Positions 1 through 64,000 of a DNA stretch of 64,000 nt are shown in pieces. Positions within the stretch are counted from its first letter, which is position 1. Each line of letters begins with the position of its first letter. The position numbers were made by a program, and so were the translations under genes. The stretch covers positions 1,111,318 through 1,175,317 of the forward strand of contig NC_003413.1 in assembly GCF_000007305.1 (NCBI RefSeq). Reading direction: 5' to 3'. This DNA comes from Pyrococcus furiosus DSM 3638. Lineage in GTDB: Archaea; Methanobacteriota_B; Thermococci; Thermococcales; Thermococcaceae. The notes below the pieces were generated by a model, which saw nothing but the letters and a program-made list of their open reading frames with translations, had not been told where the DNA came from and did not search any database.

Positions 1-528
1 ACAATAATCTTAACATTCTCTCTCGCTGTAATTGCGGAAGGAATAGGGCTTAATAGGATAATTGGAGCATATTTAGCGGGTTTAACAATAAGCAGGCTGA
101 GAGAAAGAAAAGATCCATTAATTATTAGCAGAATAAAGCTGAATGAGTTGATAAATGAGTTGCAAGTTGTACTTACAGAATTCTTCATTCCATTGTTTTT
201 TATATATGTAGGATTAATGTTTGACCCAGACACTTCAGAGATAAATCTTCTGCTAATTGCTTTGCTTTATGCTTCGGCAATTCTTGGAAAGCTTATAGGC
301 TGTGGCCTTGGAGTTAAAGTGTTCAAAGGATCATGGAAAGATGCAGTCATTGTAGGTATAGGAATGGGAGGGAGGGGCAGTCTCGACTTGGCACTATTGA
401 AGTTTGGACTTGAGAGTGGAATGATTGGGGAGGATTTATTTGCAACAACAGTCATAGTTTCCATGTTAACTGCACTATCCACTCCAATATTCTTTAGGAA
501 GACCGTAAAAAAATTAAGCGAAGAATGA
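1..528 (+). CDS. Monovalent cation/H+ antiporter, CPA2 family (5' end outside window)
   Basis: The reading frame is open from the first base and ends at the TGA at 526-528, so this is the C-terminal part (about 175 residues) of a membrane protein. The visible part has several hydrophobic helices separated by short charged loops, including the glycine-rich stretch GIGMGGRGSLDLALL typical of the last helices of Kef/NapA-type Na+(K+)/H+ exchangers. Such proteins swap cations for protons across the cytoplasmic membrane. The next gene starts 20 bases later on the same strand, so read-through into the DNA repair operon is possible. The family is clear; the transported ion cannot be told from this fragment. 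Confidence 0.8.
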   Translation, partial: TIILTFSLAVIAEGIGLNRIIGAYLAGLTISRLRERKDPLIISRIKLNELINELQVVLTEFFIPLFFIYVGLMFDPDTSEINLLLIALLYASAILGKLIGCGLGVKVFKGSWKDAVIVGIGMGGRGSLDLALLKFGLESGMIGEDLFATTVIVSMLTALSTPIFFRKTVKKLSEE

Positions 529-548
529 TATAATTACCGGGGATAAGT

Positions 549-2204
549 ATGGAGGAATTCGTTGGAATTGTAAGGGGGGAAGCGAGCTTCACAAGTTATG
601 AGTTTTCAATAAATCCCTCCGCAAACGTTTCATTTGGAGAGTTTGTAGTCACTAAAAATAGAGATGGTGATCTAGTTCTAGGTACCGTAAGGCATGTAAA
701 AAATGTTAACTGGTTATTGTCATCTGTAAAAAGCAATTTTAACTCTCTTGCATTAGATATAGAGGAATATGGAGAAAGTTTAGGAGAGAACGAAGAGGTT
801 GTAGCAACTGTTAGAATTTTAGGAAAGATCGAGGGAAATGAGCTTGTTCCAAATAGAGTTCCAATAAGAAATGGGGAATACGTCTATAAGGCTTCAGATG
901 ATCTCCTTCAAATGATTTACGGGAATGATGGAATAGAGATTGGAACTTTACTCTTAAGGCCGAATGTTAGAATAAAACTTGATGTTAACGAACTCGTTTC
1001 CAGACATTTTGCAGTTTTAGCTGTTACAGGTGCTGGAAAGAGCAATGCAGTTGCCGTCATTATAAAGGGAATAGTGGAGGATGTCGGAGGGACTGTTGTA
1101 GTTTTAGACCCTCATGGGGACTATGTGAACCTAAGACTTCCCGAGACAGGAATAGATTTGGTAAATATCATTGATGGAAAGATTAGAATTGAGGATCTAG
1201 ATCCAGAAGAGCTTGCAGATTTAATTGGAATCTCTTCCTCAGCCCAAATTCAAAGACACTTCTTGTCTTTGGCTTGGGAAACTGTTAAACATAAAAATCA
1301 AAGCCTCGGAGGGGAGTCACTTCTTGAGGCCCTCTTGGACTTATTAAACGAATGGATAAGCAGGAAAACGATAAAGTATTGGAGTGAAAAAGAAGGAAGA
1401 ATGAAAAGTGAAGACTTAAAGAGCGAAAGAATTGAAACTATTAGAGGGATAATATTTAGGATTAGAAGGTTTCTAAGAAATTATGGAAACATCGTGACCA
1501 GTGAAAATCTTGTCGCAGCAATAAAACCTGGAATGGTCAATGTTATTGATTTGAGTCCCCTTGATGAAAACCAGATGAAGGTTGTTGTCGGAAAGTTCCT
1601 TGAAGCAGTCTTTGAGAAGAGAGTTGAATATGAAATGGCCAGAAAAAGGTTTGAAAAAGAAACAAGTAAGAAAAAAAGAGATGAGTACGAAGAAATCATG
1701 ACAGAAATAGAAAGCAAGTATCCTGCTTTAGCTTATCCAATTCTTGTAATAGTTGAAGAAGCCCACATCTTTGCTCCCCAAGGAGAGGAAAACGATGCGA
1801 TGAGGATTATGGGAAGGATTGCAAGAGAAGGAAGAAAGTTTGGCGTGGGTTTAGGTGTAGTTTCCCAGAGGCCAAGTAAGCTTAATGAGGACATACTAAG
1901 TCAGATGAACACAAAGATAATCCTTAGAATAGTCAATCCCAGGGATCAAGATTACGTTCTCAAGGCTAGTGAGCAACTAAGCAAAGATCTAATGGATGAT
2001 ATAGCAGGTTTAGGGAAGGGCGAGGCCGTTATTGTGGGACAAGCCATTAAGCTACCAGCACTTGTTAGGATTTATAACTTCAAAGAGTTAAGAGGAAAAG
2101 CTGGAACAGGTCAATATGGAGGAGAAGATATAGGGATCCTTGATAGATGGAATAAGATGAAGAGAAATATGGTGAATTCGCTAGACATTGATATTGACTT
2201 TTGA
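549..2204 (+). CDS. herA: HerA bipolar DNA helicase/translocase
   Basis: HerA is a hexameric FtsK-like ATPase that pumps double-stranded DNA and works with the NurA nuclease in end resection. The N-terminal ~145 residues form the HAS-barrel. Walker A is AVTGAGKSN (residues ~158-166), followed by LDPHGDY near 186-192. Walker B is LVIVEEAHIFAP near residue 400, and the SQRPSKLN sensor segment follows. The 551 aa length is normal. It starts at ATG 549 after a GGGGAT-type ribosome-binding site and heads the herA-mre11-rad50-nurA operon. Genes of the operon overlap or nearly touch, which fits the known physical coupling of these four proteins in Thermococcales. Confidence 0.97.
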   Translation: MEEFVGIVRGEASFTSYEFSINPSANVSFGEFVVTKNRDGDLVLGTVRHVKNVNWLLSSVKSNFNSLALDIEEYGESLGENEEVVATVRILGKIEGNELVPNRVPIRNGEYVYKASDDLLQMIYGNDGIEIGTLLLRPNVRIKLDVNELVSRHFAVLAVTGAGKSNAVAVIIKGIVEDVGGTVVVLDPHGDYVNLRLPETGIDLVNIIDGKIRIEDLDPEELADLIGISSSAQIQRHFLSLAWETVKHKNQSLGGESLLEALLDLLNEWISRKTIKYWSEKEGRMKSEDLKSERIETIRGIIFRIRRFLRNYGNIVTSENLVAAIKPGMVNVIDLSPLDENQMKVVVGKFLEAVFEKRVEYEMARKRFEKETSKKKRDEYEEIMTEIESKYPALAYPILVIVEEAHIFAPQGEENDAMRIMGRIAREGRKFGVGLGVVSQRPSKLNEDILSQMNTKIILRIVNPRDQDYVLKASEQLSKDLMDDIAGLGKGEAVIVGQAIKLPALVRIYNFKELRGKAGTGQYGGEDIGILDRWNKMKRNMVNSLDIDIDF

Positions 2205-6147
<3,943 letters not shown>

Positions 6148-6151
<4 letters not shown>

Positions 6152-7503
6152 GGCTTCTCTCCAAACAGAGCATAGAGAGAATAACAAAAATTCTCCTCGA
6201 TGAGCTCGAGAACGTTAGGGAGAATGAGCAAATTAGGAACATAATTAACTCCTGGAAACCTCTTCCCTCCCCAGAAAAATCTTCCATCTATGCAGTGGAT
6301 GGAAGTAGGAGCGTCTCAAGGTTAAGTGGAACTGTAATTTATTTTCTTTCAGCTTTGGCAGTTGGAAGCGGAAAGCAGTTAAGATTAAGCTATGCAAATG
6401 CCATAAAGTCCAACTATGGAACTTCAGATCAGATAGTGAGAATGCAGATGGAAACACTAGAAAACATGCTTGGATATTTAGCTTACAGAAAGCTCGAAGG
6501 AGAAAAAAGGGCAATCCTTATGGATGGAACTTTAACTGGTTCCTTGGTTCGTCCTCCCGTATATCCAGAAGACATTAGAAGTCTAAACGTGATGAGGGCG
6601 CTGATTGGAGAAAGTGACTTTGAAAATCTCCTAAACGAATTCTTAGAAAAATTAAGAGACCACTATAGAAAAGTTGAAGAACATCTAGAGAAAAACGGTA
6701 ATTATGACAGCCCAATATTAACGGACAACGTCGTTGAAAAGCTTAGGAAGAAATACATAGACACAAAGGTTATCGCCTATGGTAGTGGTAAGGTAAAAGT
6801 AAAGATTCCCAGGAAAGCTTTGGGGTACTCTCCAAGAGTTATTCCAATTGAGGTCCTTGAAAGCTCAAGGGGGAAGTCTGTGGATGAGTTACTCCAAGAA
6901 CTTGATGAGGAAAAAGTTGAGCTATACTTAGGCAAAGATGACATTTATGATGCCCTTCACATGACCCTCTCATATATTGAGTACCTATACTCAATTGATA
7001 AACTCCTAGAGGTCAAAAATTTGGCATACATAGCTAAGAGCTTTTACACAAAAACCCTTGCAAGAACCCTGGGAGTAGAGATTGTAGACACTGCCCTTCT
7101 AGATGCAGTTATAAGAACTCTCATTGGCCATGAAAAGGAGGGATATTTGGAGATTGAGCACGCAGTTGTTCCTCCAAAGTGGAGTTTCCCCGACTTCTTG
7201 CTTTCAAAGTTTAGAAACATAGAAAAGTTAATTGACAAGGGTATTCACTTAGCTTATGTAAGATTCGAGCAGGGTGACGTAATTTACATGCTCCAATCAA
7301 CAACAAACATTGAGAAAATCCTCCCATTGATCCTCCATCATAAGGCTGGAGGTTACTTAAGGCCTCTCCAGCTCGCTCACCATGGAGTAAAAATCTCTTA
7401 TAAAGAGGCTAGACACACCCTAGAGGCCTTGATAAATGCACTAAGAAATAGGGATCCAGCACTTAAGATTTTCGTTAAGTACGGAAGATCCCCTCTAGAA
7501 TAG
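6148..7503 (+). CDS. nurA: NurA 5'-3' nuclease
   Basis: NurA is an RNase H-fold nuclease that sits on HerA and degrades the 5' strand during resection. The NurA-family motif [10 protein letters not shown] lies near residues 49-58 and [10 protein letters not shown] near 124-133. A late acidic motif, [10 protein letters not shown], lies in the C-terminal region. Length is 451 aa, as expected. The start is a TTG codon whose last two bases are part of the rad50 stop (TTGA), with GGTGGTC just upstream as a plausible ribosome-binding site. No closer ATG preserves motif I with a sensible N-terminus. It is the last resection gene of the operon. Confidence 0.95.
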
Positions 7504-7521
7504 CTGTTGGAGAGGATGTAA

Positions 7522-7821
7522 ATGCCTAAATACTTCAAAAAAGGAGTAAAAAGAGAGCACCATTTTCTCAAAGGGTTAGAGAGACCTCTCGAAGAAATAG
7601 CAAGTATCCCAGGGGTTAAAAAGGTTATTCCCGGAAGAATTTACGCCAGCGACTCTCGAGGCTTCGAAATTAAGGTTACAAGAGAAACTAAGGCTGGATT
7701 AAAGCTCATAGCTAAAAGCGACGGCTCTGTGCAGGAGATTTTTCTGGTAGTCGATAGAGCTGACAGAGAAAGAGTCTGGAAAGAAATAGAGAAGTTAGCT
7801 ATGGAATGGGAAAAGCGTTAA
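7522..7821 (+). CDS. DUF2103 family protein
   Basis: This small (99 aa) basic protein lies 18 bases downstream of nurA and has its own GGAGAGGATG ribosome-binding site. It matches the archaeal DUF2103 family, sometimes described as predicted metal-binding, although few Cys or His are visible here (HH near residue 13). The sequence is compact alpha/beta with a lysine-rich N-terminus and the conserved-looking patch IPGVKKVIPGRIYASD. It is probably co-transcribed with the resection operon, but nothing in the sequence shows a repair role. Function unknown. Confidence 0.75.
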   Translation: MPKYFKKGVKREHHFLKGLERPLEEIASIPGVKKVIPGRIYASDSRGFEIKVTRETKAGLKLIAKSDGSVQEIFLVVDRADRERVWKEIEKLAMEWEKR

Positions 7822-7845
7822 AACATCCTTTAATTATTTTTGATT

Positions 7846-8115
7846 TTACTCCTCAAATTCGAGAACGAGCCAATGCCTTCCGATCAGGAGTGAAGCCTTG
7901 TTTTTTCCGTAAACAATTCTTTTAACATATGGCTTTAGTTCTTCCACGATTCTTTTATTCTTTCCTACAAACGTCACCTTTAGAGGGAGTTCACGGATCA
8001 TGAGAGCGTTGCCCTTTAAGATGTAGTATTCTCTCCAAGGTCCAACGAGGCGAAAGTTGTGCTTTGAGAGTATTTTTAGAACTTCTAAGGGGAAAATGTC
8101 AGTGAGCTTTAGCAT
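7846..8115 (-). CDS. Small uncharacterised protein, partner of a nucleotidyltransferase-like gene
   Basis: An 89 aa protein that I do not recognise. It is rich in hydrophobic/basic beta-like stretches (RLVGPWREYYIL, VKRIVYGKNKASLLIGRHWLVLEF) and lacks obvious catalytic motifs or membrane segments. Its ATG overlaps the 3' end of the upstream nucleotidyltransferase gene by seven bases, and the GGTGA just before it serves as ribosome-binding site. The two are therefore translationally coupled. The pairing resembles small two-gene modules in archaea (a nucleotidyltransferase with a short partner), but a toxin-antitoxin role is only a guess. Confidence 0.6.
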   Translation of the reverse strand: MLKLTDIFPLEVLKILSKHNFRLVGPWREYYILKGNALMIRELPLKVTFVGKNKRIVEELKPYVKRIVYGKNKASLLIGRHWLVLEFEE

Positions 8116-8633
8116 TTTTTCACCCCTATTCTCTTAGCGATTTTATTAAACTCCTTTTCAAGATTTGCCTCCTTAATCCTCTTACAAAGATAGTCAAAGT
8201 CAATTTTGCCTGCCAACTTGAAAACTTCCTTAATATCGGAGTAGTCTTTTCTCTCAAGGGACATAAGTTTTGTCACTATTAAGTCTTCAAGAGATGGGAG
8301 GTAAAGATTTTCAGCAATTTTAGTGGCTCTACTTTCAAATTCCTTGTCGAGCAAGAGCATTGGAGTATTTATGTCAATTTCAATTCCACTTTTAGTTTTT
8401 ACAAGAAGCCCCCAAGAGCGCCACTGAACTGTGAAACCTCTCTTTCTTAGTTCATTTGTGAGATTTTCTCTAAGGATACTTAAGTTTTCGATCGTTATCA
8501 TGAGGTCAATGTCCTTCGTAGTCCTCGCGATGGCTCCATGCATGAGAAGAGCTCTTGCCCCGATGAGGTATGCCTTGGCATTCATTGACCTAAGCACGTT
8601 GAGAACTTCTTTGAGCTCCTCTGGAATTTCCAT
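8109..8633 (-). CDS. Nucleotidyltransferase-fold protein (AbiEii-like)
   Basis: Residues ~20-50 read AYLIGARALLMHG followed by RTTKDIDLMI, the [GS]-x10-D-x-D signature of the polymerase-beta nucleotidyltransferase superfamily. A later DINTPM and the helical EDLIVTKLMSLERKDYSDIKEV segment resemble the nucleotidyl transferase AbiEii/DUF1814-type proteins. A longer frame reaches 8768, but the ATG at 8633 is chosen because GGTGA lies five bases upstream, giving 174 aa and removing an unnatural hydrophobic extension. It overlaps the next gene. The family includes antitoxins, abortive-infection proteins and RNA-modifying enzymes, so the role is open. Confidence 0.72.
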   Translation of the reverse strand: MEIPEELKEVLNVLRSMNAKAYLIGARALLMHGAIARTTKDIDLMITIENLSILRENLTNELRKRGFTVQWRSWGLLVKTKSGIEIDINTPMLLLDKEFESRATKIAENLYLPSLEDLIVTKLMSLERKDYSDIKEVFKLAGKIDFDYLCKRIKEANLEKEFNKIAKRIGVKKC

Positions 8634-8993
8634 TAGATTCACCATTTTCATTTTGTGGCTTTGGTATATAACGGTTAAGGACATCGAGGAGAGTGGGGAG
8701 TAGTATAGTCTTACAAGGAAAGTTAGCCATGACCTCTGGAGAATGTTGAAATTCTGAAAGATCGACAAGGGATTAGTTTTCTTATATGACGCTCGTAACT
8801 TTAGTCTTCATTTAGCAACATGAGCGTTTAACAATCGAGTATTGAAGACTTTCCTATCTCCTATTTTCCATGTATATAAAGCTGCTAAGAGAATGTTGTA
8901 ACTCTGTTTTTAAGCAACCTCCGAAAAGAAAGGGCTTAATCGGAGGGTAAAGCTTTTAAAGTCCACTCTCTTTTTATAACTACGGATTTAAGT
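8634..8993. other. Intergenic region with interleaved inverted repeats, upstream of tRNA-Gly
   Basis: No convincing gene was found on either strand. ACGCTC (8789-8794) pairs with GAGCGT (8822-8827), and AGTCTTCA (8803-8810) pairs with TGAAGACT (8843-8850). The order is stem1-stem2-stem1-stem2, the arrangement of an H-type pseudoknot. The last ~45 bases hold AT-rich promoter elements for the tRNA (TTTTTATAACT about 20 bases upstream of the mature 5' end). The minus-strand promoter of the nucleotidyltransferase pair should also lie here. Confidence 0.4.
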
Positions 8994-9071
8994 GCGGTGG
9001 TAGTCTAGCCTGGTCTAGGACGCCGGCCTCCCAAGCCGGCGACCCGGGTTCAAATCCCGGCCACCGCACCA
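8994..9071 (+). tRNA. tRNA-Gly (anticodon CCC), CCA encoded
   Basis: The acceptor stem GCGGTGG (8994-9000) pairs perfectly with CCACCGC (9061-9067), followed by discriminator A and an encoded CCA. The anticodon stem CCGGC/GCCGG (9023-9027 / 9035-9039) encloses a seven-base loop with CCC at 9030-9032. The T arm contains GGTTCAAATCC. All arms are GC-rich, as expected in a hyperthermophile. It reads GGG glycine codons. A TATA-like TTTTTATAACT precedes it. The m5U methyltransferase gene starts about 20 bases downstream. Confidence 0.98.
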
Positions 9072-9092
9072 ACATTTTTCTACGTGATGACC

Positions 9093-10328
9093 ATGAGAGG
9101 GATAATAAAAAGACTCAATGATGACGGTTTTGGCATTCTTTATAACAAAATCTTAGTACCCTTTTCAGCCCCAGGAGACGAGGTTGAGGTTCTAAAGACA
9201 GAGAAACAAAAAAGAGCAAAAATAGCAACTGAGTGGAGGTTACTTCGTTCTTCTCCCATAAGGGTGGGAGCAAGATGCAAGGTTTTCGGAAAATGTGGAG
9301 GGTGCATTCTTCAACATATTAATTACAACTCCCAACTAGAGTTTAAAAAAGAAAAGCTAAGAAAAATCCTGGGAAGAGAGGTTGAGATAATCCCTTCTCC
9401 TCGGATATTTGGTCATAGGAACAGGATAGATCTTGCAGTTACAGTTAATGCAATAGGATTTAGAGAAAAAGGAAAGTGGTGGAGTGTTGTAGATGTTGAA
9501 GAATGCCCCGTTTTTGGGAAAACTTCAAAAAAGGCAATAGAAAGACTCAGGGAATACATAGAAGAGGAAAAAGTTTCAACATGGAAAATTAGGGAAGATT
9601 CTGGGTTCCTAAGGTACATGGTTCTCAGAGAAGGTAAATTCACAGGAGAGATTATGGTGAACTTTGTTACAAAAGAGGGAGAACTACCAGATCCTACAAG
9701 TTATTTTGACTTTGCTGATTCAATTTATTGGAGCATTAATAGGAGCAAGAGTGATGTCTCCTACGGCGACATCGAGAAGTATTGGGGAAAGGAATTTATA
9801 ATGGAGGAATTAGACGGCGTAAAGTACCTAATACACCCAAACTCCTTTTTCCAAACGAATAGCTATCAGGCAGTTAACCTAGTTAAAACAGTTGAGAAAT
9901 TCGTGGAAGGTGAAAAAGTTGTTGATATGTATTCAGGAGTTGGAACTTTTGGAGTTTACCTTGCTAAAAAAGGAATGAAAGTTGTTGGATTTGATTCCAA
10001 CGCTTTTGCAATTGAAATGGCAAACAAAAATGCTGAAATAAACAACGTTGAGGCCGAGTTCTTTGTTGCAAGTGATAGAGAGGTAGACATCAAGGGCTTT
10101 GATACTGTGATAGTAGATCCTCCCAGGGCAGGGTTGCATCCAAAGCTCGTGAAGAGACTGAATGACCATGGCCCCGAAACTATCGTTTACGTTTCATGCA
10201 ATCCAAAGACGTTTAAGGTAAATATTGAACAATTAAATAATTACATAATTGAAGAATTAATTGCACTTGACATGTTCCCCCACACTCCCCACATAGAATT
10301 GGTAGGAAAGCTAAGGAGACTTGTCTAG
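9093..10328 (+). CDS. RumA-type m5U methyltransferase (probably tRNA U54)
   Basis: This is an SAM-dependent enzyme that adds a methyl group to C5 of uridine in RNA. The N-terminal barrel is followed by an iron-sulfur cysteine cluster (CKVFGKCGGC near residues 60-70, with a further Cys in VEECPVFG). The Rossmann domain shows MYSGVGTFGVYLA and VIVDPPRAGL, and the catalytic cysteine lies in YVSCNPKTF. Thermococcales carry two such bacterial-type paralogues, one for tRNA U54 and one for 23S rRNA. I favour the tRNA enzyme but cannot prove it from sequence. ATG 9093 is chosen because GTGAT lies four bases upstream; GTG 9084 and ATG 9087 overlap that site. Confidence 0.88.
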   Translation: MRGIIKRLNDDGFGILYNKILVPFSAPGDEVEVLKTEKQKRAKIATEWRLLRSSPIRVGARCKVFGKCGGCILQHINYNSQLEFKKEKLRKILGREVEIIPSPRIFGHRNRIDLAVTVNAIGFREKGKWWSVVDVEECPVFGKTSKKAIERLREYIEEEKVSTWKIREDSGFLRYMVLREGKFTGEIMVNFVTKEGELPDPTSYFDFADSIYWSINRSKSDVSYGDIEKYWGKEFIMEELDGVKYLIHPNSFFQTNSYQAVNLVKTVEKFVEGEKVVDMYSGVGTFGVYLAKKGMKVVGFDSNAFAIEMANKNAEINNVEAEFFVASDREVDIKGFDTVIVDPPRAGLHPKLVKRLNDHGPETIVYVSCNPKTFKVNIEQLNNYIIEELIALDMFPHTPHIELVGKLRRLV

Positions 10329-10703
10329 GACGTGCTTGTCTAGAACATAGCAGTAAAACTTTCCTTCTAGTACAACTTCTTCTCCTCTGTAAACTTTCAC
10401 ATCAACTATCTTCTTTCTCCCTTGATCCTCCACCACCTGAGCTTTTGCTAAAAGCACGTCTCCAACTTTCACCGGCTTTGTAAAGCGTACCTCTGCCTTT
10501 CCAAGAACTACAGTAGGCTCATTTACAGCAAGCATTGCGGCGTAATCAGCTAAACCAAATGTAAAGCCCCCGTGAACTAGCCCCTTCTCATCAACCTTCA
10601 TCTCGTCAATGGTTTTCAGTTCCACTTCAGCATACCCCTCTCTTATTACCCTGGGTTTTCCTACAAGTCTCTCAGATGTCAGATTGTGCGTTTTCTGCTC
10701 CAT
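10311..10703 (-). CDS. Hotdog-fold thioesterase-like protein
   Basis: A 130 aa single hotdog domain. The helix LVHGGFTFGLADYAAMLAV is typical of PaaI/FapR-type acyl-CoA thioesterases, where the HGG motif sits beside the active site. It is followed by KAEVRFTKPVKVGDVLLAKAQV on the central sheet. A GGTGG ribosome-binding site precedes ATG 10703. It converges on the methyltransferase gene, the two stop regions overlapping by 18 bases. The acyl substrate cannot be predicted, and some family members only bind acyl-CoA. Confidence 0.8.
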   Translation of the reverse strand: MEQKTHNLTSERLVGKPRVIREGYAEVELKTIDEMKVDEKGLVHGGFTFGLADYAAMLAVNEPTVVLGKAEVRFTKPVKVGDVLLAKAQVVEDQGRKKIVDVKVYRGEEVVLEGKFYCYVLDKHVLDKSP

Positions 10704-10756
10704 ACCACCACCGAAAAGAATAAGGTTTTTGAAATTTAAAAGCTAAGGGAGGAGTG

Positions 10757-11170
10757 ATGAAAGACTATAGGCCACTCCTCCAAGCAATAAAAGTTAAGGG
10801 AGATAATGTTTTTTCAAGTAAGAGTGAGTTAGTTGGTATTCTAGCCTTTAATTTGGGAATATTAACAGTTGGTGAGGCAAAAGAACTCATAGAGGAGGCC
10901 ATAAAGGAGGGAATCATTGAGGAAACTCCCGAAGGTCTCATAGTTCATGAGGATGCCATAACTGAAAAGGAAAGCAAAAGGGATATATTCGGGGAAATGG
11001 TGGAGTACTTAGCGAGAGAACTTGAGCTTAGCGAGATAGAAGTTCTTGAAGAGATAGAAAAAATGAAAGAGAGGTACGGAAATTTGGATAAAAAAATTCT
11101 TGCTTACTTATTCGGACTATCAAAAGGAGTTAACATGGAGAAATTCAAAGAATACTTGGAGGATGAATGA
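10757..11170 (+). CDS. DUF2240 family protein
   Basis: A 137 aa acidic helical protein matching the archaeal DUF2240 family. The N-terminal half resembles a winged-helix region (VFSSKSELVGILAFNLGILTV then EEAIKEGIIEETPEGL). The C-terminal half is a Glu/Lys-rich helical tail. GGAGG at 10748-10752 supports the start at ATG 10757 (GTG 10754 is the alternative). Its stop overlaps the ATG of the next gene, so it is co-translated with a methyltransferase and a DUF3216 protein. Function unknown. Confidence 0.7.
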   Translation: MKDYRPLLQAIKVKGDNVFSSKSELVGILAFNLGILTVGEAKELIEEAIKEGIIEETPEGLIVHEDAITEKESKRDIFGEMVEYLARELELSEIEVLEEIEKMKERYGNLDKKILAYLFGLSKGVNMEKFKEYLEDE

Positions 11171-11802
11171 TGCCCAAAATAGAACCTTTTGAAAAGTACA
11201 CTGAGAGATACGAGGAGTGGTTTGAAAGAAATAAATTTGCATACCTCAGTGAGCTTAATGCCCTGAAATCTCTTCTTCCTACCAGAGAATGTGTTGAAGT
11301 GGGAATAGGTAGTGGAAGGTTTGCGGCTCCCCTGGGAATTAAGATGGGGGTAGAACCTTCTAAAAAGATGGCTGAAATAGCTAGGAAAAGAGGGATAAGG
11401 GTTATAGAAGGTGTCGCAGAAAATCTTCCCTTTGAAGACAACTCGTTAGATTGTATCCTTATGGTGACAACAATATGCTTTGTGGACGATCCAGAGAAAG
11501 CTATAAAAGAAGCGTACAGAGTCCTCAAACCGGGAGGTTACATAGTAATTGGCTTTGTGGATAAGGAGAGTTTAATAGGAAGGGAGTATGAAAAGAGAAA
11601 GGACAAAAGTGTTTTCTACAGAGACGCAAGATTTTTCTCTGCAAGGGAAATTATGGAACTTTTAGAACGCAATGGATTCAAAATTGATGGAGTTGTCCAA
11701 ACTTTGTTCAAAAAATTAGATGAGATTCGCGATGTTGAACCAGTAGAAGAAGGGTATGGAAGGGGAAGCTTCGTCGTTATAAGAGCCAAGAAGGTGGTTT
11801 AG
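11167..11802 (+). CDS. Class I SAM-dependent methyltransferase (UbiE/Methyltransf_11 type)
   Basis: The 211 aa protein has motif I VEVGIGSGRFAAPLG near residue 40, the acidic motif II region MGVEPSKKM, motif III LPFEDNSLDCILMVTTICFVDDP and the post-III motif EAYRVLKPGGYIVIG. These are the marks of small-molecule methyltransferases of the UbiE/COQ5-like group. The start overlaps the preceding stop (ATGA), and the next gene follows immediately with no gap. The substrate is unknown. Confidence 0.85.
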   Translation: MMPKIEPFEKYTERYEEWFERNKFAYLSELNALKSLLPTRECVEVGIGSGRFAAPLGIKMGVEPSKKMAEIARKRGIRVIEGVAENLPFEDNSLDCILMVTTICFVDDPEKAIKEAYRVLKPGGYIVIGFVDKESLIGREYEKRKDKSVFYRDARFFSAREIMELLERNGFKIDGVVQTLFKKLDEIRDVEPVEEGYGRGSFVVIRAKKVV

Positions 11803-12096
11803 ATGGATCTAGTTGAAAAAGTAAAGGAGCTTTGCTTAGAATTGGAAGAAGAAAACTTAGCAAAAGCAATTGAGAGATTCATAACTCTAACCCATGGAAT
11901 CGAAAAGACAAGAGGGGAAGCATTTGCAAAAGCTAGCATTTATGGGTTTCTAGAAGGAATCCTCACAACACTCAAAATGAAGTACTCAAATGAGAAAATT
12001 GAAACTCTTCTAAATGAAGTTAAAACTGCAAGAGAAGAGACAGAAGCTCTTTTAAGAAAGCCAAGGCCCCCGCTCTTAGTTGACAATGATTTATAA
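11803..12096 (+). CDS. DUF3216 family protein
   Basis: A 97 aa almost entirely helical acidic protein matching the Thermococcales-restricted DUF3216 family. The pattern EEENLAKAIERFITLTHGIEK suggests a small helical bundle. It starts directly after the methyltransferase stop with AAGGTGG just upstream, making a three-gene unit with the DUF2240 and methyltransferase genes. No function is known or visible. Confidence 0.7.
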   Translation: MDLVEKVKELCLELEEENLAKAIERFITLTHGIEKTRGEAFAKASIYGFLEGILTTLKMKYSNEKIETLLNEVKTAREETEALLRKPRPPLLVDNDL

Positions 12097-12116
12097 ACCA
12101 AAAATATAAAGATGTA

Positions 12117-13412
12117 ATGATGAGAGCAATTGGTGTTATTAGAAAATCTCGACAGGAGAGAATTAGTAGGGAAGAGTTTGAAGACCTTTTAAGGAGTGCA
12201 GGTTATGAGATTCTTGCAATAGTTGAGCAGGTTAGAGAGGAACATCCCAGATATAATATAGGACCCGGGAAGGTTGAAGAGCTTAAAAGTCTCGTCAAGG
12301 AACTCAAACCAGATAAGGTTGTTTTTGCCAATAAATTGACTCCTTCTCAAGCTTACAATCTTTGGAAAGAGCTAAGGGTTGATATAATTGATAAGTGGCA
12401 ACTTGTCCTCGAAATATTTGAAAAGAGAGCTCATTCCAAAGAGGCAAAGCTCCAAGTTGAGCTAGCTAACCTTCAGTATGAATTACCTCTCGTTAAGGAA
12501 GCAATACGAAGAATAAAAATGGGTGATAGAGCTGGATTCAAGGGTATGGGTGAGTACCAGGTTCACCAATACTTTAAGCACATAAGATATAGAATGGGAA
12601 AAATCAGAGAAGAGCTGGAGAAGATAAAGGCAGAGAGAGATATAAGAAGGAAGAAGAGAGAAGAGGACGGATTTGTTCTAGTTGCCCTTGCTGGATATAC
12701 AAATGCAGGAAAATCTACACTCCTAAACGCTTTGACTGGAGAAAACGTCGAAGCAAAAAATCAGATGTTCACAACACTAGATACGACAACAAGGAGATTC
12801 AAGCTTGGAGGGAAGCTACTCCTCATTACCGACACTGTCGGTTTTATCGACAATTTACCCCCTTTCATCGTTGAGGCATTCCACTCAACCCTAGAGGAGA
12901 TAGTAAAGGCCGACATAATAGTTCTAGTCTTAGATTCAAGTGAAGCTTGGCCTGAAATAAGGAGGAAGTTCTTTGCATCTCTCAATGTCCTCAGAGAGTT
13001 GAAGGCATTAGAAAGGCCAATGATAATAGCCCTTAACAAGATCGATAAAGTGACTCCCGAGGATGCCGAAACAAAGAAAATGCTTCTAAAGGAGATAGCT
13101 GACGGAAGAGTAAACTTGGTTGAAGTTGTAAAGATCTCCGCAAAGAACGGAATTCTTGAAGAGTTGTACACCGCTTTAGAGAAGGCTCTCCTAAAGCTAC
13201 CTAAGTTCCAATTCTTTGAGATAGTTGTGAAGGACCCCACCCAAGTTGGAAAGATTCTCTCTCTAGTTTACTCCGTAGGAGATGTCCTCGAGGTCACCTA
13301 TAATGGAGGGGAAGAGACCACAATTAAGGCATATATGCAGAGCGGAATGATAAGAGAGTTAACAAAGCTGGGTGTAGAGATAAAGAGACTACAAATCAGA
13401 GAAGAAGCTTAA
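12117..13412 (+). CDS. hflX: GTPase HflX
   Basis: HflX is a ribosome-associated GTPase that splits or rescues stalled ribosomes, especially after heat stress. The N-terminal HflX domain contains the glycine-rich NIGPGKVEELKSLV. A coiled-coil linker (residues ~150-185) leads to the G domain with G1 GYTNAGKST, G2 around TTLDTTTRRF, G3 DTVGFIDNLP and G4 NKID. The 431 aa length is typical of archaeal HflX. A TATA-like AAAATATAAAG sits just before the start, so the mRNA is probably near-leaderless. The 3' end overlaps the convergent permease gene by 17 bases. Confidence 0.93.
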   Translation: MMRAIGVIRKSRQERISREEFEDLLRSAGYEILAIVEQVREEHPRYNIGPGKVEELKSLVKELKPDKVVFANKLTPSQAYNLWKELRVDIIDKWQLVLEIFEKRAHSKEAKLQVELANLQYELPLVKEAIRRIKMGDRAGFKGMGEYQVHQYFKHIRYRMGKIREELEKIKAERDIRRKKREEDGFVLVALAGYTNAGKSTLLNALTGENVEAKNQMFTTLDTTTRRFKLGGKLLLITDTVGFIDNLPPFIVEAFHSTLEEIVKADIIVLVLDSSEAWPEIRRKFFASLNVLRELKALERPMIIALNKIDKVTPEDAETKKMLLKEIADGRVNLVEVVKISAKNGILEELYTALEKALLKLPKFQFFEIVVKDPTQVGKILSLVYSVGDVLEVTYNGGEETTIKAYMQSGMIRELTKLGVEIKRLQIREEA

Positions 13413-14337
13413 CTAAAACATAGGAAAGGCTCATAGAGAACAATGGAGCAACTACCCATCCAAGTGCAATATGTTGCACTGTCTTCTTCTTAATTCTCTC
13501 TCCAGTTGAAAGGGATATTCCAACAATCCCACCTACAACTGCCTGACCAGAGCTGACAGGAAATCCAAAATAATTTGCAATACTTATCGAAAATGCTGCT
13601 CCCATTTGTGCAGAAAAGGCAGATAAAGGGTCTAACTCAACCATTTTCTTTCCGATGATATGCATAATTGGATAGCTAAGGGTATAAGCCCCCAGAGAAA
13701 GGCACAATGCACCGAAGATTGATGCCTCTTGAGGAGTAAATGTTTCAGCCCCTACGAGGGGAGCGACTGCATTAGCTATATCATTTGTTCCAAGGGTGAA
13801 AGCAATGTAAGAACCAGAAACTATGGCCATCCACTTGTATAAAATTTCAAGCCTCTTAATGCTCTTAATTCTTCTGACAAAAATGGAATAATATCTGTAT
13901 AGGAAGATCGAGAATAGCATTGATATAAAAGGAGAGGCAACCCATGCTAAAACGATGAGGTAAAAAGTCTTCCAGTCAATTGAAGCTCCAAAAGCAAGTC
14001 CTACACCTAAAAGTGATCCAACTATTCCCTGGGTTGCCGGAAGTGGTAGACCTTTAACAGTAGCAAGAGTAATAACTAGACCCGAAGAGAGTAGAACTAT
14101 TATCAAAGCCTCCGTCGAAAGTCCAGAAACCAACTTATCTCCCACAGTTTTCATAACGGCCTCTCCCCGAAGATAAGCTCCAAGAAAGGAAAGAAGAGAG
14201 GTTATAAAAACAGCTTGACGAAAGTTTAAAATTCCCGAGCCTACAGCGGCTCCTAGGGCATTGGCAGAGCTATTGGCCCCAATATTCCATAAGAGATAAA
14301 ATGATACTCCAACTAAAACTAACTCTACAGTGAGCAC
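13396..14337 (-). CDS. Inorganic phosphate transporter, PiT family
   Basis: A polytopic membrane protein of 313 aa with two copies of the PiT signature: NIGANSSANALGAAVGSG near the N-terminus and LGTNDIANAVAPLVGA in the second half. These reflect the inverted internal duplication of this family. About eight to ten hydrophobic helices are visible. It should import phosphate, possibly as a metal-phosphate complex, driven by ions. The start is a GTG at 14337 with GGGAG upstream. It is slightly shorter than many bacterial PitA proteins. Divergence from a small HTH gene suggests no obvious operon partner. Confidence 0.88.
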   Translation of the reverse strand: MLTVELVLVGVSFYLLWNIGANSSANALGAAVGSGILNFRQAVFITSLLSFLGAYLRGEAVMKTVGDKLVSGLSTEALIIVLLSSGLVITLATVKGLPLPATQGIVGSLLGVGLAFGASIDWKTFYLIVLAWVASPFISMLFSIFLYRYYSIFVRRIKSIKRLEILYKWMAIVSGSYIAFTLGTNDIANAVAPLVGAETFTPQEASIFGALCLSLGAYTLSYPIMHIIGKKMVELDPLSAFSAQMGAAFSISIANYFGFPVSSGQAVVGGIVGISLSTGERIKKKTVQHIALGWVVAPLFSMSLSYVLVKLLL

Positions 14338-14399
14338 ATTGCTCTCCCTAGGCTTGTTCTACTTACAATTTTAAAGAATTTTGGAAGAAGAAAGAAAAG

Positions 14400-14603
14400 T
14401 CAACCTGTATAATCCGCTATCGTCTTTGCCCTGACTTTAATATCTCCCTCATACTTGATTTCAACTAGACCATCGTGCTCCAATTGTTTTAGGGTTTGAA
14501 GGAGTGTTGGCATTGAAGTCTCAAGCTCAGAACTTAAGCTCTTTAGAGAAACAACCCTCTTCTTGGTAGCTAAAACCTTATATACAAACTCCTTAGAGGT
14601 CAT
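14400..14603 (-). CDS. Small winged-helix DNA-binding protein
   Basis: A 67 aa protein consisting of one HTH domain: VSLKSLSSELETSMPTLLQTLKQLEHDGLVEIKYEGDIKVRAK has the helix-turn-helix-wing order of MarR/ArsR-like regulators. There is no effector domain, so it may act as a simple repressor or a transcription cofactor. It lies between the phosphate permease (same strand, downstream) and threonine synthase (divergent). Regulation of either neighbour is possible but not shown by the sequence. Confidence 0.72.
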   Translation of the reverse strand: MTSKEFVYKVLATKKRVVSLKSLSSELETSMPTLLQTLKQLEHDGLVEIKYEGDIKVRAKTIADYTG

Positions 14604-14676
14604 GGAAAAGACACCATACTAACTACAGCTTGGATATTAATTAATCTTTCTGGACAAAAATGTTCAGGTGATTTAT

Positions 14677-15828
14677 ATGCTTAGGTGCACTTCATGTGGA
14701 AGAATGTATTCATTTGACAGCCCATATCAAAGGTGCGAATGTGGAGAGCCTTTGGAACTTGAGCTTTTCAATGGGATGTATAAAAAGAAAGGAAAGAGGG
14801 TATGGGAAAGGTTTTCTGAGTTCTTTCCTCTCGAACTAGATCCAGAGTTAAGCTTGGGAGAAGGAGATACTCCATTAACAAGAGCAAAGAAGCTTTCGAA
14901 AGAACTTGGAATTGAGCTATATTTAAAAAACGAGACTATAAATCCCACGTGGAGTTTTAAAGATAGGGGAACCTACCTGGGAATTCATAGGGCGATACAA
15001 CTTGACTTTAGAAGGATTGGGACGGTATCAACGGGAAATATGGCGGCAAGTGTTGCCGCATATGGAGCTCATTCTGAGCTCGAAGTTTACATTTTGGTTT
15101 CCTCAACAATACCAGAGGAAAAGATTAAGGCCTTAGCTCCCTATGGAGCAAAGATTGTAAAGGTTCATGGGGACTATGGGGAACTCTATTATAGGGCCCT
15201 AGAAATAGGGCAGAAAAAGGGAATATATTTCATAAACTCGGATGATCCCTTTAGAGTTGAAGGGTATAAGAGCATAAGCTTCGAGATAAGTGAGGAGATA
15301 ACTCCAGACTACGTAATAGTCCCTACGTCATCTGGAGGCCTATTTAGAGGTATTGTGAAGGGGTTTCTGGAAGCCAAGAATAGTGGACTAATAGAAAAGC
15401 TCCCTAGATTTTTTGTGGTACAGGCTGAGGGCTGTTCTCCAATATGTAAAGCATTCAACGCTGGAAAAGAAAAGATAGAGAGATTTGAAAATCCCCATAC
15501 AATCGCCCATGCAATAGAAAATCCATATCCTCCAAGTGGAAATGCAGTCCTAAGATTGCTGAAGAAATTGAATGGCATTTGTACCACGGTTACAGATGAA
15601 GAGATTCTAGAGGCCCAGAAAATCCTGGGAAGAGAAGGAATTTTTGTTCAACTCGCATCTGCAACAGGAATAGCCGCAGTAAAAAAGCTAAGGCGAAAAG
15701 GAATTATCAAAGAAGGAGCAATTGTAGTTAGCATTCTTACGGGCTCTGGATTAAAGACATTGAGGTACATTAAGCAACCAAAAGTCGAGGAATGCTCTTT
15801 ACAAAGATTAGAAGAGTGCATTGGATAA
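14677..15828 (+). CDS. thrC: Threonine synthase
   Basis: A PLP enzyme converting O-phosphohomoserine to threonine. The N-terminal zinc-ribbon-like segment has CTSC and CECG. The PLP lysine is in WSFKDRGTYLG, and the phosphate-binding and serine loops are seen in VSTGNMAASVAAYGA and VPTSSGG. The 383 aa length fits the archaeal type. The start is ATG 14677, with GGTGAT upstream; GTG 14668 is part of that site. It stands alone in this window with no other threonine-pathway genes next to it. A cystathionine-synthase-like activity is a less likely alternative. Confidence 0.88.
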   Translation: MLRCTSCGRMYSFDSPYQRCECGEPLELELFNGMYKKKGKRVWERFSEFFPLELDPELSLGEGDTPLTRAKKLSKELGIELYLKNETINPTWSFKDRGTYLGIHRAIQLDFRRIGTVSTGNMAASVAAYGAHSELEVYILVSSTIPEEKIKALAPYGAKIVKVHGDYGELYYRALEIGQKKGIYFINSDDPFRVEGYKSISFEISEEITPDYVIVPTSSGGLFRGIVKGFLEAKNSGLIEKLPRFFVVQAEGCSPICKAFNAGKEKIERFENPHTIAHAIENPYPPSGNAVLRLLKKLNGICTTVTDEEILEAQKILGREGIFVQLASATGIAAVKKLRRKGIIKEGAIVVSILTGSGLKTLRYIKQPKVEECSLQRLEECIG

Positions 15829-15830
15829 AA

Positions 15831-17165
15831 TCACTCAGCCTTTATATATAATCCCGTTGGCACTTGGACTGAACATGAGTTGAACAATCCTGCCTTGAAG
15901 GTGTAAGGTTGAGAGCTCCTGAAGGCATGGATATTTACTGAAGATCCAAAATTCTGAACCCCTCCATCTATGCTTACTTTTCCTGCTTTTTCATATTGAA
16001 GCGACGCCACTAATCCCGCTACCGGTGCCGGAGCACCAAACAGAACAGCAATTGCACCTACTGGAATGCCAACACCAAACTGTATTCCACATTCTCCACT
16101 TGTTTCTCTAAGCAAATATTTCAAGCTAACTCCCTCGCCACTTGTCAAATAGTAGTGAAATCCCTCTTCTGTGAACTCATAAAATATCGAATCAAGTCTT
16201 GGGGGTGCTATCTCATATCCACCTTCAAGAAGGTATCCATTCGTTCCTTTTTTTGCTTTCACATCATAAATTCCAACATCTATTCTCTCTTTCCCTGTTG
16301 GAGTGCAACTATAAGATCCCATTCCCCAAGCGCAAAGGTACTCCTTTTCATGTCTATAGTAGGGCTTTCCCAAAATGTAAATGTAACCAATACTTCCAGC
16401 AGGGACGTCCACTGCCCTGTAAAAATAGTAACTTCCTTCTATCGGTATCCACTCCTTTCCATAAATTTTTACCGATGTCGAGAGAACATTAACAGGATCA
16501 TTACTATTCTTAAACTTTACACTTAGGTCAACCCCATAAACCAGGGTAGCAGAGAATTGAGTTTTATAGTTAGCTTCCAACGCTATGGAACTTTGAAGTC
16601 TTCCTTTTCCCTTTCTGTTATCTATGATCAAGATGGGAACTTTCATATAGTCTCTAGCTTCCCAAGATTCTATTGTCTCCCACTTATAGGTGTACCATCC
16701 TTCATGCTTTGGGAGGACGTCCTCTTCCACAATTTTTATTGGAATTCTCTTGCTGGCACCATTTAAGTCATTTTGGGAGATTAGAGTTGAACCAAACCCT
16801 CTGTAAAGGATTTTATTTTTTCTATCGATAATCCAGATAGAAATTCTGAGTCCATACCTCTTTTCTTTGTCAATGCTCATATTTAACTTCCCAAGTTTAA
16901 TAACACTTCTAGTAGTATCGAGAATCCAAAAACCAGAGCGCTTAATCCGATAATGTCCAAGAGTTTTAATACCTTCAGGCGTTGCTGCATCAACTTGGAC
17001 TTGAATCTCATAATCTCTAGAAAACCCTTTAAGTAATTCTCCCTCCTCATTAGTTAAGACCAAGGTTATTCCATCGTCGGACAACATCCACTGTGCAGAC
17101 ACTGAACTCCAAACTAGCGATGTTATCACTATAAAAATGAGAAATCTACCAATCCACTTGTTCAT
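15831..17165 (-). CDS. Secreted protein of unknown function
   Basis: A 444 aa protein starting MNKWIGRFLIFIVITSLVW, a clear Sec signal peptide with a likely cut after SVSA. The rest is beta-rich with many Tyr/Ser/Gly and no transmembrane anchor, except a hydrophobic GVGIPVGAIAVLFGAPAP stretch around residue 380. Two possible disulfide pairs are visible (CAWGMGSYSC and later single Cys). I recognise no domain. ATG 17165 is preferred over the longer frame because it begins exactly at the signal peptide. It probably stands alone, with a minus-strand promoter in the AT-rich gap 17170-17280. Confidence 0.65.
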   Translation of the reverse strand: MNKWIGRFLIFIVITSLVWSSVSAQWMLSDDGITLVLTNEEGELLKGFSRDYEIQVQVDAATPEGIKTLGHYRIKRSGFWILDTTRSVIKLGKLNMSIDKEKRYGLRISIWIIDRKNKILYRGFGSTLISQNDLNGASKRIPIKIVEEDVLPKHEGWYTYKWETIESWEARDYMKVPILIIDNRKGKGRLQSSIALEANYKTQFSATLVYGVDLSVKFKNSNDPVNVLSTSVKIYGKEWIPIEGSYYFYRAVDVPAGSIGYIYILGKPYYRHEKEYLCAWGMGSYSCTPTGKERIDVGIYDVKAKKGTNGYLLEGGYEIAPPRLDSIFYEFTEEGFHYYLTSGEGVSLKYLLRETSGECGIQFGVGIPVGAIAVLFGAPAPVAGLVASLQYEKAGKVSIDGGVQNFGSSVNIHAFRSSQPYTFKAGLFNSCSVQVPTGLYIKAE

Positions 17166-17285
17166 ATAAACTACCAAAATACCAGATGAATAATAAATTT
17201 ATTAAGATTATTGTTGCCAAGTAAAATACCAATGTAAGTTAATATTTATGACACATAAAAACAGAGCATCCATAAGAAGTTGAGG

Positions 17286-17302
17286 TCTCCCATTAAGGGA
17301 GA
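17286..17302 (-). terminator. Hairpin plus downstream T-rich tract (possible terminator)
   Basis: TCTCCC (17286-17291) and GGGAGA (17297-17302) form a perfect 6-bp stem with a five-base loop, about 30 bases past the stop of the lipoprotein gene. A GTTTTTATG tract lies further downstream on the same strand. Archaeal terminators mainly need the T-tract, so the hairpin may only be an mRNA 3' end structure. Confidence 0.4.
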
Positions 17303-17332
17303 AAAGAAAGTAGAGTTCGCCAAATTAGACAT

Positions 17333-17843
17333 CTACTGACCCACAACCTCTCCGTTTAGAAACCATTTGGTCATATTTTCAATTGCCTCAATAGCCTTAG
17401 TTTCATTTCTGGGTAACAGGTATGTTCCGCTGGATATCAAAATTATTACTCCATTGTTTTCTATAGCCTTCTCAACGATCTCCTGAGCAGCCTCAGGAGG
17501 AAATTCCCCCTCAACAACTCCGTATAGCGTATTATTGTAGAATATCCCAATTAGGGGAACACCTCTAACGCCGAGCAACTTGGAAAAGTTCATGTAGATG
17601 TTGTAGTTGTGCTGGCTAGCTCCGATGTCATAAAATGTCGTACTTCCCTCTCCATAATACTCAGGAAGAACCTCTTTCATCTTTTGACAACCGGGGACAA
17701 GTTGGAACTCCATAGATGTAGAAGTGAAACTTACTCTTATCTAATCCTCCAGGAGTTGTAGTGGGGGTCGACTTTTCTGTACATCCAGCGGAGATTACTA
17801 CCATTATCATTAAGAGTGCAAAGATTATCTTTCCACCCCTCAT
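17333..17843 (-). pseudogene. Thioredoxin-like lipoprotein split by a one-base frameshift at its CPGC active site
   Basis: The first frame (17843 to 17661) begins with a lipoprotein signal peptide, VVISAGCTEK, and a Thr-rich linker. It then reads FHFYIYGVPTCP and runs off frame. The second frame continues GCQKMKEVLPEYYG with a thioredoxin-like fold and the cis-Pro segment RGVPLIGIFYNN. Removing one base from the G4 run at 17693-17696 (C4 on the coding strand) joins them and restores CPGC, a classic redox motif. The span 17333-17843 is 511 bases, that is 170 codons plus one. It would be a membrane-anchored disulfide oxidoreductase outside the cell. Whether the indel is real or an error in this sequence is open. 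Confidence 0.75.
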
Positions 17844-17885
17844 TTGTCTGACCTCCTTAAAAGGTGTAGATAAGAGTAAATAAGC

Positions 17886-18272
17886 TTAACCTTTTGAAAG
17901 TCCCAGGAAGTCCAAAAGGTTCTTGGCTTTCATTCTCTTCTTGAGCTCTAAATAAGCCTCACTACCATCGCACTCCTGGGAGTATTCAATTCCAGCCTCT
18001 TCTAGGAGAAACTTCATTATCCCAAAGGCCATTGATGCCTTTTTCCCTTCCATTTCAACGGCAACAAATGGGTTTCCGTTTTTAACTCCAACAATTACAT
18101 CGAAGTTTATTCCTCCACAAAGATCTACGTCGATAAAGCTCACTTTTTCGCCCGTCTTCGTCTTTCTGACTAAAGCTCCTGGGAACTTCCTCTTTAGCTT
18201 TTCAAGAGTCCTTATAATACTCTCGTACTTATCCTGTGGGATTTCCTCCCTAATCCTAATTTTCTCTATCAT
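17886..18272 (-). CDS. Uncharacterised small protein
   Basis: A 128 aa soluble alpha/beta protein that I do not recognise. It begins with an Arg/Lys/Glu-rich helix, then the beta-like KVSFIDVDLCGGINFDVIVGVKNGNPFVAVEMEG, and ends in a helical Lys-rich tail. Start ATG 18272 has GGAG six bases upstream; a GTG at 18284 lies ahead of that site. It sits between a DUF72 gene and the lipoprotein, all on the minus strand, with small gaps that allow a single transcript. No function can be assigned. Confidence 0.6.
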   Translation of the reverse strand: MIEKIRIREEIPQDKYESIIRTLEKLKRKFPGALVRKTKTGEKVSFIDVDLCGGINFDVIVGVKNGNPFVAVEMEGKKASMAFGIMKFLLEEAGIEYSQECDGSEAYLELKKRMKAKNLLDFLGLSKG

Positions 18273-18302
18273 AGTAACTCCCACTACTTTTTGGCTCTGC
18301 TT

Positions 18303-19025
18303 TTAAAATTTCATTATCAATTGCTTGAACCTTTGTGCATCTTCACACATATTGGAGTTATTGAAGTAAACATAACTTTCTTCCACGTGGAAGGAAAGCA
18401 CTCTTTCCCTAATTTTTAGCAATTCTTCATCGCTGTACTTGTAGGAATAAATTATCCTCCCATTCTCATATTTACCATGTAGCCTGTAATAGTTTACCCC
18501 TCCTCCATGAAGCGGAACTCTAACCATTGGATCTACAACGTCAATGACGTCAAATTCCCTTACAAACTTCTTTATTCCTCTCTCGCTCCATCCTCTAAGC
18601 TCAACGGCAATCTCGAATTCTCCCCTATCTATAATGGAGAAAAACCTCTCGGCATTACTAAAGCTTTCTTCACTCTCCTTGAAACTCCTAGGGAGTTGAA
18701 TCAAGATAAACCTTGCATTCAGTATTTTTGCCTCATTCAGTGTTATTTTCCAATAATGAATAACTTCATTAGTTGGCCTTAACAGTCCAACATTCTTACT
18801 TGGCTTTACGTTACTTCTTCTCCATGTAGGGCTATTTGGAGGATGAGTTACTCCTTGAAAGGCCTTTATTGAAAATACAAACCCTTCTGGAGCTTTTTCT
18901 CTCCACTTTTTCAAGGTGCTCTCTTGGAGTATTTTGTAAAAAGTTTGCTGTATTTCCACTGTCGAGAAGTCTTGAAAGTATTTATCCTGCTTTTCACAAA
19001 ATCCGCATGTTCCAACATGTATCAT
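18303..19025 (-). CDS. DUF72 (COG1801) TIM-barrel protein
   Basis: A 240 aa protein with the DUF72 features. These are an N-terminal HVGTCGFC, FSIKAFQGVTHPP, ILIQLPRSFKESEE, AVELRGWSE and the ending HVEESYVYFNNS. The family folds as a TIM barrel and has been linked to nucleic-acid or sugar chemistry without firm proof. Start ATG 19025 is preceded by GGTGAGG. It is transcribed away from a GC-rich RNA candidate at 19075-19137. Confidence 0.8.
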   Translation of the reverse strand: MIHVGTCGFCEKQDKYFQDFSTVEIQQTFYKILQESTLKKWREKAPEGFVFSIKAFQGVTHPPNSPTWRRSNVKPSKNVGLLRPTNEVIHYWKITLNEAKILNARFILIQLPRSFKESEESFSNAERFFSIIDRGEFEIAVELRGWSERGIKKFVREFDVIDVVDPMVRVPLHGGGVNYYRLHGKYENGRIIYSYKYSDEELLKIRERVLSFHVEESYVYFNNSNMCEDAQRFKQLIMKF

Positions 19026-19074
19026 TTTCCCTCACCCTAAAAATTAAATTTCGCAAAGAGAAATTAAAGATAGC

Positions 19075-19137
19075 GGGCCGATGATGATGGTGGGCACTCG
19101 CCGATTGGTGAGGTAAGGGGCGAGGAGACAGAGGCCC
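19075..19137 (+). ncRNA. GC-rich structured RNA candidate (C/D-box-like)
   Basis: A GC-rich island in an AT-rich gap. GGGCC (19075-19079) pairs with GGCCC (19133-19137). Immediately inside lie ATGATGA (19081-19087, a box C match) and CAGA (19129-19132, an imperfect box D). CCGA (19101-19104) could be a D' box, 13 bases after box C. CTCGCC (19097-19102) can pair either with GGTGAG (19107-19112) or with GGCGAG (19119-19124), two exclusive hairpins. C/D guide RNAs of this size are common in Pyrococcus, but the D and C' boxes are weak. No target is claimed. It ends just before the TATA-like AAATATATTTATAA of the peptidase gene. Confidence 0.42.
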
Positions 19138-19184
19138 AAATATATTTATAATCTCCTTTTCCTTTAGATAATTAGGTGAGCTTA

Positions 19185-20237
19185 ATGAAAACCGAGAGAG
19201 CAAAAGAGATATTAGTTCAGCTTTTGAGAATTCCATCTCCCTCTGGGAGAGAGGACAGAATAGCACTTTACATAATGGATTTCCTGCACAGGCTTGACTA
19301 TGACGTTCATATTGAGAGTGATGGAGAGATAATAGATCTAGTAGTTAATCCAGAGGCCGAACTATTCTATGAAGTTCACATGGACACAATAGAGCCAAGG
19401 GCAGAACCCTTCGTAAGGGGGAACATAGTTTACGGAACGGGAGCTAGCGACATAAAGGGAGGCATTGCAGCGATTCTGCTAATGCTTGAGCAACTAAGAA
19501 AAGAGAACAAAGACTTGAATGTTGGGATAGTTTTTGTAAGCGATGAAGAGAAAGGTGGAAGGGGTAGTGCCCTCTTCATGGAGAGGTACAGGCCCAAGAT
19601 GGCCATAGTTCTTGAGCCAACTGATTTAGAAGTGCATATAGCACACGCTGGAAATATTGAAGCCTATTTCGAAGTTGATGGAAAGGAAGCGCATGGAGCA
19701 TGTCCGGAGAGTGGAATAAATGCAATAGAGCAGACCTTCGAAATGTTGCAAAAGCTGAAGGAACTCGAACCTTTCAAAGTAAAAGGGAAGTACTTTGACC
19801 CACACATAGGAATACAGGAGCTAATATGTGAAAACCCATTCTACTTAATTCCAGGGCTTTGTAAGGGACGATTAGAGGCAAGGTTACTACCAGAGCAGGA
19901 AGTAGAGGATGTACTAGACTTGATTGATCCAATCTTAGATGAATATACCATTAGGCATGAATACACTGAAATTTGGGACGGGTATGAGCTAAGTGAGGAT
20001 GAGGAAATTGTTCAGATTGCAAAGAAAGCAATGGAGGCAACGGGCCTCAACGAATTTGGTGGAATGAGGAGCTGGACAGATGCAATAAACTTCATGTACA
20101 ACGGAACAAAGACGATAGTATTTGGCCCAGGGAACCTTGACATCTCACACACAAAGAACGAAAGAATTGATGTGAGGGATGTAGTAAAGGCAAGTGAATT
20201 CCTAATGTATGTAAATGAAATATATGGAAAGAGCTAG
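19185..20237 (+). CDS. M20 family metallopeptidase (ArgE/LysK-like deacylase)
   Basis: A zinc-dependent deacylase or peptidase. Metal ligand motifs are [28 protein letters not shown] and [14 protein letters not shown]. The length of 350 aa fits the ArgE/DapE/LysK group, and a dimerisation lid domain lies in the middle (residues ~165-270). ATG 19185 is chosen because AGGTGAG at 19174-19180 is its ribosome-binding site. The substrate (N-acetyl-amino acid or carrier-bound lysine) is uncertain because no lysine or arginine biosynthesis genes are next to it. It overlaps the end of the convergent nsr gene by four bases. Confidence 0.82.
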
Positions 20238-21562
20238 AACTTCAAAACCCTGGCGAGGACTATCAAGGGATCCCAAACCGGGGCAAAGGGTGGTGCATAG
20301 GCTAGGTCTGTGAAGAAGACATCCTTAGTTGTGAAGCCAGCTGTAATCATTGCTGCAGCACTGTCGATCCTGGGAAGAATTTCAGCTCCAACTGCCTGCA
20401 CTCCTAAGAGCCTGTTGGTTTCATTATCCACAACTCCCTTTAGCCATATCTCCCTTCCTCCTGGGTAATAGTGAGGCTTAGTATTTGCCTTAATGAATGC
20501 TGTCCTAACATCATATCCTTCTTTTACAGCCTCATTTTCGGTTAACCCCGTTTTTCCGATTTCCAAGTCCATGAACTTGGTAATACTAGTTCCCAGGACT
20601 CCTGGGAATTCTATCTCCTTTCCAGCTATGTTGCTTCCAGCAACGTACCCCATTTTATTACCTGCAGGAGCTAAGGGGATCCACACTCTCTTCCCAGTAA
20701 TTACATGTTTTGTTTCGGCAACATCCCCTGCGGCATATACATTCTCAACGCTAGTCTGCATTTTTTCGTTAGTCCATATTGCACCTGTCTCTCCTATCTT
20801 TACCCCCAATTGCTTTGCTAATTCAACGTTGGGCTTTATCCCCGTAGCTATTATTACTAAGTCGGCCTTGTATTCTCCCCCATCTGTAATCACTTTTTCT
20901 ACTCTCTCCCTTCCCTCTATGCTAAGGGTTTTCTCATGTAACCTCAAGTTTAAATGCTGTCTAAGCTTTTCCTCCACGATATCTGTTATTTCCTTGTCAA
21001 AGGTCTTTCTAAGAACTCTCTCGCTTCTCCCGATTAGAGTTACATTCTTCCCTCTAGTAACAAAGGCCTCGGCCATCTCTAAGGCTATGTAACCAGTTCC
21101 TATAATCACAACATCTTCAACCTTATTCTTCTCCATATATTCTGTTATAGCTACGGCATCCGGAGGTAAATCAGCTGTAAATACCCCTGGTAAGTCCACT
21201 CCTTCTATTTCAGGAATCTGGGGAGAAGCTCCATTGGCGAACACCAGATAATCCCACTCATAGCTCTTTTCTTCTCCATTCTCCCTAACTCTCACGTATC
21301 CCGTCTCGACCTCAATAACTTCAGCTTTTAAGTGAAGGTCAATTCCTCTCTTCTTAATGAACACTTCTGGAGGATAGTGCATGAGCTTTTCTTTTGGTGC
21401 GATACCTTCAACTACATACGGGATACCACAAGGAGCATGGCTCACCCACTCCGTTGCCTCGAAAACTTTAACGTCCCATTCAGGCCTCAATCTTTTTACT
21501 CTAGAAGCGGCACTCATTCCTGCTGCTCCACCACCAATTATGACTACCTTTTTCTTTTCCAT
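20234..21562 (-). CDS. nsr: CoA-disulfide/NAD(P)H sulfur oxidoreductase (NSR)
   Basis: A flavoprotein of the class III CoA-disulfide reductase group, known in P. furiosus as NSR. It reduces sulfur or CoA polysulfides with NAD(P)H when cells grow on elemental sulfur. The FAD motif [14 protein letters not shown] is at the N-terminus. The single redox Cys45 lies in [12 protein letters not shown], the NAD(P)H motif is [15 protein letters not shown], and [12 protein letters not shown] marks the second FAD contact. The C-terminal dimerisation domain follows. ATG 21562 has GGTGAG directly upstream and gives 442 aa. It is monocistronic by spacing. Confidence 0.92.
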
Positions 21563-21620
21563 AATCTCACCCATCCCAGGTTTAAAACCTTTAGTTAAAA
21601 AATTTTAGTGGGGAAGAAAT

Positions 21621-22688
21621 TCAAACATTTAGGGGAAGTCTTACCCAATCTAGAACGCTTCCCCTGCTTCCCTTTATCTCAACCCACTCAACTAAATCCT
21701 TAAACTCCCCTCCCATTAAGCCATCTCCAATTATTGCACTCCCCTGAGCAGCTTCCTTTGCTTTTCCTTCCAAGCCCTTAAGCTTAACAACGGGAAGCTT
21801 GAATTTATCCTCAAACAAGTCCGTTACATCCTTTCTCAGCTTTTCAATTCTCATTAGCCTCCCAGAGAGAATTATTTCCTTAGCATCTTCAACGATCGCA
21901 AGCTCCGAAGCTACGGCCTTCAAAAAGCCATCTTTCATAGCTTCCCAGGCTTTTGCAAAGGGTTCCTCATCAAGCCTCTTGGCAAACTCCTCTGGAGGGA
22001 GTATATCTCCACCTGCTATTACCGAAGCTCCACCCCAGAACAAATGAACCTTCTCCACTCTTCCCATTAGGTATGCAACTTCCCCATCAAGGGCACCGCT
22101 GTTGACATATGCCGGCCCCGGGAAAATAGTTCCTCCAATACCATCAACGATTTTTCCACCTTTAACGGCTCCCGCATAGTTATATCCAAAGCCAACCTCC
22201 AGAAGGACAAAGGAAACCTCAGAGTACTCAATTCCCAATCTCCTTGCTTGATCATAAATTCCCAAAACGGTGATTGCCATCTTATCTGCAGTTCCCATGT
22301 CAATCTTATTGTACTTCCTCCACTCCGGAACCGTGGGAAGGTGGATTACCCCAGGTATGAACCAAACGTTTAACTTCTTCTCAGCCATGATATCAACCAT
22401 TTTTTGGAGGCCTATAAGAACGGGAATTTTCTTCATCTCTTCCTCTCTTACAAGTGTCATTTCAAATCTATCTCTTTCAGTGAGCTCAGAAATGTGCTTG
22501 AGTGGAATTCCATATCCACTCGGTCCTATGACTATATCTGGACTAAATTTCTCTATCTCCTCAACTATTTTCTCTGGAGCTTCTGCAACAACCTCGCTTG
22601 GAAAGCTCAGATCCAGCTTAACTTTTCCATTTTCAAGCCCAATCACATCAAAACTCTTAGTTCCTGGATCAACTCCAACGGCCCTCAT
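21621..22688 (-). CDS. DUF1464 family ASKHA-fold protein (predicted kinase)
   Basis: A 355 aa protein of the archaeal DUF1464 (COG2441) family, described as a predicted butyrate-kinase-like member of the actin/acetate-kinase fold. The N-terminal VGVDPGTKSFDVIGLENG is a phosphate-1-like motif. GPSGYGIPL and the later LLEVGFGYNYAGAVKGGKIVDGIGG are phosphate-2-like, and ASVIAGGD plus ILSGRLMR are also present. No substrate is known. It is divergent from pyruvate kinase with only 55 bases between starts, so the two promoters overlap. Confidence 0.78.
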   Translation of the reverse strand: MRAVGVDPGTKSFDVIGLENGKVKLDLSFPSEVVAEAPEKIVEEIEKFSPDIVIGPSGYGIPLKHISELTERDRFEMTLVREEEMKKIPVLIGLQKMVDIMAEKKLNVWFIPGVIHLPTVPEWRKYNKIDMGTADKMAITVLGIYDQARRLGIEYSEVSFVLLEVGFGYNYAGAVKGGKIVDGIGGTIFPGPAYVNSGALDGEVAYLMGRVEKVHLFWGGASVIAGGDILPPEEFAKRLDEEPFAKAWEAMKDGFLKAVASELAIVEDAKEIILSGRLMRIEKLRKDVTDLFEDKFKLPVVKLKGLEGKAKEAAQGSAIIGDGLMGGEFKDLVEWVEIKGSRGSVLDWVRLPLNV

Positions 22689-22743
22689 GGTTGAGTCTTC
22701 TGGCGAATATTTTTTATTGTTTTCGAAGAAAAATTAGGGCAAG

Positions 22744-24177
22744 GTGAGAAGGGTGAAGCTCCCATCTCACAAGACAAAAATTGTAGCTACAATAGGGCCA
22801 GCGACTAATTCGAGAAAAATGATAAAACAACTCATTAAGGCGGGGATGAATGTTGCAAGAATAAACTTCTCCCATGGAAGTTTTGAAGAGCATGCAAGAG
22901 TCATAGAAATAATAAGAGAGGAGGCACAAAAATTAGACAGGAGAGTTGCAATACTTGCAGATCTACCTGGATTGAAAATAAGAGTCGGTGAGATAAAAGG
23001 GGGTTACGTAGAGCTAAAGAGAGGAGAAAAGGTAATATTAACAACAAAGGATGTTGAGGGTGATGAAACTACGATACCAGTGGATTATAAAGGCTTTCCA
23101 AATTTGGTATCGAAGGGAGACATCATATACCTTAATGACGGATACATAGTCTTAAAGGTGGAGAACGTTAGGGAGAACGAAGTTGAAGCAGTTGTTCTTT
23201 CAGGAGGAAAGCTCTTCTCGAGAAAGGGCGTCAATATACCCAAGGCCTACCTCCCAGTCGAAGCCATAACTCCAAAAGACTTTGAAATTATGAAATTTGC
23301 AATTGAGCATGGGGTGGATGCAATAGGATTGAGCTTCGTTGGGAGCGTTTATGATGTTCTAAAGGCCAAGAGTTTCCTTGAGAAAAATAATGCCGAGGAT
23401 GTATTTGTAATTGCAAAGATCGAAAGACCTGACGCCGTGAGGAATTTTGACGAGATTCTTAATGCCGCTGATGGAATTATGATTGCTAGAGGAGATTTAG
23501 GGGTAGAGATGCCGATAGAGCAGCTACCAATTCTTCAGAAGAAATTGATCAGGAAAGCCAATATGGAAGGGAAACCAGTGATTACGGCAACACAAATGCT
23601 TGTGTCAATGACAACGGAAAAAGTGCCAACAAGGGCCGAAGTTACGGACGTTGCAAACGCAATTCTTGATGGAACGGATGCAGTTATGCTATCAGAAGAA
23701 ACGGCCATAGGAAAATTCCCCATTGAGACCGTAGAGATGATGGGAAAGATAGCTAAGGTCACTGAAGAATATAGGGAAAGTTTTGGGTTAAGCAGAATAA
23801 GGGAGTTTATGGAGATCAAAAAGGGAACAATAAAAGAGGCTATCACTAGAAGTATAATTGACGCAATATGCACAATAGACATTAAGTTTATACTAACACC
23901 CACCAGAACGGGAAGAACTGCTAGGCTAATCTCAAGATTTAAGCCCAAGCAGTGGATTTTAGCCTTCTCAACAAATGAAAGGGTGTGCAACAATCTCATG
24001 TTCAGCTATGGAGTTTATCCCTTCTGCCTAGAAGAGGGATTCGATGAGAACGATATAGTTAGGTTGATAAAAGGACTGGGCCTTGTGGAAAGCGATGATA
24101 TGGTTTTAATGACGGAAGGAAAGCCAATTGAAAAAACAGTTGGAACTAACTCAATTAAGATATTCCAAATAGCTTGA
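22744..24177 (+). CDS. pyk: Pyruvate kinase
   Basis: Converts phosphoenolpyruvate and ADP to pyruvate and ATP in the modified glycolysis of Thermococcales. Hallmarks are KIVATIGPAT, ARINFSHGSFEEH, ADLPGLKIRVGEI, FVIAKIERPDAVRNF, GIMIARGDLGVEMP and TATQMLVSM. The C-terminal domain carries FILTPTRTGRTARLISRFKP. Two GTG starts are possible: 22744 (477 aa), or 22753, which has GGTGAG at a good distance and would give 474 aa starting MKLPSHK. The downstream gene follows after one base, so they form an operon. Confidence 0.95.
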   Translation: MRRVKLPSHKTKIVATIGPATNSRKMIKQLIKAGMNVARINFSHGSFEEHARVIEIIREEAQKLDRRVAILADLPGLKIRVGEIKGGYVELKRGEKVILTTKDVEGDETTIPVDYKGFPNLVSKGDIIYLNDGYIVLKVENVRENEVEAVVLSGGKLFSRKGVNIPKAYLPVEAITPKDFEIMKFAIEHGVDAIGLSFVGSVYDVLKAKSFLEKNNAEDVFVIAKIERPDAVRNFDEILNAADGIMIARGDLGVEMPIEQLPILQKKLIRKANMEGKPVITATQMLVSMTTEKVPTRAEVTDVANAILDGTDAVMLSEETAIGKFPIETVEMMGKIAKVTEEYRESFGLSRIREFMEIKKGTIKEAITRSIIDAICTIDIKFILTPTRTGRTARLISRFKPKQWILAFSTNERVCNNLMFSYGVYPFCLEEGFDENDIVRLIKGLGLVESDDMVLMTEGKPIEKTVGTNSIKIFQIA

Positions 24178-24187
24178 GGTGAGAAAA

Positions 24188-24511
24188 ATGAAGGTTTATT
24201 ACCCAGGGAGAGAGTGGCCTGAGGAATACAAAAGAGTTTTGGAAAAGATGAAAGAAATAATTGATCCAGTTACTGGGGATAATATTCTAGACTCAGGTGT
24301 TGTTGCAGGATTAGAAGTGAAAGATAGAACCCTAAAAGTTTGGCTTAGATTCGAAAGCCAGGCTGAATATAATATTCTCGGCGGGGCGGCGATGGCCTAT
24401 TCAAAAATAGTTGGAGACATAATGGAGAAGTTTGCACTTGTGATGTTTGACAATGTCTACGTCTATGACCTCAGAAATAACATAGTTGGAGTTTTTGAAA
24501 AGAAAAAGTGA
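24188..24511 (+). CDS. DUF59/MIP18-like domain protein
   Basis: A 107 aa protein with the DUF59 pattern: IIDPVTGDNILDSGVVAGLEVKD followed by KVWLRFES. DUF59 proteins often help iron-sulfur cluster assembly or carriage, but the usual conserved Cys is not visible, so a related structural role is equally possible. Start ATG 24188 has GAGGTGAG as ribosome-binding site, which itself overlaps the pyk stop region. It lies between pyk and the ferritin-like island. Confidence 0.65.
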   Translation: MKVYYPGREWPEEYKRVLEKMKEIIDPVTGDNILDSGVVAGLEVKDRTLKVWLRFESQAEYNILGGAAMAYSKIVGDIMEKFALVMFDNVYVYDLRNNIVGVFEKKK

Positions 24512-24548
24512 TATATTAGTGTGAAATATTAAGTTGTGGTGATATTAC

Positions 24549-25073
24549 ATGACAATCCAAGAAGTTAGGGAAGGCCTCCCAATAGAAAAAATGGCAGATT
24601 TTTCCCTTGAAGAGCTTTTGGGAATGGCTATAAAGGCCGAAATTGGAGCTAGGGAATTTTATAAAAGTTTAGCTGAGAAGATAAAGATTGAAGCTCTAAA
24701 AGAAAAAATTAATTGGCTTGCTGAAGAAGAGAAGAAACATGAAGCCTTGCTAAGGAAATTATATTCTCAAATGTTCCCAGGAAAAGAAGTTGTCTTTCCA
24801 AAAGAACATATTGGTCCAGAGCTCCAGCCCGTTGCCAGAGAGCTTGAAAAAGTGCAGGATATAATAGACCTAATTCGTTGGGCAATGAAGGCTGAAGAAA
24901 TTGCGGCAGAGTTTTACCTAAAGCTCGAAGAAATGGTAAAGGAAGAAGAAAAGAAAAGGCTCATGAGATATCTAGCTGATATGGAAAGAGGGCACTACTA
25001 CACCTTAAGGGCCGAGTACGAGCTATTGCTCAATTGGGAAATGTACAGCCAAATGATGCACATAGGGCCGTGA
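24549..25073 (+). CDS. Rubrerythrin-like ferritin-family protein without rubredoxin domain
   Basis: A 174 aa four-helix-bundle protein with two ExxH di-iron half motifs: AEEEKKHEALL near residue 60 and ADMERGHYYTLRAEYE near residue 150. Glutamates in AEIGAREFYKSL and AEEIAAEFYLKL supply the other ligands. It lacks the C-terminal CxxC rubredoxin module of classical rubrerythrin, so it is an erythrin-type di-iron protein. A role in peroxide reduction or iron handling is likely from the family. GGTGATATTAC precedes ATG 24549. It converges on the encapsulin gene and is the first member of a cluster of similar genes. Confidence 0.85.
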   Translation: MTIQEVREGLPIEKMADFSLEELLGMAIKAEIGAREFYKSLAEKIKIEALKEKINWLAEEEKKHEALLRKLYSQMFPGKEVVFPKEHIGPELQPVARELEKVQDIIDLIRWAMKAEEIAAEFYLKLEEMVKEEEKKRLMRYLADMERGHYYTLRAEYELLLNWEMYSQMMHIGP

Positions 25074-25076
25074 ACT

Positions 25077-25862
25077 TCACTCTAAGACTACTATTGCCTC
25101 TGGGTTCTTTATTCTTATTCCTATAGCTTCACTAACCAAGAATGCAACGTCGTCTCCTTCAGGTCCTAGCTCTTGTAGAGTCACATCTTGGCCAACTACA
25201 ACGTCAAGAACAGCTGGTGTATTGGCAAATATTATTACCTTATTCTCATCAATGTTTAGAGTAACAATGATTCCTCCCCTGAATATCTCTTTTAGCACTT
25301 CAACTAGCATCTTTCCACTCTTCTCGTAAATTTTTAGCAACTTTGCATATCTTTTTGGGTTAATTATCAGCCCAAATGGTCCAGCTGACGCATTTGAGGC
25401 TTCCTGCAGTGCGTTCATTAAATCATTAAGTGCTTCTTCTGGATTGTCCCAGGAGGAAAGTTTCATTTTCTTAATTCCCTCTGTGGATAGAATTTCTCTT
25501 ATTACTAGCGACTCTTCGTCTTTAACTAGGAGTTCCCCAGCTTTAGTTGCTATAGATACATCGTAAGTCCCATCGTTGAGTTCTCTTATTCCCACATAGA
25601 ATTTCTTCTTCAATAATGGAATTGGCTTGTACTCTTGCTTTACTACCCTAACACCATCTTCAAATTTAATGATGTCAACCCTGAATGATTGTCCTTCTAT
25701 TCTCGTTACTGGCAAGTGCTTTAGTAAAGATCTTCCCTTATTTACCCCATCCAAAAGAGCACTTCTCAACTTCTCAAAATATTCCACGTTAGATTCCTCC
25801 TTCTTGTTATCATTTATGTGAGCCTCAATTCCAGTTAGCTCCTTGGACTTCCTCAAATCCAC
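25077..25862 (-). CDS. Encapsulin shell protein (HK97 fold), 3' part of a frameshifted fusion
   Basis: I recognise this as the shell domain of the P. furiosus virus-like particle, an HK97-fold encapsulin nanocompartment. Visible segments include FEKLRSALLDGVNKGRSLLKHLP, the E-loop/axial regions (SFRVDIIKFEDGVRVV, GPFGLIINPKRYAKLL) and VVGQDVTLQELGPEGDDVAFLVSEA. In the known 345 aa protein this is fused to an N-terminal ferritin-like cargo domain. Here the frame is reached only after a one-base shift at about 25845, where a CC (coding strand) must lose one C to read FEEVKELTG. The ATG-free start at 25862 (GTG) is probably not used. From 26115 to 25077 is 1039 bases: 346 codons plus one. Confidence 0.9.
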   Translation of the reverse strand: MDLRKSKELTGIEAHINDNKKEESNVEYFEKLRSALLDGVNKGRSLLKHLPVTRIEGQSFRVDIIKFEDGVRVVKQEYKPIPLLKKKFYVGIRELNDGTYDVSIATKAGELLVKDEESLVIREILSTEGIKKMKLSSWDNPEEALNDLMNALQEASNASAGPFGLIINPKRYAKLLKIYEKSGKMLVEVLKEIFRGGIIVTLNIDENKVIIFANTPAVLDVVVGQDVTLQELGPEGDDVAFLVSEAIGIRIKNPEAIVVLE

Positions 25863-26115
25863 CCTTCAGCTCAGTTACTTGTTCTGGATCCAAATTTAGA
25901 AGGAGTGCCATGAATTCTCCAACGTGAGCCTTCTCCTCCCTTGCAACATCAAGGAGAATCTTTCTTACGTTTTCATCTTCGGAATATCTTGCCATCTGCT
26001 CATATAGATTTATTGCATCAAGCTCAGCTATTATTGCTAATCTCAGAATTTCCATTAATTCTTCTTTGGTGTATGGCTTATCCCTATTTATAAGGGTTGG
26101 ATTTATTGAGAGCAT
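25825..26115 (-). CDS. Ferritin-like cargo domain, 5' part of the encapsulin fusion
   Basis: Encodes the N-terminal ferritin-like domain. ELMEILRLAIIAELDAINLYEQMARYSED carries the first glutamates and REEKAHVGEFMALLL the ExxH, making a half-bundle that dimerises to build a di-iron ferroxidase site inside the shell. ATG 26115 has GGTGATC upstream, and a TATA-like ACTTTTATAATCC lies 30-45 bases ahead. Read as given, it stops at 25825 after GGFEEVQGANWN. Dropping one base at 25845/25846 continues it into the shell protein. This would store iron oxidised on entry to the nanocompartment. Confidence 0.88.
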   Translation of the reverse strand: MLSINPTLINRDKPYTKEELMEILRLAIIAELDAINLYEQMARYSEDENVRKILLDVAREEKAHVGEFMALLLNLDPEQVTELKGGFEEVQGANWN

Positions 26116-26145
26116 GTAGATCACCACTTTAATTCTTCTTTGTGA

Positions 26146-26191
26146 GGATTATAAAAGTTTCGTAAAAAAATATTAAAAGGTGCAAATTGCA
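26146..26191 (-). promoter_or_regulatory. Promoter region of the encapsulin gene with TGCAA-A-TTGCA dyad
   Basis: Between the DPSL stop and the encapsulin start lies a minus-strand TATA-like AACTTTTATAATCC (about 26146-26159). A near-perfect dyad TGCAAATTGCA is at 26181-26191, roughly 25 bases upstream of it and four bases beyond the DPSL stop. This suggests separate initiation for the encapsulin gene rather than only read-through from DPSL. Binding of any factor is inference. Confidence 0.45.
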
Positions 26192-26194
26192 AAC

Positions 26195-26752
26195 CTATCT
26201 AGTTTTCAAAAACTTTGAGACATATGGACTTTCCCCAGGCTTTCCTCTTCTAAAGTGACCACTCGGCTTTCCAGTCAAGAGCTCTTCAAACCATGCTTCA
26301 TGCTCTATCTCTTCATGTAATATGGCAAGGGCCAAATCATAAGTCCTTGGATCCTTTCCAAAAGTGTAGTTGCATATTTCTGTATAGACTCCAACTGCAC
26401 ATCTCTCAGCTTCGAGTAGGACTTTTAGAATGTTCTCTATAGTGGGCTCTTCTGGTAGGTAGGCATCTCTACAAGAAGCTAGATCTGCAAATTCCCGAAT
26501 ATCCCTTGGTAATTCTCCTCCAAGCTCGTATATTCTTGGCACGAGGGCTTCAAAATGGTTTCTGTCCTCAAGTCTAGCATCTTCGATAATCTCCTTAATT
26601 GCTTCTCCTTCCAGACCTGTTGCATGGTTTCTAAGTATAGTGTAGTAATAATACGTTGTGAACTCTGCTGCAGCCGCTTTAATGAGAAGTTCCAACAGCT
26701 TCTCTACATCTATTCCTGTCCTTTCAACTAATCTCCTATTATGCTCTGGCAT
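26195..26752 (-). CDS. Dps-like protein (DPSL)
   Basis: A 185 aa ferritin-superfamily protein matching the archaeal DPSL, which forms 12-subunit cages and uses H2O2 to oxidise iron. Di-iron motifs are [35 protein letters not shown] and [15 protein letters not shown]. The DPSL-specific thioferritin cysteines are in LASCRDAYL and [13 protein letters not shown], near the di-iron site. A Gly/Arg-rich tail ends the protein. ATG 26752 is preceded by GTGAT. It is divergent from the Fur-like gene and directly upstream of the encapsulin gene on the same strand. Confidence 0.92.
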
Positions 26753-26771
26753 AAGGTATCACAAATTTTAG

Positions 26772-26836
26772 TAGACATTTCTATTTAATAAACTTTTCTG
26801 TTTAGAAATAACTTCTAACTAAAAAGCCTTATAAAG
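26772..26836. promoter_or_regulatory. Shared divergent promoter region with TTAGAA-N5-TTCTAA dyad
   Basis: TTAGAA (26802-26807) and TTCTAA (26813-26818) form a 6-5-6 inverted repeat. A related TAGA-N4-TCTA lies at 26772-26783. The first dyad ends five bases before the AAAAAGCCTTATAAAG BRE/TATA element of the Fur-like gene, and lies about 12 bases upstream of the minus-strand TATA-like GTTTATTAAAT of DPSL. It could bind a factor controlling both genes, such as the Fur-like protein itself. Confidence 0.5.
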
Positions 26837-26857
26837 TAAAAGGAAAACCTAAGAATC

Positions 26858-27241
26858 ATGTGGAAGGAAAAAGCCGTTAGAGTACTGAAGGAGAAGGGAT
26901 ACAAACTTACTCCCCAGAGACTTAAAATGCTAGAAGTAATTGAAGAGCTAGGCCCATCTCATCCTTCCCTCAATGAGGTTTTCAAAAGGCTCAAAGAAGA
27001 GTTCCCCACCCTAAGTTTCTCAACGTTATATTCCAATGTAATGACTCTAAAAGAGCTTGGACTCATAGAAACCCTCCCAATTAATGACGAGACACGGATT
27101 GAGATTAACACAAAGCCCCACATGAATTTAATTGAAGACGCAAAAATAGTGGATATAATAGATCCAGAAATCATTAAGATCATCGAAGAGAAATTAAAGA
27201 AGAAGGTAAAGTTCGTAAACGTTTTGGTTGAAAATGAGTGA
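26858..27241 (+). CDS. Fur/PerR-family transcription regulator
   Basis: A 127 aa regulator with the Fur winged helix: GYKLTPQRLKMLEVIEEL, HPSLNEVFKRLKEEFPTLSFSTLYSNVMTLKELGLIE. The dimerisation half is short, and the usual metal-binding HHH/CxxC patterns are reduced to TKPHMNLIEDAKIVDIIDP, so structural zinc is absent. The sensory metal site, if any, is unusual. It starts at ATG 26858 about 25 bases after its TATA box, so the mRNA is near-leaderless. Position between ferritin-like genes suggests it controls iron or peroxide response of this island. Confidence 0.85.
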   Translation: MWKEKAVRVLKEKGYKLTPQRLKMLEVIEELGPSHPSLNEVFKRLKEEFPTLSFSTLYSNVMTLKELGLIETLPINDETRIEINTKPHMNLIEDAKIVDIIDPEIIKIIEEKLKKKVKFVNVLVENE

Positions 27242-27248
27242 GTTGTCT

Positions 27249-27728
27249 TTACTCAACCTCCAAGCTAAAATCTTGATAGTCCATCCATATTCCAGTTTTC
27301 ATAACTGAATCATATTGAGCCTTTAAGAGCTCGTAGTGAGCCTTTTCCACCTTCGCTAAATCTTCAAATATTTTCTTAATTTTCTCATCTTTACTATCTT
27401 GGGCTGCTTTTTCATAGAACTCCCATGTAAGCTTTTCCTGCTCCATTCCTATCTTTACAGCATCAACCTCACTTAATCTTTCTTCATCAGCCTCTACGAT
27501 TAGTTTTTTCACGAGCTCTTCATTTACCTTTGGAAGTTCACACTTTTTGACAACTTCTTCCAAAAATTTCTTCTCAAAAATGTCCCAGTGCCCAGCTTCC
27601 TCCTGGGCCAAGAACAAGAACATTCTCTTAGCCCTTTCATCACTAGCTTTTTTCGCCAACTTTAGATAGAGGTTCAGCTCTCTTTTCTCAACTTCCAATG
27701 CCAATGCTAAAGCTTCCAGTTCATTCAT
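27249..27728 (-). CDS. Rubrerythrin-like ferritin-family protein
   Basis: A 159 aa two-repeat di-iron protein. AQEEAGHWDIFEKKF and AKVEKAHYELLKAQYD carry the ExxH motifs, and EVEKRELNLYLKL and GMEQEKLTWEFYEKA hold the partner glutamates. No rubredoxin module is present. The open frame extends upstream to 27941, but ATG 27728 has GGTGATT just before it and begins the conserved domain. It is divergent from another paralogue (ATG 27824), sharing a 95-base promoter region. Confidence 0.84.
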   Translation of the reverse strand: MNELEALALALEVEKRELNLYLKLAKKASDERAKRMFLFLAQEEAGHWDIFEKKFLEEVVKKCELPKVNEELVKKLIVEADEERLSEVDAVKIGMEQEKLTWEFYEKAAQDSKDEKIKKIFEDLAKVEKAHYELLKAQYDSVMKTGIWMDYQDFSLEVE

Positions 27729-27823
27729 ATTAATCACCATAATAACTGGTGTTTCAGAGAATACAAATATTTTTCCGTAAGATAAATATAGCCAAGTTAG
27801 CCATATTATTAAGGGGATACACA

Positions 27824-28378
27824 ATGAACATTGAAGAAGAAATTGTAAAAAAGTTAGAAAATCTTTCGATAAAGGAAATTCTCGGATATGCAATAGCTTC
27901 TGAGGAGGATGCAGAAAAGTTCTATTCCGAATTGGCCACAAAGCTTGGAGGACTATTAAAGGAGTTCTTTACCCAGCTTTCTACAGCTGAAAGAGGCCAT
28001 AAAGAAATTCTCCTAAGGATATACAAGAGTAAGTTTGGAGATGAAAACTATCCCGTTCCCGAGGGAATACCATTTGCAGAAACCACAATAAAAGTTGAAA
28101 CCGTTAGAAACTTAATTGAGGCCATGAAAATAGCTCTAACCAACGAAAAAACTGCAGAAAGAGTATACAAATATCTCGCTGAAAAAATGCCAGAACACAG
28201 GGAAATTTTTAAGTTCCTTGCAACCCAAGAAAGGAGCCACTATGAGTCGTTGAGAGCTCACAAGGAGTTCTTAGAGGATACAGTGGAAAGCAAACCCGAG
28301 TATATAGAGGCCCCACCCACTTACATCAGCTCCCAACTAGAGATACCATTTGGGCCAGAATATAGAGGAGCACGGTGA
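27824..28378 (+). CDS. Rubrerythrin-like ferritin-family protein, operon with NROR
   Basis: A 184 aa paralogue with [32 protein letters not shown] (ExxH), [17 protein letters not shown] and [17 protein letters not shown] (ExxH). It has a longer C-terminal tail (about 25 residues, Pro-rich) than its neighbours. ATG 27824 has AAGGGG upstream. Its stop lies five bases before the ATG of the NADH:rubredoxin oxidoreductase gene, so the two are co-transcribed. That supports electron supply from NADH to this di-iron protein, perhaps by way of rubredoxin. Confidence 0.86.
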
Positions 28379-28382
28379 TGAA

Positions 28383-29462
28383 ATGAAGGTAGTTATTGTT
28401 GGAAACGGTCCAGGGGGATTTGAGCTAGCGAAGCAACTATCCCAAACTTACGAAGTTACAGTTATCGATAAAGAGCCAGTCCCTTACTACTCCAAACCAA
28501 TGTTAAGCCACTATATAGCAGGATTTATTCCCAGGAACAGGCTCTTTCCTTATTCTTTAGATTGGTACAGAAAAAGAGGAATTGAAATTAGACTGGCAGA
28601 AGAAGCCAAGCTCATTGACAGAGGAAGAAAAGTTGTAATTACGGAGAAGGGAGAAGTGCCCTATGATACCCTAGTTCTAGCCACGGGGGCTAGAGCAAGG
28701 GAGCCCCAAATTAAAGGGAAGGAATACCTGCTAACTTTAAGAACTATTTTCGATGCTGACAGAATAAAAGAAAGCATAGAAAATAGCGGAGAGGCAATAA
28801 TTATTGGAGGGGGATTTATAGGGCTTGAACTGGCTGGAAATTTAGCTGAGGCTGGATATCATGTAAAGCTTATTCATAGGGGAGCAATGTTCTTGGGATT
28901 AGATGAAGAGCTTAGCAACATGATAAAAGACATGCTTGAAGAGACCGGTGTAAAGTTTTTCCTAAATTCAGAGTTGCTTGAAGCAAATGAGGAAGGAGTT
29001 CTCACAAATTCAGGCTTTATTGAAGGAAAGGTAAAAATATGCGCTATTGGAATAGTCCCAAATGTTGATCTTGCCAGGAGAAGCGGAATACATACGGGAA
29101 GAGGAATACTTATAGATGATAACTTTAGAACATCAGCAAAGGACGTTTATGCAATAGGAGATTGTGCAGAGTATTCTGGGATCATAGCTGGAACTGCAAA
29201 AGCTGCCATGGAGCAGGCAAGAGTTCTAGCAGACATACTTAAAGGGGAACCCAGGAGATATAATTTTAAGTTCAGATCAACGGTATTCAAGTTTGGAAAA
29301 CTTCAAATTGCCATAATAGGAAATACAAAGGGAGAAGGGAAATGGATTGAGGATAACACAAAAGTTTTCTATGAAAACGGCAAGATAATTGGGGCAGTAG
29401 TATTTAATGACATCAGAAAGGCCACAAAATTGGAAAAAGAGATCTTAGATTTCTACTCCTAA
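28383..29462 (+). CDS. NADH:rubredoxin oxidoreductase (NROR)
   Basis: A 359 aa FAD enzyme that passes electrons from NAD(P)H to rubredoxin, which then feeds superoxide reductase and rubrerythrins. The FAD motif [17 protein letters not shown] is at the N-terminus. The NAD motif [17 protein letters not shown] is near residue 140, and [10 protein letters not shown] near 260. I recognise the sequence as P. furiosus NROR. ATG 28383 is chosen because GGTGATG lies just upstream. It is the operon partner of the preceding di-iron protein and overlaps the convergent sfsA end by 18 bases. Confidence 0.94.
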
Positions 29463-30137
29463 CTCTCCTCTGTATATTATTTCTCCACTAAGCTCCATGT
29501 GAAGTCCCAACGCCCGAATTTCTACTCCAGCCTCAAGAGCTTCCTTTAACAATTCAGCAATTTTCGGATCTCCCTTCTTGTAGGGTTTAAATTTGCTTAC
29601 ATTTGGTAGGGCCCCTATAAACACAATCATGGCCCTTTTTCCATCTCTCGCCAACTTTATTAGCTCTTTTATATGCCTTTGACCTCTAACTGATGGACAA
29701 TCTGGATACATAGCATATTCCCCTTCCCTCAAAACTGCACTCTTAGTTTCTACGAATATCTCTCCTTTCGAACATTCAAGCAAATAGTCTAGTCTGGATT
29801 CTCCAACCCTTGGCTCTCTCTTTATTATTCTACAACCTTCCAGTTCAGGAAGAAGTTCCTTCTCAATTATTTTCTCAAATGCTTTTCCCTGAAGTCTAGT
29901 ATCAATGATTGCTATCTTTCCATGATCTTCAAATCCAAGAAGAATGTACCTTGTTTTACCGCCCGCTTTTGGAGTACAATAGCCTATTCTCCCTGGGATC
30001 ATGAACTCATTTAGTCTACCAGTATTTGTGATAAGAGCTCTTTCAATTCTTTCCTTAATTCTCACCAATCCCACAAATCGGTTAACTCTTCTTAAAAATA
30101 TACAAGGAAAAAGGGGAGAAACTTCCATAAGTTTCAT
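29445..30137 (-). CDS. sfsA: SfsA family protein
   Basis: A 230 aa member of the SfsA (sugar fermentation stimulation) family. Signature segments are RFVGLVRI near residue 20, [43 protein letters not shown] and [22 protein letters not shown]. The fold combines an OB-like domain and a PD-(D/E)xK-like nuclease core, and the cellular role is unsettled. Its ATG follows the stop of the upstream ferritin-like gene by two bases, so the two are co-transcribed. Why SfsA sits in this island is unclear. Confidence 0.88.
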
Positions 30138-30139
30138 CT

Positions 30140-30664
30140 TCAGAAATTGAAGTTTATATCTTTCATAAGCTGATCGTAGAATTCTTCTTTGTATATGTCT
30201 GGATAGCGAATTATGTATTCATATTGCTTCTTCAAAATATTGTAGTGGTTCCTTTCCATGTCGGCCAACATTTCAAGAAGAGTTTTTGCACTCTCAGTTG
30301 CAGCGTATTTTGATAATTCTTTGTATAGCTTTTCACTTACCAGTTCAGCTTCCATAGCAACCTCATATATCTCGTCGATATTCACATCTGGCTTCTTTAT
30401 TATTTCACTCATCTTCTCTGCTATTACCTTGAATTCTCCAAGAACTTCCAGCTTTACTTTTTTGCCTCCCCCTTCAGGAGCCTCGTATTTTTTGGCAATT
30501 TTTTCGATGATCTGCCTGTGTTTCTCCTCTTCATTCGCCAAAAATAGGAGTTCATCCCTAATTATATCACTCTTGGTCATAGAAGCCAACTTCTCATAAG
30601 CTTCTTTGGCCTTAATTTCGGAGTTTATAGCAATTTCAAAAATCTCTTTCTCAGTAACTTCCAT
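30140..30664 (-). CDS. Rubrerythrin-like ferritin-family protein
   Basis: A 174 aa di-iron protein with AINSEIKAKEAYEKLASM, LANEEEKHRQIIEKIA (ExxH), AMEAELVSEKLYKELSK and LADMERNHYNILKKQYEYI (ExxH). There is no CxxC rubredoxin domain. ATG 30664 is preferred to the upstream ATG 30676 because the GGTGATT between them is a ribosome-binding site. It is the fifth di-iron bundle gene of the island and leads into sfsA. The IS element begins about 60 bases upstream of its start, so its promoter region abuts an insertion. Confidence 0.85.
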   Translation of the reverse strand: MEVTEKEIFEIAINSEIKAKEAYEKLASMTKSDIIRDELLFLANEEEKHRQIIEKIAKKYEAPEGGGKKVKLEVLGEFKVIAEKMSEIIKKPDVNIDEIYEVAMEAELVSEKLYKELSKYAATESAKTLLEMLADMERNHYNILKKQYEYIIRYPDIYKEEFYDQLMKDINFNF

Positions 30665-30722
30665 GGAAATCACCATAATACCTAATTATTTCCCCATTAA
30701 AATGTTTTTCTTTCTTGACAGT

Positions 30723-31504
30723 GATACTGTCAGGATAACTGGGGCATCACCTCTTGAAGCCACTCAGTCACATCACCAGGCGGACAACCAAACCGAGAAT
30801 GAAACCTAACAAAATTATACCAGAACGCAAACAGAAAAACAAACCTGTGAACCCTCCTCCAGTCTCTAGCCCTGAAATTATTCCAGAAACGCTTTGTTCT
30901 TTCTTTTAAAGTCCTAAACCAGCGTTCAATACAGTTCCTCGGCCCGAAGGTTACGTGAACAAAATCCAGTCCAAGGGATTTAAAAGCAGACTTGTACCAC
31001 TTCCCACCATCAACCAGAAAAACAGGCTGTCCTTGCAGGATTTCAAAACAACCAGAATGAAGTCTCTAGCAATCCACCAGTTTCTGGTTGTTGTAATCCA
31101 GACTGCGAGAACTTCCCTGCTCTCAACGTCAAGTGCAGCCCAGAGAAATCTCTTCTCCCCGTTGATTTTTACGACAGTCTCATCAACTGCGATAAAATTC
31201 CTCTGTTTTCTTACTGCGAGGAGTGTTGGCTGGTAAACTGCTTCTGCTAGTTTTTGAACTGCCTCCCAGACTGTTGTGTGGCTGATTTTGAGGATTTTTC
31301 CGACTTGTCTGTAGCTGAGGCCTCGCAGGTATAGTTCTACTGCTCTGATTTTCTTTTCTGGTGGGATTTTGTTGCGGCGAAAAGGTTTTAAGACTGAAAT
31401 CAGTGAGTATAGAATGCTCTCAGCCTTCATTTCTCTCCCTTCTTTTTCTGAAAAATTATCAGAAACTTAAACCTAACGCCCTACCGCTTATCCTAACAGT
31501 ATCG
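30723..31504 (-). mobile_element. IS6-family insertion sequence, copy 1 (inactive)
   Basis: A 782-bp element. The left end reads GATACTGTCAGGATAA and the right end is the complement of GATACTGTTAGGATAA, a 16-bp terminal inverted repeat with one mismatch. It is nearly the same as the second copy at 50260-51040 but in opposite orientation. The eight bases on either side (TTGACAGT and GGATAAAA) do not match, so no target duplication is seen. That fits recombination between copies or later change. Its transposase is frameshifted. Confidence 0.9.
30730..31430 (-). pseudogene. IS6-family transposase, frameshifted
   Basis: It starts like the intact copy (HTH with RGLSYRQVGKILKISHTTVWEAV, then first catalytic Asp in FIAVDETVVKINGEKR). 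After ILVVLKSCKD it changes frame at about 31031, where one base is missing compared with copy 2. Restoring it gives QPVFLVD, the second catalytic Asp. Downstream, FGCPPGDVTEWLQEVMPQLS ends in the terminal repeat. The span is 701 bases against 702 in the intact copy. As read, only a 159-residue product lacking the second Asp and Glu is made. Confidence 0.9.
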
Positions 31505-31556
31505 GATAAAATTATAGAGCGCAATTAGAAGGACTCTTCACAACCTTGAATCAATT

Positions 31557-32051
31557 TCAAAACTCGGGGAGTATGTAGTAGATGTAATGAGGCCTATTGG
31601 TGAATTCATCTATATAAACCACAGTTCCTGGCTTTGGAGGCTTCAGGTAGTGTACTTCTCCCTTTCTAGTTGTTACAGCAGCAAAGGCATCCCCTTTCCT
31701 GACCCTATTTCCAACATCAGCTATCAGAGTCACTACGTAACCTTCCACTGGTAATAGCAGTAACTCGTCTCCCTTCTTTAGATAGATCTTTGTTCTTCTA
31801 TCTGGGTAGACTATTATTGCATCTACCTTCATCCTGTGCTCATAGTGATCAACGTAGAAATGAAATCTGTCATAGATTTCCTTAGCTAGGAATTTCGCCT
31901 TGTCCACTTGAATGAACTCAGGGACTTCTTCCCCCTCTCTGAGTCTCACCTCAATGTTATCTTGTATTACTATACAATCGTGCTTTACTCTCCTTCCTTC
32001 CAGGCATTCTTCTTTTGGAACTTCAACATAGAGTTGAGGTGTTCTGCTCAT
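31557..32051 (-). CDS. DUF2118 family protein with biotinyl/lipoyl-like barrel
   Basis: A 164 aa protein of the archaeal DUF2118 family. The C-terminal ~70 residues (EGYVVTLIADVGNRVRKGDAFAAVTTRKGEVHYLKPPKPGTVVY) have the half-barrel pattern of biotinyl/lipoyl attachment or cargo domains but no modifiable lysine in an MKM context. The N-terminal half has a YDRFHFYVDHYEHRMKVDAIIVYPDR segment. It is divergent from the formaldehyde oxidoreductase gene. Function unknown; a membrane-pump adaptor or carrier-like fold is possible. Confidence 0.7.
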   Translation of the reverse strand: MSRTPQLYVEVPKEECLEGRRVKHDCIVIQDNIEVRLREGEEVPEFIQVDKAKFLAKEIYDRFHFYVDHYEHRMKVDAIIVYPDRRTKIYLKKGDELLLLPVEGYVVTLIADVGNRVRKGDAFAAVTTRKGEVHYLKPPKPGTVVYIDEFTNRPHYIYYILPEF

Positions 32052-32178
32052 TGCAATCCCCCCTTCTTTCTGAACATCACTACGTTTGATTACATAAATA
32101 TCTTCGCCCCCAGGTTTTGAAGCTAGGGTTAAATGCTTATTCTTTTACTCTCTGAGGTTATTGAAAAAGAGTGCAACC

Positions 32179-32192
32179 AAAAAATATTTATG
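32179..32192 (+). promoter_or_regulatory. BRE/TATA element of the formaldehyde oxidoreductase gene
   Basis: AAAAAATATTTATG lies 35-48 bases upstream of ATG 32227, with a purine-rich stretch just ahead, matching the archaeal BRE-TATA arrangement. GGTGGAT before the start is the ribosome-binding site. The strong match fits a highly expressed gene. Confidence 0.6.
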
Positions 32193-32226
32193 AGAATTGT
32201 TGATGAATGTAAAGATGGTGGATTCT

Positions 32227-34086
32227 ATGTATGGATGGTGGGGTAGGATTCTAAGGGTAAACCTAACAACTGGAGAAGTTAAGGTTCAGGAATACCCCGA
32301 AGAAGTTGCCAAGAAATTTATTGGAGGTAGAGGATTAGCCGCCTGGATTCTTTGGAATGAAGCTAGAGGTGTTGAGCCCCTTAGTCCAGAAAACAAGTTA
32401 ATCTTTGCTGCTGGTCCCTTCAATGGCCTTCCAACCCCGAGCGGTGGAAAGCTTGTAGTTGCGGCTAAGAGTCCTCTAACTGGAGGTTATGGTGACGGCA
32501 ACCTAGGAACAATGGCTTCTGTTCACTTGAGAAGGGCAGGTTATGATGCTCTCGTTGTTGAAGGTAAGGCAAAGAAGCCCGTCTACATTTATATCGAAGA
32601 TGACAACGTTAGCATCCTTAGTGCTGAAGGTCTATGGGGTAAGACAACATTCGAGACCGAGAGAGAATTAAAGGAAATCCATGGCAAGAACGTCGGCGTT
32701 TTAACCATCGGACCAGCCGGAGAAAATTTAGTTAAATATGCTGTTGTTATCTCCCAGGAGGGAAGAGCTGCTGGAAGACCTGGAATGGGTGCTGTAATGG
32801 GAAGCAAGAAGTTAAAGGCCGTAGTAATAAGGGGAACCAAGGAGATACCAGTTGCAGACAAGGAAGAGTTAAAGAAGCTCAGCCAGGAGGCATATAATGA
32901 AATTCTAAACTCTCCAGGGTATCCATTCTGGAAGAGACAGGGGACCATGGCAGCTGTAGAGTGGTGTAATACTAACTATGCCCTCCCAACAAGGAACTTC
33001 AGCGATGGCTACTTCGAATTCGCTCGTTCAATAGATGGTTACACAATGGAGGGGATGAAGGTACAGCAGAGGGGCTGTCCCTACTGTAACATGCCGTGTG
33101 GAAATGTAGTGCTTGATGCAGAGGGCCAAGAGAGTGAGCTTGACTATGAAAATGTAGCCTTGCTGGGTTCAAACCTTGGAATAGGGAAGCTTAACGAGGT
33201 TTCAGTTCTCAACAGGATAGCTGACGAGATGGGTATGGACACGATAAGCCTCGGTGTTTCAATAGCCCACGTAATGGAGGCTGTGGAGAGAGGAATCCTC
33301 AAGGAAGGGCCAACATTTGGAGACTTCAAGGGAGCTAAGCAATTGGCCTTGGATATAGCTTACAGAAAAGGAGAGCTCGGCAACTTAGCTGCAGAGGGAG
33401 TTAAGGCTATGGCCGAGAAGCTTGGAACTCATGATTTCGCAATGCACGTTAAGGGATTAGAGGTTAGTGGTTACAACTGTTACATCTACCCAGCAATGGC
33501 ATTAGCTTATGGAACGAGCGCAATCGGTGCACACCACAAGGAGGCATGGGTTATTGCATGGGAAATCGGTACTGCCCCAATTGAAGGAGAGAAGGCCGAG
33601 AAGGTGGAGTACAAGATAAGTTACGATCCAATAAAGGCCCAGAAAGTTGTTGAGTTGCAGAGGTTGAGAGGTGGGCTCTTCGAGATGCTTACGGCATGTA
33701 GGCTACCATGGGTTGAGGTTGGCCTAAGCCTAGACTACTATCCAAAGCTCCTCAAGGCAATAACTGGAGTCACCTACACCTGGGATGACCTTTACAAGGC
33801 AGCTGACAGGGTTTATTCCCTCATAAGAGCTTATTGGGTGAGAGAATTCAACGGCAAGTGGGATAGAAAGATGGATTACCCACCAAAGAGATGGTTCACA
33901 GAGGGACTGAAGAGTGGCCCGCACAAGGGAGAGCACCTCGATGAGAAGAAGTACGATGAGTTGCTCTCAGAGTACTACAGAATAAGGGGATGGGACGAGA
34001 GAGGAATTCCAAAGAAGGAAACTTTGAAAGAGCTTGACCTCGACTTCGTAATTCCTGAGCTGGAGAAGGTTACAAACCTTGAGTGA
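32227..34086 (+). CDS. for: Formaldehyde ferredoxin oxidoreductase (tungsten)
   Basis: A tungstopterin enzyme that oxidises C1-C4 aldehydes to acids with ferredoxin as acceptor. It is homologous to aldehyde ferredoxin oxidoreductase. Start ATG 32227 gives the 619 aa form known from P. furiosus. Pterin-binding motifs include [31 protein letters not shown] and [18 protein letters not shown]. The [4Fe-4S] ligands are in [12 protein letters not shown] (near 285-297) and a late Cys in [11 protein letters not shown]. It appears monocistronic with its own promoter. Confidence 0.96.
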
Positions 34087-34158
34087 TTCCTTTTTCTCTT
34101 CTTTTCCTCGAACAATAAATATTTTAATGGTTTTGCTTCATTAGGGTAAGGGGTAAAA

Positions 34159-35526
34159 ATGCTCGACATAAATTTAATCAGAAATAATCCAGAGCTCGTC
34201 AAGAACGATCTTAAGAAGAGGGGAGAGCTAGACAAAATTGCATGGATTGACGAGATACTTAGGTTAGATGAAGAGTGGAGGAAGAAGCTAAAAGAGATAA
34301 ACAGGCTTAGGCACGAGAGAAATAAAATCGCAATAGAGATAGGGAAGAGGAAGAAGGCTGGAGAGCCAGTAGAGGATCTTCTGGCAAAAAGCAAAGAGAT
34401 AGTTAAGAGGATAGAAGAATTAGAGAAGGAAGTTGAGGAGTTAAGAAAGAGAATAGACTACTACCTATGGAGGCTTCCAAACATAACCCATCCAAGCGTT
34501 CCCGTTGGGAAGGATGAGAATGACAACGTCCCCATAAGGTTCTGGGGGAAGGCTAAGGTTTGGAAAGGACACTTAGAGAGCTTCCTTGAGCAGAGCCAAG
34601 GAAAGATGGAGTATGAAGTTCTAGAGTGGAGACCAAAACTTCACGTCGACCTTTTGGAGATCCTCGGTGGGGCTGACTTTGCTAGAGCAGCAAAGGTTAG
34701 CGGTTCTAGATTCTATTACCTCCTAAACGAAATAGTCATACTTGACTTGGCATTGATAAGGTTTGCTTTGGATAGGCTAATAGAGAAGGGCTTCACCCCA
34801 GTTATCCCTCCCTACATGGTTAGAAGATTTGTCGAAGAAGGGTCGACTACATTCGAGGACTTTGAAGATGTTATATACAAGGTTGAAGGGGAAGACCTCT
34901 ACTTAATCCCCACGGCCGAGCACCCATTGGCTGGCATGCACGCAAACGAGATTCTCGATGGAAAGGATTTACCTTTACTATATGTAGCTTTCAGCCCGTG
35001 CTTTAGAAAAGAGGCAGGGACCGCCGGAAAGGATACCAAGGGAATCTTTAGGGTTCACCAGTTCCACAAGGTTGAGCAGTTCGTCTATTCTAGACCTGAA
35101 GAGAGCTGGGAGTGGCATGAAAGGCTAGTTAGGAACGCTGAAGAGCTCTTCCAAGAGCTTGAGATTCCCTACAGAGTAGTTAACATCTGTACTGGAGATC
35201 TGGGTTACGTAGCCGCAAAGAAGTACGACATAGAGGCTTGGATGCCTGGGCAGGGGAGGTTTAGAGAAGTTGTTTCGGCAAGCAACTGTACAGACTGGCA
35301 GGCTAGGAGGTTGAACATTAGGTTTAGAGATAGAACTGACGAAAAGCCCAGGTACGTGCACACTTTAAACTCCACTGCAATAGCAACTTCTAGAGCAATA
35401 GTGGCAATTCTAGAGAACCACCAGCAGGAGGATGGAACTGTAAAGATACCCAGGGCGCTCTGGAAGTACACTGGATTCAAGGAGATAGTCCCGGTTGAGA
35501 AGAAGGAAGGGTGCTGCAAGGCATGA
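34159..35526 (+). CDS. serS: Seryl-tRNA synthetase
   Basis: Class II aminoacyl-tRNA synthetase charging tRNA-Ser. The N-terminal ~100 residues form the long antiparallel coiled coil that clamps the tRNA variable arm. The catalytic core shows motif 2 ([22 protein letters not shown]) and motif 3 ([18 protein letters not shown]). The length is 455 aa, so it is the common rather than the rare methanogen type. It ends in a Cys-containing tail (EGCCKA), and its stop overlaps nob1 by ATGA. Confidence 0.96.
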
Positions 35527-35990
35527 AGCTTGTCCTTGACTCTTCTGTTTTTATTCAGGGTGTTGAGGTGGAAGGTTACACAACGCCAAGTGTTGTTGAG
35601 GAGATTAAAGATAGAGAATCCAAGTTATTCCTAGAATCTTTAATATCTGCAGGAAAGGTAAGGGTGATTGAACCTTCAAAGGAGGCTATAGAGAAGATAA
35701 TCCAAGCGGCTAGAGAGACTGGAGAGTTGGAGGAGCTAAGTAAGGCCGATATAGAGGTTTTAGCCTTGGCGTATGAGTTAAAGGCAACCATCTTTACAGA
35801 TGACTACAACGTCCAGAACATAGCCTCCCTCCTGGGACTCAAGTTTAGAACCCTTAAGAAGGGAATCACGAGGGTAATGAAGTGGAGGTATGTATGTATA
35901 GGTTGTGGAAGAAAATTCTCGACCCTTCCCCCTGGGGGAATATGTCCAGACTGTGGGAGTAGAGTGAAGCTTATTCCCAGGAGGCGCTAG
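35523..35990 (+). CDS. nob1: Nob1-like rRNA maturation endonuclease
   Basis: A 155 aa PIN-domain nuclease with C-terminal zinc ribbon. It is the archaeal Nob1, which makes the 3' end of 16S rRNA. PIN acidic residues are in [11 protein letters not shown], the [11 protein letters not shown] segment, [12 protein letters not shown] and [10 protein letters not shown]. The ribbon is CIGCGRKF...CPDCGS. ATG 35523 overlaps the serS stop, showing translational coupling between tRNA charging and ribosome maturation genes. Its 3' end overlaps the convergent PIN gene by four bases. Confidence 0.92.
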
Positions 35991-36457
35991 ATTATTTTCT
36001 CCCTCTTTGCCTCCTCTCTAGCTAAAACTTCAACTTCCTCTAGAAATTTCTCGTAATTGACACAATCTAGCCCATACTTCCTTAAGGGGGAGTACTTTTC
36101 AGCATTGCCATTAACAACAAGAAGGGACTTAGATGTTATTGCTGAAACGGCCGTGATTAAATCCTCCAAGGTAAAGAAGTATCCATCTTTAATTAGAGAT
36201 GCATCTATCTCGGCAATCTCTCCAAGCAGTTCATCCGTCAAGTCCACAATTTTAACGATGTCCCTCAGCTTTTGGACTTCCTCTTTTGGATTCTTCCCCT
36301 TGAAGGCCTTTGCCAAGAGATAAGCGTGAACGGTTGTAATTGGAAGGTAAATTTCGAACTCTGCAAGAACAAACTCTAAAAGCTCTTTATTTTGCTTTCT
36401 CGTAAGTTGAATAAAAGAAGGGGGGTCAAAGCTGATTTTTCGAGGCATTGGGTTCAT
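35987..36457 (-). CDS. Degenerate PIN-domain protein (VapC-like)
   Basis: A 156 aa protein paired with an upstream antitoxin-like gene through an ATGA overlap. The pattern resembles PIN nucleases: [10 protein letters not shown] near the N-terminus, [16 protein letters not shown], the acidic [13 protein letters not shown] and [28 protein letters not shown]. The last motif normally reads T-x-D-x-x-F; here the acidic residue is replaced (VNGNAEKY). The toxin may therefore be weak or inactive, or may work differently. Call rests on gene order and fold pattern more than motif identity. Confidence 0.65.
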
Positions 36458-36684
36458 TTCCTGCTTCCCTCCTCAACAAGCTTACTTCTATCCCTAATAA
36501 CTGAAAGCACTAGTTCAGCCTCATCGTCTTCCAGTGAAATGCTTTCGGCCTTGGTCTCCAATTCTAAGGTATGCCACGCTTGTATTAGCTTTTTCAAGAC
36601 TTCATCGTATGATTTTGCATCCAACCTAGCCTTGAGCTTTTTAATTGCCTCCCATGTTTCCTCATCAACTGCTATTGTCTTCAT
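36454..36684 (-). CDS. VapB-type antitoxin-like protein
   Basis: A 76 aa protein starting MKTIAVDEETWEAIKKLKARLDAKSYDEVLKKLI, the ribbon-helix-helix-like pattern of archaeal VapB antitoxins, with an acidic C-terminal tail expected to wrap its partner. GGGGATGA precedes the start. It overlaps the PIN-like gene by four bases. It would repress its own promoter and block the RNase if the pair is functional. Confidence 0.75.
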   Translation of the reverse strand: MKTIAVDEETWEAIKKLKARLDAKSYDEVLKKLIQAWHTLELETKAESISLEDDEAELVLSVIRDRSKLVEEGSRK

Positions 36685-36687
36685 ATT

Positions 36688-38220
36688 TCATCCCCTCAGC
36701 AATTCCTCTTCAATCTTTTTCGTAACACCATTATTGGCTACTATCTCTCTGAATATCGACACGCTCTTCTCCCTGGGAATTCTCTCCTTTGTAATTAGGT
36801 TGACTTCGTAGAGGCCAAAGCGCATTCTAAACCCGAGAGCCCACTCGAAGTTGTCAGTTAATGCCCAGTGGAAGTAGCCCTTAACTTCATACCCATCCTC
36901 AAAGGCCTTCTCTATCATCTTTATGTGGCTCGCTATGTAGTAAGGTCTTAGGATGTCCTTTGAATCCGCTATTCCGTTCTCCGTCACGTAAACTGGAACG
37001 CCGTACTTGTGAGCTTCAACTATTGAATCGTACATCCCCTCTGGATAGAGTTCCCATCCTATGTCGCTGACGGGTCTGTCATCCTTTGACAGAGTTCCAG
37101 GTCTGCAGGCATAGCCATATCCTTGAACTCCCTTAAAGGTGATCAGCGGGATTGAAGGAAACATTGGTTCCTGATACGTAACTACTTCCCTTGTGTAGTA
37201 ATTAACCCCTATCCAGTCATTGCCCTTTAGATAGGGGGCATCTATAAACGTTTCACCGTCAAACTCTATATTAAGTTTTCCTTTGTGTATGGCCTCGAAG
37301 AACAGCCCTGAGTGGAAGAAGTTGTCGTTTTCTGCTGCCTTAACATCCTTGGAATCGTTCGGATCCTTGGGATAAGCAACTCCAATGTTGTTGTAAATTA
37401 TACCAACTTCTGCAGGCTCTTTAGAATCCTTATCAGCTTTCTCAGTGTCAAACTTCTTTATCTGCCTATAAGCTAAAGCATGTGCATTTATCATGTGAAG
37501 TATCGCCAGCTTTGCGGCCTCTGGATTTAGAACCCCTGGAGGGAAGCCAGAGTAGGGGGCTAGGTAGCCAAGCTCAACAACCACCATAGGCTCATTAAAC
37601 GTGCTCCACATATCCACTATATCTCCAAACTTATAGGCTATGTAAGCGGCATACTTTGCAAACTCTATAACTGTTCTTGGGTTAACCCAGCCGTTCCTCT
37701 TATTAGTTAACGCCCTCTCCCTAGCCTCAATGGGATCATGCAACCAATATGGAAGGGTGAAGTGATTTAGATTAACTATAACCTTAAACCCCTTGCTCCT
37801 CAGGCTGTTTATGACTGACCTATAGTAGGCCACCTCCCTCTTGTTGGCGATCTCATCTAACTCCTCCAAAGTGTCCTTGGTGATCTTTACATCTTCTATA
37901 AGGTTATATGATTCATTATAGCTATAATCAACATCAATAAATGTCGTTGGCCATGGGAATATTCTGCTCCACTCTATGCCTATTCTGTAAGCATTAAGAC
38001 CCAGCTTTCTTGCAATCTCATGGTCCTTCTCATAAAGCTCGTAATTGTTAATCCCCTCCTCGGGAAGATCTCCACTAACGAGGCCTTTCTCTATATTTGT
38101 CTTATCCCTTACCCAGTGCCACCAATCAGTGTTAGTGTCAATATTCCTCCTGAGTTTATCCCCCATTTCAAACTGAAAACCCGATTGTGCCACACCCCAA
38201 AGGAACTTTTCAGGGAACAT
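36688..38220 (-). CDS. bmn: Beta-mannosidase, glycoside hydrolase family 1
   Basis: A cytoplasmic retaining glycosidase recognised as P. furiosus beta-mannosidase (510 aa). GH1 landmarks are FLWGVAQSGFQFEMG, the acid/base glutamate in STFNEPM (Glu210) and the nucleophile in YVTENGIADS. HWALTDNFEWALGF lies near the C-terminus. It hydrolyses beta-mannosides and, more weakly, beta-glucosides taken up as oligosaccharides. It is divergent from the binding-protein gene of an oligosaccharide ABC importer, which should supply its substrates, and the two promoters share repeated elements. Confidence 0.94.
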   Translation of the reverse strand: MFPEKFLWGVAQSGFQFEMGDKLRRNIDTNTDWWHWVRDKTNIEKGLVSGDLPEEGINNYELYEKDHEIARKLGLNAYRIGIEWSRIFPWPTTFIDVDYSYNESYNLIEDVKITKDTLEELDEIANKREVAYYRSVINSLRSKGFKVIVNLNHFTLPYWLHDPIEARERALTNKRNGWVNPRTVIEFAKYAAYIAYKFGDIVDMWSTFNEPMVVVELGYLAPYSGFPPGVLNPEAAKLAILHMINAHALAYRQIKKFDTEKADKDSKEPAEVGIIYNNIGVAYPKDPNDSKDVKAAENDNFFHSGLFFEAIHKGKLNIEFDGETFIDAPYLKGNDWIGVNYYTREVVTYQEPMFPSIPLITFKGVQGYGYACRPGTLSKDDRPVSDIGWELYPEGMYDSIVEAHKYGVPVYVTENGIADSKDILRPYYIASHIKMIEKAFEDGYEVKGYFHWALTDNFEWALGFRMRFGLYEVNLITKERIPREKSVSIFREIVANNGVTKKIEEELLRG

Positions 38221-38236
38221 GATCCTCCCCCCTTAT

Positions 38237-38360
38237 ATTGTCAATAGTGAGTATCGTTATCATATCTTATAAGGCTTTCTAAATTTCTATAATTTGGCCC
38301 AATGATTATAAATATACAGCAAGATTTATAAGCATTGAGGATTTCATTATAATTGACAAT
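38237..38360. promoter_or_regulatory. Divergent promoter region with two ATTGNCAAT elements
   Basis: ATTGTCAAT (38237-38245) and ATTGACAAT (38352-38360) are each palindromic around one base. The minus-strand TATA element CTTATAAG (38266-38273) serves the beta-mannosidase gene. The plus-strand TTTATAAG (38325-38332) serves the importer. In both cases the ATTGNCAAT element lies 24-32 bases downstream of the TATA centre, at the expected transcription start. This placement suits a repressor controlling both transcription units. The factor is unknown. Confidence 0.6.
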
Positions 38361-38391
38361 GTGCTTTGTTGCATCCTTACGGGGTGATAGT

Positions 38392-40260
38392 ATGAAGAGA
38401 CTCGTTGGTGTACTAATTGGAGCGTTTGTAATATTTGGAGTTTTCGGCCAAGTAGTGGCCGCCCAGGAACAAGAACTTCCAAGGGAAGAAACACTATACG
38501 TTGGTGGTGGTCTCTGGAGCCAACCAAACAACTTCAATCCCCTTATCCCCTGGAGTGCCGTTACAGGAACCATTGGCTTGATTTACGAAACCTTGTTCAA
38601 CTACGACCCATTAAACGATAAGCTAGAGCCCTGGCTTGCCGAGAGTGGAAGATGGGTTAGCGACAACGTATATGAGGTTAAACTTAGGGAAGGATTAACC
38701 TGGCAGGATGGAAAGCCACTAACAGCTGAGGACGTTAAGTTCACCTTCGAGCTCCACAAGAAGTATCCTGGTCTAGCATATCACCAGATGTGGGAGTGGC
38801 TCCAAGAGGTTAAGGTTATAGATGACAGAACAATCCAGTTTGTATTTAGCACTCCCCACTATGAAGAGTGGAAGTATCTACTTTATCAAATAGCAATTGT
38901 TCCGAAGCACATCTGGCAGAACATTGATAACCCAGTTGAATTCGCCAACGTTGACAACCCAGTTGGTTCTGGTCCCTACAAGCTCTACAAGACAGACCAG
39001 ATGAGGTTCATTCTCGTTAGGAACGACAACTGGTGGGGAATCAAGTACTTCGGCAAGCCCGCTCCAAAGTACATAGTCTACGTTATAGTCTACAGCAACA
39101 ACTTGGCATTATCAATGCTCGTCAAGGGTGAGCTCGACTGGAGCAACTTCTTCATCCCGGGTGTCCCAGATGTCAAGGCTCAGTATGGAATAGTTACCTG
39201 GTACGATGAACCACCATACCACCTACCAGCAAACACGGCATTCCTATTCCTCAACACCCAAAAGCCACCACTTGACAACCCAGAGTTCAGAAGGGCCATA
39301 GCCTATGCAATAAACCCAGAGGAGATAGCTGCCAGAGCATCCCAAAACCAGGTAACTCCAGCCGATCCCACAGGATTACTAATCCAGTATCCAGCATTCA
39401 AGAAGATATACAACAAGGAGGCCGTTGATAAGTACGGATTCAAGTATGATCCACAAAAGGCCATGGAGATACTCGACAAGCTAGGATTTAAGGATGTAAA
39501 TGGTGATGGCTACAGAGAGTTCCCAGATGGAAAACCACTCAAGTTAACAATAATAGTCCCATTCGGATGGACCGACTGGATGGAGATGATCAGAGTAATA
39601 AGCGAGCAGTTGGCAATTGTTGGAATCAACGTCGAGCCCAAGTTCCCAGACTATTCAAAGTACTGGGATGACCTAACCAAGGGTAACTTCGACATGGCCA
39701 TAAACAACTTCGGAAGCAACGTAGTTGCAACACCATGGCAATGGTTCAACTGGGTCCTCAACCAAGATGTCACTCCAATAGGAGAGAACTTCTACAACGG
39801 TAACTTCGGTAGATACAAGAATGAGAGAGTTGCAGAGCTCCTAGAGCTCATAAACGTTGAGAAGGATGAGAACAAGAAGCTTCAATACTACTACGAGCTA
39901 CAGGAGATATTCCTCAAAGACTTGCCATACATACCAATAATCTACAACGGTGCATGGTTTGAGGCAAGCCCAGAGCACTGGACCAACTGGCCTACAGCAA
40001 AGAACCCATACGCATTCCCAATAAGCTGGAACGGATACTGGCAGATGGGTGGAGTGAAGGTGCTACTCAATATCAAGCCAGTAAAGGCAGCTACAGAAAC
40101 AACAACTACAGAGGAGAAGACTGAAACGATAGTTCAGACTGTTACCGTTACTCCAACAGAGACGGCAACTTCATCAACAGAAACAGGAGGAATCTGTGGA
40201 CCAGCAATATTAGTTGGTTTAGCCGTAGTCCCACTCCTCCTAAGGAGGAGAAGATCTTAA
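38392..40260 (+). CDS. cbtA: Cellobiose/beta-glucoside ABC transporter binding protein, CGP-CTERM anchored
   Basis: An extracellular solute-binding protein of the dipeptide/oligopeptide (family 5) type that in P. furiosus captures cellobiose and beta-gluco-oligosaccharides. It has a signal peptide (MKRLVGVLIGAFVIFGVFG...VAA) and the family core (NNFNPLIPWSAVTG, LREGLTWQDGKPLTAEDVKFTFEL, YAINPEEIA). A Thr-rich linker follows, then a C-terminal GGICGPAILVGLAVVPLLLRRRR, which is a CGP-CTERM membrane anchor or sorting signal. ATG 38392 has GGGGTGAT upstream and gives 622 aa. First gene of a five-gene operon. Confidence 0.92.
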   Translation: MKRLVGVLIGAFVIFGVFGQVVAAQEQELPREETLYVGGGLWSQPNNFNPLIPWSAVTGTIGLIYETLFNYDPLNDKLEPWLAESGRWVSDNVYEVKLREGLTWQDGKPLTAEDVKFTFELHKKYPGLAYHQMWEWLQEVKVIDDRTIQFVFSTPHYEEWKYLLYQIAIVPKHIWQNIDNPVEFANVDNPVGSGPYKLYKTDQMRFILVRNDNWWGIKYFGKPAPKYIVYVIVYSNNLALSMLVKGELDWSNFFIPGVPDVKAQYGIVTWYDEPPYHLPANTAFLFLNTQKPPLDNPEFRRAIAYAINPEEIAARASQNQVTPADPTGLLIQYPAFKKIYNKEAVDKYGFKYDPQKAMEILDKLGFKDVNGDGYREFPDGKPLKLTIIVPFGWTDWMEMIRVISEQLAIVGINVEPKFPDYSKYWDDLTKGNFDMAINNFGSNVVATPWQWFNWVLNQDVTPIGENFYNGNFGRYKNERVAELLELINVEKDENKKLQYYYELQEIFLKDLPYIPIIYNGAWFEASPEHWTNWPTAKNPYAFPISWNGYWQMGGVKVLLNIKPVKAATETTTTEEKTETIVQTVTVTPTETATSSTETGGICGPAILVGLAVVPLLLRRRRS

Positions 40261-40318
40261 CCTTCTAATTTATTTATTTTTTTGCAGAATTTTAAGAAAA
40301 AGTCAAGGAGGGAGAAAA

Positions 40319-41317
40319 TTGGCCAGCGGAATGATGAACTACCTCAAGAGGAAGATAGTGATATACATTTTAACATTCATATTTGCCGTCACAATAGACT
40401 TTATAATTCCCAGGCTGATGCCTGGGGATCCAATAGCTGTGTTATTATCTAGATTCGCTACAATGCCCCAAGCAACTCAATACCTTCATGGGTATTTTAT
40501 TGAGGCATTTGGATTAAATAAGCCTTTATGGGAACAATACATAACATTTTGGAAGGCCGTCCTTCACGGTGATTTAGGAATTAGTATATATTTCTACCCA
40601 AAACCCGTTGCTCAAATTATAAAGGAAGCTTTACCTTATGATTTAGCCTTACTTGTCCCCTCAATAGTTGCGAGCTGGATTGTTGGTAATTGGTTGGGAG
40701 CTTACGCTGGTAAAAATAGGAAGCTCGACTCTTATTTAATGCCCGTATTCTTCTTCCTCCAAGCATCACCTTACTTCTGGTTTGCAATCCTCTTAGCCTA
40801 TATATTCTCAGTTAAGTTAGAATTGTTCCCGCTCTCAGGTGCCTACAGTTATGGAATAATCCCCTCACTCAGCTGGGCATTCATAAAGGACTACCTACAC
40901 CACTGGGTGCTGCCATTCCTCAGCCTATTCCTAGTCCAACTTGGTGGATGGGCCATAGGTATGAGAAACATGATAATCTATGAGCTCGAGGCAGACTATG
41001 TGAGGTACCTAGAAGCTCTAGGATCGAGCGAAAGAACAGTCATGAGGCATGCATTCAAAAACGCAATGCTACCCCAGATAACAGGATTAGCACTCCAGCT
41101 CGGACTGATAGTTGCCGGTAACGTCACCGTTCAAGTTGTTTTCTCATACCCAGGAATAGGGTATATCCTCATGCAAGGAATACTCAACCAGGACTACTTC
41201 CTAATCCAGGGCTGCTTCCTTGTTATAATCCTAACGGTCCTAGCTGCCAACTTCATAATAGACATAATGTACGCCCTAATCGATCCAAGAATAAAGGCCG
41301 CCTACGTGGAGGGATGA
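40319..41317 (+). CDS. cbtB: ABC transporter permease (DppB type)
   Basis: The first of two inner-membrane permeases for the importer. The DppB/OppB pattern is clear: N-terminal helix YILTFIFAVTIDFIIPRLMPGDP, then FGLNKPLWEQYITFWKAVLHGDLG. The coupling EAA loop is DYVRYLEALGSSERTVMRHAFKNAMLP, followed by VVFSYPGIGYILMQGI. The start is TTG 40319, supported by GGAGGG seven bases upstream; ATG 40331 is the alternative. Gap to cbtA is 58 bases and includes a T-rich stretch that could partly terminate or process the mRNA after the binding protein. Confidence 0.92.
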   Translation: MASGMMNYLKRKIVIYILTFIFAVTIDFIIPRLMPGDPIAVLLSRFATMPQATQYLHGYFIEAFGLNKPLWEQYITFWKAVLHGDLGISIYFYPKPVAQIIKEALPYDLALLVPSIVASWIVGNWLGAYAGKNRKLDSYLMPVFFFLQASPYFWFAILLAYIFSVKLELFPLSGAYSYGIIPSLSWAFIKDYLHHWVLPFLSLFLVQLGGWAIGMRNMIIYELEADYVRYLEALGSSERTVMRHAFKNAMLPQITGLALQLGLIVAGNVTVQVVFSYPGIGYILMQGILNQDYFLIQGCFLVIILTVLAANFIIDIMYALIDPRIKAAYVEG

Positions 41318-41321
41318 AGAA

Positions 41322-42254
41322 ATGCCAGTTGGAAAATCAAAGTTTGAAGTCCTCAAAATCGCGCTAAAAAACATAAAGTTTAAAGTTGGGCTTGGAATCG
41401 TCATATTCTTTGCCCTATTCGCGATCATCGGCCCATTATTAGTCCCCTTTGACAACATGGGCTATTACCCAATAAAGGTTGGGGATAGAGTGATACCAAA
41501 GCCAACAGAACCAGCCCTACCCCCTGGGAGCTTATCCAAAGTCTTCACCCCAAACGGAACAGTTGAGGTTAAGCACTACCTGGGAACTGACAGCTTCGGA
41601 AGGGACGTCTACGCTCAACTGACATATGGTTTGAGGTCTTCACTAATAGTAGGACTGCTCGCGGGCAGTATAGCTACGGCAATCGGTCTCCTAATAGGTT
41701 TCATAGCGGGATACAAGGGAGGGCTGGTGGATGAGATACTAATGATGATCACGAACATAATGCTTGTAATCCCAACAATGGCTCTACTGATCATAATCGC
41801 AGCCTACCTCCCCTACAGAGGTATAGGAATTGAGAGCGTTATTATCGGTCTAACAGCCTGGCCTTGGACTGCCAGAGCTGTTAGAGCTCAAACTTTGTCG
41901 CTGAAAAGGAGAGAGTTCGTTGATCTATCAAAGCTAAGCGGTCAAAGTGATCTACAGATAATCTTCGGAGAGATACTTCCGAACATGGTGTCTTACGTCT
42001 TCATGGTCTTCATACTTCAGTTCAGTGGAGCAATATTAGCTGCTGTAGGTCTTGACTTCCTTGGCCTTGGACCAACTAAGGGAATGTCCTTAGGAATAAT
42101 GCTCCAGATGGCGGTGTTGTGGAATGCAATAAACCTCGGCTACTGGTGGTGGGCAATTCCCCCAGGATTGGTCATAGCCATCCTAATTACCGGGCTATAT
42201 ATGATCAATCTTGGTCTTGAGGAGGTGTTTAATCCGAGGTTGAGGAGGGAGTGA
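41322..42254 (+). CDS. cbtC: ABC transporter permease (DppC type)
   Basis: The second permease (310 aa). It has an N-terminal helix, a long extracellular loop with HYLGTDSFGRDVYAQLTYGLRSSL (the DppC hallmark), then five helices with the coupling loop FVDLSKLSGQSDLQIIFGEILPNMV. It pairs with the TTG-start permease to form the channel. GGAGGGATG precedes ATG 41322, and the ATPase gene follows within one base. Confidence 0.93.
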   Translation: MPVGKSKFEVLKIALKNIKFKVGLGIVIFFALFAIIGPLLVPFDNMGYYPIKVGDRVIPKPTEPALPPGSLSKVFTPNGTVEVKHYLGTDSFGRDVYAQLTYGLRSSLIVGLLAGSIATAIGLLIGFIAGYKGGLVDEILMMITNIMLVIPTMALLIIIAAYLPYRGIGIESVIIGLTAWPWTARAVRAQTLSLKRREFVDLSKLSGQSDLQIIFGEILPNMVSYVFMVFILQFSGAILAAVGLDFLGLGPTKGMSLGIMLQMAVLWNAINLGYWWWAIPPGLVIAILITGLYMINLGLEEVFNPRLRRE

Positions 42255-42255
42255 G

Positions 42256-43224
42256 ATGCTTAAGGTTGAGAACCTCAAGATTTACTATTCAACCCCAATC
42301 GGATTTGTAAAAGCAGTTGATGGAGTAAGTTTCGAAGTCAAGAAGGGGGAAGTGTTTGGAATTGCTGGAGAGAGCGGTTGTGGGAAATCAACCCTCGTCC
42401 ACTCCCTAATCCTCAGAAAACCACCAATGACACACAAGGGTGGGAAGGCAATCTTCAAGGGGAAGGATTTAATGAAACTCTCGAGGGAGGAGGCAAGAAA
42501 AATCCAATACAAGGAGTTATCAATAATCCCACAATACGCAATGAACGCCCTAAACCCAACGAAAAAAATCAAGGACATAGTATGGGATTTAGCAAGGGAA
42601 CACGGCATGCAAGATAGAGAGGAAGTCGAAAAACTCTTGAAAGAAAGACTAAGCATGGTAAAACTCTCACCAAAGGTCGCCGAAATGTACCCAGTGGAAT
42701 TGAGTGGAGGAATGAGGCAGAGGGCCACAATGGTAGTCTCAACCCTCCTAAACCCAGACTTGCTAATTGCTGATGAGCTAACATCAGCCCTAGACGTGAC
42801 AACACAAAGAGTTGTCATTGAATTACTCCACTACTTCATGCAGGAGGGGATTGTAAAATCAATAATCTTCGTTACACACGATCTAGCCTTGCTAAAACAG
42901 ATTGCAGACAGGGTTATGGTGATGTACGCGGGGAAGGTTGTTGAAATCGGGCCAATGGAGGAGGTTTTAGAATCCCCAGCCCACCCCTACACGCAAATGC
43001 TCCTCGACTCCCTCCCAAGAATGGGTGTACACTACAAGAGGCAAAAACTCCACGGAATCCCAGGTTATCCAATAAGCCTACTAAACCCACCCCAAGGTTG
43101 CAGATTCTACACAAGATGCCCCTACGCAATGGAACACTGTCCAAAAATAGAGCCAAAATTAGTCCAAGTCTCCAAAGAGCATTACGCAGCCTGCCACCTC
43201 CTCGGGGGTGAGGGAAGTGCTTGA
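42256..43224 (+). CDS. cbtD: ABC transporter ATPase (DppD type)
   Basis: A 322 aa ATPase with Walker A GESGCGKSTLVH, Q-loop IIPQYAMNALNP, signature ELSGGMRQRAT, Walker B LLIADELTSALD and switch FVTHDLAL. The C-terminal oligopeptide/dipeptide extension CRFYTRCPYAMEHC has four cysteines, as in the family. It drives uptake together with the next gene product. The last ~16 bases overlap the following gene. Confidence 0.94.
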   Translation: MLKVENLKIYYSTPIGFVKAVDGVSFEVKKGEVFGIAGESGCGKSTLVHSLILRKPPMTHKGGKAIFKGKDLMKLSREEARKIQYKELSIIPQYAMNALNPTKKIKDIVWDLAREHGMQDREEVEKLLKERLSMVKLSPKVAEMYPVELSGGMRQRATMVVSTLLNPDLLIADELTSALDVTTQRVVIELLHYFMQEGIVKSIIFVTHDLALLKQIADRVMVMYAGKVVEIGPMEEVLESPAHPYTQMLLDSLPRMGVHYKRQKLHGIPGYPISLLNPPQGCRFYTRCPYAMEHCPKIEPKLVQVSKEHYAACHLLGGEGSA

Positions 43225-44167
43225 ACTCGAGAATGTGACAAAAACCTTCACCTCGGGACTCTTTGGTGGATATGAGATTAGGGCAGTGGATGGAGTATCA
43301 TTCAAGGTTGAGGAGGGTGAGATAGTAAGCTTGATAGGGGAGAGTGGGAGTGGGAAGACTACAATCGGAAAACTAATCCTAAGGTTGATTAAGCCAACTT
43401 CTGGGAGGATACTCTTCAAGGGGGAGGACATTTGGAGTTTTGACAAGGAGAGGTTGAGGAGGTATTATTACAAGAACGTGCAGGCAGTCTTCCAAGACCC
43501 CTTCGCCAGCTTCAACCCCCTCCACAAGGTTGACAGAGTCTTCGACCTAGTATTCAAGAACTTCCTGGGGAATGTTGGTGAAGAGGAGAAAAAAGAAATG
43601 ATCAAGAGGAGTTTAGAAAGCGTAGGCCTTAACCCCAGTGAAGTGTTGGGAAAATACCCACACCAGTTGAGTGGAGGGCAATTACAAAGAATCCTAATTG
43701 CCAGGGCATTACTCGTTGAACCATCACTCTTGATTGCAGATGAGGCAGTGTCAATGCTCGATGCTTCAACTAGAATTGACATTCTAAACTTGTTGGGCGA
43801 ATTCAGGGATAGGGTTGGGACTTCAGTAATCTTCATTACACATGATTTAGCCTTGGGTTATTACATTAGTGATAAGGTTGTGATCATGTACAGGGGGAGG
43901 ATTGTCGAGTGGGGTGATGCTGAGAAAATCTTCAACAACCCCCTACACCCCTACACGAGAATGTTGCTGGAGAGTGTTCCTGACTTGAATGTGAAGTGGG
44001 AGTTTAAGGGGATTGAGCCTGAGAGGGAAGAGGAAGGGATTTATGAGATTCAAGGCTGCAGGTACGCGCCCAGATGCCCTTACGCTAGAGAAGAATGCTA
44101 CAAAAAACCACCACAAACAACCCAACCAGAAAAAAACCACCACGTAGCATGTTATCTTTACAAGTAA
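43208..44167 (+). CDS. cbtF: ABC transporter ATPase (DppF type)
   Basis: The second ATPase (319 aa) with Walker A GESGSGKTTIGK, AVFQDPFASFNP, signature QLSGGQLQRILI, Walker B LLIADEAVSMLD, FITHDLALGYY and the C-terminal CRYAPRCPYAREEC. GTG 43208 overlaps the upstream gene. GTG 43217 is an equally good start because GGGTGAGG lies four bases before it (316 aa). It is the last gene of the importer operon. Base composition of both ATPase genes is normal for the window. Confidence 0.93.
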   Translation: MREVLELENVTKTFTSGLFGGYEIRAVDGVSFKVEEGEIVSLIGESGSGKTTIGKLILRLIKPTSGRILFKGEDIWSFDKERLRRYYYKNVQAVFQDPFASFNPLHKVDRVFDLVFKNFLGNVGEEEKKEMIKRSLESVGLNPSEVLGKYPHQLSGGQLQRILIARALLVEPSLLIADEAVSMLDASTRIDILNLLGEFRDRVGTSVIFITHDLALGYYISDKVVIMYRGRIVEWGDAEKIFNNPLHPYTRMLLESVPDLNVKWEFKGIEPEREEEGIYEIQGCRYAPRCPYAREECYKKPPQTTQPEKNHHVACYLYK

Positions 44168-44224
44168 AATCAGCAAAGGTAAAATAAGATTTGAGGTTAA
44201 ATCAGAAGCTATAAAATTAGAAAG

Positions 44225-44306
44225 GGCGTCAGCGCTCATAGGGCTCTTCATCTTTCCGTCTTTACATTTCATCATCCGTCGGTGCCAGTCCCTATCATCA
44301 CTCGCC
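44225..44306 (-). ncRNA. C/D-box-like small RNA candidate with extended 3' half
   Basis: On the minus strand GGCG (44306-44303) and CGCC (44228-44225) form a terminal stem flanking GTGATGA (box C, 44301-44295) and CTGA (box D, 44232-44229). Between them are a 12-base guide-length spacer, CCGA (D'-like, 44282-44279), a 3-base gap and ATGATGA (C', 44275-44269). The C'-D interval is 36 bases, three times the usual guide length, and contains CCCTAT, which pairs with ATAGGG after box C. The island is GC-rich in AT-rich surroundings. It lies 3' of the KH-protein gene. Exact boxes make a guide RNA likely, but the long interval is odd. Confidence 0.55.
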
Positions 44307-44350
44307 AAAAAATAAATCTCTAAAAAATTATTAAAAGTTTTGCCAAAAAA

Positions 44351-44848
44351 TTAAATAAAGGATATCTTTGTCTCCACGCCGGTGATTTGAGTTAATATGC
44401 TCTCGAGGACTTCAGACTTCTCTGGGAGCTTGCTCTTGTCCCTGCTAAAAACTAAAACTTTGTAGTATTGCCCACCATCAGGCTTGTACACAACATTTAC
44501 GCCAAAGACGCCAGCTGGGTAAAGTAGATCAACAGCAAGCTTCTTAACGTCATCTGTACTCTCTATTACCCTAACCCTCTTTCCTAACTCCCTAGTGAGA
44601 TACTTTATGTTCTTCCCGCCCTTTCCAATAACTATGGGAACATCGCCTTCTCCCACTATGAGAACTATAAGATCTCCTGCCTCAACTGCCTTCTTGAACT
44701 CCACATCAGCATCTCCGAGCAACTTGTAGAGCATTCTTGAGATTTTAACGTCCAGCTCAGTTATAATACCCTCCTCCAGCTTTTTTTCATCCGCAGGACA
44801 GAGAATATCCTCGGTTTTCAAACAAACCTCACAGATCGGCGCCTTCAC
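44351..44848 (-). CDS. NusA-like KH-domain protein
   Basis: A 165 aa RNA-binding protein. A Cys-rich start (APICEVCLKTEDILCPADE) is followed by two KH-like halves, the second with the GXXG loop VIGKGGKNIKYLTRELGKRVRVIE. It resembles archaeal transcription factor NusA-like proteins with an N-terminal zinc-binding extension. GTG 44848 is preferred because GGAGGTGA lies just upstream; the frame continues to 44893 without a better site. A C/D-box-like RNA candidate lies about 45 bases beyond its stop. Confidence 0.8.
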   Translation of the reverse strand: MKAPICEVCLKTEDILCPADEKKLEEGIITELDVKISRMLYKLLGDADVEFKKAVEAGDLIVLIVGEGDVPIVIGKGGKNIKYLTRELGKRVRVIESTDDVKKLAVDLLYPAGVFGVNVVYKPDGGQYYKVLVFSRDKSKLPEKSEVLESILTQITGVETKISFI

Positions 44849-45040
44849 TCTTCTCACCTCCAGCTGAGAATTAGGGCTAAAACCACTACACAAAGAGCAC
44901 TTAAAAATCTTTCTTAAATAATAGCATTGAAATCCTCTGGCTCGTCTTAGCTCAACCTCATACAGGTTCTAAAGAAAGGATTATATTTATCTCCAAAGCC
45001 AGCTTGCGATCTTCTGCAAAGACATGGGAAATTTATAAGC

Positions 45041-45441
45041 TCATAATTTTAAGGCAATGGAACTAAAAGTGGTTATCATCTCACTTATAAGGGTGAAGTC
45101 TCTACTCAAGTCTACCACTACTATTATTGCATCAACAGCAGAGACTGGCATCTCCTGTTCAACTATCTTTGATGGTACTCCTAAGGCTAGAAACACTCTT
45201 CAAGTGTAGTAGCTGTATTTACTTCAAAATCGAGCCCTATTCCACGTGGAATCTCATAAGGTTCATTATCGTAGTGTATCCAGCAATTTTTTCTTTTTTG
45301 ATCTTTTGATCTTACGGCATCTATTATCACGTTTGTGTCGTAAAGCTTCTTAGGTGCTTCCACTCCGCTTCTCATGTAATACTCCTCATACTTTTCGATT
45401 GGAGTCTCCTTAATTCTTCTCTCAAAATCCTTACCTAGCAT
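45041..45441 (-). pseudogene. Decayed gene of unknown family
   Basis: The first frame begins at ATG 45441, directly after the end of the Sua5 remnant. It reads LGKDFERRIKETPIEKYEEY, then YDTNVIIDAVRSKD and EIPRGIGLDFEVNTATTLEE, and stops at 45187. A shifted frame continues VFLALGVPSKIVEQEMPVSAVDAIIVVVDL to a TGA at 45041. Together they look like one ~130-residue protein broken by a single-base change near 45185. I do not recognise it. It sits at the near end of the gene-fragment region. Confidence 0.5.
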
Positions 45442-45457
45442 TTTGAAGAAATTCCTG

Positions 45458-45922
45458 CTAGACTATCCTCCCGTAGAAGTCATTTGCAACGTGTTCTGGA
45501 GTAATAGGAATAGGTTTTCCGCTTATGTTTGCTGAGGGAGCAGCTATGGGCTTTTTACTGAACTCTATGAGCTTTGAGGCTATTTCATTCGCGGACATCC
45601 TTATCGTTACAGTAGTATCTAAACCTTCTGTGGTTCCGTCTGGTACAAGTTCTCTCCTTGGGAAGACTATCGTCAATGAACCGGACCAAAACCTCTCGGC
45701 TAAAACCTTAACTTCCTCGGAAACTTCCCTAGCTAGCCCGTAACTGGGAGAATTTAGCCATGTACACTATAAGTAGGTTATCTGTTGGTCTTCCCTTGGC
45801 TTCAAATATCCTCTTCACAGCTTCCCCGTTCAAGGCGTCATCTCCTAGACCATAGATGGTTTCTGTGGGAAAAGCCACTAGCTTATCCCCCTTTATGAGC
45901 TTAGCAGCTATCCTATGGTCAT
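45458..45922 (-). pseudogene. Sua5/YwlC/YrdC (threonylcarbamoyl-AMP synthase) remnant
   Basis: The translation on the minus strand reads LIKGDKLVAFPTETIYGLGDDALN, IFEAKGRPTDNLLIVYMA, LAERFWSGSLTIVFP, DTTVTIRMSANEIAS and KPIAAPSANISGKP. These are the substrate-binding core of the Sua5 family. It is broken by a frameshift after MTI at the start (~45912). A tandem CTAG (GCTAGCTAGG near 45731-45736) brings a stop and another shift. The C-terminal Sua5 domain is missing. A full gene is about 340 codons. An intact copy must lie elsewhere, since t6A synthesis is essential. Confidence 0.85.
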
Positions 45923-45926
45923 TTTA

Positions 45927-46200
45927 TTATCTTCCCGTAAGATCCTCTTGCAGGACTCCTCCATGCTGTAAAACTTTGAAATCCTGTAAGAGATCGCTCC
46001 AGCTTTTCTCCTCCCTCCTGGGGTTCAGGAGCTCTTTTAAATACTCGTACGCTTCACCAAGGGTTTGAAAAGGTGCAACCGTTCTTCCTATCCCTTATCC
46101 CACTCTCCTTCCCACGGATGGAACCTTAAAAGAGTTGGCTTCAAGGACAACTAAGCCAAAGCCCTCCCTTTTAGGGAAAGGGATAAAAAAGGTTTTAGTT
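45927..46200 (-). pseudogene. C-terminal fragment of a family-4 glycosyltransferase
   Basis: Reads TFFIPFPKREGFGLVVLEA, then FKVPSVGRRVG and a stop. It resumes in another phase as TVAPFQTLGEAYEYLKELL. EGFGLVVLEA is the nucleotide-sugar-binding motif of GT4 enzymes, and the rest is their final helices. The 5' two-thirds of the gene are missing on this strand. An N-terminal GT4 fragment begins 67 bases away on the opposite strand, so the two may be halves of one inverted gene. Confidence 0.75.
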
Positions 46201-46266
46201 CCAAATAGCAGATAACTAAGCAGTTTAGCATAAAGCAAAAAGAATTAAATTTTTATTTACCTTCGA

Positions 46267-46780
46267 TGAAAATAGCTTACATCTATGATACAATATATCC
46301 CTTTGTAAAAGGAGGGGTGGAAAAAAGGGTGTATGAAATAGGGCGAAGATTAGCAAAGAAGCATGAAGTTTACTGGTTTTCCCTTAATTGGAATAACAAT
46401 GGTGACTTAAAGGGAATAAAGCTGCGTACAGTCAGAAAATGAGATCATATTTACAAGGGTGGTAGACGATCGATTGGGGAAGCCATATATTTTGCCAGTA
46501 AACTTCTTCTAAAATTTAAGGGAAAGTTTGACATAATTGACTGTCAGGAATTTTCATATCTTTCTTGTCTTTCAGCAAAGTTTCATAGTGTAACAAGAAA
46601 AATCCCTCTCGTAATTACATGGCACGAACTGTGGAAGGATTATTGGCGTGATTACTTAGGAGGGCTAGGAAAAGTGGGAGAGAAAATTGAAATTTTAACT
46701 TCAAAGCTAACAACTTATAATGTTTCGGTTTCCAGGCTTACTCAAAAGAGACTAATGAAGTTAGGCGTTCGGAGTGCATT
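46267..46780 (+). pseudogene. N-terminal fragment of a family-4 glycosyltransferase
   Basis: Starts [20 protein letters not shown], with [19 protein letters not shown] following, the typical N-terminal Rossmann domain of GT4 transferases. It stops after about 58 codons (TGA near 46441) and continues in another frame. The continuation reads SIGEAIYFASKLLLKFKG, FDIIDCQEFSYLSCLSAKF, ITWHELWKDYW and SRLTQKRLMKLGV. It then runs into an unrelated fragment at about 46780. No C-terminal GT4 half follows on this strand. A TATA-like AATTAAATTTTTATT precedes the ATG. Confidence 0.8.
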
Positions 46781-47151
46781 CTCATGGCTTAGTTGTTCTT
46801 CCCATAAGCTCTTCCATTGGAGCGCTAGTGTTTGAGAGGGGAAGATACAGGGTTATAGCAAAGCCCGGCGAAGGGTGGAATGTTGTAATAAATGCTGATG
46901 GAAGGGCAATTACTCCAAAGGAGGTCTATGTGGAATACAAGGGGAAAATCATTAAGCCGAACTTAACATCCTCGAACTTCAACGCTTACCTCTACATCAA
47001 CCTCAACTACAAGTATGCAGTGCTTATGAATGAAGAAGAATTCAACACAACCCTTGCAAGGCTTTTTATAAGGCCTGAAGAGCTTTACGAGCTGGTTTAC
47101 TCTAATAGTGGAATTGTAAAAAATACTGAAGCTCGAGCATCCCAACGTTGA
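46774..47151 (+). pseudogene. C-terminal fragment resembling AglB/STT3 oligosaccharyltransferase
   Basis: A 125-codon open frame starting HSHGLVVLPISSSIGALVFERGR. Near its end is KYAVLMNEEEFNTTLARLFI, then EELYELVYSNSGIV. This resembles the C-terminal soluble region of archaeal oligosaccharyltransferases, without any of the catalytic membrane part. It is fused directly to the preceding glycosyltransferase fragment and ends in a scrambled tail shared with the opposite-strand phosphodiesterase fragment. No ribosome-binding site is obvious. Assignment is from motif memory and is moderately sure. Confidence 0.6.
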
Positions 47152-47300
47152 GGTTAAGAGAGCTATCGGTAAAATAATATTCCATATCTGGCTTATCTCC
47201 CCTAGCAACTGGATATATCTCCTCAGGGTAGAAGACCTTCGTGTCCCACTTCTCTCCATTTGGCCCTCTTATTCCCTTTATCAACGTCTGCTATCCCCAA
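47102..47300 (-). pseudogene. Fragment of a type I phosphodiesterase/nucleotide pyrophosphatase-like protein
   Basis: The minus-strand frame reads RGPNGEKWDTKVFYPEEIYPVARGD, then KPDMEYYFTDSSLN. This is the pattern found late in AP-superfamily phosphodiesterases of Thermococcales. The junction with unrelated sequence falls near 47150. Just upstream (~47280-47350) a different phase reads MKVAKSHKNMKPWRKVRIKLGIADVD, starting within the ATP sulfurylase stop region, and may be another piece. Both ends are lost. Confidence 0.6.
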
Positions 47301-47356
47301 CTTAATTCTCACTTTCCTCCAAGGTTTCATATTCTTATGAGACTTGGCCACTTTCA

Positions 47357-48354
47357 TCACTCCACAAATGGATTCTCAAAGCTCCTTATAACTTCATAGA
47401 CTTCTGGCCTCCTCATGTACTCTGGAGGTTGTTCCCCGTTCATTATCATCTTTCTGAGCTTTGTGCCGCCTATGTGGACGTGGAATTCTTCACTGTGAGG
47501 GCAGATCTTCGCATTAACCATTCCACCATACTTCTTACAGTAGAAGACCTCCCTTATGAACATTGGAGTTATCCTCAGGTCTGGGAACTCGTTGAAGTCT
47601 TCCTCATTATCGCGTGGTGAGTAGTGTTCGAACAATACTTCATAATAAGATAATAAGCTTTAATTATGACCTCATCCTTGTAGTCCCCCTTCTTCTTCCT
47701 TCCTAGCACTGGATTTATGAAGAGGCCATCCACGAATGTTAAGGCGGCTTTTTGGACATATTCATGACCCAAGTGAGGGACATTCCTCGTCTGGAATGCT
47801 ACTATAGTCTTCCAACCCCTCTCCTTGAAGAGAATCCTAGTCTCCACTGGCCTTAGAGTATACTTGGCAAACGGGTTCGGGAGCTCATTTAACAGTTCAA
47901 TCCCCCCACCAACTAGGTATTTACCCATTGAATAAACCCTCGCAACCCCTAGGTGATTTGGATCATCCGTCTTGAATACCTTCACAGCAAACTCCTTCTT
48001 GTCATAGGTGTAGATGTCCTCAACGTGCATTCTGGCTATGGGAGGGTTCTCATAGTATAGTAAAATTGCATCTCCCCCCTCAAAGGTAGGTTCTCCAACA
48101 TCGAGGACTATTGGGATTGTCCAGGGAGTATCATCACTCAATCTCATATAATCAAGAACGCTCTCAAAGTCCTCCCTCGTTAGAAATCCCTTAAGGGGAG
48201 AATAAACCCCATGAGCAATGTTCTCCAGATCTATAGCTCTCCCATGGTCTATTTGAACTCTGGGATATTCATGTTGCTCACTGAGAATCCTTTCCCTAGT
48301 TCTTGGTGCAGCTATTCTCCTAATCAGCTTTCCTCCGTGGGGCTTTGATACCAT
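47357..48354 (-). pseudogene. sat: ATP sulfurylase with two internal deletions and a frameshift
   Basis: The 5' part (ATG 48354 with AGGTGAT upstream) is a normal sulfate adenylyltransferase. It has VSKPHGGKLIRRIAAPRTRE, HGVYSPLKGFLTREDFE, FQTRNVPHLGHEYVQKAAL with the HxGH ATP site, and GRKKKGDYKDEVIIKAY. About 25 residues usually following are missing before HHAIMRK. A second stretch including the conserved GRDHAGVG is also gone. The frame then shifts to DFNEFPDLRITPMFIREVFYCKKYGGM and on to the normal C-terminus at 47357. The enzyme cannot be active. A pseudogene by deletion, not just by a point error. Confidence 0.88.
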
Positions 48355-48450
48355 TTGTATCACCTAAAGTAAGCCATGTTCTTGTCTGTCCATCCAAACT
48401 CCATAACGCTTAAATATGATGCATGCATTCAATGTATTATGGTGAGTATT

Positions 48451-48687
48451 ATGGTTAAGACAATCACTATCTCGGATGATGTCTATAACGAGTTACTCCG
48501 AATCAAGGGAAATAAGTCGTTTAGCGAAGTCCTCAGAGAACTGTTAAAAGAAAGAAAGGGGAATAAAGAGGTTCTCAAGCGTATTTTTGGTATTTTAAGT
48601 GAAGAGGAATATCAGGAAGTTAAGAAGAGGCTTAAAGAGCTTGAGGGAGAGTTCGAGAAATGGGAGCAGTCCTTGACACAAATGTGA
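48451..48687 (+). CDS. vapB: VapB-family antitoxin
   Basis: A 78 aa antitoxin starting MVKTITISDDVYNELLRIKGNKSFSEVLRELLKERK, the COG1753-type AbrB/RHH-like pattern. An acidic Glu/Lys-rich tail follows. ATG 48451 has GGTGAG five bases upstream; longer starts are unsupported. It overlaps the toxin gene by 28 bases. The complex should neutralise the PIN RNase and repress its own promoter, which lies in the ~95-base gap after the broken sat gene. Confidence 0.88.
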   Translation: MVKTITISDDVYNELLRIKGNKSFSEVLRELLKERKGNKEVLKRIFGILSEEEYQEVKKRLKELEGEFEKWEQSLTQM

Positions 48688-49031
48688 TAATCGAAATAGC
48701 TCGAGGAAACCGAAGAATCCTTGAAAAAGTACTGAGTACAGATAGCACCTTTTATATAACCTCAATAACAAAGTTTGAAATATTTTTGGGATTTCCAAAA
48801 AAGGAAGAATTAATTTGGTTAAACTCACTTGAAGAACTTCCATTTGACGGGAAGAGTGCTGAGATAGCAGCATATCTCTACAAAAAGCTCAGAGAAAAAG
48901 GAATAATGCTAGGAATACGAGACTTGTTTATTGGCTCAATAGCCCTAGTTAACGACCTCCCTTTAATAACACTAGATAAGGACTTTTTACACCTCAAAGA
49001 GTTTGGACTTGAAGTGGAGATTTTGAGGTAG
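48660..49031 (+). CDS. vapC: VapC-family PIN-domain ribonuclease toxin
   Basis: A 123 aa PIN protein with all four acidic positions. These are VLDTNVIIEIA, SITKFEIFLGF, MLGIRDLFIGSIAL and LITLDKDFLHL. Mg-dependent RNases of this family cleave tRNA or rRNA. Its ATG lies inside the end of vapB, so toxin translation depends on the antitoxin. Unlike its neighbours it is intact, which suits selection on a toxin-antitoxin module inside a decaying region. Confidence 0.9.
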   Translation: MGAVLDTNVIIEIARGNRRILEKVLSTDSTFYITSITKFEIFLGFPKKEELIWLNSLEELPFDGKSAEIAAYLYKKLREKGIMLGIRDLFIGSIALVNDLPLITLDKDFLHLKEFGLEVEILR

Positions 49032-49650
49032 TTTTGTCCTTTAATAAAGAGTTCAAAAATATCTTGATTCACCGAATCTCATGAGCTCTCCTTTTTCTGT
49101 CAAAAATATTCTCAAATTATCTATTCCCTCTCAATTTTCCCAACAATTTGCATGAATTTTCCCTCTAAACTTTCCATATTAACACTTATTTTTATTTCAA
49201 CGAACTTATAGGGTGCTTAATTTTCTCTCCTCCTTTCTACACTGTAAAACCATTCTTCTTGTCGAGTTCAATATGGTTCTTCAATATTCTCAGTGGATGG
49301 ATTACTTCTTCTCTACTAGATCCGTTATCCTCATCTTACTTATCATCTTTCCTCGAGTGCTCTTCGGCCCATCTGGTATTTATTAAAATTCCAAATAGTC
49401 AAATATTTGGTTCAAGAGCATCAACACTACTCGGGTTACAGCCTTTTAATCCTCAGAAAACCAAGAAACATTAGGATAAAACTCTCGTTTTGTGATTCTC
49501 TGAATTTTTTATGATACAGCTTTAAGGAAATGACACTCAAGAAAAGTTGAGAAGAATCATCAAAGAAGTTAAATATTGAAAAGCTAGATGTAAGGAGGTA
49601 GTGTCAAAGGCGGCAATATTATGTCTTCAAGATCTGAAAAATAAACTATA
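49032..49650. other. Intergenic stretch with probable decayed coding sequence
   Basis: No intact gene seen. On the minus strand a short phase reads YKFVEIKISVNMESLEGKF, then MQIVGKIERE and a stop near 49120. It looks like the end of a lost protein, with many stops further upstream. A short plus-strand frame at 49259-49474 has no family likeness and poor codon pattern. Otherwise it is AT-rich without repeats or RNA-like GC islands. Confidence 0.3.
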
Positions 49651-49800
49651 TTATTCCCACCACTCGAGAGCTTTATGCTGAAGTTCAACTGATGAATACT
49701 TACTTTTCAACTCCCTTAAAGCCCCCTTCCACGTAAACTTAAGCCCTTTTCTCTTCTTTACTCTCTTTCCGATAAAATTTTTGAAAAAGTCCATAACCAT
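49651..49800 (-). CDS. DUF2281-like small protein (antitoxin-type)
   Basis: A 49-codon gene: after MVMDFFKNFIGKRVKKRKG it reads FTWKGALRELKSKYSSVELQHKALEWWE and stops. The W-x-GALRELK...SVELQHKALEWW pattern matches DUF2281-type archaeal small proteins, which are often antitoxins. It lies 12 bases downstream of a nucleotidyltransferase remnant on the same strand, perhaps once its partner. No PIN gene follows it, so it would be an orphan. Confidence 0.65.
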   Translation of the reverse strand: MVMDFFKNFIGKRVKKRKGLKFTWKGALRELKSKYSSVELQHKALEWWE

Positions 49801-49812
49801 CTCACCACAACT

Positions 49813-50213
49813 TTAATAACTGTTTATCATCCAGTATTTCCCATTTCTTAGTCCTTTCCTCTTGAGTTCTTCAAACTTTTCCTTATCTATTTTGTAAAAT
49901 CCATCATCATACAAAACATTTCCATAAGAAATAGCATCGAGTGCAGGTGGGGAGAGGTTTTTCAACGCCTTCAAGAACTCCTCCCTTGTGTAGGCTATTA
50001 TGTCAACTGATAGAAAATCTCCATTTAAGGCATACAATTGTTTTGTTCTTTTCAGCGGATTCTTATCTAACCTATCAAATAACAACGATGTCAAAGTCAC
50101 TGACCTTGTTATAATCCCCCTCTAGCGTATGAGCCAAAAAGAATTACAGTAGCTTCTCCGTTTAAATATTTAACTATCCTATCTACGAGTTTTTTTAGTT
50201 GTTTTAAGCTCAT
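49813..50213 (-). pseudogene. MNT-type nucleotidyltransferase, frameshifted
   Basis: From ATG 50213 the frame reads SLKQLKKLVDRIVKYL, then GEATVILFGSYARG, the GS-x-x-R-G nucleotidyltransferase motif. A G-run then shifts frame to DYNKVSDFDIVVI with the catalytic D-x-D, and a second shift leads to DRLDKNPLKRTKQLYALNGD. The frame goes on to FLSVDIIAYTREEFLKALKN and an intact C-terminus. Two indels break it. The IS copy begins 47 bases upstream and probably removed its promoter. Such MNT proteins often act with HEPN toxins; none is seen here. Confidence 0.8.
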
Positions 50214-50259
50214 CTGCAACCGCCTCAACAAATTTTATTATCTTTTCGGCATAATCGAT

Positions 50260-51040
50260 GATACTGTTAGGATAAGCTGTGGGGTGTCAGGTTTAAGTTA
50301 CTGGCAGTACTTTAGAAAAAGAAGGGGGAACATGAAGTCTGAAACCATTATTTACTGGGTGGTTTCAGCCTTAAAACCCTTTCGTCGCAACAAAATCCCA
50401 CCAGAAAAGAAAATCAGGGGAGTAGAATTATACCTGCGAGGCCTCAGTTACCGGCAAACCGCCAGAATACTCAAAATCAGTCACGTAACAGTCTGGGAGG
50501 CAGTCCAAAAACTCGCAGAAGCAGTTTACAAGCCAAAAATCCTCGCAGTCAAAAAACAGCGAAACTTCATCGCAGTTGACGAAACAGTAATAAAAATCAA
50601 CGGGAAGAAAAGATACCTCTGGGCTGCAATTGACGTTGAGAGCAAGGAAGTTTTAGCAGTCTGGATTACGACTGTTAGAAACTGGTGGGTTGCCAGGGAT
50701 TTCATTCTGGTTGTTTTAAAGTCGTGTGAAGGGCAGCCTGTCTTTCTGGTTGACAGGGCGAGCTGGTATAAGTCTGCTTTTAAGAGTTTGAGGTTGGGTT
50801 ATCTGCATGTGACTTTCGGGCCGAGGAACAGTGTTGAGCGCTGGTTTAGGACGTTGAAGGAGAGGACGAAGCGTTTCTGGAATAATTTCAGGGGTAAAGA
50901 CTGGAGGAGGGTTCATAGGTTTGTTTTTCTGTTTGCCTTCTGGTATAATTTTGTCAGAATTCATTCTAGTTTTGGTGATCCGCCTGGTGATGTTACTGAA
51001 TGGCTTCAGGAGGTGATGCCCCAGTTATCCTAACAGTATC
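50260..51040 (+). mobile_element. IS6-family insertion sequence, copy 2 (intact)
   Basis: A 781-bp element bounded by inverted GATACTGTTAGGATAA repeats (50260-50275 and complement ending 51040). Internal sequence nearly equals copy 1, in inverted orientation about 19.5 kb away. Flanking octamers (TAATCGAT, AGATGCAG) differ, so there is no target duplication. It encodes a full transposase. Pyrococcus IS6-type elements of this size (ISPfu group) are known to be active and to cause rearrangements. Confidence 0.93.
50332..51033 (+). CDS. IS6-family transposase (DDE), intact
   Basis: A 233 aa transposase. HTH region RGLSYRQTARILKISHVTVWEAVQ; catalytic Asp in FIAVDETVIKINGKKRYLW; second Asp in VFLVDRASWYKSA; catalytic Glu in GPRNSVERWFRTLKERTKRFWNNF. 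It ends GDPPGDVTEWLQEVMPQLS with the stop codon inside the right terminal repeat. ATG 50332 has GAAGGGGG upstream; an in-frame ATG at 50284 lacks such a site. It catalyses replicative transposition giving cointegrates, as known for IS6. Confidence 0.93.
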   Translation: MKSETIIYWVVSALKPFRRNKIPPEKKIRGVELYLRGLSYRQTARILKISHVTVWEAVQKLAEAVYKPKILAVKKQRNFIAVDETVIKINGKKRYLWAAIDVESKEVLAVWITTVRNWWVARDFILVVLKSCEGQPVFLVDRASWYKSAFKSLRLGYLHVTFGPRNSVERWFRTLKERTKRFWNNFRGKDWRRVHRFVFLFAFWYNFVRIHSSFGDPPGDVTEWLQEVMPQLS

Positions 51041-51095
51041 AGATGCAGGATAAAAATTATATAACCAATCTGACTTTCAACATTGGGAGGTAAGA

Positions 51096-51677
51096 ATGAA
51101 AAACCTATTTAGATATTTCCCAGGAACTTCTATTCTAGCTTTCATGATAGTTGTTGGGTTTGTATACGAGATAGTGGTGGGATTTGACAAAGCAATTATG
51201 CAATTTGCTCAAATAAACCTTTATGTTTATCTGGGTGAATTTTGGAGGGTGATAACGGCGATTTTTATTCACATGGGGTATATTCACTTTGCTCTAAACT
51301 TGTTCTGGTTAATTTACCTTGGCATGGATTTGGAGGGTCTCTTGGGTAGCAGGAAATTTATCATCGTATTCTTTAGTGGCGCGGTAATTGGGAATATTTT
51401 ATCCCTCTTTGTCTTGCCCCCCTTTGTAGCATCAGGAGGAGCTAGTGGCGGATTATTTGCTATAGTGGGAGCATTATTAGCAGTTGAAGGAGTGTTAAGA
51501 AAGAACATGCAGAAAGCCTTAATTAATGCACTCTTCCTATTCTTAATTAATAGCATCTTTCCGGGAGTAAATTACGTTGCCCACTTTGGTGGCTTAATTG
51601 TTGGAATTTTATTAGGTTATATCTATGGAAAAGATTTGAAGAGAAAACTTTTGGATATGAGCTATTGGTTTTCCTAA
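51096..51677 (+). CDS. Rhomboid-family intramembrane serine protease
   Basis: A 193 aa protein with six hydrophobic helices. ITAIFIHMGYIHFALNLFWLIYLG matches the rhomboid HxxxN-type segment. The catalytic Ser lies in SGGASGGLFAIVGALLA (GxSG) and the His in VNYVAHFGGLIVGILLGYI. It cleaves membrane proteins within the bilayer; substrates are unknown. ATG 51096 follows GGGAGG. The IS copy ends 55 bases upstream, leaving a TATA-like TAAAAATTATATAA between, so its promoter may be modified by the insertion. Confidence 0.9.
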   Translation: MKNLFRYFPGTSILAFMIVVGFVYEIVVGFDKAIMQFAQINLYVYLGEFWRVITAIFIHMGYIHFALNLFWLIYLGMDLEGLLGSRKFIIVFFSGAVIGNILSLFVLPPFVASGGASGGLFAIVGALLAVEGVLRKNMQKALINALFLFLINSIFPGVNYVAHFGGLIVGILLGYIYGKDLKRKLLDMSYWFS

Positions 51678-52351
51678 ACTCCTATCTTCGGACATAGCTC
51701 ATTTAAAGGGCATAACTCACACTTAGGCTTTATTGGTCTACATATGCTTTTCCCATGGTCAACCATAGCATGATTAACGTATATCCATTCTTCTACGGGG
51801 ATTAAGGTTTTTAGTATTTCTTCAACTTTTTCTGGCGTTGAATTTATAGGAGCTAGCCCCAATCTTCTACTTATCCTATATACGTGGGTATCAACGGGAA
51901 TCGCTGGCTTTCCAAAGCCGTAGGCTAGAACGATGTTAGCACACTTCCTTCCAATTCCTGGGAGTTTCATCAGCTCTTCGAGAGTATTGGGCACTTTTCC
52001 CCCATATTTGTAGAGAATAATTCTTGAGGCTTCCACGATCCATTTCCCCTTATTTTTCCAAAGTCCTACCTTTTGCTTTCTGAGGAATTCTTGCATATTT
52101 TCTACGGACTCATTGGCGATTTCTTCTATGCTTTTATACCTTTTAAATAGCTCCTCACTAACTTTATCAGTGACTTCATCCCTATTCCTTTGGGAAATTA
52201 TACATCTTATTAGTGTTCTATAGGGATCTCCAGAGACATGTCTCTCCCTGGGATATTCTCTTTTAAGAATTTCAATAATCCTTTGAGCTCTAGCTTTCTT
52301 TTCTTCTAAGGTTTCATTGAAGCTTGAGGATCTTAACCTTTTCCTCTCCAA
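51674..52351 (-). CDS. nth: Endonuclease III (DNA glycosylase/AP lyase)
   Basis: A 225 aa base-excision repair enzyme. The HhH motif LPGIGRKCANIVLAYGFG carries the catalytic Lys, and VDTHVYRISRRLGL carries the catalytic Asp. The C-terminal [4Fe-4S] loop is CRPIKPKCELCPLNELC (C-x6-C-x2-C-x5-C). The start is TTG 52351, with GGTGG seven bases upstream, and it overlaps the end of the preceding gene by 38 bases. It meets the rhomboid gene end-to-end with a four-base overlap. Confidence 0.94.
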   Translation of the reverse strand: MERKRLRSSSFNETLEEKKARAQRIIEILKREYPRERHVSGDPYRTLIRCIISQRNRDEVTDKVSEELFKRYKSIEEIANESVENMQEFLRKQKVGLWKNKGKWIVEASRIILYKYGGKVPNTLEELMKLPGIGRKCANIVLAYGFGKPAIPVDTHVYRISRRLGLAPINSTPEKVEEILKTLIPVEEWIYVNHAMVDHGKSICRPIKPKCELCPLNELCPKIGV

Positions 52352-52739
52352 TCAATACCACCAAATCTCCTTTGACTACTATCTTTTTCAAATTTTCGAA
52401 CTCTATTCTTCTTATCTCCTCAAAGTTATGGTTTAATATTAGAACCTCACTTTCACCAGTCAAGACTATAAAGGCATCTGTAATTATGCAGTCTTTTGCC
52501 TTAAAATCAAGTGATACTTCAAATACATTCCCTTTTGCGAATTTTATCTGGGTTTTTTGAGTTACCTTAACTGGTGATGGCTCTGCATAGAGAACTTTGA
52601 ATTCAATAGGTTTTCCTAATATATCCACTGTAATAATCTCTCCGCTTTTGACCGTTTGGCCCTTCAATTTTGCTTTTATTATGTCGACAAAGTCTTCTGG
52701 AAGATCAACTTCAATGAGGGGTTTTAAGATAATCATCAT
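52314..52739 (-). CDS. Protein with Cdc48 N-domain-like barrel
   Basis: A 141 aa protein. LPEDFVDIIKAKLKGQTVKSGEIITVDILGKPIEFKVLYAEPSPVKVTQKTQI resembles the second N-domain of archaeal Cdc48/VAT-type ATPases, which binds adaptors or substrates. The C-terminal part is a beta-rich repeat-like region (ILNHNFEEIRRIEFENLKKIVV). No ATPase domain is present. ATG 52739 follows GGAGGGG. It overlaps nth at its 3' end and lies downstream of the Lrp gene, so the three may be one transcript. Confidence 0.68.
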   Translation of the reverse strand: MMIILKPLIEVDLPEDFVDIIKAKLKGQTVKSGEIITVDILGKPIEFKVLYAEPSPVKVTQKTQIKFAKGNVFEVSLDFKAKDCIITDAFIVLTGESEVLILNHNFEEIRRIEFENLKKIVVKGDLVVLIGEEKVKILKLQ

Positions 52740-52749
52740 ATTTCCCCTC

Positions 52750-53208
52750 CTAGAATACCCTTGCATATCCCCACTTCTTTACACTTGTTAGGATTGAGGT
52801 TTCTGTGCTTTTAATTCCTTCTATTTTTCCAAGCTTATCTAGGAGAAATTCCTCAAGTTCTCTGAGGCTTTTTACTGTGACTTGCATGAATATATCGTGA
52901 GCTCCGGTAGCTATTCCTAACACGTCAACTTCATTCAGCTCTGCTAACTTTTCTGCTACTTCTCTAACTTTGTTTGGCTCTACATCTACAGCTATTACCG
53001 CAACTATTTCATAGCCTGCTTTAAATGGATTTATTAGTGCTGCAAATTTCCTTATGATACCATTTTTTAGCATCTTCTTTACTCTAACTCTTACAGTTGA
53101 TTCTGGAACTCCTAGAATCCTTGCTATTTCTGAATAACTTCTTCTCCCGTCTTCTTGGAGAAAGTATAGTATCCTCTTATCTAGCTCATCCAGCATATTT
53201 TCTCTCAT
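52750..53208 (-). CDS. Lrp/AsnC-family transcription regulator
   Basis: A 152 aa regulator. The N-terminal HTH is LDKRILYFLQEDGRRSYSEIARILGVPESTVRVRVKKML; the C-terminal RAM domain (AVIAVDVEPNKVREVAEKLAEL, VDVLGIATGAHDIFMQVTVKSL) binds amino acids and forms octamers. The start has no ribosome-binding site and lies near a TATA-like element, so the mRNA is probably leaderless. It is divergent from a PLP aminotransferase/racemase gene, its most likely target. Confidence 0.9.
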   Translation of the reverse strand: MRENMLDELDKRILYFLQEDGRRSYSEIARILGVPESTVRVRVKKMLKNGIIRKFAALINPFKAGYEIVAVIAVDVEPNKVREVAEKLAELNEVDVLGIATGAHDIFMQVTVKSLRELEEFLLDKLGKIEGIKSTETSILTSVKKWGYARVF

Positions 53209-53232
53209 AAATTTGAGTAATCAGCAATTTCT

Positions 53233-53248
53233 ATATAAATATTTATAT
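53233..53248. promoter_or_regulatory. Perfect 16-bp palindrome in the Lrp/aminotransferase divergent promoter
   Basis: ATATAAATATTTATAT is fully self-complementary and sits 25-40 bases from the Lrp start and about 70 bases before the aminotransferase start. It can serve as TATA element for Lrp and is also a plausible operator for Lrp-type dimers, giving autoregulation. A further TTTTTGCGAAAAA lies at about 53284-53296 before the aminotransferase. Because both are AT-rich, part of the symmetry may be by chance. Confidence 0.45.
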
Positions 53249-53318
53249 CGAATTAGCAAAAATTTGGGGAAAAGATTATTGACTTTTTGCGAAAAATATA
53301 ATTAATTGAGGGTGGGAT

Positions 53319-54650
53319 ATGGAACCTCTGGAAATAGTTAGGAGATATGAGAAAGTTATAGCTCCAGCAAATAGGACGACTTACTACCCTCTCATTCCCG
53401 TTAAAGCGGAGAATGCAAAAGTGTGGGATATTACTGGAAAGGAATATATCGATTTCTTAAGCGATGCAGCCGTTCAAAACGTTGGTCACAATAACCCCAG
53501 GGTTGTTAAGGCAATAAAAGATCAGATAGAGAAACTAGTTCATGCATCGTATATATACCTCTTCCCAATAGAGCCTCTCTTGTTGGCCGAGAAGTTAGTA
53601 GAGATTGCTCCTATAGAAAATGCAAAGGTTTCTTTCGGATTAAGTGGTGCAGATGCAAACGATGGAGCAATAAAATTTGCTAGGGCGTACACTAAGAGGA
53701 ACATGATTTTAAGTTACATGAAGAGTTTTTATGGATCAACGTATGGGGCAATGAGCCTAACTGGATTGGACTTTCAGGTTAGAGCCCTTGTAGGAGAGCT
53801 CAGTGGGGTTCATTATATCCCTTACCCAAACTGTTATCGCTGTCCCTTTGGGAAAGATCGTAATAGCTGTAAAATGGAGTGTGTGGAGTATATTAAAGAA
53901 AAATTCGAGGGAGAGGTGTATTCTGAGGGTGTGGCAGCTTTATTTGCGGAGGCCATCCAAGGAGATTCGGGCATGATAGTGCCTCCACAAGACTACTTCA
54001 AAAAGGTGAAAAGAATTTTAGACGAACATGGAATCCTCCTTGTTGTTGATGAAGTTCAGAGTGGACTTGGAAGGACTGGAAAGTGGTTTGCAATTGAACA
54101 CTTTGATGTTAAACCTGATATAATAACGATTGCAAAACCTCTTGGAGGGGGTCTTCCGATTAGTGCAACCATAGGAAGAGCAGAAATCATGGATTCTCTT
54201 CCTCCACTTAGTCACGCGTTTACCCTATCTGGAAATCCAACTGCTGCTAAAGCAGCTCTTGCAGTTATTGAAGAGATTGAAGAAAAAGATTTGCTAAAGA
54301 GAGCGGAAAAGTTAGGTGAATATACGAAAAAGAAACTCGAAGAACTAAAAAAGAAGCACGAGTTAGTTGGTGATGTTCGTGGCTTAGGATTAATGTTAGG
54401 TGTTGAGTTGGTTAAAGATAGAGAGACAAAGGAAAGGGCCTTTGAAGAAACTAAAAAAGTTGTGTGGAGAGCTTTCGAACTTGGCTTAATTGTAACTTTT
54501 CTACAGGGAAATGTTCTAAGAATCCAACCTCCCTTAACAATTGAAAAGGATGTGCTAGACGAGGGTTTAGAAATTTTAGATCAAGCAATTGAAGATGTGG
54601 AGGAAGGAAAAGTTCCAGACGAAGTAATAAAAAATGTAAGAGGATGGTAA
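53319..54650 (+). CDS. Class III PLP aminotransferase / amino acid racemase
   Basis: A 443 aa PLP enzyme of the 4-aminobutyrate aminotransferase type. Motifs are [40 protein letters not shown] and [21 protein letters not shown] (cofactor Asp). The PLP Lys lies in [19 protein letters not shown]. An insertion [18 protein letters not shown] with four cysteines near residue 170 could bind metal or form disulfides. Close relatives in Pyrococcus and Thermococcus have been shown to be amino acid racemases or ornithine aminotransferases, so the exact reaction is open. GGTGGG precedes ATG 53319. Confidence 0.85.
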
Positions 54651-55296
54651 TATTCTTTCCCTTTTTCTACTTGATACTAGAACTTTCAATAGGGGAGATC
54701 TATCTGGAAGCCAGACTGAAAGTTTTTTTCCAACTCATCAGAAGTTACTGTTAAAGAGGATAACATGAGTTTTGAGTTTTCTGTCTGCGGTGATCCCAAA
54801 TTATAACTTCTCCAAGACTGTTAGATTGTCTTGGTAGTACTTAAATTATTCTTGTTTTTCTCTCTCCACAATGCCCTAATAATCTATAACTTTTATGAGT
54901 TTCTGCTGTAGATCTCTCAGGTTCTATCTGTTGTTCCACCCTTACCTCTATCTTTTTCTTGTCTGATACTAAATGTCAATACTCTCTAAGATTGCAGTAT
55001 TCTAATTGAGCTCTCAATGAATTCTTTTCTCTTTTGGGTCTATAGCAACAGGAAAAATACTTACGGAGAGTCCATCCTCTGAGGGAGATATGGTTAATAT
55101 GAAGTAGTTGCCTTAACTATCTTGGAAGACTCGCTGGAAGTAAACAGATTATATATGTGCTTTTGTATTACCTAGTAGCCTTTGACATTTTCAACTTGAC
55201 TTCATGTGAGGTTTACTGTACCTCATTCAATTATTCCTGCTGTGAGTTTCGAGAACAACAAAAATAAATAAAATAATTATAGAGAGGGTGGAAAAA
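54651..55296. other. Long gap, probably decayed sequence
   Basis: No intact gene or structured RNA visible. On the minus strand near 55030-55080 a short phase reads PSEDGLSVSIFPVAIDPKEKRI, and later phases give further short peptides between frequent stops. This hints at a decayed gene upstream of nothing recognisable. It separates the aminotransferase from the end of the chitinase. TAAATAAAATAATTATA near 55265-55285 is an AT-rich tract beyond the chitinase stop and may serve as terminator. Confidence 0.3.

Positions 55297-64000: not shown

Follow-up and report, generated by a model that had tools for sequence, protein, structure and literature searches.

A one-base frame change in the ferritin-like/encapsulin fusion gene of Pyrococcus furiosus DSM 3638 is probably a flaw of the record or a rare variant, and the linker carries a candidate internal start for the shell

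Background

The Pyrococcus furiosus nanocompartment protein is described in excerpts of published papers as a fusion of a ferritin-like domain and an encapsulin, and assembly of this fusion encapsulin into a T=3 particle is reported there. The virus-like particle, or Flp-fusion encapsulin (PDB 2E0Z; UniProt Q8U1L4 as cited in the available part of PMC11202242), is the closest described system, and the gene analyzed here was found to encode the same protein (345 of 345 residues). Other described systems for comparison are the two-gene EncFtn and encapsulin systems of R. rubrum, M. xanthus and T. maritima. The window analyzed is a stretch of 64,000 nucleotides of the P. furiosus DSM 3638 chromosome (NC_003413.1, positions 1,111,318 to 1,175,317), and positions below are those of the window. 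The gene is already known, and its split in the window is probably a one-base flaw of the record. The split serves as a warning, since annotation of the record as it stands conceals a textbook nanocompartment gene behind two separate gene entries.

Results and discussion

The fusion gene lies in two frames in the window record

The features of the locus are as follows.

25825..26115, minus strand: ferritin-like (EncFtn) half, 96 aa, matching Pfam Rubrerythrin and EncFtn-like
26120..26125, minus strand: Shine-Dalgarno-like GGTGAT ahead of the ferritin-like/fusion start
25845..25846, minus strand: CC doublet with the surplus base, where the frame switches
25077..25862, minus strand: shell frame as given by the ORF finder, first GTG at 25862, Pfam Linocin_M18
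25796..25801, minus strand: internal Shine-Dalgarno-like AGGAGG, 8 nt 5′ of the internal GTG
25077..25787, minus strand: candidate free shell from GTG 25787, 236 aa, fusion residue 110 onward
26195..26752, minus strand: Dps-like gene, directly upstream on the same strand, NCBIfam Arch_DPS
24549..25073, plus strand: rubrerythrin-like gene, convergent, Pfam Rubrerythrin
26858..27241, plus strand: Fur-family regulator, Pfam FUR

The ferritin-like frame runs on the minus strand from ATG 26115 to TGA 25827–25825 and encodes 96 aa ending in QGANWN. The shell frame, of the HK97 fold, ends at 25077 on the same strand, is open throughout and differs from the frame of the ferritin-like half. The whole span from ATG 26115 to 25077 is 1039 bases, or 346 codons plus one, which confirmed the two frames and the length given in the original prediction. 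The switch occurs at CC 25845/25846 (minus-strand context gaagtCCaagg). The same prediction held that passing over one base of this doublet restores FEEVKELTG and the known protein; indeed, when GTCC was taken as one Val step, the sole four-base step in the full read, a protein of 345 aa containing FEEVKELTG was obtained, and its alignment with 2E0Z over residues 1–345 showed zero differences. Compared with the gene product in 2E0Z, the window record has one C more at 25845/25846, resulting in two open frames. The 99-residue chain of PDB 5N5E (PFC_05175), the excised EncFtn domain, was identical to residues 2–98 of the read-through and crosses the CC site in frame: following V90 it has KELTGIEA, whereas the free half of the window has QGANWN. 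When searched alone, the ferritin-like half was identical to 2E0Z over residues 1–90 (2–90 for 5N5E), and 257 residues of the shell frame were aligned to 2E0Z, all identical except the first two, which precede the junction. Because the separate searches matched the same 345-residue chain, the join of the halves is not a chance one.

In profile searches, the shell half scored above the cut-off of Pfam Linocin_M18 (69.9 bits, cut-off 24.3) and under that of NCBIfam encap_f1 (80.2 bits, cut-off 100), and the ferritin-like half, which also matches Pfam Rubrerythrin, scored above the cut-off of Pfam EncFtn-like (29.4, cut-off 27) and under that of NCBIfam EncB_fam (83.3, cut-off 90). Neither half matched a PHROGs family (E up to 0.001), and one scan of viral contigs with the shell alignment detected no viral relatives of the shell. 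The window gene possesses both the shell domain and the N-terminal ferritin-like domain of Family 1 encapsulins of the Flp-fusion type; the single open frame of this type is replaced by two frames in the window record and is present in all 10 fused relatives described below. We infer that the window gene is a member of the Flp-fusion type with a flawed record.

Fused relatives are in frame

A scan of genome contigs yielded one relative, L001, an intact 346-residue fusion from a Thermococcales metagenome bin. The L001 protein was matched in 85 of 94 Thermococcaceae genomes and had no match in 9. The match was full-length in 10 of the 94, each open and free of stops, and partial in 75, covering only the first part of the fusion and ending between residues 99 and 116. 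The shell profile was run on 115 genomes of the phylum, which judging from their labels and number appear to include the 94 family genomes, and gave matches in these 10 alone, each shell lying inside a longer open frame; genome completeness was not given and several genomes are in many contigs, so that shell absence in any single genome is not proof. The shell domain of the window was 62–75% identical to those of 8 of the 10 relatives aligned, and for the junction-region DNA the best-scoring match in the 94 genomes was 77% over 152 bases. The comparison with other Thermococcales encapsulins suggested with the original prediction gave a uniform result, as the inserted base was present at the junction in none of the 10 fused relatives.

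The gene is the known fusion of a ferritin-like domain and a family 1 encapsulin shell, with a surplus C in its record, and in living cells it would most likely be read through in one frame into the 345-residue particle protein. An error or a rare variant is favored because 2E0Z and 5N5E, which are protein records rather than reads of the window DNA, are in frame, because all 10 fused relatives are in frame and because the shell frame is open. We therefore consider that the extra base probably reflects a sequencing error or a rare variant in the sequenced DNA, not a standing split, and the surplus base is presumably missing from most cells of the strain. In resequencing of DSM 3638, the number of annotated pseudogenes fell from 74 to 53, which was read by the authors as corrected frameshifts (PMC6640164, as available in part); the available main text of that paper contains none of the terms PF1192, ferritin, encapsulin and virus-like. 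The literature search found no report of a frameshift in the P. furiosus encapsulin gene, which does not imply absence from print.

A chitinase gene at 55297–58540 (minus strand) is likewise split, in frames 57488–58540 and 55297–57450, and its pieces match positions 1–145 and 170–317 of the GH18 profile. According to the accessible part of PMC3575233, these pieces are PF1233/PF1234, the gene is whole in T. kodakarensis, and the extra base was confirmed by sequencing of a PCR product from a fresh order of DSM 3638 (the paper does not show the data). The two genes are alike in having one surplus base and differ in that the chitinase split was reported there as confirmed in the type strain and associated with a growth effect. 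Because this base was reported as confirmed, one-base splits in P. furiosus are not automatically errors. The original prediction favored error or strain variation on account of the known particle; this reading stood, being strengthened by the in-frame relatives, but it underrated real one-base splits such as that of the chitinase.

Programmed +1 frameshifting at GTC CAA, by which a single gene would yield the fusion and the free ferritin-like half in a fixed ratio, was also considered, as it is raised as a possibility for the chitinase split in the accessible part of PMC3575233. It appears very improbable for the encapsulin gene: the shift site is kept in none of the 10 fused relatives, and a common sense codon, CAA, rather than a stop would occupy the A site, with re-pairing of the P-site tRNA from GUC to UCC presumably required.

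Ferritin-like halves without a shell

Stand-alone ferritin-like halves, related to the fused one and lacking a shell match, were found in the 75 Thermococcaceae genomes with partial matches. For loci L013–L032, searching up to 1.5 kb on each side with the shell query gave no match at E below 0.1. Some stand-alone relatives showed a long open frame in the scan of family genomes; an N-terminal fusion was rejected in the 7 loci examined, in which the frame 5′ of the start was open for just 3–14 codons.

A tree was constructed from 26 ferritin-like domains, comprising the 11 fused ones and 15 stand-alone ones, drawn from the 20 that were available among the 75 found (L023–L027 were omitted). Stand-alone L013–L016 were grouped with all 11 fused domains (support 98/97), and L013 clustered with the window protein and L003–L006 (support 100/100). 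In the best tree, in which many inner forks are weak, the fused or stand-alone label needed 4 changes, and a minimum of 2 was required when only well supported branches were counted; therefore, either repeated loss of the shell or repeated origin of the fusion is implied. The many Thermococcaceae genomes with the half alone suggest a role of the ferritin-like half outside cages, and they make a split biologically conceivable.

A candidate internal start of the shell

On the minus strand, AGGAGG (25801–25796) is followed after 8 bases by GTG (25787–25785), constituting a Shine-Dalgarno-like site and a start codon in the shell frame. Spacing and duplex values were calculated with the sequence that we take to be the 16S tail. 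GTG 25787 and the ferritin-like start shared a spacing of 15, with duplex values of −10.0 and −7.8, respectively. Weaker values were obtained at the first shell-frame GTG 25862 (−4.8), the Dps-like start (−4.7) and the restart ATG of the chitinase (−5.6). A duplex of −10.0 was reached by 139 of the 5795 start triplets on both strands of the window.

As a control, 618 internal in-frame start codons from 62 ORFs of the window were used, excluding codons within 30 of either end as well as GTG 25787. At proper spacing, six-base matches were observed for 1, five-base for 10 and four-base for 67 of them, with none for 540. The sole six-base match is likely the true start of the rubrerythrin gene at 27728, where the homologues begin. 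The first 30 codons were free of any match of at least four bases in 24 of the 62 ORFs, indicating that a Shine-Dalgarno-like site is not needed for translation here. GTG 25787 corresponds to fusion codon 110 and lies at the domain border, as the shell is assigned to aa 110–345 in the available part of PMC11202242. The original prediction had expected no clearly started shell from the split gene; this expectation was not borne out, given a candidate start so well placed. The site is a good candidate start, and its use is predicted from the sequence.

If the gene is intact, a separate shell of 236 residues could be made from this site in addition to the fusion. If it is split as in the record, translation from the site would begin 37 bases past the ferritin-like stop and yield a separate shell, as in a two-gene operon. 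With a ferritin-like frame, a 37-base gap, a candidate ribosome site and a shell in succession, this layout is similar to those of R. rubrum, M. xanthus and T. maritima; it is different in that the window gene is a split fusion, the last six residues of the ferritin-like half being QGANWN. Certain phage endolysins have a secondary translation product (PMC4777826 and PMC7098653, as available in part), and if the internal start is used, the encapsulin gene would likewise give a full-length protein and its C-terminal part, although the endolysins are unrelated to encapsulin proteins and internal initiation in the encapsulin gene is a candidate.

The candidate start also bears on the possibility that the sequenced isolate does carry the extra C, in which case a free ferritin-like protein and a free shell from GTG 25787 would form free rings and empty cages. 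The AGGAGG and GTG at the domain border are consistent with such a split, as are the 75 of 94 family genomes with a ferritin-like half and no shell, the well supported position of the L013 half beside the window protein, the decamer formed by the excised half alone (5N5E and excerpts of published papers) and the split in the chitinase gene about 32 kb away, reported as real in DSM 3638 (PMC3575233, accessible part). Nevertheless, 2E0Z and 5N5E pass through the CC site in frame and none of the 10 fused relatives is split; furthermore, the shell frame is free of stops, and any real split would therefore have to be young. A real split is considered unlikely, and an error or rare variant remains the preferred reading.

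Possible conservation of the linker site

Like sites were found at linker codon 108 in 5 of the 10 fused relatives, with matches of 5–6 bases and a spacing of 15. The start is ATG in L003–L005, which are close kin (90–100% to L001), GTG in L007 and TTG in L008. In L006, GGAGG is retained and the start is replaced by ACG. The codon-108 site is missing from L009–L012; ATG 93 is preceded by a five-base match in L009–L011, and GTG 90 by a six-base match at wider spacing in L012. In the protein alignment, the window Val is three columns off the start residue of the relatives in a gapped linker, so that the sites are not necessarily homologous. Like sites also occurred elsewhere, at codons 93 (L003), 270 (L006), 69 and 326 (L009), 326 (L010), and 258, 268 and 283 (L012).

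Synonymous codons were shuffled within each gene 2000 times, the region having been picked after the sites were seen and the relatives being treated as independent. For codons 100–114, 6 sites were seen in 11 genes versus 0.98 expected, and 4 in 7 representatives versus 0.48 expected, numbers reached by 0 of 2000 shuffles in both cases. For the wider linker (codons 88–114), sites were seen in 5 of the 7 representatives versus 1.42 expected (reached by 2 of 2000). Chance per gene was 0.045 for the window, 0.33, 0.35 and 0.08 for L003, L004 and L005, 0.004 for L007 and 0.023 for L008. On the shell tree, the site label required 3 changes and was not clearly clustered, 142 of 500 shuffles being as low. 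The linker site may have one origin.

On these sequence grounds, we tentatively propose, as a rather unlikely but consequential possibility, that in P. furiosus and some relatives the fusion gene would produce two proteins, the fusion and a free shell started in the linker from AGGAGG-N8-GTG (or ATG/TTG). If so, the number of ferritin-like domains in mixed cages would be below 180, which would reduce the mismatch with decameric rings that is pointed out for 180 domains in the available part of PMC11202242, and use of the start would change the understanding of how much cargo fused cages contain. An ancestral separate shell gene may have left the site behind as a relic, retained for its usefulness; a harmless relic of such an older gene, or a chance origin in a Glu-rich linker, is equally possible. 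Among the titles of the literature matches listed, none concerned an internal start in an encapsulin, which does not imply absence from print.

Neighboring genes and other split genes in the window

The region 24549–30676 contains a cluster of ferritin-like and rubrerythrin-like genes (at 24549, 25825, 26195, 27249, 27821 and 30140) together with the Fur-family regulator; by gene content, its theme is iron and oxidative stress. The gene order of the window presumably follows the P. furiosus numbering, with pyruvate kinase as PF1188, the Dps-like gene as PF1193 and NADH-rubredoxin oxidoreductase as PF1197. The ferritin-like protein is named PF1192 in the available part of PMC5012862. On the same scheme, the shell frame would correspond to PF1191, and this would be consistent with annotation of the gene as split in the 2001 genome.

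A codon-usage frame scan of the window gave 30 adjacent same-strand pairs, many of which were ordinary neighbors by eye. Besides the chitinase, the ATP-sulfurylase gene (47357–48363, minus strand) has pieces in different frames, matching profile positions 2–82 and 128–211; the small frame beside them (47223–47360) matched no family. The Sua5/YrdC-like gene (45458–45878, minus strand) lies in two frames, matching profile positions 10–55 and 77–147. Two IS240-type transposase frames are present, one of 159 aa (30951–31430, minus strand) and a 249-aa copy (50284–51033, plus strand); by eye, the former is shortened by a frame change relative to the latter.
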